Assembly: GCF_023073915.1 (NCBI RefSeq)
Contig: NZ_JADPKK010000022.1
Location: 1,674,001-1,738,000 of the forward strand
DNA: 64,000 nt
DNA from: Bradyrhizobium sp. 149
GTDB lineage: Bacteria > Pseudomonadota > Alphaproteobacteria > Rhizobiales > Xanthobacteraceae
Direction of reading: 5' to 3'
Shown here piece after piece: positions 1 through 64,000 of the stretch; positions within the stretch are counted from its first letter, which is position 1; each line of letters begins with the position of its first letter. The notes beneath the pieces were generated by a model, which saw only the letters and a program-made list of their open reading frames with translations, did no database searches and was not told the origin of the DNA. The translations under genes were made by a program, and so were the position numbers.

Positions 1-1307
1 AATTCCGCGGTGTGGCTCGCCGGCAGCGACGAGTCGGTGTTGCGGCGGAACGACATCGTCATCTTGAACTTGCGGTCGGGGATCTCGATGTCGGCGCGCA
101 CGGCGACGTCGGCCTTCTGGTTGCCGGACGCCTTGATCGGCTCGAGCCGCCACACCACCGAGCCGACATATTGCTTGCCCTTCGGATCGGATGGATCCTC
201 GTCGTAGAGCACGACCTTCTGCGCCACCGGCGCGACCGGCTGGTCGCTGGCCGAAGGCTGACCGACGCGATCCGGAATCTTGGGCTTGCTCTGCGGCTGA
301 GACGAATCCTTCGGCGCCTCCACCACCTGCGTCGGCGAAGACTTGAACAGGTTGCTCGCAGTCTGGACCAGCTGCTTGCCCCAGAGGATGCCGGCACCGA
401 CCAGGATCAGCACGATGCCGACGGCGATGGCGCTCTTGAACGGAAAAACGGAGCCGGTGCGGGCGCGCTTCTTCTTGGTGTCGCGGTCGAGAACGGGGAT
501 GTGCGGACGCGACGGCGGCTGCTGCTGCGGGGTATAGCGCTCGGCTTCCTCGATCGATTCGTCGTAGGAGTAGGGCGCGTCCGCCCCGGCGGCGCGATTC
601 TCCAGGCTCGGCTCGAGCCGATCGAATTCCGGCGAGGGCGAGGGAACGTTGGCGTAGGTGCGGCGCGCGGCACGGTTGGCCTGCGCGGCGGCCCCGCCGA
701 GATCATTGGCGTCGGCCGTGATGTCGCGGAAGCCGCGCACGCCCGGTGCCGGCGGCAGCGGCGGCGGAGGTCCCATGTCCGGCGGACGGCGTCCACTGGC
801 GCGATCTCGTCCGGCCGGAGGCTCCGGCATCGACGGCGGTGCCGACGGACCCGGCTGGCGCGGCGCGTCGAAACGCGGGGCCCGCGGCGCACGCGGGGCG
901 TCGCCCTGGTCATCGACGTTGAAGGAGGGCCGGTCGGCGCGTGGCGGCGGCGGCGCCGGACGGGTGCGCGGCGGGGCAGAAGTTTGAGGCGCGGGCGAGT
1001 TGCCCTCGGTGGCGCGGGTGCTGGCGCGGCGGAAGGCATCGCCACTGCCGCTGCTGCGGGCGCCGCCACCGGGACGCGAGGCCTCGCGGGCACGCTGGGC
1101 CGCCTCTGATTCGACCTTGCGGACGGCCTCTTCCAGCGAGAGCCGCTCGCGGGTGATCTCTGATTCGGAGAGCGGCGGCTGCACGCTGCGGAGCTGCGCG
1201 ATCAGCGCCGTGCGCGCCCGCTCGTAGAGCGCGCGACGGCTCTCGCCGGGAGCGTTGGGGTCCAGGGCGGCAATAGCGCGGGCGATCAGCGGATAGTAAT
1301 CAGCCAT
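1..1307 (-). CDS. Proline/alanine-rich single-pass membrane protein, 3' end outside the window
   Basis: An open frame of 435 codons runs from an ATG at 1307 to the window edge with no stop, so the C-terminus is missing. The N-terminal ~70 residues are helical (begins MADYYPLIARAIAALD). Then comes a long low-complexity stretch rich in Pro, Ala and Arg (about residues 90-280), one hydrophobic segment near residues 289-311, and a more ordered C-terminal part. The order suggests a cytoplasmic disordered region, one membrane anchor and an exported domain. The start lies 36 bp beyond the purA stop on the same strand, so co-transcription with purA is likely. I do not recognise a named family; similar hypothetical proteins sit beside purA in related genomes as far as I recall. 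Confidence 0.8.
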   Translation of the reverse strand, partial: MADYYPLIARAIAALDPNAPGESRRALYERARTALIAQLRSVQPPLSESEITRERLSLEEAVRKVESEAAQRAREASRPGGGARSSGSGDAFRRASTRATEGNSPAPQTSAPPRTRPAPPPPRADRPSFNVDDQGDAPRAPRAPRFDAPRQPGPSAPPSMPEPPAGRDRASGRRPPDMGPPPPLPPAPGVRGFRDITADANDLGGAAAQANRAARRTYANVPSPSPEFDRLEPSLENRAAGADAPYSYDESIEEAERYTPQQQPPSRPHIPVLDRDTKKKRARTGSVFPFKSAIAVGIVLILVGAGILWGKQLVQTASNLFKSSPTQVVEAPKDSSQPQSKPKIPDRVGQPSASDQPVAPVAQKVVLYDEDPSDPKGKQYVGSVVWRLEPIKASGNQKADVAVRADIEIPDRKFKMTMSFRRNTDSSLPASHTAE

Positions 1308-1343
1308 TTCTACTCAATATACGCGCGTCCCGGTAAGAGATCG

Positions 1344-2636
1344 TTAAGCCTCGAACGGATTTTGCACCAGGATAGTATCCTCGCGTTCGGGGCTGGTGGA
1401 AAGCAGCGCGACCGGGCACCCCACCAATTCCTCGATCCGGCGGACATATTTGATCGCCTGGGCCGGCAGCTGGGCCCAGGACCGCGCATTAGCGGTCGGC
1501 TCCTTCCAGCCCTCGATGGTCTCGTAGATCGGCTCGACCCGGGCCTGGGCGCCCTCGCCCGCCGGGAAGTGGTCGATCTCCTTGCCGTCGAGCTTGTAGC
1601 CGGTGCAGACCTCGATCGTGTCGAAGCCGTCAAGAATGTCGAGCTTGGTCAGCGCCAAGCCGTTGATGCCGCAGGTGCGGACCGCCTGCCGGACCAGCAC
1701 GGCGTCGAACCAGCCGCAGCGGCGGGGACGGCCGGTGTTGGTGCCGAACTCGCGGCCGCGCTCGCCGATCTTGCGGCCGGTCTCGTTGTCCTGCTCGGTC
1801 GGGAACGGGCCTTGGCCGACGCGGGTGGTGTAGGCCTTGCACAGGCCGAGCACATACCCGACCGCGGCGGGGCCGAGGCCCGAGCCGGTTGCCGCCTGCG
1901 CCGCCACCGTGTTGGACGACGTCACATAGGGATAGGTGCCGTGATCGACATCGAGCAGCGCACCTTGCGCGCCTTCGAACAACATGCGCTTGCCTTCGCG
2001 CCGCTTGATGTCGAGCAGCCGCCACACCGTCTCGGCATAGGGCAAGAGCTGCGGTGCCAGCGCGGTCAATTCCTTCACGATCTCCTTGCCGTCGAACTCC
2101 GGCAGGCCGAGGCCGCGGCGCAATGCATTGTGATGCGCCAGCAGCCGGTCGATCTTGTGCGGCAAGGTATCGAGATCGGCGAGGTCCATCAGGCGGATGG
2201 CGCGGCGGCCGACCTTGTCCTCGTACGCGGGACCGATACCGCGGCGGGTGGTGCCGATCGCGGTCGCCGCATTGGCAGATTCCCGGTGCGCATCGAGCTC
2301 GCGGTGCAGCGGCAGAATCAGGGTGACGTTCTCGGCAACGCGCAAGTTTTCCGGGCTGATCGCGACACCCTGCGCACGCAGCTTGCTCACCTCGTCGAGG
2401 AAGGCGGCGGGATCGAACACCACGCCATTGCCGATCACCGACAATTTCTGCTCGCGCAGCACGCCCGAGGGCAGCAACGCCAGCTTGTAGGTCTTGCCGT
2501 TGATCACCAGCGTATGGCCGGCGTTATGGCCGCCCTGGAAGCGAACGACGATGTCCGCCTGCTCCGACAACCAGTCGACGATCTTGCCCTTTCCTTCGTC
2601 GCCCCACTGGGCGCCGACGACGACAACATTGGCCAT
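1344..2636 (-). CDS. purA: Adenylosuccinate synthetase
   Basis: Catalyses the GTP-dependent joining of IMP and aspartate to adenylosuccinate, the first committed step from IMP to AMP, in the cytosol. The 430-residue length is the usual family size. The protein begins [20 protein letters not shown], which contains the GDEGKGK phosphate-binding loop at the extreme N-terminus. This fixes the start at 2636; an upstream in-frame extension has no family similarity. The segment QGGHNAGHT (residues ~36-44) and the C-terminal GTP-binding portion ending in TSPERED are also typical. The frame is intact. The upstream 370 bp contain no gene and should hold its promoter; the downstream gene follows after 36 bp. 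Confidence 0.98.
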
Positions 2637-3006
2637 TCGCGGGTAATCCCTATGCAATCTGTTAGATGCGCCCAGCCCAATCACGGCCGGGGCCGCTCGA
2701 ACGCGAGGCAGCCAACCGGATAAAGGATGCAGCCTCTGTAAGCAAGCAAGAACGGGGCTTTTTCGGGGCCGCGAGCGCACTCCAAGCCTTTGATATCCCC
2801 GGAAAATTCAGAACCCATCGCGACAAGCGCAATGCTTCGACCAAAGCGTGAGAGGCTGCTTCGACCGCTGCATGGTCGCGATGCATCCGGCCCCCGTTGA
2901 TGCAACCTCGATTTCCGTGTCTTTGAGGGGAGCCGGGCTACGAGCCGGCCCGGACACCCCCGGGCCCGGAGGTCTCGGCGCATGACGCGGGGCCACAACA
3001 ATCACA
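2637..3006. other. Divergent intergenic region between purA and a DMT transporter
   Basis: About 370 bp without a convincing gene. Short open frames on both strands lack ribosome sites and recognisable products. It should carry the promoters for purA (leftward) and the transporter (rightward). A GC-rich inverted repeat with 7-bp arms (GGCCCGG / CCGGGCC) lies at 2947-2966, about 40 bp before the transporter start; it could be a hairpin in the leader. Confidence 0.5.
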
Positions 3007-3939
3007 ATGTCCGCCACCGGCCAGCCCACAAGCGCGGAAACATCCGGTCACAACTGGATCGCCAACCAGCCTTATCTGCTGCTCAGCATCACCGCGCTGT
3101 GCTGGGCCGGCAATGCCATCGTCGGGCGGCTCGCCGCCGGCCATATCCCGCCGGTGACGCTGTCGTTCCTGCGCTGGTTCTTCGCCTTCCTGCTGGTGCT
3201 GCCGTTCGCCCGCAAACACCTTGCGCAGGACTGGCCCGCGATCCGCAGCAAGCTCGGCCTGATGGTCACGCTCTCGATCACCGGCATCGGCGCCTTCAAC
3301 ACGCTGCAATATTGGGCGCTCGAGCATACGCAGGCGCTCAACACTCTCCTTTTGCAATCTGCCGCGCCGCTCGTCGTGGCGCTGTGGTCGCTCGCCATCC
3401 TTGGCGTGCGCCTCACCACGGCGCAGGCCTTCGGCGTGCTGCTGTCGATGTGCGGCGTGCTGATCATCCTGCTGCATGGAGACTTCACCACGCTGTCGAA
3501 CATCGATTTCAACAAGGGCGATCTCATCTTCGTCGTCGCGCTTGTTATCTTCGCGCTCTATTCGGTGCTGACCTTGAAGCGGCCGCCGATGCACGGCTTG
3601 TCATTCCTCGCCTTCACTTTCGGCTGCGGTGCTGCGTGTCTCATTCCGCTTGAGATCTGGGAGCTGTCCGCGCGTCCCGTGATGAAGCTCGACGGGCCGA
3701 ACCTCCTGACCCTGTTCTATGTCGCGGTGTTCCCGTCGACGCTGGCCTATCTCTGCTTCAATCGCGGTGTCCGGCTGATCGGCGCCAACCGCGCCGCGCC
3801 GTTCTTCCATGTCGTGCCGGTGTTCGGCTCGATCATGGCGATGGCGTTTTTAGGCGAGCACCCGCAGGCGTTCCACTTCCTCGGGTTCGCGCTGGTGCTG
3901 GCCGGCGTGTTCGTGGCGTCACGGAAGCAGGCGAGCTAA
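3007..3939 (+). CDS. DMT-family (EamA) inner-membrane transporter, first of two paralogs
   Basis: 310 residues with ten hydrophobic segments arranged as two five-helix EamA repeats, the normal layout of drug/metabolite exporters of the DMT superfamily. The N-terminal repeat starts with NQPYLLLSITALCWAGNAIV and the second contains the family-typical FPSTLAYLCFNRGV and IGANRAAPFFHVVPVFGS segments. Substrate cannot be told from sequence; relatives export amino acids or other small metabolites. The start is an ATG at 3007 with a weak ribosome site. A close paralog lies at 4431-5381, so this is a tandem duplication interrupted by one opposite-strand gene. Its stop overlaps the stop of that gene by 4 bp. 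Confidence 0.9.
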   Translation: MSATGQPTSAETSGHNWIANQPYLLLSITALCWAGNAIVGRLAAGHIPPVTLSFLRWFFAFLLVLPFARKHLAQDWPAIRSKLGLMVTLSITGIGAFNTLQYWALEHTQALNTLLLQSAAPLVVALWSLAILGVRLTTAQAFGVLLSMCGVLIILLHGDFTTLSNIDFNKGDLIFVVALVIFALYSVLTLKRPPMHGLSFLAFTFGCGAACLIPLEIWELSARPVMKLDGPNLLTLFYVAVFPSTLAYLCFNRGVRLIGANRAAPFFHVVPVFGSIMAMAFLGEHPQAFHFLGFALVLAGVFVASRKQAS

Positions 3940-4337
3940 CTCATCTTGAACTTGCTGTACGCTTCGCTAGTCGCAATGATGACGTGCTCGGCGCTAGCAT
4001 TGACGCGATGCGGATCGGCCTCGGTCTCGTAGGCCTCCGACGTCATCATGTCGACGAAAGCCGCAACCGTGGGATAATAGACCAGCGCCACGAAATCCCA
4101 GTCGTTGCCTTGCTGCGGGCCCAGCGCGACCGCCCTGGCGTCGCCGGTCCAGAGCAGCGTGCCGCCACGCGCCTTGATCATCGGCACTGTCACCGCACTG
4201 TAGCGCAAATAGGCGTCCCAGCCGGAACCGTCGCCGTCGCCCGAGCGCGCGTTGAAGCGCATCAGGTTCAGCATCACCACCGGTGCATGCTGATCGAGCC
4301 GCTCCAGGCCGTCGATGTTCAACATATTAACCGCCAA
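3936..4337 (-). CDS. DUF1330-type ferredoxin-like fold protein
   Basis: A 133-residue cytoplasmic protein with no signal peptide or membrane segment. The sequence PVVMLNLMRF near the N-terminus, then WDFVALVYYPTVAAFVDMM and a C-terminal HRVNASAEHVIIATS match the dimeric alpha+beta barrel layout of DUF1330/NIPSNAP-like proteins. The biochemical role of the family is not established. It lies between two DMT transporter paralogs but on the opposite strand, and its stop codon overlaps that of the first transporter tail to tail. The start is ATG at 4337. Function is unassigned. Confidence 0.8.
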   Translation of the reverse strand: MAVNMLNIDGLERLDQHAPVVMLNLMRFNARSGDGDGSGWDAYLRYSAVTVPMIKARGGTLLWTGDARAVALGPQQGNDWDFVALVYYPTVAAFVDMMTSEAYETEADPHRVNASAEHVIIATSEAYSKFKMS

Positions 4338-4430
4338 TGCCGCCTCCTCTGGTCATGCCTGCATTGTAGCATTGCGGCCGCGTGACTTGTGTCGCGACGC
4401 CAATCCGGCGCAAGCTTCTATCCAACGCCA

Positions 4431-5381
4431 ATGACGATCGCTCCGCCCGCGCCAAAGCCCCCCAATCCAGCCAGTTGGCTCAACAACCAGCCTTATCTGC
4501 TGCTCAGCCTGAGCTCGCTGTTCTGGGCCGGCAACATCGTGCTCGCGCGCCACGTCGGCGCGCACGTGCCGCCGCTGACGGTGACCACGATCCGCTGGTT
4601 CGGCGTGTTCCTGATCCTGCTGCCGTTCGCCTGGCCGCATCTGAAGCGCGACTGGCCGAATCTGCGCAAGAGCCTGCCGCTGATGCTGTTCCTGTCGCTG
4701 GTGGGCTTTGCCTTCAACAACGCGATCTCGTACTGGGCGATGCAATACACGGAGGCGCTGAACGCGCTGCTGATCCAGTCGGCCGGACCGCTGTTCGTGG
4801 CGCTGTGGTCGCTGGTGCTGTTCGGCGTGCGGCTCACCGCTGCGCAGCTCGCCGGCATCGGGATCTCGCTTCTTGGGGTGCTGATCATCATTCTGCGCGG
4901 CGATCTCGCCGCGCTCGCGAGCATCAGCTTCAACAGGGGCGACATCATGTTCGCCTCCTCGCTGGTGGCGTTCGGGATCTATTCCGCCTTCATCCCGCGG
5001 CGGCCGAAGATCCACCAGCTCTCGTTTCTCTCCTTTACCACCTGCTGCGGCGCGACGATGCTGCTGCCGACCGCGATCTGGGAGACCTGGAGCGGCCGCG
5101 TCCTGCAACTCGACGGGGTGACGCTGGCGACGCTGGGCTACATCCTGATCTTTCCCTCGACGCTGGCCTATCTGTTCTTCAACCGCGGCGTGGCGCTGAT
5201 CGGCCCGAACCGGGCCGCACCGTTCTTCCATCTGGTGCCGGTGTTCGGCTCGGCGATGGCGATCCTGCTGCTCGGCGAAAAGATCCAGCCGTTCCACCTG
5301 GTCGGCTACCTGCTGGTGCTCGCCGGCGTCGTGATCGCCTCACGCCAAGGCTCCGCGGTGAAAGGTTCTGCGGTGAAGTAA
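4431..5381 (+). CDS. DMT-family (EamA) inner-membrane transporter, second paralog
   Basis: 316 residues from the ATG at 4431, with two EamA repeats and about ten membrane segments. It is clearly paralogous to the product at 3007-3939: compare NQPYLLLSLSSLFWAGNIVL with NQPYLLLSITALCWAGNAIV, and shared FPSTLAYL and NRAAPFFH segments. I chose 4431 over an in-frame ATG at 4389 because it aligns with the paralog's short N-terminus. The last residues are a duplicated GSAVKGSAVK from a short tandem DNA repeat just before the stop. The exported substrate is unknown. Confidence 0.88.
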   Translation: MTIAPPAPKPPNPASWLNNQPYLLLSLSSLFWAGNIVLARHVGAHVPPLTVTTIRWFGVFLILLPFAWPHLKRDWPNLRKSLPLMLFLSLVGFAFNNAISYWAMQYTEALNALLIQSAGPLFVALWSLVLFGVRLTAAQLAGIGISLLGVLIIILRGDLAALASISFNRGDIMFASSLVAFGIYSAFIPRRPKIHQLSFLSFTTCCGATMLLPTAIWETWSGRVLQLDGVTLATLGYILIFPSTLAYLFFNRGVALIGPNRAAPFFHLVPVFGSAMAILLLGEKIQPFHLVGYLLVLAGVVIASRQGSAVKGSAVK

Positions 5382-5479
5382 TTCCGCGGGGCGGAGACAA
5401 GGCGACAAACTCGCGCCTTCCGATTCCAACGAGGAGACGCTAGGTTCCCCGCCAACGAAAAAAGAGGGAACGACCAGAC

Positions 5480-6457
5480 ATGCTTTCAGCGTTGATCCGA
5501 ATCCTGCGTGCCATCGGCACCGCCGCCCTTTGTCTCGCCGCCGCATCGGCCGCGCAGGCCGACAATTATCCGAGCCGCAACATCACGCTGGTGCTGCCGT
5601 TCGCGGCCGGCAGCGGCACCGACACCACGACGCGGCTGATCTCGCAGCATTTGTCGCAGGCGCTCGGCGTTGGCATCGTCATCGAGAACAAGGCGGGCGC
5701 CAACGGCATGATCGCGGCGACCTATGTCGCGCGCGCCGCGCCCGACGGCTACACGCTGCTGGTGACCACCAATACCACGCATTCGGCCAATCCCTATCTG
5801 CTCAAAAACCTGACCTACGATCCGGTCAAGGACTTCACCCCGATCGCGCGCACCGGCGACCTGCCCTTCATGCTGGTGATCCATCCGGAGGTGCCGGCCA
5901 AGAGCGTCGGCGAGCTCGTCGCCTACGGCAAGGCCAATCCGGGCAAGCTGAGCTACGCCTCGGGCTCGTCCTCGGCGATCGTGTCGGGTGCGACCTTTGC
6001 GCACAATGCCGGGCTCGACCTCCTGCACGTGCCCTACAAGAGCTCGCCGCCGGCGCTCAACGACGTCATGGGCGGCCGCGTCTCGATGATGTTCGTGGAC
6101 ATTCTGACCGGCCTGCCCCACGTCCAGGGCAACGCGCTACGTGCGCTCGCCGTCACCACCAAGGACCGCTCGTCGCTGGTGCCGAACCTGCCCTCGATGC
6201 AGGAGGCCGGCGTGCCGGACTTCGACATCTCGTCGTGGCAGGGCTATTTCGGTCCCGCCGGCATGCCCAAGGAGATCGTGACGCGACTCAACGCCGAGAT
6301 CCGGAAGATCGTCGAGAAGCCGGAGATCAAGGCCCAGCTCGCCACCCTCGGCATGGACGCGTTCTCCGGCACGCCGGAACAGCTCGCCACGTTCGTGAAC
6401 GAACAGCTCGTGTTGTGGGAGAAGCTGATCAGGGAGGCGGGGATCGAGAAGCAGTAG
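5480..6457 (+). CDS. Bug/TctC-family periplasmic substrate-binding protein
   Basis: 325 residues with a classical Sec signal peptide (basic start, hydrophobic core, cleavage after AQA near residue 28). The mature protein begins DNYPSRNITLVLPFAAGSGTD and has the Bug signature GANGMIAATYVARAAPDGYTLL and later PYKSSPPALNDVMGGRV. This is the extracytoplasmic solute receptor family of tripartite tricarboxylate transporters; relatives bind carboxylates such as citrate, glutamate or nicotinate. No TctA/TctB membrane subunits are nearby, so this is an orphan receptor, as is common in Bradyrhizobium and Bordetella. A GAGGGA ribosome site precedes the ATG. A chemoreceptor gene follows convergently, but no functional link is proven. 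Confidence 0.93.
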   Translation: MLSALIRILRAIGTAALCLAAASAAQADNYPSRNITLVLPFAAGSGTDTTTRLISQHLSQALGVGIVIENKAGANGMIAATYVARAAPDGYTLLVTTNTTHSANPYLLKNLTYDPVKDFTPIARTGDLPFMLVIHPEVPAKSVGELVAYGKANPGKLSYASGSSSAIVSGATFAHNAGLDLLHVPYKSSPPALNDVMGGRVSMMFVDILTGLPHVQGNALRALAVTTKDRSSLVPNLPSMQEAGVPDFDISSWQGYFGPAGMPKEIVTRLNAEIRKIVEKPEIKAQLATLGMDAFSGTPEQLATFVNEQLVLWEKLIREAGIEKQ

Positions 6458-6490
6458 GGGCTCGCGAAACCTGCGCGCTCCGCATTCTCC

Positions 6491-6579
6491 GTCATGGCCG
6501 GGCTTGTCCCGGCCATCCACGCCTATCGACGCGTAACGTGTCCGAGAACGTGGATGCCCGGGACAAGCCCGGGCATGAC
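6491..6579. repeat. Palindromic intergenic repeat with 31-bp inverted arms
   Basis: The outer arms at 6491-6521 and 6549-6579 are reverse complements over 31 bp with two mismatches. Each arm is also internally self-complementary around GGGCTTGTCCC, so it can fold as two hairpins or one long stem. It lies between two convergent genes, where it may also act as a bidirectional terminator. Elements of this form are frequent in Bradyrhizobium intergenic DNA. Confidence 0.85.
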
Positions 6580-6614
6580 GATGGAGTAGATGGTGTCGCT
6601 TTGATGTGACGACT

Positions 6615-8300
6615 CTACGCCGCGCGCACCTTGGCGAGGAAGCCGTCGACTGCGCTCCGCAGCGCGCCGGACTGGTTGTCGAGTTCGCGGGCGTTGGTGA
6701 GCACGTCGGAGGCGGCCGTGCCGGTGGCTTCCGCGGCCGAGGCGACGCTGCCGATATGGGTGTTGATCTCGTGCGAGCCGGCCGCGACCGACTGGATGTT
6801 GCGGGCGATCTCGCGGGTCGCCTCGCCCTGTTGCTCGATCGACACGGAAATGCCCGCCGTGATCTCGCTCATCTCGGCGATGGTCTGGCTGATGCCGCCG
6901 ATGGCCGCGACCGCATCGCTGGTCGAGGTCTGCATCGCCGCGACCTGGGCGGAGATTTCCTCGGTCGCCTTGGCAGTCTGGTTGGCAAGCGCCTTGACCT
7001 CGGAGGCGACGACGGCGAAGCCGCGGCCGGATTCACCGGCACGCGCCGCCTCGATGGTGGCATTGAGGGCGAGCAAATTGGTCTGCGCCGCAATCGAGTG
7101 GATCAGCTTGACCACCTCGCCGATCTTCTCGGCGCCGGTGGAGAGCTCCTGCACCGTGGCGTTGGTACGCTCGGCGTCGTTGACGGCGCGACTCGCCACT
7201 TCGGTCGAGCGGGTGACCTGGCGGGAGATTTCGGTGACGGAGCTCGACAACTCTTCGGCGGCAGCCGCGACCGTGCCGACGTTGCCGGAAGCTCTCTGCG
7301 AGGCGGCGCCGACGGTCGCCGCACGCGAAGAGGCGTCGCTGGCGGTGGCGGTCATCGATTGGGCCGTGGCTTGCATGCCCTTCGCGGCCGAGGAGACCGA
7401 GCGAACGATGCCGTTGACGCTGCGTTCGAAGTCGCTGGCGATGCCCTCCATCGCGCTGCGACGTTCCGCCGCGACGCGATCCTTGGCATCGGCTTCGCTC
7501 TTCTCGATGTCGCGAATGCGCAGTGCGTTGTCCTTGAAGATCTGGACGGTCGACGCCATTGCGCCGACCTCGTCGCCACGGCCGACGCCGGGAATCTCGC
7601 CCTCGAGCTTGCCGTCGGCGAGGTCCTTCATGCGGGCTCCGAGCAGCGCGAGCGGGCGGCTGATGCTGCGGCCGATCAGCCAGGCAACGCTGCCGGCGAC
7701 GATGACGATGCCGAGCATGGCGAAGCCGAGCAGCCAGTAGACCGGACCCATCTTGGCGTCGATGTCGTCGAGATAAGCGCCGGTGCCGAGATACATGTCG
7801 AAGCCGGGGACTGCGACCGCGTAGCCGAGCTTGCGGATCGGCTTCTCCTGGCCGGGCTTCACATATTCATAATACAGCAGGATCGAACCATTGGCCTTGA
7901 CGCCGTCCATCAGCTCGGCAGACAGCTTGCGGCCATTGGTCACGACATCCATGCGGTTGCTGCCGATCTGCTTCGGATCGGGCGCAAGCTGCGTAATGCC
8001 GTCATAGGACGTGCCGAACAAATAGCCCGCACCGTTGTCATACGTCATTGCATTGCCGTAGCGACGAATCTCGGCCATCGCCGCGTCCTTCGTCAGCTCG
8101 CCGGCATCGACGCGCTTCTTGAGCGCGGCGGCGTAGTTGCGCCCCAATTCCACGATCGCCTTGGCCTGATCGATGCGCGCGTTCACCATCTCCTGCTTCA
8201 TCAGGTATCCGGCGAGGACCCCCGAAATGCAGAGACCGAACAAGGTGACGCCGACGAGAATGCCGAGCTTGGGGGCGATCTTCAGATTGCTCAATTTCAC
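6615..8300 (-). CDS. Methyl-accepting chemotaxis protein with periplasmic single-Cache sensor
   Basis: 561 residues. Layout: transmembrane helix 1 (about 11-33); a periplasmic sCache_2-type sensor (about 34-185) with [12 protein letters not shown] and [21 protein letters not shown]; transmembrane helix 2 (about 188-210); a HAMP linker ([19 protein letters not shown]); and a long coiled-coil signalling domain. The signalling tip [20 protein letters not shown], followed by [13 protein letters not shown], is the diagnostic CheA/CheW contact site. It directs flagellar taxis to a ligand that cannot be predicted; sCache receptors often sense short carboxylates. The start is GTG at 8300 with a GGAG site 9 bp upstream. 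There is no C-terminal CheR tether. Confidence 0.95.
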
Positions 8301-8551
8301 GGGGTGGCTCCGGCAACAAAGGGATAAGGACGCGCGAGTGAATCGATCGCAATTGAATCAACTTTTAGGGGGGACCCATTAGCAACCTGTTACGGGACGC
8401 CCCGTAGAAGCCCCGAGAAAACCTGGGACCAGTCGCACAAATCGATGCAACGGCAACCGACGATTGTACGCGAGTGCCCCGATTTCGCGTAAAAGACGCA
8501 AAGGCCCGCGCGAAGGCGGGTCACAACAAGAAACCAAATCGGGAGCAGGAT

Positions 8552-9595
8552 ATGCCGAAATACCGGGTGGTGACGCCGAAGGGCGCGAGTTTCACGGTCG
8601 CAAGCAGCGATTATTCCTACGAGCGCGAGGCGCTCGATCCGATCGACGCCGAGATCGTCGAGGCGCCGGCCGACGAGGCCGGGTTCATCGCCGCCGCGAC
8701 GACAGCGGACGCCATCTACGCCAAGGGCATACCGATCACCAAGGCCATCATCGATGCGCTGGAGACCTGCAAGGTCATCACGCTCGGCTCGGTCGGGGTC
8801 GACAGCGTTGACATCAAGGCCGCGACCGCGCGCGGCATTCCCGTCACCAACATCCCCGACACCTTCATCGAGGAGGTCGCCGACCATGCCATGATGCTGC
8901 TGCTCGCCGGCTTCCGCCGGCTGGTCGAACAGGACCGGATGGTGCGCAGCGGCCGCTGGGCCGAGGGCCGGCCGGCATTGTCGAAGATCCCGCGGCTGAT
9001 GGGCCAGACGCTCGGCTTCATCTCGTTCGGCCGCGTGGCGCGTGCAGTTGCGAAACGCGCAGCTCCCTTCGGCCTGCGCATGATGGCCTACGATCCCTTC
9101 ATCCAGGAAACGCTGATGTCCGACCACGGCGTGATCCCGGCGACGCTGAACGAAGTGCTGTCGCAATCCGACTTCGTCTCGATGCACGCCCCCGCCCGGC
9201 CCGAGGTGCATCACATGCTCACCGAGAAGCATTTTCGGCAGATGAAGAAGGGCTCGGTCTTCATCAACACGGGCCGCGGCGCCACCGTGGACGAGGAAAG
9301 CCTGATCAAGGCGCTCCAGGAGGGCTGGATCGCCCATGCCGCCCTCGACGTGCTGGAGAAGGAACCGCCCTCGCACAACAATCCGCTGCTCGGCATGGAG
9401 AACGTGACCCTGACCGCCCATGTCGCCTCCGCCTCGGCACGGTTCGACGAGGCGCGCAAGCGCCGGGTGGGCTACGAATTGTCACTGGTGCTTCAGGGCA
9501 TGTGGCCGGTAAGCTGCGTCAATCCGTCGGTGCTGCAAGACACCGCGCTCCGCCGCTGGCAGCCTGTCAGCATGGACCGCGGCCCGAACAGCTAG
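8552..9595 (+). CDS. D-isomer-specific 2-hydroxyacid dehydrogenase (CtBP-like)
   Basis: 347 residues. NAD-dependent reduction of a 2-oxo acid or its reverse in the cytosol. The C-terminal catalytic core is complete: NTGRGATVDEESL (GRG), the Glu in LDVLEKEPP and the His in LTAHVAS make the Arg/Glu/His set of the family. The nucleotide loop reads LGFISFGRVAR, so the middle Gly of the usual G-x-G-x-x-G is Ser. The substrate is unknown. The ATG at 8552 follows GGGAGCAGGA by a few bases and is preferred over an upstream GTG at 8474. The gene lies 86 bp ahead of an ABC importer on the same strand, suggesting that the importer supplies a sugar acid or hydroxy acid it acts on. Confidence 0.9.
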   Translation: MPKYRVVTPKGASFTVASSDYSYEREALDPIDAEIVEAPADEAGFIAAATTADAIYAKGIPITKAIIDALETCKVITLGSVGVDSVDIKAATARGIPVTNIPDTFIEEVADHAMMLLLAGFRRLVEQDRMVRSGRWAEGRPALSKIPRLMGQTLGFISFGRVARAVAKRAAPFGLRMMAYDPFIQETLMSDHGVIPATLNEVLSQSDFVSMHAPARPEVHHMLTEKHFRQMKKGSVFINTGRGATVDEESLIKALQEGWIAHAALDVLEKEPPSHNNPLLGMENVTLTAHVASASARFDEARKRRVGYELSLVLQGMWPVSCVNPSVLQDTALRRWQPVSMDRGPNS

Positions 9596-9681
9596 GCGGC
9601 CGGCCGCGAGGCGCGCCGGACACCGGAAAGACCCTTCACCGGCGATCAACGCCGGGAAGGGAAACATATAGGGAGGAACCG

Positions 9682-11025
9682 ATGAGGAACGACATCACAC
9701 GTCGTGATGCCTTGGCGCTGGGCCTGTCCGCTGCGGCAATCGCGGCAGCCGGTGCTCCGGCGAATGCCCAATCCACGATCAAGGCTGCAGACGTCCCCGC
9801 ACTGAAACTGCCGATCGAAAAAGGCGCATCCCTGCGCATGCTGCGACCGGTCCGCTTCGTCCAGGCCGACGAAGACGTATTCCGCGCCAATGCGGCAAAA
9901 TTCACCAAGGAGACCGGCGTCGAGATCAAGGTCGACTTCGTCGGCTGGGAAGACATCAATCAGCAAACCGCGGTGACCTCGAATTCCGGCGCCGGTCCGG
10001 ACATCATCATCGGCTTTTCCGATGCGCCGCACATCTATGTCGACAAGCTGGTCGAGCTGACCGACGTCGCCGACTATCTCGGCAAGAAATATGGCGGCTG
10101 GCTGCCGCTGGCGCAGCGCTACGGCAAGAAGAACAAGAGCCCCACCTGGATCGGGCTGCCGTTCGGAGCCACCGCGGGTCCCCTGATCTACCGCAAGTCG
10201 ATCCTGCAATCGGTCGGCTTCGACAAGGTGCCGGAAGACCATGCAGGAATCCTCGACCTGTGCCAGAAACTCCAGAAGGCCGGCAAACCGGCGGGCTTCG
10301 CGCTCGGCAATGCCAAGGGCGACGGCAACGGCTTCGCAAGCTGGGCGCTATGGTCGCACAACGCCGCTCTGCTCGACGAAGAGGGCAACGTCGTCATCAA
10401 CAGCAAGGAGACGATCGCCGCACTGAACTGGGTCAAACAGCTTTACCCCACCTTCATCGCCGGCACGACATCCTGGAACGACGTCAGCAACAACCGCGCC
10501 TACGCCGCGCAGGAGATCGCGCTGACCGCCAACGGCGTCTCGCTGTATTTTTCGCTGAAGAACGATCCGGCGACCAAGGCGATCGCCGACGACAGCGAGC
10601 ATCAGCTGTTGCCGAAGGGCTTGGCCAAGGTCTCTCCAATGGCGGGCCTGACGCTGAACGCCATGGTGTTCAAGCACAGCCAGTATCCCAACGCCGCAAA
10701 GGCCTTCCTGCAATATATGCTCGAAAAGGACCAGTACGAGCCATGGCTCAACGCCAACTCCGGCTACTGGTCCCAGCCGCTCGCCGCCTATGCCGAGGCC
10801 GGCGTGTGGTCGCAGGATCCCAAGGTGAAGCTGTTCAAGGACACCATGAACACCACCTATTATGACGGCTACGCGGGCCCGATCTCGACTGCGACCGGCG
10901 CCGTGAGCGCCGACTACGTGCTGATTCAGATGTTCGCGTCCGTCGCGACCGGCGCTGCCACGCCGGAAGCCGCAGCCGCGGAAGCCGAGCAGCGCAGCAA
11001 GCGGTACTTCCGGCGCCAGAAGTAG
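9682..11025 (+). CDS. ABC sugar-type substrate-binding protein, Tat-exported
   Basis: 447 residues, family 1 extracellular solute-binding protein (CUT1-like). The N-terminus NDITRRDALALGLSAAA carries a twin-arginine motif before a hydrophobic core and ends ...APANAQ, so export by Tat is likely. The mature part shows the usual alternation (FTKETGVEIKVDFVGWED, GPDIIIGFSD, WIGLPFGATAGPLIYRKSIL). The start at 9682 is fixed by GGGAGGAACC just upstream and by the Tat motif; a longer frame overlaps the preceding gene. It delivers its ligand to the two permeases encoded next. Ligand identity is not readable from sequence. Confidence 0.92.
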   Translation: MRNDITRRDALALGLSAAAIAAAGAPANAQSTIKAADVPALKLPIEKGASLRMLRPVRFVQADEDVFRANAAKFTKETGVEIKVDFVGWEDINQQTAVTSNSGAGPDIIIGFSDAPHIYVDKLVELTDVADYLGKKYGGWLPLAQRYGKKNKSPTWIGLPFGATAGPLIYRKSILQSVGFDKVPEDHAGILDLCQKLQKAGKPAGFALGNAKGDGNGFASWALWSHNAALLDEEGNVVINSKETIAALNWVKQLYPTFIAGTTSWNDVSNNRAYAAQEIALTANGVSLYFSLKNDPATKAIADDSEHQLLPKGLAKVSPMAGLTLNAMVFKHSQYPNAAKAFLQYMLEKDQYEPWLNANSGYWSQPLAAYAEAGVWSQDPKVKLFKDTMNTTYYDGYAGPISTATGAVSADYVLIQMFASVATGAATPEAAAAEAEQRSKRYFRRQK

Positions 11026-11044
11026 CGCTGAAGATTGAGTGGCT

Positions 11045-11128
11045 GTCATTGCGAGCGCAGCGAAGCAATCCAGAACGTGTCCGCGGAGGCAGTCCGGATG
11101 GCTTCGTCGCTTCGCTCCTCGCAATGAC
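11045..11128. repeat. Intergenic palindromic repeat, family starting GTCATTGCGAG, copy 1
   Basis: The element begins GTCATTGCGAGCGCAGCGAA and ends in the reverse complement CTTCGCTCCTCGCAATGAC. A second, larger copy occurs at 31959-32073 in this window. It sits between a binding-protein gene and its permease genes, where a stem-loop could stabilise the upstream mRNA and lower permease expression. Confidence 0.85.
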
Positions 11129-11157
11129 GGTGTGGTGACGATCAACGACAGGACAAC

Positions 11158-12120
11158 ATGCTGATGTCCGTGACCACCCTCTCCTCCCCCGTACTCGCTC
11201 AGCGGCAGCCGTCGTGGCTGGTACGCCTGTTCGACTACAAGCCGTTCCTGATCGCGATGTGCCTTGCACCCGCGCTCGGGCTGCTCGCGGTGTTCCTGAC
11301 CTATCCGCTCGGCCTCGGCATCTGGCTCGCCTTCACCGATACCACGATCGGCAGAAAAGGCGTCTTCGTCGGCCTGGAGAATTTCCAATATCTGCTTACC
11401 GATCCCCTATGGTGGAACGCGGTGTTCTACAGCGTGGTCTACACTGGGATCGCGACCTTCGGAAAGTTCGCGCTCGGCTTCTGGCTCGCGATGCTGCTCA
11501 ACAACCACTTTCCCTTCAAGAGCCTGCTGCGCGCCATTATCCTGATGCCCTGGATCGTGCCGACAGTCCTTTCGGCGCTCGCGTTCTGGTGGATCTACGA
11601 TCCGCAGTTCTCGATCATCTCCTACCTTCTGGTCGACGTGCTGCACTGGCGCACCACCAATATCGACTTCCTCGGATCGCCCTGGCCGGCGCGCTTCTCG
11701 CTGATCGCCGCCAACATCTGGCGCGGCATCCCCTTCGTCGCGATCTCGCTGCTGGCGGGCCTGCAGACCATTTCGCCCTCGCTCTACGAGGCCGCGATGC
11801 TCGACGGCGCCAGCGCCTGGCAGCGCTTCCGCTACATCACCTTCCCGATGATGATGCCGATCCTCGCCATCGTCATGACCTTCTCGATCATCTTCACCTT
11901 CACCGACTTCCAGCTCGTCTACGCCATCACACGTGGCGGCCCCGGCAACTCAACCCATTTGCTGGCCACGCTGGCCTTCCAGCGCGGCATCGCCGGTGGC
12001 GAGCTCGGCGAAGGTGCGGCCATCGCGGTATCGATGATCCCGTTCCTGGTGTTCGCGACGCTGTTCTCTTATTTCGGCCTGGCGCGCCGCAAATGGCAGC
12101 AGGGAGAGAGCAATGACTGA
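11158..12120 (+). CDS. ABC sugar-type permease, subunit 1 (MalF-like)
   Basis: 320 residues with six predicted membrane helices. The EAA loop that contacts the ATPase reads YEAAMLDGASAWQRFRYITFPMMMP (positions ~219-243, in pieces matching EAA---G---------I-LP). The N-terminus is cytoplasmic. ATG at 11158 follows AGGA by 7 bp; an ATG two codons later is the alternative. It overlaps the next permease by 8 bp, so translation is coupled. No ATPase gene accompanies the cassette. Confidence 0.92.
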   Translation: MLMSVTTLSSPVLAQRQPSWLVRLFDYKPFLIAMCLAPALGLLAVFLTYPLGLGIWLAFTDTTIGRKGVFVGLENFQYLLTDPLWWNAVFYSVVYTGIATFGKFALGFWLAMLLNNHFPFKSLLRAIILMPWIVPTVLSALAFWWIYDPQFSIISYLLVDVLHWRTTNIDFLGSPWPARFSLIAANIWRGIPFVAISLLAGLQTISPSLYEAAMLDGASAWQRFRYITFPMMMPILAIVMTFSIIFTFTDFQLVYAITRGGPGNSTHLLATLAFQRGIAGGELGEGAAIAVSMIPFLVFATLFSYFGLARRKWQQGESND

Positions 12121-13009
12121 TACTGCCGCCCAACCCGCCGCCGTCGCGACGGCCGCACCCGACACCATGTCCTGGGATTCCGGGCTGCGGCGGCTGATGA
12201 TGATCTACCTGCCGCTCGGCTGCTTCGTGCTGATCCTCCTGTTTCCGTTCTACTGGATGGCGATCACGTCATTCAAGCCGAACGCAGAGCTGATGAACTA
12301 CAAGGAGCACAATCCATTCTGGATCTCCTCGCCGACGCTTGCCCACATCAAGCATCTGCTGTTCGACACCGCCTATCCACGCTGGCTGTGGACGACGATG
12401 CTGGTCGCAGTCGGCTCGACCACGCTGTCGCTGATTGCGAGCACGCTGGCCGCCTATGCCATCGAACGCCTGCGCTTTCGCGGCAGCCCCTATGTCGGCC
12501 TGGGCATTTATCTCGCCTATCTCGTGCCGCCGTCGATCCTGTTCATTCCCCTCGCAACCGTGGTCGTGCAGTTCGGCCTGTTCGACAGTCCGCTTGCCCT
12601 GATCCTGGTCTATCCGACCTTCCTGGTGCCGTTCTGCACCTGGCTCCTGATCGGCTATTTCAAGTCGATCCCCTACGAACTCGAGGAATGCGCGCTGGTG
12701 GACGGCGCCACAAGGCTCCAGATCCTGCGCCGGATCACGCTGCCGCTGGCGGTGCCCGGCCTGATCTCGGCCGGCATCTTCTCCTTCACGCTGTCCTGGA
12801 ACGAGTTCATCTACGCGCTCGCCTTCATCCAGAGCGGCGCCAACAAGACGGTCCCGGTCGCGATCCTGACCGAGCTCGTCACCGGCGACGTCTACCAGTG
12901 GGGCGCGTTGATGGCGGGATCGCTGCTCGGCTCGCTGCCGGTTGCGATCTTCTACTCGCTGTTCGTGGATTACTACGTTTCGTCGCTGACGGGCGCGGTA
13001 AAGGAGTAG
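12113..13009 (+). CDS. ABC sugar-type permease, subunit 2 (MalG-like)
   Basis: 298 residues, six membrane helices. The EAA-type loop reads YELEECALVDGATRLQILRR, with LPLAVPG after it, and the C-terminal WNEFIYALAF segment is typical of MalG/UgpE-like subunits. The ATG at 12113 lies inside the end of the previous gene and is preceded by GGGAGAGAG. It pairs with the 11158-12120 product as a heterodimeric channel. The operon ends here without an ABC ATPase; a shared ATPase encoded elsewhere must be assumed. Confidence 0.92.
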   Translation: MTDTAAQPAAVATAAPDTMSWDSGLRRLMMIYLPLGCFVLILLFPFYWMAITSFKPNAELMNYKEHNPFWISSPTLAHIKHLLFDTAYPRWLWTTMLVAVGSTTLSLIASTLAAYAIERLRFRGSPYVGLGIYLAYLVPPSILFIPLATVVVQFGLFDSPLALILVYPTFLVPFCTWLLIGYFKSIPYELEECALVDGATRLQILRRITLPLAVPGLISAGIFSFTLSWNEFIYALAFIQSGANKTVPVAILTELVTGDVYQWGALMAGSLLGSLPVAIFYSLFVDYYVSSLTGAVKE

Positions 13010-13086
13010 TCGGCGGGCGCCTTTACAGGCAACGATCACCTGCATAGGCTCCAGGGCATTGATTTTGATGTTCTGGAGCATTTGAC

Positions 13087-13269
13087 ATGAAGACATTGGC
13101 GTTGACCGTCATCGCAGTTCTGTTTCTCGTCCCCGCTGCGTCCAGCGCACAGGCCCAGACCGGAACCTCGACTGCAACCAAGAAGAGCAGCAAGCAACCA
13201 CAGACCAAAAATCTTCCGCGGTGCAGCCGCGCAATGCAGATGGCCGGCAAGCCGTGTTACGGCGGATAA
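13087..13269 (+). CDS. Small secreted basic peptide, unknown
   Basis: 60 residues with a clear signal peptide (MKTLALTVIAVLFLVPAAS, cleavage near AQA) and a short Lys/Ser/Gln-rich mature part that ends with two cysteines (PRCSRAMQMAGKPCYGG). A GGAG lies 12 bp before the ATG. No family recognised. The signal peptide and the two-cysteine tail make it more than a random frame, but it could be a relic of a longer gene. Confidence 0.5.
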   Translation: MKTLALTVIAVLFLVPAASSAQAQTGTSTATKKSSKQPQTKNLPRCSRAMQMAGKPCYGG

Positions 13270-13454
13270 CGCCACCGGCAAGCGCGTCGACGCGCTCGGC
13301 ACGGTGATGGGACAAGAAGGCGAAGAAGCCGCTCAATGACGGCGTCTACACCTTCCCGTTCTTGACCATCGAGATCGTCCATCGTGTCGCCGAAGCCCAT
13401 ATCATCGTCGGCAACGCCTGGCGTAGCCGGGTGGCGGGCATGACAGCGGAAGGA

Positions 13455-14285
13455 CTATCTGACCGTAAACTCCACCGGGATCGAAAAACGCATCGAGCCG
13501 CTCTTGATCTCGTCCGGGATCGGCGGAAACGGCGAGGCCTGACGGACCATCGACATGGCCTGGGCGTCAAACGCGGCAACACCGGACGAGCCACTGAGCC
13601 GGCTTCCCGTGACCTGCCCGCTACGGCTGACCGTGAAGCTGAGCCTCGCAATGCCGCGCTGGCCGCCACCGCCGGACGGATACTGGTGGAAGCGCATCAA
13701 ATGCGCGCGGACGCGCTGATTATAGGATGCGATCACGGAGGCCACCGCGCCGGCGCTCATCGCGGATGCCATCGGCGCCTCGCGTTCGGCGCGCGGCGGA
13801 GCGCTGGTGCGCGGCGCAGGCATCGCCTCCGATGGCTTCCTGGCCTCGCGACGGACCAGCTTCGGCTTCGCCGGCGCAGGCTTTTCGACCGGCACAATCT
13901 TCGCCGGCTCGGGCGTCGCCGGTGTCGGCTTGAGCTTCTGCTCCGGCGGCGCGACGACGTCGGGCTTCTGCTGCCGCAGCGTCGGTGCGATGGTCTCCTC
14001 GATGGCCTGCCGCTGCAGCGGCTCCGGCGGGGAGGCGTCCGCCTCCTGCATCACCGGTCCCGGCGCTATCTCGTCCTGCACGGATTGCGGCGCCGAGGTC
14101 ACCGGCGCCATGTCGATCATGATCGCCGGCAGGCTGACGCCCTGCTCGGGCTGCGACCTGAGCCAGCTCATGGCAAGAAGCGCGGCCGCGACGTGCAACG
14201 CCACGATCACCGCTGCCGATGCGCCCCATCGTGCGCCCTCGCGCTCGCCGAGTGGCTCGTGCAGGGCAAAGGCGTTCACCGCCAT
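13455..14285 (-). CDS. tonB: TonB energy-transducing protein of the heme-uptake locus
   Basis: 276 residues. One N-terminal membrane helix (about 22-41) carries the His characteristic of TonB anchors (H31). A Pro/Glu/Lys-rich periplasmic spacer (about 50-170) and a C-terminal TonB domain with YPSGGGGQRGIARLSFTV and VEFTVR follow. It passes the proton-motive force from ExbBD to the outer-membrane receptor. The start codon shares one base with the exbD stop (TGATG), so translation is coupled. This is the end of the exbB-exbD-tonB unit beside hmuR, as in the described hmu locus of Bradyrhizobium japonicum. Confidence 0.93.
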   Translation of the reverse strand: MAVNAFALHEPLGEREGARWGASAAVIVALHVAAALLAMSWLRSQPEQGVSLPAIMIDMAPVTSAPQSVQDEIAPGPVMQEADASPPEPLQRQAIEETIAPTLRQQKPDVVAPPEQKLKPTPATPEPAKIVPVEKPAPAKPKLVRREARKPSEAMPAPRTSAPPRAEREAPMASAMSAGAVASVIASYNQRVRAHLMRFHQYPSGGGGQRGIARLSFTVSRSGQVTGSRLSGSSGVAAFDAQAMSMVRQASPFPPIPDEIKSGSMRFSIPVEFTVR

Positions 14286-14731
14286 CAGCTGCGTCCGTCG
14301 AGGCCGACCAGCGCGACCTTCAAATAGCCGGCGTTGCGCAAGGTGTTCATCACCTCCATCAGGTCGCCATAGGAGACGGCCTTGTCGGCGCGCAGATAAA
14401 TCCGCTCCTCCTTGCGGCCCTTGGTGGCGGCATTGAGCGAGGTGCCGAGCGCATCGCGGGCGACGACGTCCTCGCCGACCGCGATCGAGAGATCCGGCTT
14501 CACCGTGAGGAAGACCGGCTTGTCCGGCCGCGGCGCCGGCTCTGCCGCGGTGGCCGGCAGCTCGACGCCGACATCGACGGTGGCAAGTGGGGCGGCCACC
14601 ATGAAGATGATCAGGAGCACCAGCATCACGTCGATGAACGGCGTGACGTTGATCTCATGGGTGACGTCGAGATCACCCGGGTCGCCGCGCTTGAGCGGCG
14701 ATCCCGAACGTGCGCCGAGCTTCGCCGCCAT
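14285..14731 (-). CDS. exbD: ExbD biopolymer transport protein
   Basis: 148 residues, single N-terminal membrane helix and a periplasmic domain. The helix sequence NVTPFIDVMLVLLIIFMV contains the essential membrane Asp (D34), and the domain includes VDVGVELPAT and the later YLRADKAVSYGDLMEVM. It forms the proton-channel motor with ExbB and drives TonB. It begins 3 bp after the exbB stop and its stop overlaps the tonB start by one base, marking a tight operon. Confidence 0.95.
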   Translation of the reverse strand: MAAKLGARSGSPLKRGDPGDLDVTHEINVTPFIDVMLVLLIIFMVAAPLATVDVGVELPATAAEPAPRPDKPVFLTVKPDLSIAVGEDVVARDALGTSLNAATKGRKEERIYLRADKAVSYGDLMEVMNTLRNAGYLKVALVGLDGRS

Positions 14732-14734
14732 GGC

Positions 14735-15511
<777 letters not shown>

Positions 15512-15538
15512 TCCTGATCTCCCGACAGACAGAGAAAG

Positions 15539-16054
15539 CTACGCCGCCGGCTTTGCGGCTGTGCGCTCCGCAAGCTGCCGGAATCGCACAAGTTGGTCCG
15601 CGCGCAGCGCCCGGGTCTCGTCGCGGCCGACGAAGACCTTGAACATGATGCCGCCGTCGGCATTGACGAAGGCGACGAAAGCGGAAGTCTTGCCCATGAA
15701 CGGACGCTCGACGAAAGCAAGAGCCGCGCAGCGCTCATGGCGGAGATGGCCGTGCAGGCCCTTCGGCTGCATCAGGTTGAAATAGCCGCGGCCGATCTCG
15801 CCCGCGGGAATTGCGCCCGTGAATTCGAAGATCGCGTCCTCCGTATGCACGATCAGCGTCACCTCGCCCCATTGTGCGATGTCCTGCATGACGGCGGCGA
15901 AATGCTCGCCGCCACCCATTCGAACCATCAACGGTGGCAGCGCCTCGATCACCACGCGCGGCGTGACCTTGCGCTCGCGCGCGACGTCCTCGATCACCGC
16001 GCCGGGATTGTCCGCCATATACGCCTTGAGATCGGCGAGATCGGTGCTCAGCAT
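15539..16054 (-). CDS. hutX: HutX-family cytosolic heme carrier
   Basis: 171 residues, soluble. The sequence MLSTDLADLKAYMADNPGAV, an HTH-like PRVVIEALP region, then ETLIVHTEDAIFEF-type strand (here EVTLIVHTEDAIFEFTG), GYFNLM and GLHGHL match the HutX/HuvX heme-utilisation carriers. These receive imported heme and pass it to a heme-degrading enzyme. I start at 16054 because AGGAG lies 8 bp upstream; an upstream in-frame start at 16084 would overlap the preceding gene. It sits between the heme oxygenase gene hmuQ and exbB, exactly the context expected for such a chaperone. No HmuS gene was seen in the window. Confidence 0.9.
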   Translation of the reverse strand: MLSTDLADLKAYMADNPGAVIEDVARERKVTPRVVIEALPPLMVRMGGGEHFAAVMQDIAQWGEVTLIVHTEDAIFEFTGAIPAGEIGRGYFNLMQPKGLHGHLRHERCAALAFVERPFMGKTSAFVAFVNADGGIMFKVFVGRDETRALRADQLVRFRQLAERTAAKPAA

Positions 16055-16080
16055 GTCCGGCTCCTTTGGTGCCCGGCTGC

Positions 16081-16413
16081 TCACGCAGCCGCGGCCTTGC
16101 GCTCGCTCTGGATCACCTCGAAGCCTTCGAACTTGGGATGGCCGAGATAGAGGCTCTCACCGGTCGGATTGTCGGCGCGGGCATGAGCACGGCGAAATTG
16201 GTCCGAGCGCGTCCAGGCCTCGAACGCCGCCTTGTCGACCCAGCTGGTGTGCGAGGAATAGAGCGTGTGGTCCTCGGCCTCAGGGCCCTTCAAGAGATGA
16301 AATTCGACGAAGCCCGGCATGCTGCCGAGATAGGATTCGCGGGTGGCCCAGACGGTTTCGAACGCAGTCTCCGCGCCCTTCTTCACCTGGAAGCGATTCA
16401 TGGCGATAAACAT
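16081..16413 (-). CDS. hmuQ: Heme-degrading monooxygenase, IsdG/HmuQ type
   Basis: 110 residues with the antibiotic-biosynthesis-monooxygenase (ABM) ferredoxin-like fold. The three residues needed in IsdG-type heme oxygenases are at nearly the same numbers: Asn6 (MNRFQV), Trp67 (FEAWTRS) and His77 (RRAHARA), the last being the heme ligand. It would open the heme ring to release iron in the cytosol. HmuQ and HmuD of Bradyrhizobium japonicum are experimentally established members of this group. Location in the hmu locus favours HmuQ, though naming between Q and D rests on context. GGAGAG precedes the ATG at 16413. The hmuR stop is 99 bp upstream. Confidence 0.92.
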   Translation of the reverse strand: MFIAMNRFQVKKGAETAFETVWATRESYLGSMPGFVEFHLLKGPEAEDHTLYSSHTSWVDKAAFEAWTRSDQFRRAHARADNPTGESLYLGHPKFEGFEVIQSERKAAAA

Positions 16414-16512
16414 ATAAGTCTCTCCTTCTCATCAAGACGAAAACGCGGCGGAGCCGCGCTGGAGCATCAGCGCGGTCCGGCGGATATTGAGGGTGTGGCG
16501 ACGCCCTGCGGC

Positions 16513-18858
16513 TTACGCACCTCCAAAGTGGATCTTCAGGCCGGCCTTGTAGACCCTGCCCGGCCCCGGGCTCGACCACAGCACGTCGTTCTGCGTGGTG
16601 CCGTCGGTCGAGCTGCCGGGAATGGCGTAGGGCCGGTAGTACTGGTTCAAGAGGTTGTCGATCGAGGCCGAGAACACGATGTCTCTGGTCGCGTTGTAGG
16701 TCAGGTACAGGTTGACCAACTCGTATCCGGTCGCGGGCAGATAGCCGGCGGGCACGTCGTTGTTGGGACCGAACGAGGCCCACTGCGCCGTCAGGATCAG
16801 GGAGCGATCGAGCAGGCGGACGCCGCCGGTGGTGACGACCTTGCGCGGGGTGATGGTCGCAAGCCCGACATTGGTCGCGGCGTTCTTGCCCTGGATGTAG
16901 TGCCCGGCGACACCGACGAACCAGTTGCCGGCGTCGTACATGGTCTCCGCCTCGAAGCCCTGGATGCGGGCCTGCGCGATGTTCTGGTACTGGTAGTACT
17001 GGCTGAGTAAACCGAACGGCGTCGCAACCGGCGTCGAAGGAACAAGGTCGATGTAGTCGCTGACGTCATTGCGGAACAGGTTGATCTTGCCGCGGAACGA
17101 GTCGGACGCGGCGAAGATGCCGTCATATTTCAGATTGAAGCCGACTTCCTTGTTCTTGCCGACCTCGGGACGAAGGTTCGGGTTGGGCAGGAAGCAGAAC
17201 AGGCCGCTGGTCCCGTCGGGGCAGGGAAAGAAGGCCGGTCCGCCGCCGGTCGCATGCGCGCCCGAGATCACGGTTTCTGTGATCGATGGGGCGCGATAGC
17301 CTTCGGCGTAGCTGACATAAGGTTGGAAGCCGGCCACCGGCGTGACGCCAAGGGTGATCTTCGGCGAAAAGCGGTCGCCACCGGTGCTGGTATTGCCTGA
17401 CTGCAGATTATAACGGTCATAACGAATTGCGCTCACCGCCTCGAACCAAGTGCCGTAGTTCTGCTTCAGTTGCAGGAAGCCGCCCGACACGGTGCGGATG
17501 CCGCTTGGCGTGGTGATGTTGGAGTTACCGCGGCTGTCGGTCGTGACGACGTCGTCCTGGAATGCGTCAACGCCGTAAGTCAGCGCATTGCGCCAGTCGC
17601 CGACATTGAAGCGCGTGGTGTTGTTGGCATCGACGCCGTAGGTATTGAGGACATAGCCGCGCTTGTCGCCGACGCAGCCAGAGACGTTGTTACCGAAGCC
17701 GCCGTTGCAATAGGCCGACGGCGTGGTGCCATAGTGATAGGCCTTGGTCTGGTCGTTATCAGTGCGATTGCCGTAGACCGACATATGCCAGTCGAACAGA
17801 TTGTCGCTCGGCAACGCATAGTTCCAGGTGATGGTGCCGGTGTAGTTCTTGGCATCGGACGCATAGACCGACGAACCGCGATTCAAGGCGACCAACGCAG
17901 GGGTTGTCGTCGCGCCCCTGTTGAACTGGCCGATATCGTATTGATAGTCCTGGAAGATGGCACCGAACTTGACCTCGTGGCCGAGGGCGGGACGCACCGT
18001 GAGCTTCATCAGGCCGCTCTCGACCTGGTTGCCGGTGTTGCCGATCTCGGTGCCGTTGCCGTCCTTGTAATTGCCCTGCGTGCGGTAGACCGCACCGCCA
18101 AAGATATCGACATCAGGCGTGGCGCGTACACCGCCGAATACCGAACCAAGGCCGCGGTTGTTGTTGGAGCCGTACGAGCCGGAGAGATCGAGGCCCCAGC
18201 GCTCGCCGGGGCGCAGCACGTCTTCGATATCCTTGGTGCGGAACGAGACAAGGCCGCCGATCGCACCGGAGCCGTAGATGTTGGCGGTCGGACCGCGCAC
18301 GACATCGACGCCGCCGATCAATTCAGGATCGAGGAAGAACGAGCCGTTGGCGTTGTGCCCGGTGCGCTGGTAGTTCTGCCGCGCCCCGTCGACGACCACG
18401 GCGACGCGCCCGAAATCCTGCAGGCCACGGACGTTGATGACGGTCGCGGGATCGTCGCCGCGCTCCTGGAACGACACGCCGGGCACGGCATAGAAGACAT
18501 CCGACAGCCGGTTTGGCTGGAGACCCTGGATCTTGTCGAGCGAAACGGAGCTGACCGGTGCGAGCGCATCGATTGCGCGCTCCGGAGTCTTGGTTGCCGC
18601 GACCGTGATGGTGTCGAGCGTCTGCACCGGCGCGGTACCGCCGGTCTGGGCGCGGGCATTCATGACATCGGGCGCCGCCTGCTGCGCGACCGGCGGCTTG
18701 GCCTGCTTGCGTTTTGCCTGTTTCGGCCGCTCGGGCGACACACTTTCGGCTTGCGTCGGAGCAGTCTGCGCAAGACCGCTCTCCGTCACCAATGCCGCAA
18801 TTGAAACCACCGACGCGCCCAAAATAAGGGCGCGCGAATACCTAGCCCCGTCAGCCAT
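16513..18858 (-). CDS. hmuR: TonB-dependent outer-membrane heme receptor
   Basis: 781 residues. Order: signal peptide (RALILGASVVSIAALVTESGLAQ), a Gln/Pro/Lys-rich spacer containing RPKQAKRKQAKPP, TonB box/plug domain (TITVAATKTPERAIDAL onward; NVRGLQDFGRVAVVVDGARQ), then a 22-strand barrel ending in FGGA. The heme receptor marks are present: YRAP (in place of FRAP), NPNL in FLPNPNLRPEVGK, and a His between them (SGAHATG), the likely heme-binding residue. It imports heme using ExbBD-TonB encoded downstream. ATG 18858 is chosen over a TTG at 18915, since it leaves a normal signal peptide. Transcription is probably iron-controlled from the divergent promoter region. Confidence 0.93.
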   Translation of the reverse strand: MADGARYSRALILGASVVSIAALVTESGLAQTAPTQAESVSPERPKQAKRKQAKPPVAQQAAPDVMNARAQTGGTAPVQTLDTITVAATKTPERAIDALAPVSSVSLDKIQGLQPNRLSDVFYAVPGVSFQERGDDPATVINVRGLQDFGRVAVVVDGARQNYQRTGHNANGSFFLDPELIGGVDVVRGPTANIYGSGAIGGLVSFRTKDIEDVLRPGERWGLDLSGSYGSNNNRGLGSVFGGVRATPDVDIFGGAVYRTQGNYKDGNGTEIGNTGNQVESGLMKLTVRPALGHEVKFGAIFQDYQYDIGQFNRGATTTPALVALNRGSSVYASDAKNYTGTITWNYALPSDNLFDWHMSVYGNRTDNDQTKAYHYGTTPSAYCNGGFGNNVSGCVGDKRGYVLNTYGVDANNTTRFNVGDWRNALTYGVDAFQDDVVTTDSRGNSNITTPSGIRTVSGGFLQLKQNYGTWFEAVSAIRYDRYNLQSGNTSTGGDRFSPKITLGVTPVAGFQPYVSYAEGYRAPSITETVISGAHATGGGPAFFPCPDGTSGLFCFLPNPNLRPEVGKNKEVGFNLKYDGIFAASDSFRGKINLFRNDVSDYIDLVPSTPVATPFGLLSQYYQYQNIAQARIQGFEAETMYDAGNWFVGVAGHYIQGKNAATNVGLATITPRKVVTTGGVRLLDRSLILTAQWASFGPNNDVPAGYLPATGYELVNLYLTYNATRDIVFSASIDNLLNQYYRPYAIPGSSTDGTTQNDVLWSSPGPGRVYKAGLKIHFGGA

Positions 18859-18948
18859 ATCAGCCCCAGCCTGCACTTCACTTTTTGGAGTCTTTTGGCT
18901 GGCGTGCGTTCGCAACGCGAACGACTGGCTGGCTGATTTTCACAAGAC

Positions 18949-18965
18949 GCGGACAAGCTGTCCGC
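18949..18965. promoter_or_regulatory. Short perfect inverted repeat in the hmuR leader
   Basis: GCGGACA-AGC-TGTCCGC, 7-bp arms around 3 bases, about 85-90 bp before the hmuR start. It could be an operator or a small hairpin; no matching regulator is recognised. Confidence 0.4.
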
Positions 18966-19019
18966 TGCCATATTTGGTTACGTGGCAACACTTCGACGGT
19001 CAATGACATCAGGCTGCAG

Positions 19020-19036
19020 TTTATATCGATTGTAAA
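19020..19036. promoter_or_regulatory. Candidate Irr (ICE) operator between hmuR and hemP
   Basis: TTTATATCGATTGTAAA is an imperfect palindrome (TTTA ... TAAA) in the 256-bp divergent region. It agrees with the Irr-box consensus as I recall it (TTTAGAAT-N2-TTCTAAA) at 11 of 15 defined positions. In Bradyrhizobium japonicum an iron control element bound by Irr is known to control hmuR, so position fits well. The exact consensus was recalled from memory. Confidence 0.5.
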
Positions 19037-19114
19037 TCGTCGTCGTTGGAAAGCGCTTCACGCCGCCTATACAAGCAGGACGCATCTGAAATTCGAAGGC
19101 GCATCGCACTTATC

Positions 19115-19321
19115 ATGTCAGCAAGGTCCGGAGACAGCGGCGCCGATGCGGCAGGGCCGACACAAAGCCCTTCTGCAACAACGAGAACTTTGACCATGCG
19201 CGGGAGCCGGATCGACAGCCGCGAGCTCTTTGCGGCCGAGCGCGAGATCATCATCGCGCATGGCGAGGACAATTATCGCCTGCGTTTGACCTCGCAGAAC
19301 AAGCTGATCCTGACGAAGTAA
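19115..19321 (+). CDS. hemP: Hemin uptake protein HemP
   Basis: 68 residues from the ATG at 19115. The C-terminal core (SRELFAAEREIIIAHGEDNY, then RLRLTSQNKLILTK) is the HemP signature: a small protein ending in RLR-T---KLILTK. HemP is needed for heme uptake in several proteobacteria and has been described as a heme-responsive transcription activator in Burkholderia. An internal ATG at 19196 would give a 41-residue core version. The stop is 6 bp before the hmuT start, so it heads the hemP-hmuTUV operon. Confidence 0.9.
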   Translation: MSARSGDSGADAAGPTQSPSATTRTLTMRGSRIDSRELFAAEREIIIAHGEDNYRLRLTSQNKLILTK

Positions 19322-19327
19322 CCTGCA

Positions 19328-20281
19328 ATGACATTTTGTCGCATCCTCACGAACCTCCTGCTCTCCGGCACGATCGCGCTCGCGTCCAGCGCGCATGCGG
19401 CCGGTATCACCGTCAATGACGCGCGCAACCGCGATGTCGCCGTCGCCGACTTCGCGCGGACGGTCTCGATCGGCGGCGCCATCACCGAGATTCTCTATGC
19501 GCTCGGGCTCGAGAGCCGCTTGGTCGGTGTCGACACCACCAGCCTCTATCCGGCAGCGGCGCTGCACGACAAACCCAATGTCGGCTACATGCGCCAGATT
19601 TCGGCCGAAGGCGTGCTCGGCCTCAACCCCACGCTGATCCTTGCGATCCAGGGGTCGGGTCCGCGCGAGACCATGGACCTGCTGGAGACGGCGAAGGTGC
19701 CGCTGGTGCTGGTGCCGGAGACGTTCACCGAGGACGGACTGATCGAGAAGATCAAATTGGTCGGACACGCCATGGGCGTCGACGCGCGTGCCGAATGCCT
19801 GAGCGTCGCGGTCGGCGCCGATCTCGCGCAGCTGCGCGCACTGCGTGCCAAGGTGACGAAGCCGGTCCGCGTGATGTTCGTGATGTCGCTCCAGAACGGA
19901 CGCGCCATGGTCGCCGGTCACAAGACCGCAGCCGACGAGATCATCCAGCTCGCGGGCGCCGCCAACGCCGTCGACGATTACGACGGCTACAAGATCATCG
20001 GCGACGAAGCGATCGTAGCGGCGAAACCCGATGTCGTGCTGTCGATCGAGCGCGGCAAGGATTCTCTCCAGGCCGACGCGATCCTTGCCCATCCGGGCTT
20101 TGCGTTGACGCCGGTCGCGGCCAACAAGAGTTTTATCACGATGGACGGGCTCTATCTTCTCGGCTTCGGCCCGCGCACCGCGGCGGCGGCGCGTGATCTC
20201 TCCGTCAAGCTCTATCCTGAATTGGCCGACCAGGGCGGCACGTTCACGTCGGCCTTGGCGGCGGCGAACTGCCGGCAATGA
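19328..20281 (+). CDS. hmuT: Periplasmic heme-binding protein of the HmuTUV ABC importer
   Basis: 317 residues with a Sec signal peptide (ILTNLLLSGTIALASSAHAA) and the class III (cluster A) binding-protein fold of heme and siderophore receptors. VDTTSLYP includes Tyr74, in the position of the axial heme-ligand tyrosine of ShuT/PhuT. GYMRQISAEGVLGLNPTLIL and LAHPGFALTPVAANK are typical of the family. It carries heme from HmuR to HmuU. Its stop codon overlaps the hmuU start (ATGA), indicating coupled translation. Confidence 0.95.
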   Translation: MTFCRILTNLLLSGTIALASSAHAAGITVNDARNRDVAVADFARTVSIGGAITEILYALGLESRLVGVDTTSLYPAAALHDKPNVGYMRQISAEGVLGLNPTLILAIQGSGPRETMDLLETAKVPLVLVPETFTEDGLIEKIKLVGHAMGVDARAECLSVAVGADLAQLRALRAKVTKPVRVMFVMSLQNGRAMVAGHKTAADEIIQLAGAANAVDDYDGYKIIGDEAIVAAKPDVVLSIERGKDSLQADAILAHPGFALTPVAANKSFITMDGLYLLGFGPRTAAAARDLSVKLYPELADQGGTFTSALAAANCRQ

Positions 20282-21375
20282 GTGTCGCGATCGGAACCGG
20301 GGTGCGCGGCACCGGGCAAGGCGCCAGCAAGGGTCGCAAATTCACGTCGGTCGCGCTTCCTTTGCTCCTCGCAGCGCTCATGATCACGGCGATCGTTGCG
20401 TTGACCGTCGGCGCGGCCGGCATTCCCCTCTCGCGGCTGCCTGCCGCGCTCGGCTTTGCCGGCAACGCAGCCGCCGATGCCATGACCGCCCGCGACCAGC
20501 TCGTGCTGTGGTCGATCCGCATCCCCCGGATCGCGGCGACCGCGATGGTCGGCGGCCTGCTCGCCGCCGCCGGCGCGATCATGCAGGGCCTGTTCCGCAA
20601 TCCGCTCGCCGATCCCGCGCTGGTCGGCGTCTCCAGCGGCGGCGCGCTCGCGGCTGCAAGTGCGATCGTCTTCACCGATTCACGCTTAGGCGAGACGCTG
20701 CGTTTCCTCCAGACCGAGCTGTTGCCGCTTGCGGCTTTCGCGGGATCGCTGGTCACGACCGCGATCCTCTACGGCATCTCCAGCCGCTCGGGGCGGACCT
20801 CGATCGCGATCTTCCTGCTCGCCGGCGTCGCCATCACCGCGATCGCCAATGCCAGCATCGGCCTGCTGGTGTTCGTCGCCGATGACCGCCAGCTCCGCGA
20901 CATCACCTTCTGGCTGCTGGGCTCGATGAGCGGCGTGACCTGGACCAAGGTCGCCGTGCTCGCGCCCATCCTGGTCATCGGGCTCGCGGCCTGCGCGTAT
21001 ATTGCGCGCGGGCTCGATCTGTTGGTGCTCGGCGAGGCCGACGCCTTTCATGGCGGCGTCGACGTCGAGCGCCTGAAGCGGATCTCGATCGTCATGGTCT
21101 CCGCCATGACCGGCGTCGCGGTGTCGATCAGCGGCGTCATCGGCTTTGTTGGCATCGTCGTGCCGCATCTGTTGCGCCTCGTCATCGGCCCGACGCACCG
21201 CCTACTGCTGCCGGCCTCGGTGCTGCTCGGCGCGATCCTGATGGTCGGCGCCGACACGCTGGCGCGCACCATCGTGGCGCCCGCGGAGATGCCGATCGGA
21301 ATTTTGACCGCCGCGGTCGGCGCCCCGGTCTTCTTAGGGATCCTGCTGCGGCAGCGCGGGTTCGCCTCGCTATGA
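20278..21375 (+). CDS. hmuU: Heme ABC importer permease
   Basis: 365 residues, FecCD/BtuC-type permease with about ten membrane helices. A hydrophobic N-terminal helix follows a ~20-residue cytoplasmic leader. Typical segments are RIPRIAATAMVGGLLAAAGA, NPLADPALVGVSSGGALAAA, FWLLGSMSG and GVIGFVGIVVPHLLRL, the last contacting the ATPase. It forms the homodimeric channel with HmuV. Both ends overlap neighbours by 4 bp (with hmuT and hmuV), as in a tight operon. Confidence 0.96.
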   Translation: MSVAIGTGVRGTGQGASKGRKFTSVALPLLLAALMITAIVALTVGAAGIPLSRLPAALGFAGNAAADAMTARDQLVLWSIRIPRIAATAMVGGLLAAAGAIMQGLFRNPLADPALVGVSSGGALAAASAIVFTDSRLGETLRFLQTELLPLAAFAGSLVTTAILYGISSRSGRTSIAIFLLAGVAITAIANASIGLLVFVADDRQLRDITFWLLGSMSGVTWTKVAVLAPILVIGLAACAYIARGLDLLVLGEADAFHGGVDVERLKRISIVMVSAMTGVAVSISGVIGFVGIVVPHLLRLVIGPTHRLLLPASVLLGAILMVGADTLARTIVAPAEMPIGILTAAVGAPVFLGILLRQRGFASL

Positions 21376-22181
21376 GCGCCGTGATCGAAGCACGCGCTTT
21401 AGGCAAGCGCGCCGGCCGCGCGACGCTGCTCGATGGCGTCGGCCTGAATGTGGGAGCCGGCGAGATGGTCGCCATCATCGGTCCGAACGGCGCCGGCAAA
21501 TCGACGCTGCTGCGGCTGCTCTCCGGCGACCTCCGCCCGAGCGAAGGCGAGGTGCGGCTGAAGCAGCGCGATCTCCGCAGCTATACGCCGCGCGAGCTCG
21601 CCGCGCGCCGCACGATGTTGTCCCAGCACATCAACGTCAGCTTTCCCTTCACGGTCGAGGAGATCGTGCTGATGGGCGCTGGCGACCGCAGCCTGCGCGA
21701 TGCCGGTCCACTCGTCGATGCCGCGCTGGACGAGGTTGGCCTTACGCAATTTCGCGAACGGCAATTGCCGACGCTATCAGGCGGCGAGCAGCAGCGCGCC
21801 CAATTCGCCCGCGTGCTGGTGCAGCTCGCCTGCGGCGAGGCCGAGCATGGACCGGGCCTTCTGCTGCTGGACGAGCCGACCTCGAGCCTCGACTTGCGTC
21901 ACCAGATCGACCTCGTCGAAGCCGCGCGCCGCCGCGCTGCGAATGGCACCGCCGTCATCGCGATCCTGCACGACCTCAACCTGGCAATCCGATTTGCCGA
22001 CCGGTTAATCGTGCTGAACCGCGGCCGGCTCGCCGCCGACGGCCGGCGCGCCGACGTCGTCACAAGCGAGACCATCCGCAATATTTTCGAGATCGACGCC
22101 GTCGTCCGTCAGGCTGACGACGGCGTACCTTACGTGCTGCCGCAATCGATGCGGGCGGCGGCGCCTGTTGCGGGAATTTAG
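21372..22181 (+). CDS. hmuV: Heme ABC importer ATP-binding protein
   Basis: 269 residues. Walker A GPNGAGKST (near residue 38), Q-loop, ABC signature LSGGEQQRAQFARVL, Walker B LLLLDEPTSSLDL and switch His in ILHDLNLAIRFADR are all intact. It powers heme import through HmuU. The start overlaps the end of hmuU (ATGA). Its stop overlaps by 4 bp the stop of the opposite-strand DUF4139 gene, so it ends the operon. Confidence 0.96.
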   Translation: MSAVIEARALGKRAGRATLLDGVGLNVGAGEMVAIIGPNGAGKSTLLRLLSGDLRPSEGEVRLKQRDLRSYTPRELAARRTMLSQHINVSFPFTVEEIVLMGAGDRSLRDAGPLVDAALDEVGLTQFRERQLPTLSGGEQQRAQFARVLVQLACGEAEHGPGLLLLDEPTSSLDLRHQIDLVEAARRRAANGTAVIAILHDLNLAIRFADRLIVLNRGRLAADGRRADVVTSETIRNIFEIDAVVRQADDGVPYVLPQSMRAAAPVAGI

Positions 22182-23854
22182 CCGGCCGGCACGATCACCA
22201 TGCTCTTGTCCTTCGGCCAGCGAATGCGCCAGGCGAAGTTGATGTCCTTGACCTCACCGGGCCTGGCATCGAACGACCATTCCAGCACACCTCGCCGGTC
22301 GCGGATGTTGCTTGCGGTCGCCGGCGTCGTCGCGGGAAGCATCTCGACGATAATGTCCTCGTTCTCGCTGACCGGCAGCTGATCCTCGATCGCGACCTTG
22401 ATCGGGAAGTCGTGACCATTGCGTACGGTGGTCTTGAAAGCGCGCTCGTCGGTCTTCGACGTTGTCACCAGGAGACCGGCCGAACCCTCGTTGCGCTTGA
22501 GCACGGCGCGCTCGACCTTGATCTTGTCGTCGGCGCCGAAGCCGAGCCGCACGATGTCATCCTTGGCCGAAGCCGAGAGCTTGCCGCGGCCGACGAAGAC
22601 GCCGTCGCGATAGATCGCGAGCTTGCCCGGCAGCAGTGTCGCGTCATCGGTCTGCTTGAAGCTCGCTTCGAGGAAGGCGGTCGGATCCATCACGGGTGCC
22701 GCGCGCACCATGAGATCGGCGGGCACGTTCATTGAAGTGATGCGCAGGCTCTTGGCACCCTCGGCGGCGCCGAGGCTGACGCGGCCGGGAATCCGGAAGG
22801 TGGCCTGGAAATCGCCGATTTCGGCAACCGCCTGCTGTTCGTCGGCGCGCTCGCGGATATCATCGGCCACCTTGGCCGCGAGAGATTCCACCTTTCGCTG
22901 CATCGGTGCCGCTGCAGGCATTGCCGTATCAGAGACTGAACCCAATGCCCGCGGCTTCGGGACCTGCGGATATTGTGCAACCAGCGAATTCAACTCCGGC
23001 GCGCTGCCGCCACGACCGATCCGAACCGTGGAAACGCCGAGCGCGACGTTCGACCAGTCCTCGCCGGTCGATTGCGTGACCTCGGCGCGGCGGACCAGCT
23101 CGACTTGCGGCTTGCGGTCCTTGGCGCCGGTGTCGAGCCGGGCGTCATAGAGCGGCAGCCAGCGCGCGTTACGAACAGCATAAGTGACCCGCAGCGTTGC
23201 CTTGGTCGCAGCCGCCGAAGCGACGTCGATCCGCACCTCGAGCTTGTTCGGCGGCTTGGCCGAGCGCTCGGCTTCGAGCTGCGCGATCTGGCGATCGATC
23301 TCGCGCTGTTTTCGCGTTGCATCTCGGATCGCGGTGTCGGCGGTCGCGATCTCCTCACCGACCGCGCCAAAGGCCGCCCGCCATTCAGTGATCGGACGGG
23401 CCTCGCCTTTCTCGCCGAGGCCGGCAGGGGACGCTTCGGCAAACCGCTGAGCGAATTTGCGCCGCGCGACCGCCGCATCGATTGCTCCCTGCAAATCGGA
23501 GCGCTCGTCCTTGAGCGTTTCGATGCGCTTGTCGAGTTCGGACAGGTTGACGGGCGGCGCGGCACGCGGGGGCCGCGCATCGATGGTGCCGATGGTCAGC
23601 TTGGCGCCCGCCTCGCCTTCGACGCGAAGTGAGGACGGGTCGAGCGAAAGCGGAAAATCCCTGGCGACCAGCGTGCTGTCGCCGGAGGCAAGGTCCAGCG
23701 CGATGACACGGGTGACGGTGGCGCCATCGGGATAGACGGTGACGGTGTCGATAGCCGATGTGGCGTCGATATCGGCGGCCCATGACGGCAACGCGGCCGC
23801 ATTGGTCACCAGGACCAGACTCGTCGTCGCCAGATATTTTGCGATGATGCGCAT
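22178..23854 (-). CDS. DUF4139 (mucoidy-inhibitor MuiA-like) exported protein
   Basis: 558 residues with a signal peptide (KYLATTSLVLVTNAAALPSWAAD). The mature start DATSAIDTVTVYPDGATVTR is the conserved N-terminal DUF4140 strand. A coiled-coil region follows (about residues 100-185, rich in Glu/Arg/Lys). The C-terminal DUF4139 half runs from VTYAVRNARWLPLYDARLDT to WRIRWPKDKSMVIVPAG. The molecular function of this family is not known; a Shigella homolog was named for an effect on mucoidy. GGGAGG before the ATG at 23854 decides the start; the frame upstream is not used. Confidence 0.88.
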   Translation of the reverse strand: MRIIAKYLATTSLVLVTNAAALPSWAADIDATSAIDTVTVYPDGATVTRVIALDLASGDSTLVARDFPLSLDPSSLRVEGEAGAKLTIGTIDARPPRAAPPVNLSELDKRIETLKDERSDLQGAIDAAVARRKFAQRFAEASPAGLGEKGEARPITEWRAAFGAVGEEIATADTAIRDATRKQREIDRQIAQLEAERSAKPPNKLEVRIDVASAAATKATLRVTYAVRNARWLPLYDARLDTGAKDRKPQVELVRRAEVTQSTGEDWSNVALGVSTVRIGRGGSAPELNSLVAQYPQVPKPRALGSVSDTAMPAAAPMQRKVESLAAKVADDIRERADEQQAVAEIGDFQATFRIPGRVSLGAAEGAKSLRITSMNVPADLMVRAAPVMDPTAFLEASFKQTDDATLLPGKLAIYRDGVFVGRGKLSASAKDDIVRLGFGADDKIKVERAVLKRNEGSAGLLVTTSKTDERAFKTTVRNGHDFPIKVAIEDQLPVSENEDIIVEMLPATTPATASNIRDRRGVLEWSFDARPGEVKDINFAWRIRWPKDKSMVIVPAG

Positions 23855-24025
23855 AAATTTCCTCCCTGCCGATATCGCCGCGCCGCCAGCCGGACGCGCG
23901 AAAAGATGCCGCGCCATGTGATGAGACGCGGCGGGGAAGGAACCGGTTCGATTGGGGTTTCCGTGGGGCGCAGCTGCGGCGGCACCATGGCCGCGGAACG
24001 TGTCGGCGTCCCACGGCGAGAGCCT

Positions 24026-24235
24026 TCAGATGATGCAGGCCGAGACCTGCGTGGGCGAACCTTGGCCGAAGATACGGGCGAGCAGATCGGTTGCGTTCTT
24101 GGCGCCGGCCTTCTTCAGGATGCCGGCGCGAGCCCTCGGCCGCGTATGCGCTCGGATGCATACGCCCGGCGATCGCGTCGACCGTCATGGCCATGCGCGG
24201 GCGCTTGAGCACGTCGAGGCCGAGTGGCGAAGCAG
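24026..24235 (-). pseudogene. Remnant of a LuxR-type DNA-binding domain, frameshifted
   Basis: Reading right to left, one frame gives MTVDAIAGRMHPSAYAAEGS from 24188, which resembles helices 2-3 of a LuxR/GerE HTH (IA--M--S-YTV--HL). The next frame continues as GILKKAGAKNATDLLARIFG and stops at 24026, matching the final LuxR helix (I--KAG--NR-EL--R). A frame change within about 10 codons and altered core residues mean no functional protein. Only the domain's C-terminal ~60 residues remain. It lies in an otherwise gene-free stretch at 23855-24291. Confidence 0.55.
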
Positions 24236-24291
24236 ATCAAGTCATAGGCGCTCTGCAAGCGTCATGGCCTTCGCCAGGACGACACGGGAAT

Positions 24292-24927
24292 TCAGATCGC
24301 CCGCACAAACATGCGAAAGCCCGGTGCGCCGATGATTGCCTCGAAGGCGGGATCACGCTTCTCTTCGGAAAAGAAAAAACCGGCCTTGGCGTAGGCGCGC
24401 TCGGCGGGCTCGTTGCCGATCAGGAACGATATTGTCGCCCGGGCGTATCCAGCCGCCCGCCCCTTTTCGAGCGCATGGGCGATCAGTGACTGCACCAGGC
24501 CGCGGCCGCGATAGGCGGGATCGGTCGCGACATACTCGATCATCCAGTCGCCCTCGCCGCCCTGAACCCAGCAGGCGCGCGCGTAGGCGCCGCGTTGACG
24601 GATGGCCTCCAGCTCTGCCGCGGCGAGCCCGGCCGCGGCGGCGACTTCCTCGATCGCACGCCAGGCCGCGAGCCCCGTGCCGGCCGCCGGTAGCGCACAC
24701 AAGGCGGCAGCAGGCTTGCCATCGATCTCGGCGACCAGGAATTGCGAGACGTGCCACATCGACACCGCGCGGGCGGCTGCGACGCGCACGATGAAATCGC
24801 GGCACTGTGTTTCAGGCCAACCGAGCGCAACATCGAACCAGCCGCGCGGCCGGTAGCCGCGCTGCGATGACAGAATGGTTTGTGCGATGAAAACGGCGTC
24901 TTCGGGACGCGCAGACCGTATCGTCAT
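24292..24927 (-). CDS. GNAT-family N-acetyltransferase
   Basis: 211 residues, cytoplasmic. The acetyl-CoA loop is seen in EYVATDPAYRGRGLVQSLIA (the R-G-R-G form of Q/R-x-x-G-x-G/A) around residues 128-147, followed by ATISFLIGNEPAERAYAKAGF, the usual C-terminal strand and helix. The N-terminus MTIRSARPEDAVFIAQTIL is typical. The acceptor substrate is unknown. It starts 23 bp after the scoB stop on the same strand and may be transcribed with scoAB. Confidence 0.92.
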   Translation of the reverse strand: MTIRSARPEDAVFIAQTILSSQRGYRPRGWFDVALGWPETQCRDFIVRVAAARAVSMWHVSQFLVAEIDGKPAAALCALPAAGTGLAAWRAIEEVAAAAGLAAAELEAIRQRGAYARACWVQGGEGDWMIEYVATDPAYRGRGLVQSLIAHALEKGRAAGYARATISFLIGNEPAERAYAKAGFFFSEEKRDPAFEAIIGAPGFRMFVRAI

Positions 24928-24949
24928 GCGCGCCCCCTTTGCGAAGACC

Positions 24950-25600
24950 CTACGTGTTCTTCAGCGCGACGCGGAATTCGGCTTCGGTCTTGGCCTTGAC
25001 CTCGTCGAGCGAGACGCCGTCGGCGAGCTCGATCAGCGCCATGCCGCCGCTGCCATGCTTGTCGATGGTGAAGACGGCCAAATCGGTCACGACCATGTCG
25101 ACCACGCGCTCGCCGGTCAGCGGCAAATTGCATTGCTTCAGGAGCTTCGGACCGTCCTTGGCCGAATGCTCCATCACCACGACCACGCGTTTGACGCCGG
25201 CGACGAGATCCATCGCGCCGCCCATGCCCTTGACCATCTTGCCGGGGATCATCCAGTTGGCGAGATCGCCGTTCTGGGCCACCTGCATGGCGCCGAGGAT
25301 CGACAGGTCCATGTGGCCGCCGCGGATCATGCCGAAAGAATCCGCGCTCGAGAAATACGAGGTCGACGGCAGCTCGCTCACGGTCTGCTTGCCGGCGTTG
25401 ATCAAATCGGCGTCCTCTTCGCCCTCATAGGGGAACGGGCCCATGCCGAGCATGCCGTTCTCGCTCTGAAGGCTGACGTCCATGCCGTCCGGGATGTAGT
25501 TCGAGACCAGCGTCGGAATGCCGATGCCGAGATTGACGTAATAGCCGTCACGCAGTTCCTTCGCGGCGCGCGCAGCCATCTGTTCACGGGTCCAGGCCAT
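24950..25600 (-). CDS. scoB: 3-oxoacid CoA-transferase subunit B
   Basis: 216 residues. Catalyses CoA transfer from succinyl-CoA to a 3-oxoacid such as acetoacetate, with subunit A. The active-site glutamate is Glu47 in [12 protein letters not shown], the hallmark of the beta subunit of family I CoA-transferases; [11 protein letters not shown] precedes it. GGAGAG lies before the ATG at 25600. It is 15 bp after scoA on the same strand. Role inferred: ketone-body or PHB-derived acetoacetate use, common in rhizobia. Substrate specificity could differ (for example oxoadipate). Confidence 0.92.
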
Positions 25601-25615
25601 ATCGCTCTCCTGATC

Positions 25616-26323
25616 TCAAGCTGCCGTGCGCGGGCGGGTGTTGCGGAATTCGATGCGCTTCTTGGCCGTTCCGACCTCGACGATGCGCTTGACGAAAAGA
25701 CCGGGCGTGTGGATGTGGTCGGGATTGAGCTCGCCGGCCGGAACCAGATGCTCGACCTCGGCTACCGTGACCTTGGCGGCGGTCGCCATCATCGGGTTAA
25801 AGTTGCGCGCGGTCTTGCGGTAGATGAGGTTGCCGGCAGTGTCGCCCTTCCAGGCGTGGACGATGGCGAGGTCGGCGAACAGGCCGCGCTCCATCAGGTA
25901 CTTCTGCCCGTCGAATTCCTTCACTTCCTTGCCCTCGGCGATCAGCGTGCCGACGCCGGTCTTGGTATAGAAGGCCGGAATGCCGGCGCCGCCCGCGCGG
26001 ATGCGCTCGGCCAGCGTGCCCTGCGGATTGAATTCGAGCTCCAGCTCGCCGGCGAGGAATTGCTGGGCGAACAGCTTGTTTTCGCCGACATAGGACGAGA
26101 TCATCTTCTTGATCTGGCGGGTTTCCAGCAGGCGGCTCAGCCCGATGCCGTCGACGCCGGCGTTGTTGGAGACCACCGTCAGGCCCTTGACGCCGGAGTC
26201 GCGGATCGCATCCGACAACGCCTCGGCGATGCCGCAGAGGCCGAAGCCGCCCGACATGATCATCATGTTGTCTTTCAGAACGCCCTCGAGAGCCGACTTG
26301 GCGTCGGGATAGACCTTGTTCAT
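25616..26323 (-). CDS. scoA: 3-oxoacid CoA-transferase subunit A
   Basis: 235 residues starting MNKVYPDAKSALEGVLKD. The glycine-rich CoA-binding region MIMSGGFGLCGIAEAL (about residues 21-36) and NNAGVDGIGLSRLL identify the alpha subunit of family I CoA-transferases. The ATG at 26323 has GAGG 9 bp upstream and gives the family's usual length; a frame extending to 26509 is not needed. First gene of a scoA-scoB unit. Confidence 0.93.
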   Translation of the reverse strand: MNKVYPDAKSALEGVLKDNMMIMSGGFGLCGIAEALSDAIRDSGVKGLTVVSNNAGVDGIGLSRLLETRQIKKMISSYVGENKLFAQQFLAGELELEFNPQGTLAERIRAGGAGIPAFYTKTGVGTLIAEGKEVKEFDGQKYLMERGLFADLAIVHAWKGDTAGNLIYRKTARNFNPMMATAAKVTVAEVEHLVPAGELNPDHIHTPGLFVKRIVEVGTAKKRIEFRNTRPRTAA

Positions 26324-26600
26324 GCAAAAAACCTCGACTGAACCTTCGGCTTGCAGGCGTCGTGCCTTATTGGCGGCGATTATTAGGCGAAATCGTCCGA
26401 AGCCGTCAATGATACGGGGTTCTCCGCTCCGCCCGTGGGTGATAGAAGCTGCCCAAGTCGTGGGCGCAACCGTTCCCGTGGCCTTGAAAGCGACAAGAAA
26501 ACCCATCAAGTTGCGGCACTTAACAACATAGGGCTTGGGCGTGGGGCGCGCAGGTTTCCCGGCCCGCCCTTCCGGCTCCAGCGACCAACCCGATCAGGAC

Positions 26601-28541
26601 ATGCCATTGACCATGGCCCAAGGAATGAAGCGCCTCGGGACGCCGATCGCGGCGCTGCTCGGCGTCGTGCTGATCGCCCTGATCGCGACCTCATGGCTCA
26701 TCAACCGCGACGCGCTGCGCAAGGCGGTGGAAACGCAGATCCGCGACGTCACCGGGCTCGAGGTCAATGTCGCGGGCGCGATCGACATTTCGGTGCTGCC
26801 GGCCAGCTACATCTCCTTCCATGACGTCGGCCTGAAGGGCGGCGGCACCAGCGATCCCGCGCTCCATGTCGACGTGCTCACCGCGAACCTGCGGCTGCTG
26901 CCGCTGCTGCTGCAGCGGTTCGAGATCGCCGACCTGACGCTGCTGCGGCCGCGCATCCATGTCAGCCTGAAGCCGGACGGCGAAAGCAACTGGACGCCGT
27001 TCATCCAGACCATCGCGCGCACCATGAAGCCCGGCGCCGAGAATCAGGTGTCGTTCTCGGAGATCCGGATCCAGGACGGCGTGCTCAATTACGAGGACGC
27101 TGCCACGCACGGCACCGAGAAGTTCGAGGACATCGACCTGTCGCTGGCCTGGCCCTCGATTTCGCGCTCCTTCGCCGCGACCGGGCAGTTCGACTGGCGC
27201 GGCGAACGGGTCGACGGCTCGATCAGCTTTGCCGATTTCGTCGCCGCCCTCTCCGGCGAGCGTTCGGGGTTGAAGGCGCGGATCGCGAGCGCACCGCTCA
27301 AGCTCGCCTTCGACGGCAGCGTCGCCAACCGCACCAGCCCGATGATGGAGGGCACGCTCACCATCGACAGCCCGTCCTTGCGCAACGCGCTACGCTGGAC
27401 CGGCCAGCCGCAGCCCGCCAGCGGCGGCTTCGGCCGTTTCGCACTGAAGGCGCGCGCCAATGTCGTCGGCGCCTCGATCGCGCTCACCAACGTCAATGTC
27501 GAGCTCGACGGCAACGCCGCCGAGGGCGTGATGACCTACGCCAATAACGGCCGGCAGACGCTGCAGGCGACGCTCGCAGCCGATGTACTCGACTTCACAC
27601 CTTATATCTCCACCTTCCGCCTGCTCGCGAGCGGCGCGCGCGACTGGAACAGGCAGCTGTTCGATCTCAACGCCCTGTCGACCACCGACCTCGACATGCG
27701 TCTGTCGGCGGCCAAGCTGACGGTCGGCTCGACCAAGCTCGGCCGCACCGCGATCGGCGCCAATTTGCGCAACGGCACGCTGGCGCTCTCGGTCGGCGAG
27801 GCCCAGGTCTATGGCGGCATCGCCAAGGGCTCGTTCGGCATCGCGCGCTCCGACACGGTCGCCGACATCAAGGCGCAATTCCAGTTCACCGACGTCGATC
27901 TTCAGGCCTGCGCCTCTGAGCTGTTCGGGCTCAACAAGCTGTCCGGCCGCGGCAACATCAACGTCTCGCTCCTCGCGTCCGGCTCGAGCCCGTTCGGCCT
28001 CGTACAGTCGCTCGACGGCAGCGCCACCGTGACCGGACACGACGGCGCGATTTCGGGCTTCAATGCCGAGCAGCTCCTGAAGCGGCTGGAGCGGCGGCCG
28101 CTGTCCGGCGGCGGCAATTTCCGCAACGGCTCCACCCCTTACGACAAGCTCACCATCGCGGTGAAGTTCTCCGACGGCGTCGCCACCGCCGAGGACATCC
28201 GCGTCGAAGGACCTGCGGCGAAGATCACGATGACCGGCACCGCCTCGGTGCCGGCGCGCGAATACGACATGAAGGGCGTGGCCAGCCTCAACAGCGCGTC
28301 GGGGTTCGAATTGCCCTTCGTGGTGCAGGGCCCCTGGGATGATCCCCTGGTCTTTCCCGATCCGGAAAGCCTGATCCGCCGCTCGCCGGCCTCCGCGCCC
28401 CTGCTCGACATGCTGAAGGACCGCAAGGCGGGCGACGCGGTGCGCTCGGCTATCGAGCGCATCACCGGCAGCGGAAAACGTCCCGCACCGGGCGAAGCGC
28501 CGACGGCGGAGAACGCCAAGGAAGGCGCGAAGTCCAACTGA
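26601..28541 (+). CDS. AsmA-family membrane-anchored protein
   Basis: 646 residues. One N-terminal membrane helix (RLGTPIAALLGVVLIALIATSW, ~residues 10-31), then a long periplasmic beta-rich body beginning KAVETQIRDVTGLEVNVAGAI, the typical AsmA start, and ending with an AsmA_2-like region (LSGRGNINVSLLASG ... GPAAKITMTGTASVPAREYD). The last ~40 residues are Pro/Glu/Lys-rich. AsmA-like proteins are thought to bridge the periplasm and move phospholipid or support envelope assembly; the exact role here is not known. ATG 26601 is chosen; ATGs at 26613 and 26625 are alternatives. It is divergent from scoAB across 277 bp. Confidence 0.87.
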   Translation: MPLTMAQGMKRLGTPIAALLGVVLIALIATSWLINRDALRKAVETQIRDVTGLEVNVAGAIDISVLPASYISFHDVGLKGGGTSDPALHVDVLTANLRLLPLLLQRFEIADLTLLRPRIHVSLKPDGESNWTPFIQTIARTMKPGAENQVSFSEIRIQDGVLNYEDAATHGTEKFEDIDLSLAWPSISRSFAATGQFDWRGERVDGSISFADFVAALSGERSGLKARIASAPLKLAFDGSVANRTSPMMEGTLTIDSPSLRNALRWTGQPQPASGGFGRFALKARANVVGASIALTNVNVELDGNAAEGVMTYANNGRQTLQATLAADVLDFTPYISTFRLLASGARDWNRQLFDLNALSTTDLDMRLSAAKLTVGSTKLGRTAIGANLRNGTLALSVGEAQVYGGIAKGSFGIARSDTVADIKAQFQFTDVDLQACASELFGLNKLSGRGNINVSLLASGSSPFGLVQSLDGSATVTGHDGAISGFNAEQLLKRLERRPLSGGGNFRNGSTPYDKLTIAVKFSDGVATAEDIRVEGPAAKITMTGTASVPAREYDMKGVASLNSASGFELPFVVQGPWDDPLVFPDPESLIRRSPASAPLLDMLKDRKAGDAVRSAIERITGSGKRPAPGEAPTAENAKEGAKSN

Positions 28542-28748
28542 GGGCAGGGATCAGGCGGCACCAGCCGACAGGCGCGAATTGATCAGGGTGAATTGATGCG
28601 GCGATTGGATCGATGCGCAGATTAAGCATCTCCACAGGCCTATCCCCCACGACCTATGTCTGACAACAAGCCGCTAGATCGTACCACGGCCATGCGCTAG
28701 TGTTTTATACGACCGGTTAAAAACACCGGCCGTTTGAGGGAGAAAAAC

Positions 28749-30134
28749 GTGAAATCCAAGGTTATTGGCGCAGTATCACTGGCGGTCGCTGCGGCCGGGC
28801 TGTTCGCAGCCGCTGCACCCGCATTTGCGCAGCAGAAGACGATTACGGTCTGGTGGGGCAAGGGCTTCTACCGCTCCGAAGACGACGCGCTGATCGAGAC
28901 GATCAAGAAGTTCGAAGCCAAGACCGGCATCAAGGTCGAATTGTCGCAGTACGCGATCCAGGACATGATTCCGAAGACGGTCGCCGCGCTCGATGCCGGC
29001 ACCGTGCCGGATGTCGCCTATTCCGATTCCTATGACGTGCAGGCGCAGGGCAAGTGGGCCTATGAGGGCAAGCTCGAGGACCTCACGGACGTCATGGAGC
29101 CGATCAAGGGCCGGTTCGTCCAGAACACGCTGGATGCATCGATCCTCTACAATGACGTCACCAAGAAGAAAGCCTATTACGGCTTCCCGCTGAAGCAGCA
29201 GAGCATGCATGTCGAGATCTGGAACGACATGCTGGAGAAGGCCGGCTTCAAGCTTGCCGACATCCCGACCGACTGGGAAGGCTACTGGACGTTCTGGTGC
29301 GACAAGGTGCAGCCGGGGATCCGTAAAGCCACCAGCCAGCGCATCTATGGCGTCGGCCAGCCGATGGGCGTGGAATCCACCGACGCCTTCCAGTCGTTCT
29401 ACACCTTCATGGACGCCTACCATGTCAAGCTGGTCGACGACGACGGCAAGCTCACGGTCGACGATCCCAAGGTCCGCGAGAACCTGATCAAGGCGCTGAA
29501 GGACTACACCGACACCTACATCAAGGGCTGCACGCCGCCGTCCTCCACGACCTGGAAGGATCCGGACAACAACGTCGCCTTCCACAACAAGACAATCGTG
29601 ATGACTCACAACTTCACGATCTCGATCGCGGCGAAATGGTTCGAGGATTCCCAGAACCAGGCACTCACGCCCGAACAGCGCGAGGCCGGCAAGAAGGCCT
29701 ATGAGCAGGACATCGTCACGGCGTCCTTCCCCAAGGCGCCGGATGGTTCGACCATCCGCTACCGCTCCGACGTCAAGACCGGGCTGGTGTTCACCGCGGC
29801 CAAGAACAAGGCCGAGGCCAAGCAGTTCATCAGCTTCCTGCTCCAGGAAGACAACGTCCGCCCCTATATCGAGGGCGCGCTCGGCCGCTGGTTCCCGGTG
29901 ACGAAGGAAAGCCAGGCCAGCCCGTTCTGGCAGGCCGACAAGCACCGCAAGGCCGTCTATAACCAGTTCATCGGCGGCACCGCCGCGTTCGACTTCACCA
30001 AGAACTGGAAGTTCACGATCCTCAACAACGAGAACGTGTGGGCCAAGGCGATGAACCGGGTGGTGAGCGAGAAGGTTCCGGTCGACAAGGCCGTCGACGA
30101 ACTGATCGCCCGCATCAAGCAGGTCGCGGGTTAA
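28749..30134 (+). CDS. ABC sugar-type substrate-binding protein
   Basis: 461 residues from a GTG at 28749, with GAGGGAG a few bases upstream. Signal peptide KSKVIGAVSLAVAAAGLFAAAAPAFAQ with cleavage after AFA. The mature part begins QKTITVWWGKGFYRSEDDAL and shows family 1 features (FEAKTGIKVELSQYA, AALDAGTVPDVAYSDS, YYGFPLKQQSMHVEIWNDML). First gene of a binding protein-permease-permease operon without an ATPase. The ligand is unknown. Confidence 0.92.
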   Translation: MKSKVIGAVSLAVAAAGLFAAAAPAFAQQKTITVWWGKGFYRSEDDALIETIKKFEAKTGIKVELSQYAIQDMIPKTVAALDAGTVPDVAYSDSYDVQAQGKWAYEGKLEDLTDVMEPIKGRFVQNTLDASILYNDVTKKKAYYGFPLKQQSMHVEIWNDMLEKAGFKLADIPTDWEGYWTFWCDKVQPGIRKATSQRIYGVGQPMGVESTDAFQSFYTFMDAYHVKLVDDDGKLTVDDPKVRENLIKALKDYTDTYIKGCTPPSSTTWKDPDNNVAFHNKTIVMTHNFTISIAAKWFEDSQNQALTPEQREAGKKAYEQDIVTASFPKAPDGSTIRYRSDVKTGLVFTAAKNKAEAKQFISFLLQEDNVRPYIEGALGRWFPVTKESQASPFWQADKHRKAVYNQFIGGTAAFDFTKNWKFTILNNENVWAKAMNRVVSEKVPVDKAVDELIARIKQVAG

Positions 30135-30182
30135 CTCATCATCCCCTCTCCCCGATCTGCGGGGGAAGGTATAAGAACAACA

Positions 30183-30203
30183 CCGGCCGCGTTTCGCGGC
30201 CGG
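30183..30203 (+). promoter_or_regulatory. Intercistronic stem-loop between binding-protein and permease genes
   Basis: A perfect 9-bp stem (CCGGCCGCG / CGCGGCCGG) with a TTT loop begins 49 bp after the stop and ends 25 bp before the permease start. It lacks a U tract, so it more likely protects the binding-protein mRNA and lowers permease output than fully terminates. Confidence 0.6.
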
Positions 30204-30228
30204 CAACTCTTTGAAGAGTCCGAAAAGA

Positions 30229-31101
30229 ATGGCGATTACGCTCTCTGGCGATCAGTCGATCCCCGCACCGCCCTTGTCGTCGCGGCTGACCCCGCCGCAA
30301 ATTTGGGGCATCGCGCTGCTCGCACCCTATTTGCTCGTTTTCCTTGCCTTCGTCGTCTACCCCGTCGGTTACGGGCTATGGCTGGCGCGGGCCCCGTCGA
30401 ATTATGTCGCGCTCTATAACGACCCGATCTTCGCGCGCGCCGCCGTCAACACGCTGATCTTCCTGGTCATCGGCATCAACATCAAGATGCTGATCGCGCT
30501 GTTTTTGTCCGGCTTTTTCGCGCAGCAGCGCACCTGGATCAAATGGCTCTCCGTGGTATTCATCCTGCCGTGGGCTGTGCCGTCGATCCCGACCATCCTG
30601 TCGGTGCGCTTCATGCTCAATCCCGAATGGGGCATGGTCAACCATCTCATCTTCAATTTGACTGGCGACGACGGTCCGAACTGGCTGAACGACCCGACCG
30701 TGGCGCTGACCATGGCAATCGGCGTCCACATCTGGAAGTCGCTGCCGTTCTGGACGCTGATCCTGATGACAGGGCGCCTTGCGATTGCGCACGATCTGTT
30801 CGAGGCCGCCGAGGTCGACGGCGCGAGCTGGTGGCAGAAATTCCGCTACATCACGTGGCCGTCGATGCAGACGCTCTACATCACCTGCACGCTGCTCTCG
30901 ATGATCTGGACGCTCGGCGACTTCAACAGCGTCTATCTGCTCACCGGCGGCGGCCCGGCCGACCTCACTCACGTGTTGTCGACGCTCGGCATCCGCTATC
31001 TCCGGCTCGACCAGCTCTCGCTGGCGATGGCCTCCATCGTCTGCGCGATACCGTTCGTCCTGCCACTGATGTACTTCATGATGAAACGGTTGTCGCGATG
31101 A
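30229..31101 (+). CDS. ABC sugar-type permease, subunit 1
   Basis: 290 residues with six membrane helices. EAA loop FEAAEVDGASWWQKFRYITW and LTGGGPADLTHVLST are typical for MalF/UgpA-like subunits. The ATG at 30229 is preferred to a TTG six codons upstream. Its end overlaps the next permease start (ATGA). The periplasmic P2-like loop is short, and no ATPase gene follows. Confidence 0.92.
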   Translation: MAITLSGDQSIPAPPLSSRLTPPQIWGIALLAPYLLVFLAFVVYPVGYGLWLARAPSNYVALYNDPIFARAAVNTLIFLVIGINIKMLIALFLSGFFAQQRTWIKWLSVVFILPWAVPSIPTILSVRFMLNPEWGMVNHLIFNLTGDDGPNWLNDPTVALTMAIGVHIWKSLPFWTLILMTGRLAIAHDLFEAAEVDGASWWQKFRYITWPSMQTLYITCTLLSMIWTLGDFNSVYLLTGGGPADLTHVLSTLGIRYLRLDQLSLAMASIVCAIPFVLPLMYFMMKRLSR

Positions 31102-31949
31102 AGCTTCCCTCCCTGCGCGAAGTCGCGACCGAATCGCGGTTGCTGCTGATCGGCATTCCCGTCTTCATCTGGACGATGATCCCGATCTATCACATGTTCC
31201 TGTTCGCGATCTCGCCGAAGGAGGACGCGTTCTCGGGCAAGCTGTGGCCGGATCACCCGACGCTGCACAACTTCGAAATCGTGTTCAAGCAGCAGCATTA
31301 TTTCCTGCGCGACTTCTACGTGCAGTTCTGGAATTCGCTGGTGATCGCGGCGTCCGTCGGCGTGCTGACACTGGTGATCGCGACCGCGGCGGCGTTCTCG
31401 ATCTCGCGGCTGCGCGTGCCCGGGGGGCGCATCGTGATGAACCTGGCGCTGTTCACCTACTTCATCCCGGCGGCGTTCCTCGCGGTGCCGATGTACCGCA
31501 CCATGGGCAATTACGGCCTGCTCAACAATCATTGGTCGCTGATCCTGGCGATGGTGACGATCGCCAGCCCTTACGCGATCTGGGTGCTCAAGCAGGCTTC
31601 CGACAAGCTGCCGGTCGAGCTGGACGAGGCCGCCGTGATGGACGGCGCGACGACCCTCCAGATCTTCCGCTTGGTCTATTTGCCGCTGATGATGCCCTCG
31701 TTGGTCGCGATCGGCACCTATGCGGTGCTGCTCGCCTGGAACGAATATCTCTACGCGTTCCTGCTGCTCTCGAACGACCGCGAGATCACCCTCCCCGTCG
31801 CGCTCGGCAACTTCCTCGCCGCCGACGACTCGCCGTGGGAGCTGTTGATGACGACCGGCTTCATCTACGCGCTGCCGCCGGCCGCAATCTACTACGCCTT
31901 CCGCCGCTACATGGTGGGCGGGCTCACGGCGGGCGCGGTGAAGTCCTAG
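31098..31949 (+). CDS. ABC sugar-type permease, subunit 2
   Basis: 283 residues, six membrane helices. The EAA loop reads LPVELDEAAVMDGATTLQIF with the LPLMMPS continuation, and WNEYLYAFLLL is the usual late segment. The ATG at 31098 overlaps the stop of the preceding gene. It completes a heterodimeric channel with the 30229-31101 product. A repeat element follows its stop. Confidence 0.92.
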   Translation: MKLPSLREVATESRLLLIGIPVFIWTMIPIYHMFLFAISPKEDAFSGKLWPDHPTLHNFEIVFKQQHYFLRDFYVQFWNSLVIAASVGVLTLVIATAAAFSISRLRVPGGRIVMNLALFTYFIPAAFLAVPMYRTMGNYGLLNNHWSLILAMVTIASPYAIWVLKQASDKLPVELDEAAVMDGATTLQIFRLVYLPLMMPSLVAIGTYAVLLAWNEYLYAFLLLSNDREITLPVALGNFLAADDSPWELLMTTGFIYALPPAAIYYAFRRYMVGGLTAGAVKS

Positions 31950-31958
31950 CGGCCTCCC

Positions 31959-32073
31959 GTCATTGCGAGCGAAGCGAAGCAATTCAGAATCCTTCCGCTG
32001 AGACAATCCGGATTGCTTTGTCGCATCAGCGCAAAATTGCTTCGCAATTTTGTCGCGAGCTCCTCGCAATGAC
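31959..32073. repeat. Intergenic palindromic repeat, family starting GTCATTGCGAG, copy 2
   Basis: Begins GTCATTGCGAGCGAAGCGAA and ends CTCCTCGCAATGAC, as in the copy at 11045-11128. This copy is longer because it contains an inner hairpin at 32032-32052 (CAAAATTGC-TTC-GCAATTTTG). It lies between convergent genes and may also end transcription. Confidence 0.85.
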
Positions 32074-32081
32074 GCCGAGGC

Positions 32082-32894
32082 TCACAGCGGCGCCGCGCTC
32101 TCGCCCTGCGAGCTCGACAGTTTCGAGGCGAGCGAGGCGATCACGATGACCATCGCGATCAGAGCGATCACCAACGTGCAGATGGCGTTGATCTCGGGCT
32201 TCACACCGAGCCGCACCTCTGAATAGATCCGGATCGGCAGCGTCGCCGATCCGGGGCCGGTGGTGAAGCTCGCGATGACGAGATCGTCGAGCGACAGCGT
32301 GAAGGCGAGCATCCAGCCCGCGACGATCGACGGCGCGATCAGCGGCAGCGTCACGGCCACAAATGCGCGCAGCGGGTCGCAGCCGAGGTCCATCGCGGCC
32401 TCTTCCAATGAGCGGTCAAGTGAGCTGAGGCGGGACTGCACGACGACGGCGACGAAGCACATCGTCAGCGTGGTGTGTGCGATCGTCACCGTCCAGAAGC
32501 CACGCTCGGCGTTCAGCGCCACGAACAGCAACAGCAGCGACAATCCGGCGATCACTTCCGGCATCACCAGCGGCGCATAGAGCATGCCGGAGAACAGCGT
32601 CCGGCCGCGAAAGCGTTCGCCGCGCGACAGCGCCACCGCGGCAAGCGTGCCGAGCAGGGTCGCAATCGTCGCCGAGGAGACCGCGACCCGCAGGCTCATC
32701 CAGGCCGCCTCGATCATGGCGCGGTCGTTGAAGAGCTCGTGATACCAGCGCAGCGACCAGCCGCCCCACACCGTCACCAGCCGGGAGGCGTTGAAGGAAT
32801 AGATGACGAGGATGAGGATCGGCAAATAGAGAAACGCGAGCCCCAGCGCGAGCGAGGCAATGTTGAAGCGGGACAGGCGGGAGATCTTGCGCAT
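32082..32894 (-). CDS. potI: Polyamine-type ABC permease (PotI-like)
   Basis: 270 residues, six membrane helices. The EAA loop reads LEEAAMDLGCDPLRAFVAVTLP, and FTLSLDDLVIASFTTGPGS is the characteristic PotC/PotI segment. It forms the channel with the PotH-like subunit encoded 4 bp upstream. Gene symbol follows the putrescine system by similarity of arrangement; spermidine or another cationic solute is possible. Confidence 0.85.
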   Translation of the reverse strand: MRKISRLSRFNIASLALGLAFLYLPILILVIYSFNASRLVTVWGGWSLRWYHELFNDRAMIEAAWMSLRVAVSSATIATLLGTLAAVALSRGERFRGRTLFSGMLYAPLVMPEVIAGLSLLLLFVALNAERGFWTVTIAHTTLTMCFVAVVVQSRLSSLDRSLEEAAMDLGCDPLRAFVAVTLPLIAPSIVAGWMLAFTLSLDDLVIASFTTGPGSATLPIRIYSEVRLGVKPEINAICTLVIALIAMVIVIASLASKLSSSQGESAAPL

Positions 32895-32898
32895 CGTC

Positions 32899-33813
32899 TC
32901 ACCGTCCCTGTTCCAGCTGCCGCTTCTGGAGCCGTTCGTACAGCAGCAGCGGCACCAGCAGCACCATCAGCAGCACGATGGCCGCGGCGGAGGCCACCGG
33001 CCAATCCTTGTTGGTGAAGAATTCGAGCCACAGCGTCTGGCCGATCATCAGCGAATTGGAGCCGGCCAAGAGATCGGGAATGACGAACTCGCCGACGATG
33101 GGGATGAAGCACAGCAGCACGCCGGCGCCGACGCCGGGAAGCGACAGCGGGAAGGTGACCAGCCAGAACACCTGCCAGGGCGGCGCGCCGAGATCGGAGG
33201 CCGCCTCCTCCAGTGCGGGCTCCATTTTCGCGAGCGTGGCGTAGAGCGGCAGGATCATGAACGGCAGGTAGGAATAGACGATGCCGATATACATCGCGCT
33301 GTCGGTGGAGAGCCACACCACCGGCTGGCTGACCAGATGCAGTGCCAGCAGGATCTGGTTGAGCAGGCCGTCATGCTGGAGGATGTTGATCCAGGCATAG
33401 ATGCGGATCAGGAACGAGGTCCAGAACGGCACGATCACCAGCACCATCGCCACCGCCTGCCAGCGCTTCGGCAGCCGCGCCATGCCGTAGGCGATGGGAT
33501 AGCCGATCAGGAGCAGCAGCGCGGTCGCGGTGACGGCGACGGTGAGGCTGCGCACATAGGCGAAGACGTAGATATCGTCGGAGGCGAGCAGACTGAAATT
33601 GTCGATCGAGAGCGCGGCAAAGGCGGGTTTCAGCGCCGCCCAACCCGCCGTCAGGTCGAACACCGGCTCGTAAGGCGGCTGCGCGATCGCCGTCTGCGAC
33701 AGGCTGATCTTCAGCACGAAGCCGAACGGCACCAGGAAGAACAGCACCATCCAGACATAGGGCACTATGGCGGCAAGGCGAGCCGGTCGCGCAAAAATAC
33801 GGCGCGCGCTCAT
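32899..33813 (-). CDS. potH: Polyamine-type ABC permease (PotH-like)
   Basis: 304 residues, six membrane helices. The first helix starts AAIVPYVWMVLFFLVPFGFV. The EAA loop reads LEEAASDLGAPPWQVFWLVTFP and the segment FVIPDLLAGSNSLMIGQTLW is typical of PotB/PotH. Its ATG at 33813 overlaps the stop of the ATPase gene by 4 bp, and the next permease begins after only 4 bp, so the three genes form one operon. Confidence 0.87.
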   Translation of the reverse strand: MSARRIFARPARLAAIVPYVWMVLFFLVPFGFVLKISLSQTAIAQPPYEPVFDLTAGWAALKPAFAALSIDNFSLLASDDIYVFAYVRSLTVAVTATALLLLIGYPIAYGMARLPKRWQAVAMVLVIVPFWTSFLIRIYAWINILQHDGLLNQILLALHLVSQPVVWLSTDSAMYIGIVYSYLPFMILPLYATLAKMEPALEEAASDLGAPPWQVFWLVTFPLSLPGVGAGVLLCFIPIVGEFVIPDLLAGSNSLMIGQTLWLEFFTNKDWPVASAAAIVLLMVLLVPLLLYERLQKRQLEQGR

Positions 33814-34979
33814 GACGGCAGCACCACGCAGTCGTCGGGCGTGAACCAGGCGACGACATGCTGGTCCAGGCTGTAGGAGTCGGCCTCGAGGCGCGCGCTG
33901 TTGGCGACTGCAGCCTGCACCGTGCCGCCGGCGCCGAGCTTCACCTTGTAGGTGGTGGTGCCGCCGAGATAGCAGATGTCGGCGATCACGCCCTCAAGGC
34001 GGTTGATCGCCGCCGCATGGCCGATCTCGCCCACTGGGCCGCGGCGGGACAGCTTGACCTTCTCCGGGCGAATGGCCACCGACAAACGACCCTCGCCGAC
34101 CGGCTCCCGTGGCTCGGCGACCATCAGCGTACCCGCGCCTTGGGTGGCGATCACCAGGTGATGACCGTCGCGCAGCTTGAACTCGCCGTCGAACAGATTG
34201 ACGTCGCCGACGAACTCCGCGATCCAGCGCGAGCGTGGCGCCTCGTAGAGCTCGCGGGGACTCGCGACCTGAGCGAGCTTGCCGTCCCTCATCACGCCGA
34301 TCCGGCTCGCCATCGTCATGGCTTCTTCCTGGTCGTGGGTGACGATGATGAAGGTCATGCCGAGCCGTCGCTGAAGCTCCATCAGCTCGCCCTGGGTGCT
34401 TTCGCGCAGCTTCTTGTCGAGCGCTGCGAGCGGCTCATCAAGCAGAAGGAGCCGCGGGCGTCGCGCCAGTGCGCGCGCCAAGGCCACGCGCTGGCGCTGG
34501 CCGCCCGAGAGCTGGTCGGGCTTGCGTTTCTCGAGTCCGTCGAGCTTTACAAGCGCGACCATCTCCGCCACGCGCGTGGCAATGTCGGTGCGCGCCATGC
34601 CGGCGCGCTTCAGGCCGAAGGCGATGTTGTCGTGCACCGACAAATGCGGAAACAACGCGTAGTTTTGGAACATCATGTTGATCGGCCGCTCATGCGGTAG
34701 CGCCTGGGCGATGTCCTTGCCGCCGAGCAGGATGCGACCCTCATCCGGCGCTTCGAAACCGGCGAGCATGCGCAGCAGCGTGGTCTTGCCGCAGCCGCTC
34801 GGCCCGAGTAGCGCGAAGAACTCGCCGGCCTTGATGTCGAGCGACACGCCATCCACGGCCCGGAACGTCCCGAACGTCTTGGCGATGCCCTCGATGCGCA
34901 GCAGCGGCTCGCCGGCCGCGGACTGCGTCTCTCCGACCGCATCCTTAGCAGCGCCTGTTCTGGGCAACTCGTCAGTCAT
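33810..34979 (-). CDS. potG: Polyamine-type ABC transporter ATP-binding protein
   Basis: 389 residues. Walker A GPSGCGKTT, signature LSGGQRQRVALARAL, Walker B LLLLDEPLAALD and switch His VTHDQEEAMTMASR are intact. A C-terminal TOBE/OB domain (about residues 270-380) with SVAIRPEKVKL is present, as in PotA/PotG. The ATG at 34979 with a nearby AGAGAA is preferred to one six codons upstream. It heads potG-potH-potI, but no binding-protein gene precedes it; the next gene upstream is glpD-like. Confidence 0.88.
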   Translation of the reverse strand: MTDELPRTGAAKDAVGETQSAAGEPLLRIEGIAKTFGTFRAVDGVSLDIKAGEFFALLGPSGCGKTTLLRMLAGFEAPDEGRILLGGKDIAQALPHERPINMMFQNYALFPHLSVHDNIAFGLKRAGMARTDIATRVAEMVALVKLDGLEKRKPDQLSGGQRQRVALARALARRPRLLLLDEPLAALDKKLRESTQGELMELQRRLGMTFIIVTHDQEEAMTMASRIGVMRDGKLAQVASPRELYEAPRSRWIAEFVGDVNLFDGEFKLRDGHHLVIATQGAGTLMVAEPREPVGEGRLSVAIRPEKVKLSRRGPVGEIGHAAAINRLEGVIADICYLGGTTTYKVKLGAGGTVQAAVANSARLEADSYSLDQHVVAWFTPDDCVVLPS

Positions 34980-35054
34980 GGTTCTCTGCCAACCCAATCC
35001 CGCCGCACGCTAGCGGCCGATCGTCCCTAGCTCAACCGATTCGGGGCGGTTCGT

Positions 35055-36515
35055 TCAAATCGCATCCGCCATGAACGCAGCCAGCGCATCACGCTCCTCG
35101 GCTGGCATCGTGAGGCCGAGCTTCGAGCGGCGCCAGAGGATGTCCTCGGGAAACCGCGCCCATTCGTGGGTCATGAGGTAGCGCACCTCGGCGCCGGTCA
35201 GCTCGGGACCGAAGGCGGGGCCGAGATCGTCTGGGGTCTCCGCCTCGCCAAGCACCGCCGACAGCCGCGAGCCATAGGCGGCGACGAGGCGTTGGGCCTG
35301 CGTCTCCCCGAGAAAGCGCCAACGGTCACGCGCAAGATCGACCTCGGTATCGAAACGATCCCAGGCGAAATCGCCGCCCGGTAGCGCCGCGCCTGCGGTC
35401 CAGGGCGGCGACATCGGATAGAACGGCGTCAACTTCGTCACTGCCTGCTCCGCGCGCAGGCGCGAGGTGGTGACGTCACCGCCGAACATCGTGATCAGCG
35501 GCGCCTTGCGCCGCGGCGCGTGGAACAGCGTCGTGCCGTCGCGTCGGCGCGCGGACGCCAGCGTCAGGTTGACGCCGGAGACCGCACGCATCACGTCGGT
35601 CGGCGCGACACGCTCGCGGAAATAGCGACTGGCCGCTTCGCAGAGATAGCTGACGTCGGCCCCCGGCATCGCAACGATCGCGGGATCGCCGGTGAAATCG
35701 TGCGTGACTGTGCCGATCAGCGTGAAGTCGCGCTCGAAAGGGCTTGCAAAGATCAGCCGGCCATCGCTGTTCTGGAAGACGTAGACATGATCGGACTCAA
35801 ACAGCCGCGGGACGATGATCTGGCTCATCTGCATCGCCGCGGTGGCGGGTTGCGGCTGCCGCAGCACGGTCTCCGCGACTATCGACGTCCAGCCGCCAGT
35901 GGCGTTGACCAGTGCCCGAGCCGTGATGGTGCGGCGATAGCCGCGGTCGACCACTGCGAGCCGCCATGTGTCGGTTCGATCGGCACGCACGCACCGTGCT
36001 CCGGTCCTAATCGCGGCGCCGCGCTCTGCCGCATCCAGTGCCGTGAGCACCACCAGGCGGGAATCGTCGACGACGCAGTCGGAATATTCGAAGGCGGTGC
36101 CGAACGGTCGTTTCAGTGCGTTGCCGACGGGATGATGCGTGATGTCGAGGGTTGCCGCTGCAGGCAAGCCGCTCCGGCCGGTGAGGCTGTCGTAGAGGAG
36201 CAGGCCAACGCGCAGCAGCCATGGCGGCCGCTCGTCGGAATGCGCCGGGATCACGAAGCGCATCGGCCGGACCAGATGCGGCGCGATCCGGAGCCAGGTC
36301 CGGCGCTCGGCAAGCGCCCGGCGCACCCGCCGGAAGCCGCGCCGTTCCAGCACCGAGAGATCGCCGTGGATCAGCCGCGGTGTTGCCGAGGACGCTGCGC
36401 CGCCCAGATCGCCCTGCTCCAACAGGATGACCCGCAGGCCGCGCCCGGCCGCATCGCGCGCGAGGCTGACACCGTTCAGGCCGCCGCCGATGATCGCAAG
36501 ATCGTAATCCGCCAT
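35055..36515 (-). CDS. glpD: Glycerol-3-phosphate dehydrogenase (FAD), divergent GlpD-like
   Basis: 486 residues from the ATG at 36515. The protein opens MADYDLAIIGGGLNGVSLAR, the FAD-binding GxGxxG start of GlpD, and has a C-terminal DAO_C-like domain with YLMTHEWARFPEDILWRRSK, the classic late GlpD motif. It would oxidise sn-glycerol-3-phosphate to dihydroxyacetone phosphate at the membrane. The usual SSxLIHGGLRYLE appears as TPRLIHGDLSVLE, so two conserved positions differ. In-frame ATGs at 36548 and 36560 are possible starts. It lies next to two transport operons, but the glp regulator and kinase are absent. The substrate could differ from the canonical one. Confidence 0.82.
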   Translation of the reverse strand: MADYDLAIIGGGLNGVSLARDAAGRGLRVILLEQGDLGGAASSATPRLIHGDLSVLERRGFRRVRRALAERRTWLRIAPHLVRPMRFVIPAHSDERPPWLLRVGLLLYDSLTGRSGLPAAATLDITHHPVGNALKRPFGTAFEYSDCVVDDSRLVVLTALDAAERGAAIRTGARCVRADRTDTWRLAVVDRGYRRTITARALVNATGGWTSIVAETVLRQPQPATAAMQMSQIIVPRLFESDHVYVFQNSDGRLIFASPFERDFTLIGTVTHDFTGDPAIVAMPGADVSYLCEAASRYFRERVAPTDVMRAVSGVNLTLASARRRDGTTLFHAPRRKAPLITMFGGDVTTSRLRAEQAVTKLTPFYPMSPPWTAGAALPGGDFAWDRFDTEVDLARDRWRFLGETQAQRLVAAYGSRLSAVLGEAETPDDLGPAFGPELTGAEVRYLMTHEWARFPEDILWRRSKLGLTMPAEERDALAAFMADAI

Positions 36516-36562
36516 AAAGCCGTCGAATGGGAGCGAAACGCTCGCCATCTCTAGAGCCATTT

Positions 36563-36650
36563 CCGGTCCGATGAAATCGGAACGGGGCTCTAGATTCCAG
36601 TTTGGCGCGTTTTCTTGATGCGACCGCCATTCACTTCGCTCGAAAACGCT
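36563..36650. repeat. Degenerate intergenic repeat between glpD and the EAL gene
   Basis: Contains GCGTTTTCTTGATGCGAC and CACTTCGCTCGAAAACGCTC, whose ends (GCGTTTTC / GAAAACGC) form an inverted repeat. Sequence of this type recurs between genes in related genomes, as I recall. It may serve as a hairpin downstream of the EAL-protein gene. Confidence 0.45.
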
Positions 36651-39338
36651 CTAGCCGGTCTTGAGCGCAAGCTCCATGACGTCGGCGCGGCCGACGAGGT
36701 CGGCATATTTCCCGATCGGCAGGGGCTTGCCCAGCAGGTAGCCCTGCACGCCGTCACAGCCTTCCTCGGCGAGGAAAGCGAGTTGTTCGAGCGTCTCGAC
36801 GCCCTCGGCGACGATCGACATTTCCAGGCCATGGCCGAGATCGATCACCGCGCGCACGATCGCCGCCGATTGCGGGTTGCGGCCAAGATTCATGATGAAG
36901 GCGCGGTCGATCTTGATCTTGTCGAACGGAAACGCCTGGAGGTAGCTCAGAGAGGAGTAACCGCTGCCGAAATCGTCCATGGAGATGCGCACGCCGAGCG
37001 CCTTGAGCCGGCGCAGCAGCGCAAGACCGCGGTCGAAGTCCTCGATCAGCACTCCCTCGGTGATCTCGAGCTCGAGCCGGCCGGGTGCGAGACCCGTCTC
37101 GATCAGGATGGAATGGACCAGCCCGACCACGTCGCCGTGCATGAACTGCGCCGGCGACAGGTTGACTGCAACCTGGAGCGGCTTCGGCCAGGACGCCGCC
37201 TCGCGGCAGGCCTCGCGCAGGATCCACTCGCCCATCTCGACGATCAGGCCGCTTTCCTCCGCGATCGGGATGAATTCGGCCGGGGAGACCTGGCCGCGCA
37301 CGGGATGTTGCCAGCGCGCCAGCGCCTCGAAGCCGATGATCTCGCTCTCGGCCACGCTGTGGCCCGCGGCGCCCTGCGGCTGAAAGGCGAGCGAAAGCTC
37401 GCCGTTCTTGATCGCCATCGAGAGGTCCTGATGCAGCACGCGGCGATCCCGGATCTGCTGATCCATCTCCGGCTGGAAGAGGCTGATCGTGCCGCGCGAT
37501 TTCTGCTTGGCGCGGAACAGCGCCGCGCCGGCATTGGCGAGCAGCGAGGCGCCGTCGGCACCGTTGTGCGGGAAGATCGACATGCCTGTGGTGACACCAG
37601 CGCGGACCGGGCGGCCGTCGATCTGGAATTCCTTGGCGAGGGCGTCAGCGATTTGCTGCGCCAGCGCGAGACCCGCCTCAGGCTGTTTGCCGTCGATGAT
37701 CAGGCCGAACTCGTCGCCGGACAGGCGCGCCACCACGCCGCCGCGCGCGGAGTCCTGGAGCCGCTGGGCCACCTCGACCAGAAGCTTGTCGCCGTGCGCA
37801 TGACCGAAGACGTCGTTGACCTCCTTGAGCCCGTCGAGATCGACGCACAGAACCGCGAACTCCTCGCCGGTGCCCTCGCAGGCCTCGATCATCTGGGTCA
37901 ACGCCTGCAGGAAAGCGGCACGGTTCGGCAAATCGGTGAGGCCATCGTGGTAGGCCATGTGCGCCATGCGCGACTCGGTCTGCCGGCGATCGGTGACATC
38001 CTCGTGGGTCTTGATCAGATATTGCGGCTCGCCGGCGTCGTTCAGCACGGTGGCGCGGCGGGTGAGGAACAGCCGCAGGCCATCCTTGGTGGAGATCGGG
38101 TGCTCTTCGGTGATCATCCCACGCTTCTTGATCGCGGCTTCGTCGCGCGCGATGATCAGCTTGGCTTCCTTGGGATTGAAGATGTCGGACGCAGTCAGGC
38201 CGGTGGCTTCCTCGCGCCTGCGGTTGAGGATCGTCTCCGCGCTGCGGTTGGCGAGCAGATAGCGGCCGTCCCTGACCTGCTCGACGATCAGGGCCACCGG
38301 GATGTTGTCGACCACGAGTTCCAAGAACTTCTTCGTGCTCTCCAGCTCTTGCGACAGCGAGCGGCGATCGGTGATGTCCTCGAACACGAGCATCAGGAAT
38401 TCGGGCTTGTTGCTCTCGTTGCGAACAACGATCCGGATCGAGGCAACCATGCGTCGCTCACCGGCGCGGTCGACCTCGAATTCGTTGCGAAACTGGCCGT
38501 CCGGCGACTCGAGTGCCGCACGGTCGGTCGCCTCGATGCTGTCCGCCGAGACGGGTGCAAACAGCTCGCGCGCGTTCTTGCCGACGGCATGGTCGCGCGA
38601 GAAACCCCAGAAGCGCTCATAGGCGCTGTTGGCGAAGATGTAGCGGCCATCCTCGATGTTCTTCGCAGCCACGCAGGCCGGCACGTGGTCCAGCAATGTT
38701 CCCAGGAACTGTTTGGTGGAAGCGAGCTGTCGCGACAGCCCGCGCTGCTCGCTGACGTCCAGATGTGTCGCCACCGAGCCGCCGTTGGGCAGCACGAAAT
38801 ATTTCACCAGGATGGCCCGCCCGTCCGACAGTTCGGTGATCAGGCCGTTGGGGCTGGCCGCTTTCTCGTAGAACTCCTCGTCGGAGGCCCCGCCGAGCAC
38901 CCCGCGCTGGCGTCGCAGCTCGAGGATGTCGGGGCCGGTCATGTTGGTCCAGAGATCCGACCGCATCAGGCCGTAAATCTCGAGATAGCGGTCGTTGCAG
39001 AAGATGATGCGCCGCTGCGCATCCGTCATCACCACGCCCTGGTTGAGATTGTTCATCGCGGAGGAAACGAAGGCATTGCGCCGCAACTGCAGACGCCTGG
39101 TCCGGCGCAGCGAGGAATGGATCCATAGCGCGATCGCGGCGAGGAACGAGCAGATGACGACGCCCGCGATCAGGGCTTCCCAGATCACGTTGGGATTGAG
39201 CTCGCCGAGATAGCTTGGAGGGGCGAAGCTGTCGGAGAGGGCAAAGGCGCGCGCAGGCGCGACCGCCGCGGCCAGGCACACGACGGCCTGCACCGCAATC
39301 GGAAGCGTGCTGCCCACGTGCCACTTCTTCTCAGCCAT
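36651..39338 (-). CDS. Membrane PAS-GGDEF-EAL cyclic-di-GMP protein
   Basis: 895 residues. Order: N-terminal hydrophobic segments (~15-30 and ~48-72), three PAS-type sensor domains (~85-200, ~205-330, ~330-450), GGDEF domain (~455-615) and EAL domain (~630-885). The PAS domains contain repeated LVVDNIPVALIVEQVRDGRY-like segments. The GGDEF site reads ARLSGDEF (near residue 545) and lacks the RxxD inhibition site five residues before it. The EAL site reads GFEALARWQHP (near 668) with later EITEGVLIED and MDDFGSGYSSLSYL, so the phosphodiesterase half looks active. Likely net role: hydrolysis of cyclic-di-GMP in response to a PAS signal. ATG 39338 faces the LhgO-like gene across ~200 bp. Confidence 0.92.
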   Translation of the reverse strand: MAEKKWHVGSTLPIAVQAVVCLAAAVAPARAFALSDSFAPPSYLGELNPNVIWEALIAGVVICSFLAAIALWIHSSLRRTRRLQLRRNAFVSSAMNNLNQGVVMTDAQRRIIFCNDRYLEIYGLMRSDLWTNMTGPDILELRRQRGVLGGASDEEFYEKAASPNGLITELSDGRAILVKYFVLPNGGSVATHLDVSEQRGLSRQLASTKQFLGTLLDHVPACVAAKNIEDGRYIFANSAYERFWGFSRDHAVGKNARELFAPVSADSIEATDRAALESPDGQFRNEFEVDRAGERRMVASIRIVVRNESNKPEFLMLVFEDITDRRSLSQELESTKKFLELVVDNIPVALIVEQVRDGRYLLANRSAETILNRRREEATGLTASDIFNPKEAKLIIARDEAAIKKRGMITEEHPISTKDGLRLFLTRRATVLNDAGEPQYLIKTHEDVTDRRQTESRMAHMAYHDGLTDLPNRAAFLQALTQMIEACEGTGEEFAVLCVDLDGLKEVNDVFGHAHGDKLLVEVAQRLQDSARGGVVARLSGDEFGLIIDGKQPEAGLALAQQIADALAKEFQIDGRPVRAGVTTGMSIFPHNGADGASLLANAGAALFRAKQKSRGTISLFQPEMDQQIRDRRVLHQDLSMAIKNGELSLAFQPQGAAGHSVAESEIIGFEALARWQHPVRGQVSPAEFIPIAEESGLIVEMGEWILREACREAASWPKPLQVAVNLSPAQFMHGDVVGLVHSILIETGLAPGRLELEITEGVLIEDFDRGLALLRRLKALGVRISMDDFGSGYSSLSYLQAFPFDKIKIDRAFIMNLGRNPQSAAIVRAVIDLGHGLEMSIVAEGVETLEQLAFLAEEGCDGVQGYLLGKPLPIGKYADLVGRADVMELALKTG

Positions 39339-39540
39339 CAGCCACCCGCAATTTCAACGTCGGATTGTCTTTCCTCGCGGGTTTGGATCGGGTAAACGCC
39401 TGTATGTGCAACGGAAAAATGTGACGTCAAATACGGCAATTGCCCTGACATGATAAACGCTTCCTTAACGGAAAACGCCCACGCGCCGTCGTCCCCAGCC
39501 CTAAGGTCACCGTCGCTTCGCGCAGACGTCCTGCACAACT

Positions 39541-40644
39541 ATGGATAGGGTCGATTGCGTCGTCATCGGAGCCGGCGTGATCGGGCTCGCGGTGGCTCGA
39601 AAGCTGGCGCAAGCCGGGCGTGAGGTGATCGTGCTCGAGGAAGCCGACGCCATCGGCACCATCACCTCCTCGCGCAACAGCGAGGTGATCCATGCCGGCA
39701 TCTACTACCGCGCCGGAAGCTGGATGGCGCGCATGTGCGTCGACGGCAAGCACGCTCTCTACCGTTATTGTTCCGAGCGCGGCATCCCGCACAGGAATTG
39801 CGGCAAGCTGATCGTCGCGACCAATCCGAAAGAGACCGAGAAGCTGCAATCGATCAAGGCGCATGCCGAGGCCAACGGCGTGCTCGACATGCAGTTGCTC
39901 ACGGGCAAGGCGGCATGCGCGCTGGAGCCGGCGCTCGCCTGCGACGCCGCGCTGCTGTCGCCGTCGACCGGCATCATCGACAGCCATGCCTACATGCTCT
40001 CGCTGCGCGGTGAAGCCGAGGAAGCAGGCGCGGCCTTCGCGTTTCACACCCCGCTGATCCGTGCCAAGGCGACCGCCGGCGTCATCGAGATCGAGGCGGG
40101 CGGCGAAGCGCCGATGACGCTGCAATGCAGCCTTCTCGTCAACGCCGCGGGGCTCTCGGCAACGACGGTGGCGCGCAGCATCGACGGCATGCCGCTGGAG
40201 CAGATTCCGCCGGCCTATCTCGCCAAGGGGAATTACTTCAGCTGCAATGCCAGGGCGCCGTTCTCGCGCCTGATCTATCCGGTGCCCGAGCCCGGCGGGC
40301 TAGGGGTGCATCTGACGCTGGATATGGCAGGGCAGGCACGTTTCGGCCCTGACGTCGAATGGATCGAGACGATCGATTACGAGGTCGACCCGTCACGCGC
40401 CGAGCGCTTCTATCCGGCGATCCGTAAATACTGGCCGACGCTGCCCGACGGTGCGCTCATGCCGAGCTATTCCGGCATCCGCCCGAAAATCGTGCCGCCG
40501 TCGGTGGCCACGCAGGATTTCCTGATGCAGGGACCGCGCGATCACGGGGTCGAAGGCCTGATCAATCTGTTCGGCATCGAGTCACCCGGATTGACGTCAT
40601 CGCTCGCCATCGCGGATCACGTTGCCGAACTCGCAGGGCTCTAG
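39541..40644 (+). CDS. FAD-dependent oxidoreductase, L-2-hydroxyglutarate oxidase-like
   Basis: 367 residues of the DAO superfamily. [19 protein letters not shown] near the N-terminus is the FAD-binding GxGxxG motif. [19 protein letters not shown] and the later KGNYFSCN and [14 protein letters not shown] match the LhgO/L2HGDH group, which oxidises L-2-hydroxyglutarate to 2-oxoglutarate. [20 protein letters not shown] at the end is typical. Specificity is inferred. The ATG at 39541 is used; the gene stands alone. Confidence 0.87.
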
Positions 40645-40648
40645 CTCC

Positions 40649-40665
40649 CGCGCAATGATTGCGCG
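40649..40665 (+). terminator. Stem-loop just after the LhgO-like gene
   Basis: CGCGCAA-TGA-TTGCGCG, a 7-bp perfect stem 4 bp after the stop. No T-run follows, so it is a weak terminator candidate or an mRNA 3' end stabiliser. A second small hairpin lies at 40704-40721 (ACCCTT/AAGGGT), which on the minus strand follows the next gene and is trailed by GAGAGCTTTT. Confidence 0.4.
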
Positions 40666-40750
40666 GCGCGCACCTTGCCGCAAGGATGAGCGCAAAAGCT
40701 CTCACCCTTGCGTGAAAGGGTACGATCAACTCTACGCTGTAAAGGGGTTA

Positions 40751-40930
40751 CTAGTGGAGCGTGTCGCCGTGCCTCAGACGCTCGATCTGGTCCTTGACCA
40801 TCAACTTCCGGCGCTTCAACTCAACAATTTGCAGGTCGTCTGTTGAAAGGTGCACGAGAGCGTCGTGCAATTCGTTTTCGAGAGTTTTGTGCTTCCGTTC
40901 CAATTCAACCAGATGTGCCTGAATTGTCAT
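40751..40930 (-). CDS. DUF465 (YdcH-like) small protein
   Basis: A 59-residue protein, below many gene-finder limits. It starts MTIQAHLVELERKHKTLENE and ends IERLRHGDTLH. Its middle, LKRRKLMVKDQIERL, is the DUF465 signature (LK--KL-LKD-I--L). The whole chain is a charged two-helix coiled coil. A strong GAGGAGG lies 7 bp before the ATG. Function of the family is unknown. A second DUF465 gene lies divergently at 41260. Confidence 0.92.
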   Translation of the reverse strand: MTIQAHLVELERKHKTLENELHDALVHLSTDDLQIVELKRRKLMVKDQIERLRHGDTLH

Positions 40931-41259
40931 TCGAAACCTCCTCGGTAGGGGTGAACCTTGGATTCGATCCGGACGAGGAAGTGTACATCACCGATTCGTT
41001 CTGTCGATGGGTATCCGTGGTCGCAGTGTCATTTTTGAAAATTCATATGTAACGAAGCGTGAGTAAGGGAACCGCTCGGGAAAAATCCATGATATCAATG
41101 CGCTTGCGCAACGCCGTCACGAGCCGCAGAAATATGTTGCGGGAGATCGGCGCGCCACGGTCGCAGATCGCTTGCGATCACGCCGCGCAAGGACGATAGT
41201 TTCCACAGGGCATCCACAGCCTTAATCCCACGCCTATCGGTTTTTCGGCCACCGCAGAC
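40931..41259. other. Divergent intergenic region between two DUF465 genes
   Basis: 329 bp with no supported gene. It should contain promoters for both small genes. A short inverted repeat GATCGC-TT-GCGATC lies at 41166-41179. TTTCCACAG and ATCCACAG near 41200-41218 resemble degenerate DnaA boxes, but the matches are short. Confidence 0.4.
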
Positions 41260-41466
41260 ATGACCAATGAAGATGCGCGCGAACTCGAATCCGAGCTCGC
41301 CCGGTTGCACCAGGAACACCGAGACCTCGATGCGGCGATCGATGCACTGCATCAGTCGCCCGCCCCCGACCTGTTGCGGTTACAGCGGTTAAAGAAACGC
41401 AAGCTGCTGTTGCGCGACCGTATCGCGTTCATCGAAGACCAGATCACGCCCGACATCATCGCCTGA
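41260..41466 (+). CDS. DUF465 (YdcH-like) small protein, second copy
   Basis: 68 residues, almost entirely helical: ELESELARLHQEHRDLDAAI, then DLLRLQRLKKRKLLLRDRIAFIEDQI. The LKKRKLLLRDRI segment is the DUF465 signature. It is acidic at the N-terminus and has no signal peptide. The ribosome site before the ATG is poor. Paralogous in type to the 40751-40930 product. Function unknown. Confidence 0.9.
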   Translation: MTNEDARELESELARLHQEHRDLDAAIDALHQSPAPDLLRLQRLKKRKLLLRDRIAFIEDQITPDIIA

Positions 41467-41521
41467 TCCACAGGCAGAGCTTTACGGCGGCCGCCGCGCG
41501 TGAATCCGCTTGACTCCAAAG

Positions 41522-41536
41522 GAACAAAATAAGAAC
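41522..41536 (+). promoter_or_regulatory. Probable LexA/SOS box (GAAC-N7-GAAC)
   Basis: GAAC-AAAATAA-GAAC is an exact match to the direct-repeat SOS box used by LexA in many alphaproteobacteria, with the typical A/T-rich spacer. It lies 47 bp before the ATG at 41583 and just downstream of a TTGACT (41510-41515) that could be a -35 element, so a bound LexA would block RNA polymerase. Confidence 0.65.
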
Positions 41537-41582
41537 ATTTGGACATCCAACGCCCAGAAAAACCGCCCAAGGAAAAACGCAG

Positions 41583-41801
41583 ATGTCGGCAAACGCCCTT
41601 CTCGACAACAGCCATTATGAACAAGCCTGCGATCAGGCGATCGCAATGTGCGACGGCAATCTGCGCAGCACCATCAAGGCGCTGATCATGGCCAATGAAT
41701 ATCTGGAGGCCGAGCTCGAGGAATTGCAGGCGGCGATTTCCGCCGGCTGCATTCCGGAGACCTCGCGCAGCAAGATGCGGAGCAAGAGCAGCGCCGCCTG
41801 A
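41583..41801 (+). CDS. Short helical protein behind a probable SOS box, unknown
   Basis: 72 residues, soluble, predicted mostly helical, with two cysteines in the central part (YEQACDQAIAMCDGNL) and a coiled-coil-like segment (LIMANEYLEAELEELQAAIS). The C-terminus is Lys/Arg/Ser-rich. AAGGA precedes the ATG by 9 bp. No family name recognised, although similar short proteins occur in rhizobia as I recall. If LexA controls it, it would be made after DNA damage. The next gene follows after 23 bp. Confidence 0.75.
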   Translation: MSANALLDNSHYEQACDQAIAMCDGNLRSTIKALIMANEYLEAELEELQAAISAGCIPETSRSKMRSKSSAA

Positions 41802-41824
41802 CTTGTCAGCTATCGGAGCCGACC

Positions 41825-42076
41825 ATGTCCGATGTCACCTATTACGTTGCATTGCCCTTCCTGATCGACGAGGACGGATCGCCGGTCGCAGGTGCGGCCG
41901 AGGAATGCCAGACTTCGGCGGCCGCGTTACGGCGCGCCGAGATTATGTCGCACGGCGCCGGCCATACCGGCGCGGTCGCGTTCAGCCGCAGCGGCAATCC
42001 CATGACCGGCGAATTCGGTGACGCCAAACTGCTCCGCAGTTTCGGCGATGTACCGAAAGACCTCGGCACGCTTTAA
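41825..42076 (+). CDS. Small conserved protein, unknown
   Basis: 83 residues beginning MSDVTYYVALPFLIDEDGSP, soluble, no signal peptide. AAALRRAEIMSHGAGHTGAV and AFSRSGNPMTGEFGDA suggest a small alpha/beta protein. It lies 23 bp behind the 41583 gene and probably shares its promoter and the GAAC-N7-GAAC box. Its TAA stop abuts the stop of the opposite GGDEF gene. Function is unassigned. Confidence 0.75.
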   Translation: MSDVTYYVALPFLIDEDGSPVAGAAEECQTSAAALRRAEIMSHGAGHTGAVAFSRSGNPMTGEFGDAKLLRSFGDVPKDLGTL

Positions 42077-42868
42077 TTAACTGCTGACGAGTCTGATGCG
42101 CGGCTCGTGCCGCCTGTGCGCCTTGCGCACATACATGGCGGCATCGGCCTCCTCCAGGGCGCGGATGGCGTCGGACTGCACGCCAAGCAGGGCGACGCCG
42201 GCGGAAGCGCCCGCGCTCACGTGCTGGCCGCGAAAGACAAAGGACAATTCGTCGATAGCCTGCTCGAAAGCCGCGGCTTTCGCCTTGGCGTCGGTCTCGC
42301 TGAGATTCCAGAGCAGCAGCGCGAACTCGTCGCCGCCGAGCCGGCCGACCACGTCCGAGGCGCGGATCTGCCGCGTCAGCGTGGCGGCAATCGCCTTCAG
42401 CACCTCGTCGCCGGCGGCATGGCCGAAGGAATCGTTGATCGGCTTCAGCCGATCGACGTCGAGCACGATCAGTGCGCCGCTGGCGCGGTAGCGCTTCATG
42501 TAGGCGACGGCGCGGGCGAGTTCGCGTTCGAAGCCGCGCCGGTTCGGAATTTCGAGCAGGAAGTCGGTGTCGGCGGCCGCCTCGAGCTCCGCGACCCGCC
42601 GCAGCGCCCGCTTGAGCTTGCTCCGGAGGTCGCGGATAGCAGCCTTGACAGCCGCCTCGGCGCCGTCATCGGCCGGCGCTTCGCGCCGCGACGGTCTGGT
42701 CGGAGGCCTCACCGGACGCTTGGCCGGACGCTTGGGGGCAGCTTTGGAACGGTTGGCGCTGGTCTTCGGGCCCTTTTTGGCCTTCGTAGCGCTCGCCCTT
42801 TTTGGTTTCTTCATGGGCATCCTGCTCAATGAAGGCTTGCGGGGATTCACCAAGACAGGATAGTGCAT
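42077..42868 (-). CDS. Diguanylate cyclase with a lysine/proline-rich N-terminal tail
   Basis: 263 residues. Residues ~17-70 are a basic, disordered tail rich in Lys, Arg, Pro and Ala (segments KKPKRASATKAKKGPK and KRPAKRPVRPPTRPSRR) resembling histone H1-type tails. A short coiled coil follows (~75-97), then a GGDEF domain. The site reads GRLGGDEFALL near residue 174, and RASD sits five residues before it, giving the RxxD inhibition site. It should make cyclic-di-GMP from two GTP in the cytosol under product inhibition. The ATG at 42868 has AAGGAGAAGGG upstream; ATGs at 42820 and 42814 are possible but would lose little of the tail. Confidence 0.9.
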   Translation of the reverse strand: MHYPVLVNPRKPSLSRMPMKKPKRASATKAKKGPKTSANRSKAAPKRPAKRPVRPPTRPSRREAPADDGAEAAVKAAIRDLRSKLKRALRRVAELEAAADTDFLLEIPNRRGFERELARAVAYMKRYRASGALIVLDVDRLKPINDSFGHAAGDEVLKAIAATLTRQIRASDVVGRLGGDEFALLLWNLSETDAKAKAAAFEQAIDELSFVFRGQHVSAGASAGVALLGVQSDAIRALEEADAAMYVRKAHRRHEPRIRLVSS

Positions 42869-42955
42869 TCCCTTCTCCTTGCCACCGCCTTGCGAGCCAC
42901 CGGCCGGAACCGTTAATCTGGCCTATCTTTCTGTTTTTCGAGCACAATTGACGTC

Positions 42956-43444
42956 ATGACCGCGCCGATCGCCATCATCATGGGAAGCCAGTCGGACTGG
43001 GACACGATGCGGCATGCCGCCGACACGCTTGCAGCGCTCGGCCTTGCCGCCGACACCCGCATCGTTTCGGCACACCGCACTCCCGACCGGCTGTTTGCGT
43101 TCGCCAAGGGGGCCAAGACGGCCGGTTACAAGGTCATCATCGCCGGCGCGGGTGGCGCAGCGCACCTGCCCGGCATGGCGGCGGCGCTGACCGAACTGCC
43201 CGTGTTCGGCGTTCCCATCGAATCCAGGACGCTCAAGGGCATCGATTCGCTTTATTCGATCGTCCAGATGCCCGCGGGCATTCCGGTCGGCACCCTCGCC
43301 ATCGGCAAGGCCGGCGCCATCAATGCGGCGCTACTGGCGGCCGCCGTGCTGGCCTTGTCCGACCCGGCCTTGTCCGACCGCCTCGCCGCCTGGCGCAAGG
43401 CGCAGACCGAGGCGGTTGCCGAGCGCCCGGAGGACAAGGCGTGA
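42956..43444 (+). CDS. purE: N5-carboxyaminoimidazole ribonucleotide mutase
   Basis: 162 residues, the normal size. [21 protein letters not shown] contains the GSxSDW substrate-binding motif; SAHRTPDR and [12 protein letters not shown] (active-site region) follow. With PurK it converts AIR to CAIR in de novo purine synthesis. Its last codons overlap the purK GTG start by 4 bp, so purEK are translationally coupled. Confidence 0.97.
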
Positions 43445-44547
43445 CTGACGCAAAGCAGGTGAAGCTGAAGCCCGGCGACACCATCGGAATCCTCGGCGGC
43501 GGACAATTAGGGCGAATGCTGGCGATGGCGGCGGCACGGCTCGGCCTGCGCTGTCAGGTGTTCTCGCCCGATCCGGACTCGCCTGCCTTCGACGTCGTCC
43601 TGAATGCGACCTGCGCCGAATATGCCGACGTCGAAGCACTTGAGCTGTTCGCCCACGACGTCGACGTTATCACCTACGAATTCGAGAACGTGCCGTCCGC
43701 GGCCGCGATGGTGCTGGATGCGCGTCGCCCCGTGCTGCCCAACCGCAAGATCCTGGAGACCACCCAGGACCGGCTCGCCGAGAAGGATTTTGTCTCGCGG
43801 CTCGGCATCGGCACGGCCGCTTACGCCGACGTCACATCGGTGGCTTCGTTGCGCGAGGCGATCGTCAGGATCGGCCTTCCGGCGGTGCTGAAGACCCGCC
43901 GCTTCGGCTACGACGGCAAGGGCCAGGCTATCATCCGCGAGGGCGACGACATCGCGAAAGTGTGGACCAGTCTCGCCACCAAATCGGCGATCCTGGAAGC
44001 CTTCGTGCCGTACGAGCGCGAGATTTCCGTGATCGCGGCCCGCTCGGCCACAGGTCAGGTCGAGTGTTTCGACGTCACCGAAAACGAGCACCGCGACCAC
44101 ATCCTGAAGATCTCCCGTGCGCCCGCCCGGATCCCGGACGTGCTTGCCGAGGAAGCGCGCAGCATCGCCGGCAAGATCGCGGGCGCGCTCGATTATGTCG
44201 GCGTGCTTGCCGTCGAGATGTTCGTGCTCGCCAGCGGCAGCGGACCGAAGGTGCTGGTCAACGAGATCGCTCCGCGCGTGCATAATTCCGGACACTGGAC
44301 GCTCGACGGTGCATCCGTCTCGCAGTTCGAGCAGCACATTCGCGCTATTGCCGGCTGGCCTCTCGGCAAGCCCGTGCGCCACGGCGAGATCGTCACCATG
44401 ACCAATTTGATCGGCGACGAGATCAAAGACTACGACAAGTGGCTGAGCGTGCCGGGCGCGACCGTGCACATCTACGGCAAGGGCTCGCCGCGCCCCGGCC
44501 GCAAGATGGGCCACGTCACCCAAGTGCGACCCACGACCGGCAAGTAA
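43441..44547 (+). CDS. purK: N5-carboxyaminoimidazole ribonucleotide synthase
   Basis: 368 residues, ATP-grasp family. [20 protein letters not shown] begins the N-terminal domain; [12 protein letters not shown] and the later [17 protein letters not shown] are characteristic. It makes N5-CAIR from AIR, bicarbonate and ATP, feeding PurE. It starts with GTG (GTGA overlap with the purE stop). A strong hairpin lies just past its stop. Confidence 0.96.
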
Positions 44548-44553
44548 GGGGAC

Positions 44554-44569
44554 CGCGGCGGATGCCGCG
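44554..44569. terminator. Hairpin between convergent purK and aqpZ
   Basis: CGCGGC-GGAT-GCCGCG, a 6-bp GC stem with a 4-base loop. Flanking GGGGA and ATCCC can extend it. It is 7 bp after the purK stop and 15 bp from the aqpZ stop, so it may end both transcripts; T-runs are poor. Confidence 0.45.
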
Positions 44570-44583
44570 ATCCCGCTTTGCGG

Positions 44584-45306
44584 TTACGCCGTCTTCGCAC
44601 CCACGACGACGCCGGTGGGCTCGTCGCTGAGCCAGCGATAGATCACCCCGCCCAGCGCACCGCCAATCACTGGCGCGACCCAGAACAACCAGAGCTGCGC
44701 TGTCGCCCAGCCGCCGACGAACAGCGCGGGACCCGTGCTGCGCGCCGGATTCACCGAGGTGTTGGTGACGGGGATGCTGACGAGATGGATCATCACCAGC
44801 GCGAGCCCGATCGCCAGCGGCGCAAAGCCCGCGGGCGCACGGCCGTGGGTCGCGCCCATGATGATGAACAGGAACATCATGGTCATCACGACTTCGGTGA
44901 GGAAGCACACGATCATGCTGTACTGGCCGGGCGAATGGGCGTCGTAACCGTTGGACGCGAAGCCTTTGCTGACGTCGAAGCCGGGAGCTCCACTTGCGAT
45001 GACGTAGAGGAGCCACGCGGCCACGATCGCGCCGGCTACTTGCGCGATCACATAAGGCAGGATCTGTCCGGCCGGAAAACGTCCGCCGACAGCAAGACCG
45101 ACGGTGACCGCCGGGTTGAGATGGCAGCCGGAGATGTGGCCGATCGCATAGGCCATGGTGACCACGCTCAGCCCGAATGCGAGGGAGACGCCGACTAGGC
45201 CGATGCCGACCTGCGGAAAGCCGGCTGCGATCACCGCACTTCCGCAACCTGCGAATGTGAGCCAAAAGGTGCCGATAGCCTCGGCGGCGTATTTCTTCAT
45301 ATCCAT
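44584..45306 (-). CDS. aqpZ: Aquaporin Z water channel
   Basis: 240 residues, six membrane helices with the two half-helix NPA motifs, HLNPAVT and TSVNPARS. The selectivity-filter set Phe/His/Thr/Arg of water-specific aquaporins is readable ([33 protein letters not shown]), arguing for AqpZ rather than a glycerol facilitator. It equilibrates water across the inner membrane. ATGs at 45306 and 45300 are both possible. Confidence 0.96.
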
Positions 45307-45568
45307 GTGTGTCGTCCCCTGCTTTCAAAGATTCCGGAACAAAGCTCCGGAAACGGCCCCACCCTTGGCGTCAAATCTCCCAAATCAGGGCCGCACAGAG
45401 GTATTCTGCCTCATTTAATGGCTGAACTTGGCCCGAAAACCCGCTTGGCCGGTGGACATCCCAGGTTTTGTCTGATACATCCGCGCCCTCAAGGTTAAGG
45501 GCTTGTGCGTTTCGCCATCCCCTTTGACTTACCAGAATTCAAATCCGATCCACTGAAGAGGATGCCGC

Positions 45569-45883
45569 GTGCAGGTTCTCGTTCGCGATAACAATGTCGA
45601 CCAAGCCCTCAAGGCGCTGAAGAAGAAGATGCAGCGCGAGGGTATTTTCCGCGAGATGAAGCTCCGCGGTCACTACGAAAAGCCCTCCGAGAAGAAGGCC
45701 CGCGAAAAGGCCGAAGCCGTGCGTCGCGCGCGCAAGCTGGCCCGCAAGAAGCTGCAGCGCGAAGGCCTGCTGCCGATGAAGCCGAAGCCGGTGTTCGGCG
45801 CTGGCCCCGGCGGTGATCGTGGCGGTCGTGGCGGCCCGGGTGCGGGTGCGGGCGCAAGTGCTGGTCCGCGCGGACCGCGCTGA
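45569..45883 (+). CDS. rpsU: 30S ribosomal protein S21 with a Gly-rich tail
   Basis: 104 residues from a GTG at 45569 with AGAGGA just upstream. [20 protein letters not shown] and [20 protein letters not shown] are typical S21. A C-terminal Gly/Ala/Arg-rich extension (about residues 76-104; [20 protein letters not shown]) is seen in alphaproteobacterial members. It is a small-subunit protein needed for initiation. The gene stands alone and is followed by a hairpin. Confidence 0.95.
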
Positions 45884-45917
45884 TTTCCCAAGCTTGAAAA
45901 GACTACAGTTTTCGATG

Positions 45918-45950
45918 ACGCGGGCCCCTGGCTCGCGTTATTGTTTTGTG
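45918..45950 (+). terminator. Probable terminator of rpsU
   Basis: ACGCGGG-CCCCTGG-CTCGCGT forms a stem of about 7 bp with one G-T pair, followed by TATTGTTTTG. It is 35 bp after the rpsU stop. Confidence 0.5.
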
Positions 45951-46009
45951 AGCGGTGCCTTTCTGGGACGGGGCACTACCGATGCGGCACCAGCGCGAGC
46001 GAACCGTAG

Positions 46010-46660
46010 ATGGCCTCCCCTTTCCCCAAGCGCGGCTTGGCGCGGTTACGCCAGATCTGGCTGCAGCCGCTCGCGCTGACCTTGATGGGGATTTCGCTGT
46101 GCGGCTGCTCCTTCGATCTGGGATCGCTGACGCCGGAGAAGGACAAGCCGCAGGAGGCCCCCAAGGCAGCCACGACCGCCGAGAACGTGGTCAGCGCCGG
46201 CAATGTCAGCGAAGCCCAAGCCCGTACGGCAAAGGCCCAGGCTCTGGCAAAGTCCGGCGAGACGGCGGCCGCGCTCGACGAATTCAGTCACGCGGTCGGG
46301 CTCGATCCCTACAATGCGCAGGCGCTCTATGGCCGCGCCCTGATCTACCAAAGTAAAAACCAGCACGATTTCGCGATCGCCGATTTCAGCGCCGCGAGCG
46401 GACTCAACCCGCAGAAGGTCGAGCCGCTGCTCGGCCGCGCCACCAGCTATCTCGCCCTCGGCAAGGTCAAGGAAGCTGCGGCCGATCTGGATGAGGCTTC
46501 CGAGGCCGATCCGCACAATGCCCAGGTCTGGAGCACGCGCGGACAAGCCTATGAACGGCTGGGCGACAGGACCAAGGCGGCGGCGTCCTACACCAAGGCG
46601 GTCTCGCTTCGGCCACGCGACGACGCCGCCCGCAGCGGCCTCGCCCGCGTCGGCGGCTGA
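46010..46660 (+). CDS. TPR-repeat lipoprotein
   Basis: 216 residues. An N-terminal signal ends in a lipobox-like LCGC (mature Cys near residue 33), followed by an Ala/Lys/Glu-rich linker and three to four TPR units (about residues 70-210), for example AALDEFSHAVGLDPYNAQAL and AADLDEASEADPHNAQVW. Likely a periplasm-facing scaffold protein anchored by lipid. Partner unknown. The ATG at 46010 is used. Confidence 0.85.
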   Translation: MASPFPKRGLARLRQIWLQPLALTLMGISLCGCSFDLGSLTPEKDKPQEAPKAATTAENVVSAGNVSEAQARTAKAQALAKSGETAAALDEFSHAVGLDPYNAQALYGRALIYQSKNQHDFAIADFSAASGLNPQKVEPLLGRATSYLALGKVKEAAADLDEASEADPHNAQVWSTRGQAYERLGDRTKAAASYTKAVSLRPRDDAARSGLARVGG

Positions 46661-46687
46661 CGATCCTGACGCAGCGCAGGCGCCGTC

Positions 46688-47656
46688 TTAATCCGGGGTG
46701 ACGCTCTTCGGCAGAACGGAATGGAACATGGACTTGACGCCCGACAGCATGTCGTCGGCGACATTGGTCTTCGGCCGCGGCATGGACGCGCCGGCATCGG
46801 CGCGCAGATCGAGCGGGGGCGCGATCATCGGGACCGGAATATCGGCCGGAGGCGTCAGCCGATTCGGGTTCTCGTTGCCGACCGATGCCGTGTAGGGCGG
46901 GATCGCCTGCGACGAGCCACCATTGCCATAGGGCTCGGGTGCGGGCGTCGAGACGGTGATCGGCGGCGGCAACGGACGCACCATGGACGGGTCCATGGGG
47001 ATAATACGCGGGGCTTCCGGGGTGCGGGCGGCCTCCCGCACCGCAGGCTCCTGGGTCCTCTCGGGCGACTTGCTCTCGGAGGCCTTGGTCTCGGAAGATT
47101 TGGTCTCGGAAGATTTGGCCTCGGAAGACTTGCCCTCAGGCGACTTGCGCAGGCGCTCGATCGCGGCGCGCACGAGATCGTTGGCGTCGGGGGTTACGGA
47201 CGGCGCGGCAGCAGCCGGCGCAGAATTGGCTTCCACCACCGGGGTGGCGGCAATGGGTGCAGTGACGGCCGGGGTGGACTTGGCGACCGCCTTCTCGCGC
47301 GCGGACGGCCTGCCGCGCGGGGTGGGCTCGGCCGGCGCTACGTCCGCAGTCGCCTTCTCGGTCGTCTTCTCAGTTGTCTTGGACTCAGCGCCCGGCTGAT
47401 CGGCAGCCTTGTCGGCCGCCGGCTTGTCCGTCACGTTCTTCTCGGAGATGCCCTTGGCCTTGACGCCGGGCGCGGGGAGATTGGCCACATCGGCGGGCTT
47501 GCCGTTCTTGCCGGCTTCGACAGGCGCCATCACGGCCGCGGGCGCATCCGCCGCCGGCTTGGCGTTGATGTAATGATTAACGATGTACGCCCCGATGATC
47601 GTTGCGAGCACCGAGGGGAAGATGTCCATCGAGATTTTAGCGACGTATTTCAGCAT
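46688..47656 (-). CDS. Membrane-anchored low-complexity protein with KSSE repeats
   Basis: 322 residues. It begins MLKYVAKISMDIFPSVLATI with one membrane helix (about residues 9-27), then a long Ala/Pro/Lys/Glu-rich region. A 15-base tandem repeat at 47069-47145 codes for about five KSSE-T/A units (KSSEAKSSETKSSETKASES). The tail is Pro-rich and ends with DMLSGVKSMFHSVLPKSVTP. GGAG 9 bp before the ATG at 47656 supports this start over a TTG further up. Family unknown; it looks like a disordered periplasmic or envelope protein. Confidence 0.8.
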   Translation of the reverse strand: MLKYVAKISMDIFPSVLATIIGAYIVNHYINAKPAADAPAAVMAPVEAGKNGKPADVANLPAPGVKAKGISEKNVTDKPAADKAADQPGAESKTTEKTTEKATADVAPAEPTPRGRPSAREKAVAKSTPAVTAPIAATPVVEANSAPAAAAPSVTPDANDLVRAAIERLRKSPEGKSSEAKSSETKSSETKASESKSPERTQEPAVREAARTPEAPRIIPMDPSMVRPLPPPITVSTPAPEPYGNGGSSQAIPPYTASVGNENPNRLTPPADIPVPMIAPPLDLRADAGASMPRPKTNVADDMLSGVKSMFHSVLPKSVTPD

Positions 47657-47748
47657 TCCGGCCACTCCCCGCGCGATCTGATGCGGGAACTTTGAGGCAT
47701 AGTGAGGGATCAACTGCGACGGATCAATGGCAAAGGGGTACGCCGGAC

Positions 47749-48033
47749 TTACGGCTTGAGCTCGACTTCAAGGAACACGATCTCGGTTGCGGTTTCGTTA
47801 AGCACGTCGTGTTGGACGCCAGCCTTGCGAAAGTAGGATTTTCCAGCCGCGAGCTGCGCCTTGGAGCGCTCGCCATTGGGCGCCACGATGGTCATTTCGC
47901 CGGCGACCACGGGAACAATGACGTAGTCCATGCCGTGGGTGTGATGCCCCGTGGCGCTGTTTGGCGCGAGCCGCCACTCGGTCACCCGAACCTGCTCATT
48001 GTCGACCTGAACCTCGGAATTGGCGGCAAGCAT
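47749..48033 (-). CDS. Small cupin-domain protein
   Basis: 94 residues, single cupin barrel. ATGHHTHGMDYVIVPVVAGE gives the metal-binding H-H-H...(E) first motif and VQHDVLNETATEIVFLE the second His motif. It could bind a metal and act as an enzyme or sensor; the substrate is unknown. GGAGAG precedes the ATG at 48033. Confidence 0.88.
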   Translation of the reverse strand: MLAANSEVQVDNEQVRVTEWRLAPNSATGHHTHGMDYVIVPVVAGEMTIVAPNGERSKAQLAAGKSYFRKAGVQHDVLNETATEIVFLEVELKP

Positions 48034-48068
48034 CGGAACTCTCCTGGGGCATGATCCGGAAAACGGGT

Positions 48069-49166
48069 TCAGGGCACGAAAACCATGAACACGTAGACGG
48101 CAAATACCACCATATGGACCAGCCCGAACAGGACATTGGTCCTGCCCGTACCGAAGGTCAGCATGCTCAGGAAGAAGGTCAGGAGCAAAAGGACGCTGCC
48201 CTGCGCGCTGAGGCCGAGCGTGAGCTCCTTGTCGAGCGCATAGGTGGCGACACCGACGGCCGGGATGGTCAGCCCGATGGTGGCCAGCGAGGAGCCGAGC
48301 GCGAGGTTGATGCTCTTCTGGAGGTCGTTCTTGCGGGCCGCCGAGACCGCCGCGACGCCTTCCGGCAGCAGGATCAGGAGCGCGACCAGAAGCCCCGCAA
48401 AGGCGGGCGGCGCACCGATCCTGGCCGCGACGGCGTCGACCACCAGCGAGAACTTCTTGGCCAGCAGCACGACCGCCAGCAGCGCAATGAGCAGCAGCAC
48501 GACGCTGAGCACCAAGGTCCGGCCCGACAGATGCGCCTCGCCGCTCCCGCCCCCTGCCCGATCGTGAACGAAGTAATCCTTGTGCAGCACGGTCTGGGTG
48601 TAGAGAAACACCCCATACAGCGCGAGCGTGACCACGTCGACGAAGCCGAGTTGAACCGCCGAATAGACCGGGCCCGGCGTGGTCGTCGTGTAGTTCGGCA
48701 TGATCAGGGTGATGGTCGCGAGCGCGAACAGCACGCTGAGATAGACGTTGGCGCCGGAGAGCTGAAAGCCCTGCTCGCGATAGCGCAGCCCACCGATGAA
48801 GATGCAGAGCCCGACGAGGCCGTTGCAGACGATCATGACCACGGCGAACACGGTGTCGCGCGCCAGTTCCGGGGCCGGCTTGTTGCCCAGCATGATCGTG
48901 GTGATCAGCGCCACCTCGATGATGGTCACCGAGAGCGTCAGCACCAGCGTGCCATAGGGTTCGCCGACCCGTTCGGCGATCACTTCGGCATGATGGACCG
49001 CGGCAAACACCGTGCCGAACAGGATGACCAGGAGCACGAGGGCGAAGACGAGCCCGCCGAACGACAGCGTGAACACGTAGTCCGTTGCGCTGACGGCGGC
49101 GAACAACAGCACGGCCAGCGCCGGAAAGATCCAGGCCGACCGGGGCATCGGGCTATGCGCGCTCAT
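48069..49166 (-). CDS. chaA: Ca2+/H+ antiporter (ChaA-like)
   Basis: 365 residues with about eleven membrane helices. The C-terminal alpha repeat, ILLPEGVAAVSAARKNDLQK followed by SINLALGSSLATIGLTIP, is the signature of CaCA-type cation/proton exchangers; a matching first repeat is at ALITTIMLGN. It expels Ca2+ (or Na+/K+) in exchange for protons. The ATG at 49166 is used; GGAG is about 10 bp upstream. The antiporter gene before it on this strand ends at a terminator. Confidence 0.88.
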   Translation of the reverse strand: MSAHSPMPRSAWIFPALAVLLFAAVSATDYVFTLSFGGLVFALVLLVILFGTVFAAVHHAEVIAERVGEPYGTLVLTLSVTIIEVALITTIMLGNKPAPELARDTVFAVVMIVCNGLVGLCIFIGGLRYREQGFQLSGANVYLSVLFALATITLIMPNYTTTTPGPVYSAVQLGFVDVVTLALYGVFLYTQTVLHKDYFVHDRAGGGSGEAHLSGRTLVLSVVLLLIALLAVVLLAKKFSLVVDAVAARIGAPPAFAGLLVALLILLPEGVAAVSAARKNDLQKSINLALGSSLATIGLTIPAVGVATYALDKELTLGLSAQGSVLLLLTFFLSMLTFGTGRTNVLFGLVHMVVFAVYVFMVFVP

Positions 49167-49244
49167 CCATCGGCTCCAATTGCTTCGCGCACGACCCGGA
49201 AAAGTATGTCGCGGCTCTCCGAACGGATCGTGCTCAAACGAAAA

Positions 49245-49279
49245 GCCCAAGATGCGACGAAATTCATCGCATCTTGGGC
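49245..49279 (-). terminator. Rho-independent terminator after the Na+/H+ antiporter gene
   Basis: Perfect 13-bp stem (GCCCAAGATGCGA / TCGCATCTTGGGC) with a 9-base loop. On the minus strand it is followed by TTTT. It lies 27 bp after the stop of the 49306-50751 gene and 79 bp ahead of the chaA start, separating the two transcripts. Confidence 0.8.
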
Positions 49280-49305
49280 GAGCAGTAGCAAATCGGCCGG
49301 TAGAT

Positions 49306-50751
49306 TCAACGCCAGTGCAGGATCGGCGCGAACGGCAGCAGGGTCAGCAGCACGAACAGCGGGATCAGCACCGCGCTGGCGCGCACGAAATAGCCGAAGA
49401 AGCTCGGCATCGCGATGCCGTTCTCGCTGGCGATGCTGCTCACCATGAAGTTCGGCGCATTGCCGATATAGGTGAGCGCGCCCATGTAGACCGCGCCCAT
49501 GGAGATAGAGGCCAGCGTGCCCGAGAGCTCGTGCATCAGCACCTGCGGATCGCCGCCGGCGAGCTCGAAGAACAACAGATAGGTCGGCGCATTGTCGAGG
49601 AACGCCGACATCAGGCCGGTGAACCAGAAATAGGCAACCTCGCGCGGCGTGCCGTCCGTCGCCGTGACGGCGGACAGCAGCCAGGCGAACGCGCCGTGAT
49701 GGCCGGCATTGAGCATGGCAATGACCGGGATGATCGCGACAAAAATGCCGGCGAACAGCTTTGCGACCTCGCGGATCGGCTCCCAGGTGAAGCCGTTCGC
49801 CTGCCTGTGCTCGTCCGGCGTCAACCACACCGACAGGGCCGCTATGGCCAGCAGCGCCGCGTTGCGGGCGATGTCTTCCAGCTCCAGCCTGGTTCCGAGA
49901 ATGTCGAACGCGATGCCGGGCTTCCACATCGCCGAAGCCAGCAGGGTCGCGACGATGGCTGCGATCAGCACCAGGTTGACGAGGCCGCGGATGCGGACCG
50001 GCTTCCCGGCACCGGCGCCGGTGAGCAAGGGTTCGCTACGGAAGCGCCAGACGTCGACGGCGACGAAGATCGCGAGCAGCAGTCCGGCAACGATGGCGGT
50101 CTGTAGCCAAATGGTCCGCGTGGTCCAGAAGAAGTCCACGCCATGCAGGAAGCCGACGAACAGCGGGGGATCACCGAGCGGGCTCAGCGCGCCGCCGACA
50201 TTGGCGACCAGGATGATGAAGAAGATGACGACGTGGGCGTTGTAGCGCCGCGGACGGTTGGCGCGGATCAAAGGGCGGATCAGGATCATGGCCGCCCCCG
50301 TGGTACCGACGACGCTCGCCATCAGCGTGCCGAGCGCGAGGATGCCGGCATTCGCCGCCGGCGTCGCCTTGATGTCGCCGGTGACGAGAATGCCGCCGGC
50401 CACGACATAGAGCGAGAACAGCAGCACGATGAAACCGAGATATTCGGCGAGCATGGCGTGAACGAGCGCCGCCAGCGTCGCCATGCTCCCGGCCAAGATG
50501 ACGAGCGAGGCGAGCGCCAGCAGCGACCAGACCGCGGCGATCTTGCCGTAATGGTGGTGCCAGACCTTTGCAAACAGCAGCGGCCCGAGCGCGATCGACA
50601 GCAGCAGGCCGGCAAAGGGCAGCGCATAGGGCCAGCGCATCGCCGCGCCGTCCAGCCCGGTCGCCGCCCATGCGTGCTGTGGCAACAACACGACGAGGAT
50701 CGCGGCGATGAACCCGCTCCCGCACCGAACAACAAGCCGTCTAGGAAGCAA
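49306..50751 (-). CDS. Na+/H+ antiporter of the NhaD/citrate-transporter-like superfamily
   Basis: 481 residues from a TTG at 50751, with GAGGCG about 8 bp upstream. After a signal-like first helix (FIAAILVVLLPQHAWA) it has about eleven membrane helices. NVGGALSPLGDPPLFVGFLH and SAFLDNAPTYLLFFELA are the two conserved half-helix motifs of the ion-transporter superfamily that includes NhaD. It likely exchanges Na+ for H+. The TTG overlaps the preceding hydrolase by 11 bp. An in-frame ATG at 50787 would overlap by 47 bp; a start upstream of that is implausible. Confidence 0.85.
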   Translation of the reverse strand: MLPRRLVVRCGSGFIAAILVVLLPQHAWAATGLDGAAMRWPYALPFAGLLLSIALGPLLFAKVWHHHYGKIAAVWSLLALASLVILAGSMATLAALVHAMLAEYLGFIVLLFSLYVVAGGILVTGDIKATPAANAGILALGTLMASVVGTTGAAMILIRPLIRANRPRRYNAHVVIFFIILVANVGGALSPLGDPPLFVGFLHGVDFFWTTRTIWLQTAIVAGLLLAIFVAVDVWRFRSEPLLTGAGAGKPVRIRGLVNLVLIAAIVATLLASAMWKPGIAFDILGTRLELEDIARNAALLAIAALSVWLTPDEHRQANGFTWEPIREVAKLFAGIFVAIIPVIAMLNAGHHGAFAWLLSAVTATDGTPREVAYFWFTGLMSAFLDNAPTYLLFFELAGGDPQVLMHELSGTLASISMGAVYMGALTYIGNAPNFMVSSIASENGIAMPSFFGYFVRASAVLIPLFVLLTLLPFAPILHWR

Positions 50752-51538
50752 TGAAGCGCCTCGCCGTTTCGATCGCACCGAAAGCATCGAGATTGTCGTG
50801 TCCGCCACCCGCAAAGCGAACGAACTGTTTCGGTTCATGCGCGAGCGCGAACAGACGGTCTCCGAACACGATCGAAATGACAAGGTCATTGGTGCCATGC
50901 ATCACCAATAGCGGCACAGTGACGCGCGGGATGCGCTCGTCGGAATGAAAGGGATCTCGCATCAGCAGGCGCACCGGAACAAACCAGAACGATGAAGCAG
51001 CAATGTCGGCCGTCGACGTATAGGGAGCTTCCAGGATGAGTTTTCCAACACGATGCTCCGAGGCGATCGCGACCGCCACGCCGGTCCCGAGCGAAAAGCC
51101 CCAGGCGACGATTCGTTCCGCCGCATAGCGCGCAGTGGTGAAGGCGTAGGCGGCCGCTGCATCGTGCAGCAGGCCCTCCTCGCTCGGCGCACCGCTCGAG
51201 CCGGCATAGCCGCGATAGGACAGCGCGACGAGGCCCATGCCGTCCGCCGTCATGGCCTTGAAGCGGCTGACGCGACCGGCAAGATAATCGCCATTGCCCG
51301 GAAAATACAGGATCACGGGGCGGCCGGACCTCGCCGGCACGTGCCAGACGATGACCTTCTCGCCATCGGAGGTGGTCAGGACGTGCTCTTCGGCCTCGGG
51401 GAGGCCCGCGGCGTCCGGTGTGGTGCGACCGACGGGCGGGATCGGAAACAGCATCTCGCGCTGCCTGACATACAGCACGACGAGACCGGCGCAATAGACG
51501 GTCACGAGCAGGATGGCGATCCACTTGACGATGGTCAT
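50741..51538 (-). CDS. Membrane-anchored alpha/beta hydrolase (BEM46/ABHD13-like)
   Basis: 265 residues. One N-terminal helix (IAILLVTVYCAGLVVLYV) anchors a serine-hydrolase domain. The nucleophile Ser is in WGFSLGTGVAVAIA, the acid in MHGTNDLVISI and the His in GGGHDNLDAF. QREMLFPIPPVGRTTPDAAG after the anchor is typical of BEM46-like proteins. The substrate is unknown, perhaps a lipid or ester. Its 3' end overlaps the antiporter gene, so both are probably one unit. Confidence 0.9.
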   Translation of the reverse strand: MTIVKWIAILLVTVYCAGLVVLYVRQREMLFPIPPVGRTTPDAAGLPEAEEHVLTTSDGEKVIVWHVPARSGRPVILYFPGNGDYLAGRVSRFKAMTADGMGLVALSYRGYAGSSGAPSEEGLLHDAAAAYAFTTARYAAERIVAWGFSLGTGVAVAIASEHRVGKLILEAPYTSTADIAASSFWFVPVRLLMRDPFHSDERIPRVTVPLLVMHGTNDLVISIVFGDRLFALAHEPKQFVRFAGGGHDNLDAFGAIETARRFIAS

Positions 51539-51709
51539 GATGACGCAGCCGGTCTCCGGCTCACGGCTTGCGACAGCTCCGCAGCAATTTCATGACCTCG
51601 GCGGAGACACGCCGGAACGTCACCGCAGCAGCCGCATGTCGCGTGGCGAGCGGGGTACGAATGCAAACGCTGCCCGCGTCGCATTCGCCACGGTCCGCTT
51701 CCTTCCGCG

Positions 51710-53107
51710 TTACATCGCCTTGACGATGTTCTCGGTGACCTTCTTGGCGTCGCCGAGCAGCATCATGGTGTTGTCGCGGTAGAACAGCGGATTGTCGATG
51801 CCGGCATAGCCCGAAGCGAGCGAGCGCTTGATGAACATCACGGTGCCGGCCTTCCAGACCTGGAGCACCGGCATGCCGTAGATCGGCGAGGTCTTGTCCT
51901 CTTCGGCCGCCGGGTTGGTGACGTCGTTGGCCCCGATCACGAAGGCGATGTCGGCCTGGGCGAACTCGGAGTTGATGTCCTCGAGCTCGAACACCTCGTC
52001 ATAGGGCACGTTGGCTTCGGCCAGCAACACGTTCATGTGGCCAGGCATGCGGCCCGCGACCGGGTGAATGGCGTATTTCACCTCGACGCCTTCCTTCTTC
52101 AGGATGTCGCCCATTTCGCGCAGCGCATGCTGAGCCTGCGCCACCGCCATGCCGTAGCCCGGCACGATGATGACCTTCTGCGCATTCTTCATGATGAAGG
52201 CCGCATCGTCGGCCGAGCCGAGCTTGGCCGGCTTCTGCTCGCCGCCGCCACCACCGGCCGCCGCGGTCTCGCCGCCGAAGCCGCCGAGGATGACCGAGAT
52301 GAAGGAGCGGTTCATCGCGTGGCACATGATGTAGGACAGGATCGCGCCGCTTGATCCCACCAGCGCGCCGGTGATGATCAGTGCGGAATTGCCGAGGGTG
52401 AAGCCGATGCCGGCAGCGGCCCAGCCGGAGTAGGAGTTCAGCATCGAAATCACGACCGGCATGTCGGCGCCGCCGATCGGGATGATCATGAGCACGCCGA
52501 GCGCCAGCGCGATGATGACGATCAGCCAGAAGTCGAGGGCGCTGCCCGTCATTACCAGCCCGACGATGAAGACGACGAGGGCGATCGCGAGCGCAATGTT
52601 GATGATGTGACGGAACGGCAGGATGATCGGGGCGCCGCTCATCCGCGCGGACAGCTTCAGGAACGCGATCACCGAGCCGGTGAAGGTCAGGGCGCCGATG
52701 GCGACACCGAGCGACATCTCGACCAGGCTCTGCGGATGGATGTTGCCGGGGCTGCCGATGTCGAAGGCCTCGGGCGCGTAGAACGCGCCGGCGGCGACCA
52801 GCACCGCGGCCATGCCGACCAGCGAGTGGAAGGCGGCAACCAGCTCCGGCATCGAGGTCATCGGCACACGGCGGGCGATCACGGCGCCGACGCTGCCGCC
52901 GATCGCGATGCCAAGGATCACGAGGATCCAGGCGAGGCCGTCCGCCGGCGGATGGCTGGCCAGCGTGGTGGCGACCGCGATCGCCATACCGATCATGCCG
53001 AAGAAATTGCCCTGCCGCGATGAGGCGGGGCTGGACAGCCCGCGCAGTGACAGGATGAACAGCACACCCGCCACGAGATACAGAACTGCAGCCAGATTGG
53101 CGTTCAT
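51710..53107 (-). CDS. pntB: NAD(P) transhydrogenase subunit beta
   Basis: 465 residues. About nine membrane helices (domain II), then the NADP(H)-binding domain III with IVPGYGMAVAQAQHALREM, KYAIHPVAGRMPGHMNVLLA and FVIGANDVTNPAAEE. It completes the proton-pumping transhydrogenase that makes NADPH from NADH using the proton gradient. It is the last gene of pntA1-pntA2-pntB. Confidence 0.97.
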   Translation of the reverse strand: MNANLAAVLYLVAGVLFILSLRGLSSPASSRQGNFFGMIGMAIAVATTLASHPPADGLAWILVILGIAIGGSVGAVIARRVPMTSMPELVAAFHSLVGMAAVLVAAGAFYAPEAFDIGSPGNIHPQSLVEMSLGVAIGALTFTGSVIAFLKLSARMSGAPIILPFRHIINIALAIALVVFIVGLVMTGSALDFWLIVIIALALGVLMIIPIGGADMPVVISMLNSYSGWAAAGIGFTLGNSALIITGALVGSSGAILSYIMCHAMNRSFISVILGGFGGETAAAGGGGGEQKPAKLGSADDAAFIMKNAQKVIIVPGYGMAVAQAQHALREMGDILKKEGVEVKYAIHPVAGRMPGHMNVLLAEANVPYDEVFELEDINSEFAQADIAFVIGANDVTNPAAEEDKTSPIYGMPVLQVWKAGTVMFIKRSLASGYAGIDNPLFYRDNTMMLLGDAKKVTENIVKAM

Positions 53108-53149
53108 CTCAGGTCCCCTTTGTCTTCGTCACCCCGAGGTGCACGCCGC

Positions 53150-53467
53150 TCACTTCACCTTCTTCTTGTACATCGCCAGCATGCGCTGGGTGACAAGGAA
53201 GCCGCCGAAGATATTCACGCAAGCGAAAATGAGCGCGATGAAGCCGAAGCCGCGCGCCCAGCCCGAGCCGCTCGAGATCATGCCGACGCCGACCGCGAGC
53301 AGCGCGCCGACCACGATCACCGAGGAGATCGCGTTGGTCACGCTCATCAGCGGCGTATGCAGCGCCGGGGTCACCGACCACACCACGAAATAGCCGACGA
53401 AGACGGCGAGAACGAAGATCGACAGCCGGAAGACGAAGGGATCGACGACTTGTGCAACATGCTCCAT
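53150..53467 (-). CDS. pntA2: NAD(P) transhydrogenase subunit alpha, membrane part
   Basis: 105 residues with three to four membrane helices ([59 protein letters not shown]). This is the membrane segment that in E. coli is the C-terminus of PntA, split off here as in many alphaproteobacteria. It lies 11 bp after pntA1 and 42 bp ahead of pntB. Confidence 0.96.
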
Positions 53468-53478
53468 GACGGCTCTCC

Positions 53479-54606
53479 TTAAACCTTCGGCTGGAAATTC
53501 GGGTGGATCACGGCGCCGTCCCGGGTCAGTGCGGTCGCTTTGACGAGCTCGTCGTCCCAGTTCACGGCCAGCGCCTTGCTGGTCTTGTCGACCATCGTTT
53601 CGATGAAGTTGAACAGATTGCGCGCGTAGAGGCTGGAGGCCGACGCCGCGACTCGGCCGGCGACGTTGGTGTAGCCGACGATCTTGATGCCATCGACCTC
53701 GGCGACCTCGCCCGCCTTGACGCCTTCGACATTGCCGCCGCGCTCGACGGCGAGATCGACCAGCACCGAGCCCGGCTTCATCGACTTGACCATGTCGGCC
53801 GTGACGAGCTTCGGCGCCGGCCGGCCCGGAATCAGCGCGGTGGTGATCACGATGTCCTGCTTCTTGATGTGCTCGGCGGTGAGCGCGGCCTGCTTGGCCT
53901 GGTATTCCTTGGACATTTCCTTGGCGTAGCCGCCGGCGGTCTGGGCGTTCTTGAATTCCTCGTCCTCCACGGCAAGGAATTTCGCGCCGAGCGATTCGAC
54001 CTGCTCCTTGGTCGCGGGCCGCACGTCGGTCGCGGTGACGACGGCGCCGAGACGGCGCGCGGTCGCGATCGCCTGCAGGCCGGCAACGCCGACGCCCATC
54101 ACGAACACTTTTGCGGCAGGCACGGTGCCGGCGGCGGTCATCATCATCGGGAAGGCGCGGCCGAAGGCCTCGGCGCCCTCGATCACGGCGCGGTAGCCGG
54201 CGAGGTTGGCCTGCGAGGACAGCACGTCCATCACCTGCGCGCGCGTGATGCGCGGCATCAATTCCATCGCGAAGGCGGAGACGCCGGCATCGGCGATCGT
54301 CTTCAGCGCGGCCTCGTTGCCGTAGGGGTCCATGATGGCGATGACGAGCGCGCCGCGCTTGTACTGCGACAGCTCAGAGGCTTCAGGACGCTTCACCTTG
54401 ATGATGATGTCGGCATCCTTCAGCGCGTCGGCGCTGACAGTGGCCCCCACGGCGGTGAATTCGGAATCCGGCAGGCCCGACTTGAGGCCGGCGCCCGGCT
54501 CGATGGCGATCTCGGCGCCCAACGCCTTGAACTTCTTCACCGTATCAGGCGAAGCGGCGACACGCGGCTCCGACGGATCGATTTCCTTGGCAACGGCGAT
54601 CTTCAT
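53479..54606 (-). CDS. pntA1: NAD(P) transhydrogenase subunit alpha, NAD-binding part
   Basis: 375 residues, soluble domain [21 protein letters not shown] is the typical start; [20 protein letters not shown] holds the NAD-binding GxGxxG, and [17 protein letters not shown] is strongly conserved. The ATG at 54606 follows GGAGGG. It binds NADH and transfers hydride to NADP+ on PntB. Confidence 0.97.
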
Positions 54607-54741
54607 AGGCCCTCCGGCGACGCGGGAAAAGCGCGCACGCAAACTTAGCGTTACTCCCGCAACGTTGGATACCGGTTTCAATCCGGCTTGAATGCAAATA
54701 TTATGGGCACCGACGACGCTGGCGGTGCTACAGGCGGTAGA

Positions 54742-54894
54742 TCAGGTCAGGAAGATCGCCATCAGGATCACGATGAGCGCGACCGAGACCGTGCCGTACT
54801 TCACCAGCTTGATGAAGCCCTCATAGGTCTGCTCGTGGGCAACATAGTCGTTGCCGTCGGCCGTGGTGTAGGCCACTTCGCTATGGTCCGCCAT
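54742..54894 (-). CDS. aa3-type cytochrome c oxidase subunit IV
   Basis: 50 residues starting MADHSEVAYTTADGNDYVAH. A soluble N-terminus leads to one C-terminal membrane helix (YGTVSVALIVILMAIFLT). EQTYEGFIKLVKYG is the signature of the bacterial aa3 oxidase subunit IV family (Paracoccus-type). It is a small structural subunit of the terminal oxidase. The main oxidase genes are not in this window. GGGGAC lies upstream of the ATG at 54894. Confidence 0.88.
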   Translation of the reverse strand: MADHSEVAYTTADGNDYVAHEQTYEGFIKLVKYGTVSVALIVILMAIFLT

Positions 54895-55080
54895 GGATTG
54901 TCCCCAGTCGAAAGTCGAATTCCCGGCTGGCAATAGCGCAAACTTTCGGGCAGGGCAACGGCGGGCAGGCGCGGTTTTCCGGCAAATCAGGCCATTTGGA
55001 ATTCCGATTGACGGGAATCCGGCTCAGGCCGGTGGTCCGCCCGTTGGAGGCGGTCTCCGGCGCGACAAGCCGAAGGTCTC

Positions 55081-57972
55081 TCAGCGCAGGCCGAGCGCAC
55101 GGCGGACTGCGCCGATCGGCTCGACCTTGCTGTCGCAGAAGTTTCGTTTGGCGCAGCGTTCGCCGGGAACGTTGACGACGATCGCATCGGCGCCGGCATC
55201 CTCGGTGAGAAAACCGTGCGTCATGTGAAAACCCAGCGCGCGGTAGACTTCGAACTGCTCCTCCGAGAAGAACTGGTCGCCCGTGGTTTCGTGCGGGAAG
55301 GTGTCGTTGCGGCGTGCATAGTCACGGATGTAGTCGTTCTCGTCTCCGGTCAGGGACGCCTTGATGTACACGAGGTAGCCCTTTTCGCCCGAGCCGTAGT
55401 GGATGGTGCCGACCGCGATGTGCGGTCCGCCCGCCGCGCGCCGGGCTATGGCCGGGGATTTGGTTGCGTTGCACTTCATCCACTCGAGCGTGGTGTTGCG
55501 GATCGGCGTCCAGGGCAGGTCGATGATGATCCCGAGATCAATGCGCGCATAGCGCTGCAGCGTCACCAGCGACGAGAAGTTCATCGGCGCATCGGCTTCG
55601 GCGTCAACCGCGATGATCACCTTGCAGCGTCGGCGCAACAACTCGTAGACACCGAGATTCTCGATGTGCCCGCCGTCCGTCAGGTAGACCGCATCGGCAT
55701 TCTCGTAAAGCCGACCCGAGATCTCGGACCATAGAAACAAAGGGGTCGAGTGGTGCTGCGGCTTGTCCTTCGTCGAGACCCACCGCGGGTTCTTCAACCA
55801 GTACCCCAGGCGCACGTTGAGGAGCGCCAGGGTCGGGGTCAGCGAGCGGATCGAACCCGAGCCCATGTTCGACGAAGCGGCGGCCCCGGAGATCGCCATC
55901 GCGGTCGCAAGATCGAGGCCCGGCGCGACCTTCTCGAATGCCGGTGTATTCGCATAGCCGGTGGCTTCGCTGCCGACGTGCAGCGGCGAGAATATGAAGA
56001 AATCAGCATTCCGTCCCCGCCGATTGGCGAAGTCGGATCCCTGGATGTTCAGGGCGGCGTTGATGATGGGATATGGCGAGGCCAGGCTGCATTTTTTCGA
56101 TGGCGTGATCGTCATCGCTTTCGCTGGATCCACGCGGTAGACCATCTGATGCAGCAGACCGCTCAGCTTCTCGTCGTCGAGCGGAAGGAAATCCCTCCCC
56201 TGGTCCAGGCTCGGCATGTTCCGCGACGGCTCCCCGTCGGCGTAATAGAGCGGATTGAACAGGAAGGCCTTGCTGAGGCGATCACGATAGAGCCGGTGCA
56301 ACGAATTGGCATTCGGCCCGAGAACCCACGACAGGCCGAACAGGGCCGAGCCCGACAAGAAATAGAGCAGCACCATCCGCCAGCTGACACTGTTGCCGAA
56401 CTGGTACTTCGACCAAGTGAATGTGCCCGGGGACGGCAATGACGCAACGGAAAACAGCCATGCGGGGATGTGCGAGATCGGCCCCACCGGCTTTGAGACG
56501 ACGGCCATCGCTTCGCCATTGCTGATCTCGGCCGAGAGCTTGCGCGTCGCCGAATCGAACTGGACATTTCCCTTGACGTCGACACCGGCCGCAGGCGGCA
56601 CGGGTTGCACGCCAGCCGCCCCCCACTCCTCGATCATGGGGTATTGGCGGTAGACGGCGTCGAGCGTCTTGTCGTTCGCGATGCCCCAATAGCAAAGATA
56701 GAGATATCCGACCCAGATCAGCAAGGGCAGCGCCAGTCCCGCAACAAGCACGGCTGCTTTCGCCGCATGGGCGAGCAGGCGTGAGCCCAGGTCCGAGGCG
56801 CCGGCGCCCTTCAGCAGGTCTGCGAATTGCTGCCGGAACAGCGTGACGGCCGCCGCAACCGGCGCGGTGATGGCCGCAAGCGATTGGACCCATTTGATTG
56901 CAACGCCCCCAACGATGCCGCCGGACTGAGCCAAGTTGGCGTCGGCGACGTCGAACATCTGGGCGATCATGAAGGGCTGAAATTCGAAGAAGCAGATGGC
57001 GGCAAACAGGACGAGATACGTCGCGCCGACAGTCGACGGATAGCCGCGGAATTCACCTCCCTTGGTCGATGAAATCGATCGCAGCACCGCCCAGCCGAAG
57101 AAAAGCACAAGGCCGAGCAGGACCGCTGCGAGCGAAAGGCCAAAGTGATCGACGTTCAGGCAGCTGGCGATCGCGCAGATGAGTCCCATCGCAAACGCAA
57201 GACCGGCCAGGTAGCGAAACAGCTCGCGCCGCCCGACTTTGAAAAGCCGCCCGACCAACAAAAGCAGCAAGGCGGCAACAAGGCCGAGAAGAAAGTAGGC
57301 AGGCATCAATCCCAGGCTGGAGAGGGGACCAAGGTTGTGGATGTCGTCGACGCTCAGCCCGAAGAAATTGGTCGTATAGAGTGACGAGCGTGCCGCGTTG
57401 GACAGGATCGTGACCACGGCAACGAGCAGTACGACCGGCAGCGTCAGGCTCAGATTGGCAACGAGCCCGCGCACGACGATTGCGACGCCGGTGATCAGGT
57501 CCCGCGCGCCGGCCGGAACGAGGTAGTTCGAGTAGTTTCGGATATGGCCCACTGCGGGTGTGTCACTGATCTCGTTGGCACTCTCGGCACCGGGTGTCGG
57601 CGTGCTTCCGAAGACGAAATTCTGCGCTCGCGTCATGGTCGCCGTGAACGAACAGCCGGTGTAACCACCGCCTGATACGGTCGACAGATAGTCGATGTGC
57701 TTGATCAACCCGTGGTGATTGAAAGCCTGCAAGACGCCGAGGCAGATTGCGGAGGACCGGATCCCGCCACCCGACAGCGCAAGCCCGACCGTATCGATCG
57801 CTTTTTCGTCGCCAGGGTATGCGACGGGATTCATGCCCTGGGCGCGGCGGCGGTTGTTGATGGCTGCGAGCTCGCGCTTGACGATCTTCCGGTGCTGCGT
57901 CCCCCACGGCTGCTGCTCCTCGACAGCCCGTGGCGGCTCCGCCTTGGGGTCCGGGGCACCGATCCTGGCCAT
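55081..57972 (-). CDS. Large membrane-embedded patatin-like phospholipase
   Basis: 963 residues from the ATG at 57972, which follows GGGAGG. The N-terminal patatin half shows the oxyanion loop LALSGGGIRSSAICLGVLQA (residues ~64-83) and the nucleophile Ser100 in DYLSTVSGGGYTG. The catalytic Asp is in YLTDGGHIENLGVYELLRRR near residue 766. Between them lie about seven hydrophobic segments (e.g. LTLPVVLLVAVVTIL, YFLLGLVAALLLLLVG, YLVLFAAICFFEF), so the active site is built from two soluble parts split by a membrane domain. Likely a membrane lipid acyl hydrolase facing the cytosol. No partner genes of a known defence system are adjacent. Substrate unknown. Confidence 0.85.
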   Translation of the reverse strand: MARIGAPDPKAEPPRAVEEQQPWGTQHRKIVKRELAAINNRRRAQGMNPVAYPGDEKAIDTVGLALSGGGIRSSAICLGVLQAFNHHGLIKHIDYLSTVSGGGYTGCSFTATMTRAQNFVFGSTPTPGAESANEISDTPAVGHIRNYSNYLVPAGARDLITGVAIVVRGLVANLSLTLPVVLLVAVVTILSNAARSSLYTTNFFGLSVDDIHNLGPLSSLGLMPAYFLLGLVAALLLLLVGRLFKVGRRELFRYLAGLAFAMGLICAIASCLNVDHFGLSLAAVLLGLVLFFGWAVLRSISSTKGGEFRGYPSTVGATYLVLFAAICFFEFQPFMIAQMFDVADANLAQSGGIVGGVAIKWVQSLAAITAPVAAAVTLFRQQFADLLKGAGASDLGSRLLAHAAKAAVLVAGLALPLLIWVGYLYLCYWGIANDKTLDAVYRQYPMIEEWGAAGVQPVPPAAGVDVKGNVQFDSATRKLSAEISNGEAMAVVSKPVGPISHIPAWLFSVASLPSPGTFTWSKYQFGNSVSWRMVLLYFLSGSALFGLSWVLGPNANSLHRLYRDRLSKAFLFNPLYYADGEPSRNMPSLDQGRDFLPLDDEKLSGLLHQMVYRVDPAKAMTITPSKKCSLASPYPIINAALNIQGSDFANRRGRNADFFIFSPLHVGSEATGYANTPAFEKVAPGLDLATAMAISGAAASSNMGSGSIRSLTPTLALLNVRLGYWLKNPRWVSTKDKPQHHSTPLFLWSEISGRLYENADAVYLTDGGHIENLGVYELLRRRCKVIIAVDAEADAPMNFSSLVTLQRYARIDLGIIIDLPWTPIRNTTLEWMKCNATKSPAIARRAAGGPHIAVGTIHYGSGEKGYLVYIKASLTGDENDYIRDYARRNDTFPHETTGDQFFSEEQFEVYRALGFHMTHGFLTEDAGADAIVVNVPGERCAKRNFCDSKVEPIGAVRRALGLR

Positions 57973-58184
57973 GTTCGCCTCCCTGGCCGAGCACACCACG
58001 ACGATCTACAATCAAAGATTGCGTTGCAGGTCGAAACCCGCTCGCAAGAATTAGTCTGGCTCCAGGCACAAACGTTCAATGTGCAGGGCGGGAACTATAC
58101 AACCCGCCTTGCGCATCGTCGGAACAAGGGGACAATTCGGACGGCCAACCAGACCCGCTCGCCCCAGCGCCGAGACGGTTCGTC

Positions 58185-60137
58185 TCAGCCCATCGCCTCC
58201 AGCTCGTCGATCATACCGGCGATGACGCTCAGGCCGCCGTCCCAGAACTTCGGATCCTTGGCATCGAGTCCGAACGGCCGCAGCAGCTCGGAATAATGCT
58301 TGGTGCCGCCGGCGGCGAGCATGTCGAGATAGCGCTCGGCAAAGCCTTCGGCCGCATTCTCGTAGACGGCGTAGAGCGAGTTCACGAGACAATCGCCGAA
58401 CGCATAGGCGTAGACGTAGAACGGCGAATGGATGAAATGCGGGATGTACATCCAGTAGTTCTCGTAGCCCGCCTTGATCTCGATCGCCGGCCCCAGGCTC
58501 TCGCCCTGCACCGAGAGCCAGATCTCGCCGAGCCGCGTCGCGGTGAGCTCGCCGTTCTTGCGTTCGGTGTGGACCGCGCGCTCGAAGGAATAGAACGCGA
58601 TCTGCCGCACCACGGTGTTGATCATGTCCTCGACCTTGCCGGCGAGCAGTGCCTGGCGCTGCTTTGCGCTCCTGGTCTGCGCCAGCAGCCGGCGGAAGGT
58701 GAGCATCTCGCCGAACACGCTCGCGGTCTCCGCCAACGTCAGCGGCGTCGGCGCCATCAACGCGCCGTTCTTTGACGCGAGCACCTGGTGCACGCCGTGG
58801 CCGAGCTCGTGCGCGAGCGTCATCACGTCGCGCGGCTTGCCCTGGTAGTTCATGAGCACGTAAGGGTGCGCCGAGGGCGTGGTCGGATGCGAGAACGCGC
58901 CCGGCGCCTTACCCGGGCGCACCGGCGCGTCGATCCAGCGGTCGGTGAAGAAGCGCTCGGCGATATCGGCCATCTTCGGCGAGAAGCCGCGATAGGCGCT
59001 CAGCACCATGCTTCGCGCGTCTGGCCAGCCGATGATTTCGGTCGCCGCGAATGGCAGCGGCGCGTTGCGGTCCCAGGAAGCCAGGCGCTTCTTGCCGAAC
59101 CAGCGTGCCTTCAGCGCGTAATAGCGATGCGACAATCTTGGATAGGCTGCGCGCACCGAGGCGACCAGCGCATCCACCACCTCGCGCTCCACGCGGTTGT
59201 TCAAATGGCGGGAATCCGCCACGTCCTTGAAGCCGCGCCAGCTGTCGGAGATGTCCTTGTCCTTGGCCAGCGTGTTGGTGATCAGCGCAAAGGTGCGCTC
59301 GTTGGCCTTGAAGGTCTTTGCGAGCGCCTCGGCCGCGGTCTTGCGCTTCGCGCCGTCGCGGTCCTGCAACAGATTGAGCGTCGGCTCGATCGCGAGCTCC
59401 TTGGAGCCGACCTTGAAACGCAAGCCCGAGATGGTCTGGTCGAACAGCCGGTTGAAGGCGGAATAGCCGGTCTGCGCCTTCTCCAGGAAAAGCTGCTCGA
59501 GCTTGTCGTCGAGCTGGTACGGCTTCTCCTTGCGCAGATCCTCGATCCAGGGACGGTAGTGCGCGAGCTCGGCGGCCTCCATCGCGCGGTTCAAAATATC
59601 GTCATCGACACGATTGAGCTCGAGCGCGAAGAACAGCAGATGCGTCGATGCTGCCGTGAGGCGCTCGGAAACGTCGCCGTAAAACTTTGAAATCGCGGGG
59701 TCCACGCTGTCGCCGGCATGAACGAGGCCGGCGTACGAGCCGAGCCGGCCGGCGAGGTCGTCGATCGCCTCATAGCGTCGCACGGCTTCAGCGAGCCATT
59801 TTCCGCCATCTTCCTTTGCTGTTCCTGTTGCGAGCTTGCCCTTGTAGTCCGTCTCGAACGCGACGCAATCGGCGTCCATCTTTTCCAGATCGCGCGCCAC
59901 TTCCGGCGCATCGATCCCGGAATAGAGATCGGCGAGGTTCCACTCCGGAAGCTTGCCGGTCTTGCTCGCAGGCTTGGCGGGCGAAGACTTGGCAAGCGAA
60001 GGCTTGGCAATCGAAGACTTGGCGAGCGACCGCTTGGAGGATTTGACCTTGGCTGCGGATTTCTTGGTGTTCGGCTTGCGGAGAGCGGATTTGCTGACGG
60101 CGGACTTTTTAGCTGCAGATCTGGAACGCGAATTCAT
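58185..60137 (-). CDS. pepF: M3-family oligoendopeptidase F with a basic N-terminal tail
   Basis: 650 residues. The zinc site LAHELGHGVHQV (HExxH near residue 442), with the downstream Glu in LAETASVFGEML, defines an M3 metallopeptidase; LPEWNLADLYSGIDAPEVAR starts the PepF/M3B domain at about residue 63. It degrades short peptides in the cytosol. Residues 1-60 are an extra Lys/Ser/Ala-rich tail (SKSALRKPNTKKSAAKVKSS, repeats of AKSS-AKPS), unlike ordinary PepF. The ATG at 60137 is used. It is divergent from the sigma-54 regulator across 127 bp. Confidence 0.92.
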   Translation of the reverse strand: MNSRSRSAAKKSAVSKSALRKPNTKKSAAKVKSSKRSLAKSSIAKPSLAKSSPAKPASKTGKLPEWNLADLYSGIDAPEVARDLEKMDADCVAFETDYKGKLATGTAKEDGGKWLAEAVRRYEAIDDLAGRLGSYAGLVHAGDSVDPAISKFYGDVSERLTAASTHLLFFALELNRVDDDILNRAMEAAELAHYRPWIEDLRKEKPYQLDDKLEQLFLEKAQTGYSAFNRLFDQTISGLRFKVGSKELAIEPTLNLLQDRDGAKRKTAAEALAKTFKANERTFALITNTLAKDKDISDSWRGFKDVADSRHLNNRVEREVVDALVASVRAAYPRLSHRYYALKARWFGKKRLASWDRNAPLPFAATEIIGWPDARSMVLSAYRGFSPKMADIAERFFTDRWIDAPVRPGKAPGAFSHPTTPSAHPYVLMNYQGKPRDVMTLAHELGHGVHQVLASKNGALMAPTPLTLAETASVFGEMLTFRRLLAQTRSAKQRQALLAGKVEDMINTVVRQIAFYSFERAVHTERKNGELTATRLGEIWLSVQGESLGPAIEIKAGYENYWMYIPHFIHSPFYVYAYAFGDCLVNSLYAVYENAAEGFAERYLDMLAAGGTKHYSELLRPFGLDAKDPKFWDGGLSVIAGMIDELEAMG

Positions 60138-60264
60138 TGTGTGGGAAACCTGTGTTCAACAATCGCGACGGCGGGCGGGGGCATCAAGGTTTAAGAGTGC
60201 GTTAATCGGCTTCGGCCAGAGTGCCCCGATTCGAGACAGATAGTAGTAGCGTGCGGGGAACACC

Positions 60265-61758
60265 ATGGCTGCCAGTATTTTGATCGCCGACGACGACGCT
60301 GTAGCCCGCCGGCTGGTCGAAAACATGGTGCAGAAATGCGGCTATGAGACGATCGTCGTGGACTCCGGCGACGCCGCGATCGCCGCTCTCACCGCTCCTG
60401 ACGCGGCCATCGACGGCGTCATCCTCGATCTCGTGATGCCCGGTCTCGATGGCATGGGCGTGCTGGCGAAAATCCGCGAGGCGGGCCTCAGCATCCCCGT
60501 CATCGTGCAGACCGCCCATGGCGGCATCGATAATGTGATCTCGGCGATGCGCGCGGGCGCGGCCGATTTCGTGGTCAAGCCGGTCGGCCTGGAGCGGCTC
60601 CAGGTCTCTCTTCGCAACGCGCTCAATTCGTCCGCGCTGAAGGGCGAATTGCAGCGCATCCGTCACAGCCGCGAGGGCCGGCTGACCTTCTCCGACATCA
60701 TCACCCGCGCCGAAGCGATGGCGTCCGTGATGCACGCGGCGCAGAAAGCAACAAACTCCTCGATCCCCGTGCTGATCGAAGGCGAATCCGGGGTCGGCAA
60801 GGAGATGTTCGCGCGTGCCATCCATGGCAGCGGCGAGCGCAAGGCAAAGCCCTTCGTCGCGGTCAATTGTGGCGCGATCCCCGACAACCTCGTCGAGTCC
60901 ATCCTGTTCGGTCACGAGAAGGGTGCCTTTACCGGCGCCACCGAACGCCACACCGGCAAGTTCGTCGAAGCCCATGGCGGCACGCTGTTCCTGGACGAGG
61001 TCAGCGAGCTGCCGCTGACCGCGCAGGTCAAGCTGCTTCGCGCGCTCCAGGAAGGCGCGGTCGAGGCGGTCGGCGGCCGCAAACCGGTGAAGGTCGACGT
61101 CCGCATCATCTCGGCGACCAACCGCAGGCTGCTTGAGCGGGTCAAGCAGGGCCACTTCCGGGAAGATTTGTTCTATCGCCTGCACGTGTTGCCGCTGACG
61201 ATCCCCTCGCTGCGCGCCCGGCGGGAGGACATCCCGCATCTGCTCAGGCATTTCCTGGCGCGCTTTGCCGCCGAGGAGAACCGTCCCATCACCGGCATCA
61301 GCGGCGAGGCCGTCGCGCACCTGGCCCAGCTCGATTGGCCCGGCAACATCCGCCAGCTCGAAAACGCGGTCTACCGCGCCGTGGTGATGAGCGAGGGCGA
61401 CCAGCTTGGCCTTGACGACTTCCCCCTGATCGCCTCGCAGCCGCATCCGGGAACAGACATTCCGACCGCGCCGCTGATGCTGGAGCCGATCGCGGCCCCT
61501 TCCGTCGTGTCGGGTAATGAAATACCGATCGCGCCGCTGCCACTGGCGGGTGCCCTCTCCATACTCACCGCGACCGGCGACGTCCGACCGCTGGAGGACA
61601 TCGAGAACGAGATCATCCGTTTCGCGATCTCGCATTACCGCGGGCAGATGTCCGAGGTCGCCCGCCGCCTCAAAATCGGCCGGTCCACCCTCTACCGCAA
61701 ACTCGACGAAGCCGGGGTTCCCGGCCATGGCGGCAAAAGCGGTGAGGAGACGCACTGA
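60265..61758 (+). CDS. Sigma-54-dependent response regulator (NtrC-like), orphan
   Basis: 497 residues. Receiver domain (~1-120) with acidic pocket Asp10/Asp11, phospho-acceptor Asp55 in ILDLVMPGLDG and Lys105 in FVVKPVG. AAA+ domain (~145-375): Walker A GESGVGKE, the sigma-54 contact loop GAFTGA, Walker B GGTLFLDEVSELPL and the Arg finger region FREDLFYRLHVLPL. C-terminal Fis-type HTH (EVARRLKIGRSTLYRKLDEAG). It activates sigma-54 promoters after phosphorylation. No histidine kinase lies nearby. The ATG at 60265 is used. The L,D-transpeptidase gene starts 373 bp downstream. Confidence 0.95.
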   Translation: MAASILIADDDAVARRLVENMVQKCGYETIVVDSGDAAIAALTAPDAAIDGVILDLVMPGLDGMGVLAKIREAGLSIPVIVQTAHGGIDNVISAMRAGAADFVVKPVGLERLQVSLRNALNSSALKGELQRIRHSREGRLTFSDIITRAEAMASVMHAAQKATNSSIPVLIEGESGVGKEMFARAIHGSGERKAKPFVAVNCGAIPDNLVESILFGHEKGAFTGATERHTGKFVEAHGGTLFLDEVSELPLTAQVKLLRALQEGAVEAVGGRKPVKVDVRIISATNRRLLERVKQGHFREDLFYRLHVLPLTIPSLRARREDIPHLLRHFLARFAAEENRPITGISGEAVAHLAQLDWPGNIRQLENAVYRAVVMSEGDQLGLDDFPLIASQPHPGTDIPTAPLMLEPIAAPSVVSGNEIPIAPLPLAGALSILTATGDVRPLEDIENEIIRFAISHYRGQMSEVARRLKIGRSTLYRKLDEAGVPGHGGKSGEETH

Positions 61759-62131
61759 GCCTGACGCGAACGGAGGTTCGTGCGGGCGGTGCGAGACTAC
61801 TGTAAGCCGTTCGCATGACGACGGAATTCGACTGCGATGTGAACCGTGACTCGACCGTGACTTGGAAGTGACAGACACAGGGAAAAGCGCGTGGCAGAAC
61901 CGCACAATCCGTTGCCAAGAGGCTTCCTTGAAGTCAGTTTGTCGTGAGTTGTCCCGGGTAGCGCTGGCTGCGAAATCGGGGCCTGTATATCGTCCGCGTA
62001 AGATTCGTCTGCGTGGGAATCGTTGCGTGCAGGCGTGCAACTTTCGAGAGGCCGGCGCGGTTTAGCCGAAGCTCAATAGGCGATAACGAAGCTGTTCCAC
62101 GGGGGACAGTTCACCCGAGGGGTGCGACACA
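61759..62131 (+). other. Intergenic region before the L,D-transpeptidase gene
   Basis: 373 bp without a convincing gene. It should hold the transpeptidase promoter. A search by eye for a sigma-54 site (TGGCAC-N5-TTGC) gave only TGGCAGAACCGCAC near 61890, whose GG-GC spacing is too short. No hairpin terminator was clear after the regulator gene. Confidence 0.4.
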
Positions 62132-64000
62132 ATGCGTGACTGTTTGAACCACCGTGCAGGCTTTGACCGTGTCTTGATGACCGTCGCGGCGACCTTCCTC
62201 ACGGTATCGGCCAGTTCGGCCCTGGCCCAGGATCAGGCGCGCAGCAGTGCTGCCGAGCTCGCGATCGAAGCCGCGATCCCGCGCCCCGAACCCGCAAACG
62301 TCCCGCCCCCGACCGCATCCGACATCAAGCTCGACACCACCGCCACGGTTCAGGAGGCTGCAAAGGAGGCCGTGAAGACCGAAGCCGCGCCGGCTCCCGA
62401 CAAGGTCGAAACCAAGCCTTCCGACGTCGCGGCGACGCCCGCCACCGCAGCGCTGAAGAGTGAGACCGCCAACACGGAACCTGCCGCGGCGCCCGCCGTC
62501 GCAGCGACTCCGGCCGAGCCGCCGAAGGACGTCGCCAGGGAGCAGCCGGCCTCAGAGCCGGTGAAGGCCGCGAGCAACGTCCCCGCCGCCGACCAGCCGG
62601 TCGCGGACAAGCTCAAGGACATCATCGGCACCAAGACCTCGCGCTATTTCGACCGCAAGAACGAGCGCGCGGCGATCGAGAAGTTCTACGGTGCACGCGA
62701 CTTCGCGCCGGTGTGGACCCAGGGCGGCAGCCTGACCACTGCTGCCAGGGGCGTGATCGCACGGCTGAAGGATGCGGGGTCCGACGGTCTCAATCCCGCC
62801 GATTACCCGCTGCCGGACTTCGCGGCCGCCCCGACACCCGATGCGCTCGCCGATGCCGAGCTCAAGCTCACCGCCAGCATGTTCGACTATGCCCGCCACG
62901 CCCAGAGCGGCCGCATGCACTGGTCGCAGGTCAGCGGCGACATCCTCTATCCCGAGCATCCGGTTGATCCGAGCGAGGTGCTCGCCAAGGTCACGATCGC
63001 GGCGGACGCCTCCGCGGCGCTGGACAGCTACAATCCCCCGCAGAAGCTCTACAAGGAGCTGAAGGCAAAGCTCGCGGAGCTGCGCGGCCAGGGCAACGGC
63101 CCGGTGATCGAGATCGCCGACGGTCCGGCGCTGAAATACACCCCGGCCGGCAAGAAGCAGGCTGAAATCGTCGTTGAAGATCCGCGCGTACCGCAGCTGC
63201 GTGCCAAGCTCGGCATTGCCGAGAACGCCACCGACCCCCGCTATGACGCGGCGGTCGCCGAAGCAGTGCGCAAATTCCAGAACAGCGCCGAGCTCAAGGC
63301 GACCGGCATCCTCGACGACAAGACGGTCAAGGCGATCAACACCCCGAAGCGCGACAAGCAGATCGACGTGGTGCTGGTGAACATGGAGCGCTGGCGCTGG
63401 CTGCCGCGCGACCTGGGCGTGCCCTCGCTGGGCGATGCCTATGTCATCCTCAACATTCCCGACTACACGCTGAAGGTGATGCAGCGCGGCCAGCAGGTCT
63501 GGACCACCCGCGTCGTCACCGGCAAGCCGGGTACGCATGCGACCCCGCTGCTCACCGAGACGATGAAGTACATCACCGTCAATCCGACCTGGAACGTGCC
63601 GCCGTCGATCGTCTACAACGAATATTTGCCGGCGCTTCAGCAGGACCCGACCGTGCTGCAGCGCATGGGCCTCAAGCTCGAACAGAACCGCGATGGCTCC
63701 GTGCACATCTCGCAGCCGCCCGGTGAAGCCAACGCGCTCGGCCGCATCCGCTTCAACTTCCCCAACAAGTTCCTGGTCTATCAGCACGACACACCGGACA
63801 AGAACCTGTTCGCCCGGGACGAACGCGCCTTCAGCCATGGCTGCATGCGCGTGCAGAACCCGGATCAGTACGCCTCGGTCCTGCTCAACATCGCGATGCC
63901 GAACGAGAAGTACACGCCGGAGCGCGTGCGCAGCATGTACGGCAAGAGCGAGATCGACCTGAAATTCCCGACTCCGATCCCGGTCAACATCACCTATCAG
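62132..64000 (+). CDS. L,D-transpeptidase with peptidoglycan-binding domain, 3' end outside the window
   Basis: 623 codons are visible without a stop. A signal peptide (MTVAATFLTVSASSALAQ) is followed by an Ala/Pro/Glu/Lys-rich linker (~40-160), an N-terminal scaffold region (FYGARDFAPVWTQGG, as in YcbB/LdtD), a peptidoglycan-binding-like domain (about 350-410; DAAVAEAVRKFQNSAELKAT) and a YkuD catalytic domain with SHGCMRVQNP, whose Cys is the nucleophile. It makes 3-3 cross-links in the periplasmic cell wall. It belongs to the large YcbB-like class. The ATG at 62132 is used. Confidence 0.93.
   Translation, partial: MRDCLNHRAGFDRVLMTVAATFLTVSASSALAQDQARSSAAELAIEAAIPRPEPANVPPPTASDIKLDTTATVQEAAKEAVKTEAAPAPDKVETKPSDVAATPATAALKSETANTEPAAAPAVAATPAEPPKDVAREQPASEPVKAASNVPAADQPVADKLKDIIGTKTSRYFDRKNERAAIEKFYGARDFAPVWTQGGSLTTAARGVIARLKDAGSDGLNPADYPLPDFAAAPTPDALADAELKLTASMFDYARHAQSGRMHWSQVSGDILYPEHPVDPSEVLAKVTIAADASAALDSYNPPQKLYKELKAKLAELRGQGNGPVIEIADGPALKYTPAGKKQAEIVVEDPRVPQLRAKLGIAENATDPRYDAAVAEAVRKFQNSAELKATGILDDKTVKAINTPKRDKQIDVVLVNMERWRWLPRDLGVPSLGDAYVILNIPDYTLKVMQRGQQVWTTRVVTGKPGTHATPLLTETMKYITVNPTWNVPPSIVYNEYLPALQQDPTVLQRMGLKLEQNRDGSVHISQPPGEANALGRIRFNFPNKFLVYQHDTPDKNLFARDERAFSHGCMRVQNPDQYASVLLNIAMPNEKYTPERVRSMYGKSEIDLKFPTPIPVNITYQ

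Follow-up and report, generated by a model that had tools for sequence, protein, structure and literature searches.

In the bacterial SOS response, RecA filaments set off the self-cleavage of LexA after DNA damage. SRAP, the HMCES/YedK protein, shields abasic sites in single-stranded DNA. Neighborhoods in which SRAP, Ku, and Zn-ribbon genes occur together were described by Aravind et al. in 2013 (PMC3765255), and section 6 of that paper mentions partners that chelate Zn as well as Ku, ligase, and polymerases. According to a study of Caulobacter (PMC4211646), SidA and DidA are small, damage-induced membrane proteins that stop cell division by acting on FtsW/FtsI/FtsN; SidA is controlled by LexA, whereas DidA is independent of SOS. 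The locus considered here probably adds a two-gene operon to the first of these systems, LexA control being of a known kind. Both of the protein families that it encodes were absent from the libraries and the literature searched. The literature searches, whose coverage stopped short of the 2004 LexA-regulon comparison (PMC545464), found no paper on these genes.

The window, by which we mean the whole stretch of 64,000 nucleotides of Bradyrhizobium DNA that was analyzed, contains the arrangement given in Table 1. The original prediction had placed a perfect GAAC-N7-GAAC sequence ahead of a 72-codon and an 83-codon gene, and the sequence bears this out, including the gap of 23 bp that separates the two genes. 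Two short DUF465 proteins are encoded just 5' of the operon (40751-40930 on the minus strand and 41260-41466 on the plus strand), and a convergent GGDEF gene lies 3' of ORF2, the two stop codons standing back to back at 42076-42077 with zero spacing.

Table 1. Coordinates of the operon in the window and of two further sites in the same genome
Feature	Position	Strand	Remarks
LexA (SOS) box GAACAAAATAAGAAC	41522-41536	+	Perfect GAAC-N7-GAAC; same box type before own-genome lexA and recA
TTGACT, putative -35 element	41510-41515	+	Last base six bases 5' of the box; 100% at the same spacing in 80/80 loci (best 80 of 261)
GAACAT, putative -10 element	41533-41538	+	17 bp past TTGACT; shares the second half-site; assignment inferred
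ORF1, 72 codons, small helical soluble protein	41583-41801	+	ATG...TGA
ORF2, 83 codons, small alpha/beta protein	41825-42076	+	ATG...TAA
MDNRINEI-family site L041	C13:755500-759500, box at 2081		
MDNRINEI-family site L045	C11:346000-349200, box at 1592		

By their codon constraint, ORF1 and ORF2 look like true coding genes. The uncorrected pN/pS, taken in each case over 400 random pairs, is 0.059 for ORF1 (38-codon core, 80 sequences) and 0.199 for ORF2 (80 codons, 79 sequences). The nearest named relatives of ORF1, at 99% identity, include those of strains labeled B. japonicum and B. canariense.

The bare pattern GAAC-N7-GAAC is at chance level in the window (2 found against 1.82 expected), and genome-wide it occurs 145 times against 167 for a reversed control pattern. 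The second copy in the window, GAACCGATGAGGAAC at 9676-9690, has a spacer unlike the conserved ones. These frequencies are what can be said for reading the box as a chance match and the genes as lying outside SOS control. That the box stands above chance follows from its conservation among relatives and not from any rarity of the pattern. A scan of genome contigs gave 261 ORF1 relatives, the best 80 of which were taken as the ortholog sample. Every one of these 80 loci has a perfect GAAC-N7-GAAC upstream of the ORF1 match, with the box starting 46-112 bases before it, and in every one an ORF2 match follows on the strand of ORF1, at a gap of 13-152 nt, mostly 13-28; the ORF2 frame of a single locus (L092) is interrupted after 45 codons. 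Eleven permuted half-sites, sought in the upstream regions of the same loci, gave 0-3 matches. When the loci are aligned on the box, the eight half-site bases are 100% conserved because the rows were centered on a perfect box, but TTGACT is equally invariant at its fixed distance from the box in 80/80, and this is not so by construction. The A and the T 3' of the box are conserved at 99% and 97%, and columns further away drop to 0.3-0.9. The operon itself and the conservation of its box and putative promoter are supported by these loci. A fixed TTGACT amid drifting outer columns, together with boxes before family members across the order (see below), leaves the chance reading scarcely credible.

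The conservation of the box upstream of orthologs was the check proposed with the original prediction, and its outcome supports control of the operon by LexA, which the pattern of conservation makes very probable. Selection on both proteins is also strongly purifying, and we regard the designation of the locus as a two-gene SOS operon as supported. Two oddities were met among related loci. In one member of the same genus (L013, at ~1490), the ORF1 ortholog has ATA in place of the ATG start, with the box kept and no in-frame ATG, GTG, or TTG found upstream of the ATA. A record titled Frankia sp. RB7 (L146, JAUEPE010000010.1) contains a Bradyrhizobium-type operon with 89% protein identity, and its title is probably a misnomer.

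A sigma-70 consensus scan did not call a promoter at the box; the assignment of TTGACT, a 17-bp spacer, and GAACAT comes from conservation. With GAACAT the likely -10 element, LexA would cover the promoter. In the undamaged cell, LexA bound to the box would fill the -35/-10 spacer and overlap the probable -10 element, blocking RNA polymerase. DNA damage would then lead, by way of RecA filaments and LexA self-cleavage, to expression of the operon. In the same genome, the lexA box is GAACATGTATCGAAC, GAACATATTGCGAAC precedes the RecA coding region, and a GAAC-N7-GAAC box lies 165 bp upstream of ssb.

Each of the proteins encoded by the operon represents, in Bradyrhizobium, a family for which the searches found no description. 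Members of the ORF1 family share the core D.AIA.CGGD.R.AI.ALI.ANE.LE. No Pfam or NCBIfam model was matched by ORF1 above the curated cut-off, the best stray E-value being 0.02 in searches that also took in PHROG, and ORF2 matched neither Pfam nor NCBIfam. These results agree with the earlier view that neither product resembles a repair enzyme. A single-sequence search found relatives of ORF1 in 63 of the 149 genomes examined from the host's family, and a profile search found them in 65 of 397 from its order. Among 289 genomes of the class there were three matches, namely the own genome and two chance fragments. The two lie outside the order and are, by eye, UDP-glucose dehydrogenase-like and alanyl-tRNA synthetase-like, and a class-wide spread of the family was rejected. 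Many genomes contain several ORF1 paralogs; the own genome has three members of the family, two of them behind boxes.

The association of the family with the box recurs well beyond the orthologs. Among the ORF1 members that were retrieved, a perfect box within 300 bp upstream was found for 34 of 58 in the host's family (a number that includes the window) and for 38 of 61 in eight further families of the order; the latter count was made from match starts and becomes 37/61 from predicted start codons. The 11 permuted half-sites score 0-2 in both sets. Two members without a tblastn match (L031 and L035) were placed by search coordinates and are both boxless in the count, and the 61 leave out weaker rows (e.g. 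G548, G771, G842, G936, and some second rows). A perfect box is absent from the 300 bp upstream of 24/58 and 23/61 members, whole subgroups included: none of the subgroups ending in -LH/-IH or -LN has one. Some of the boxless members have a box further upstream, and for others none was seen. The ORF1 family is therefore partly outside SOS.

The AlphaFold2 model of ORF1 consists of helices at residues 3-53 and 59-68 (mean pLDDT 79.2, pTM 0.46, from a shallow alignment), in keeping with the small helical protein originally predicted. Leu34, Asn38, and Leu41 are invariant in 38/38 members of the family (alignment A1) and, with residues Leu27, Leu45, and Leu48 of the protein in the window, fit a heptad, giving a zipper-like pattern. 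A buried Asn in a leucine zipper is reminiscent of dimeric GCN4-type coiled coils. A sequence search against solved structures returned a single chance-level match, to a GCN4 chimera (E 2.2). Any folding of ORF1 as a hairpin or as a dimer is a guess, because the model is of one long helix with a pTM of 0.46 and a shallow alignment. The orthologs end in Ala-Ala in 77 of 80 cases, which we take to be a possible ClpXP-type degradation signal, and ORF1 might be turned over through it. A second motif, S.GY.RG(R), lies near the C terminus of many members beyond the window's ortholog group and is absent from the window protein.

Weak Pfam matches prompted the suggestion that during SOS ORF1 modulates either RarA or the clamp loader by mimicking, as a free-standing protein, the AAA+ lid of one or the other, with its GD.R motif in place of sensor 2. 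The Pfam model AAA_assoc_2 is weakly matched by 14 of 38 members (best E 2.3e-4), a few match RFC lid models in the same register, and a search of the own genome returned RarA and one other open frame, followed by two paralogs of ORF1 at E 0.16 and 1.47. All of the Pfam matches fall below the curated cut-off, and the window ORF1 has none. In a profile-profile comparison (L013 and L059 left out of the ORF1 profile), a profile of 30 RarA proteins ranks only 9th of 45, with a probability of 0.19% over 19 columns. The ORF1 family itself heads the 44 comparison clusters, the cluster in 8th place appears to be RarA again, and six unrelated clusters outscore both RarA profiles; the calibration is rough because the clusters were built from the loci in hand and include the ORF1 family and a RarA-like cluster. 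Homology of ORF1 to the AAA+ lid was rejected on the ground that its similarity falls below that of six unrelated clusters, and we consider a lid mimic very improbable.

ORF2 belongs to a family with the motif TYYV..PF...GA.AFSR.GDP..GEF.DA...FG.VP. Its AlphaFold2 model (mean pLDDT 65.8, pTM 0.58) gave no Foldseek match at E <= 0.001 (0 of 484; best 0.48), and a sequence search found no counterpart among solved structures. PHROG yielded stray matches only, at E 0.032 for the window protein and 0.0059 for one viral relative. All but one of 117 genomes of the genus (116) have a relative of ORF2, as do 49 of 199 of the order and 8 of 289 of the class, the eight including the own genome and a second genome from its order. 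Relatives are also found on 18 plasmid records, 15 of them from Bradyrhizobium, and on 20 IMG/VR viral contigs. A perfect box lies within 300 bp upstream of 17 of the 20 viral relatives, for which permuted half-sites score 0-2 (the start was extrapolated for the partial matches L339, L346, and L347). Genomic relatives beyond the genus have it in 12 of 29 cases; 17 of the 29 are without it, among them most of the most divergent.

The viral contigs make a domesticated prophage function a serious rival for ORF2: ORF2, and with it ORF1, would be phage-derived and have persisted in the host as remnants or decoys, the original phage role being in an SOS-triggered lysis-lysogeny switch (an anti-repressor, for example) or in phage recombination. 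Ten of the contigs were inspected, and within a few kb of ORF2 these contained a repressor-type protein in four cases (HTH and S24 in L333 and L335, S24 in L341, a repressor PHROG in L329) and an Erf annealing protein in one (L330). Relatives of ORF1 are present on three viral contigs (L203, L204, and L331). The last of these unites a SRAP gene and one for a small Cys-rich protein with a relative of ORF1, a box, and, in divergent orientation, a relative of ORF2. Set against this, a search of 50,697 named phage records gave no match to ORF1 at E 1e-5 or to ORF2 at E 0.01, and PHROG gave nothing convincing. The near-universal presence of ORF2 in the genus and the strong selection on the operon in the sample of 80 loci, the best of 261, also count against it. 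Furthermore, SRAP genes are present on two of the ten inspected contigs (L328 and L331), and phages may therefore simply carry host SOS genes. As an account of the operon, a prophage origin is on these grounds rather unlikely.

The pairing of small adjacent genes, the several copies in many genomes, and the presence of ORF2 relatives on plasmids and viral contigs would also suit an SOS-induced toxin-antitoxin system in which one small protein poisons and the other neutralizes. Against this, the two families are often separate: an ORF2 profile matches 22 of 120 ORF1 loci, and an ORF1 profile, again made without L013 and L059, matches 1 of 20 viral ORF2 loci. As to curated models of known anti-phage defense or toxin-antitoxin families, PADLOC gave no match at E 0.1, and nothing stood above cut-off in Pfam or NCBIfam. 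A toxin-antitoxin role is quite unlikely.

The genes that surround members of the two families were read by eye, and SRAP was counted by its N-terminal Met-Cys motif within about 1.5 kb on each side of ORF1. A SRAP-type gene is present in 19 of 60 ORF1 loci outside the host's family, and what looks like a further SRAP locus without the Met-Cys start (L250) is outside the 19. Pfam confirmed all five of the SRAPs that were checked, three from these loci (L242, L289, and L252) and two from viral contigs (L331 and L328). The corresponding count within the host's family is 0/58, and the link to SRAP consequently rests on other families. Ku, which was recognized in fewer loci than SRAP, enters the picture in the own genome, where a boxed ORF1 paralog (L039, C11:130700-134000) and a Ku gene diverge from either side of the box; by eye, the same arrangement is seen in L053. 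The ORF2 copy behind the L039 paralog seems to be frameshifted, its first residues being in a different frame from residues 20-80.

Several other proteins were noted beside boxes or members of the two families. Small Cys-rich, Zn-ribbon-like proteins are found beside boxes or relatives of ORF1 or ORF2 in L167/L296, L255, L204, L331, and L345, and the copies in L296 and L331 have no Pfam match. In L025, L030, L037, and L203, an uncharacterized protein with the start MES and then KRRFP.PW diverges from the relative of ORF1, its own start lying at the shared box; the L030 copy was without a Pfam match. Another small-protein family, whose members start with MDNRINEI, was seen at two sites in the own genome (Table 1), where it is oriented divergently to GAACAAAATAAGAAC / GAACAAAACATGAAC boxes. 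At the first of these, L041, the other side of the box is occupied by a gene for a DUF3072 protein, and the MDNRINEI copy has no Pfam match.

These neighbors also bear on the role originally suggested for the operon, that of a damage-induced checkpoint in which ORF1 or ORF2 halts division like SidA or DidA, or, by extension, like SulA. The existence of such proteins in an alphaproteobacterium, LexA-controlled in the case of SidA, and the well-supported LexA box at the operon are in its favor. The suggestion had cited both SidA and DidA as LexA-controlled division blockers, which is correct for SidA; for DidA it was an error, since PMC4211646 describes this protein as SOS-independent. More directly, SidA and DidA are membrane proteins according to the same source, and hydropathy gave no membrane helix in either ORF1 or ORF2, the best 19-residue Kyte-Doolittle means being 0.91 and 0.73, respectively. 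The recurrent or informative neighbors are SRAP, Ku, the Erf protein, and CI-type repressors, and no division gene was recognized near ORF1 or ORF2 relatives in this unsystematic reading by eye. The occurrence of several ORF1 paralogs per genome in many genomes is a further point against a checkpoint. A SidA/DidA-like checkpoint peptide finds no backing in these data, a soluble, SulA-like inhibitor of division is a possible variant, and a checkpoint function of any kind is unlikely.

The reading that we favor, and consider fairly probable, is that the locus is a two-gene SOS operon whose products assist, as accessory factors, the arm of the response that serves damage tolerance. The damage-tolerance role itself, which the neighboring genes suggest, we would put at somewhat better than even, and any particular partner of the two proteins much lower. 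Upon induction, two small, soluble proteins would be made. ORF1 may be a short helical adaptor, possibly dimeric through its leucine-zipper-like heptad, and ORF2 its small alpha/beta partner, and the target may be damaged or single-stranded DNA or the proteins bound there. Recruitment of the two families to LexA boxes, one at a time or as a pair, would have happened repeatedly, at some sites next to genes for SRAP, Ku, Zn-ribbon-like proteins, and prophage repressors. A more specific proposal, which we put forward tentatively and as possible rather than likely, is that ORF1 and ORF2 represent two modular LexA-controlled families that are partners of the SRAP/Ku branch and are exchanged among chromosomes and prophages of the host's order, ORF2 also by plasmids. 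If it is right, it would give the first example of small cofactors dedicated to the handling of SRAP-shielded abasic sites or broken ends, and the Bradyrhizobium operon would be a fixed, SRAP-separated version. Were the two proteins to work with SRAP or Ku, they would offer a route to the coordination of abasic-site crosslinking and end joining in the bacterial damage response.

Small SOS proteins are easily overlooked in annotation. Here, a guess founded on a single box has become a testable SOS operon that is kept in 80/80 loci (the best 80 of 261), and two small-protein families, missing from the libraries used and recurrent behind LexA boxes across the order, have been exposed.

A comparison with the described systems places the operon in the alphaproteobacterial LexA regulon by its GAAC-N7-GAAC operator, which would overlap a putative promoter, and by the presence of the same box type at lexA and recA of the own genome. 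It differs in that its products fit no family in the libraries searched and in its spacer, which starts with AAA here and in 80/80 orthologs (the best 80 of 261), compared with ATG in the own-genome lexA box and ATA in that of recA. With the AAA+ lid of RarA and the clamp loaders (Pfam AAA_assoc_2), ORF1 shares a short motif, GD.R.A...L, that falls in the same register, but the profile similarity does not rise above that of unrelated clusters. Like SidA and DidA of Caulobacter, ORF1 and ORF2 are short proteins of an alphaproteobacterium and putatively damage-induced, but the membrane-spanning helix of the Caulobacter proteins has no equivalent in their hydropathy. The SRAP/HMCES/YedK SOS neighborhoods resemble the surroundings of ORF1 and ORF2 relatives in bringing SRAP, Ku, and small Zn-ribbon-like genes together near LexA boxes. 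Section 6 of the 2013 description (PMC3765255) names neither a small helical family nor an ORF2-like protein, and the ORF1 loci of the host's own family differ from those neighborhoods in being free of SRAP.
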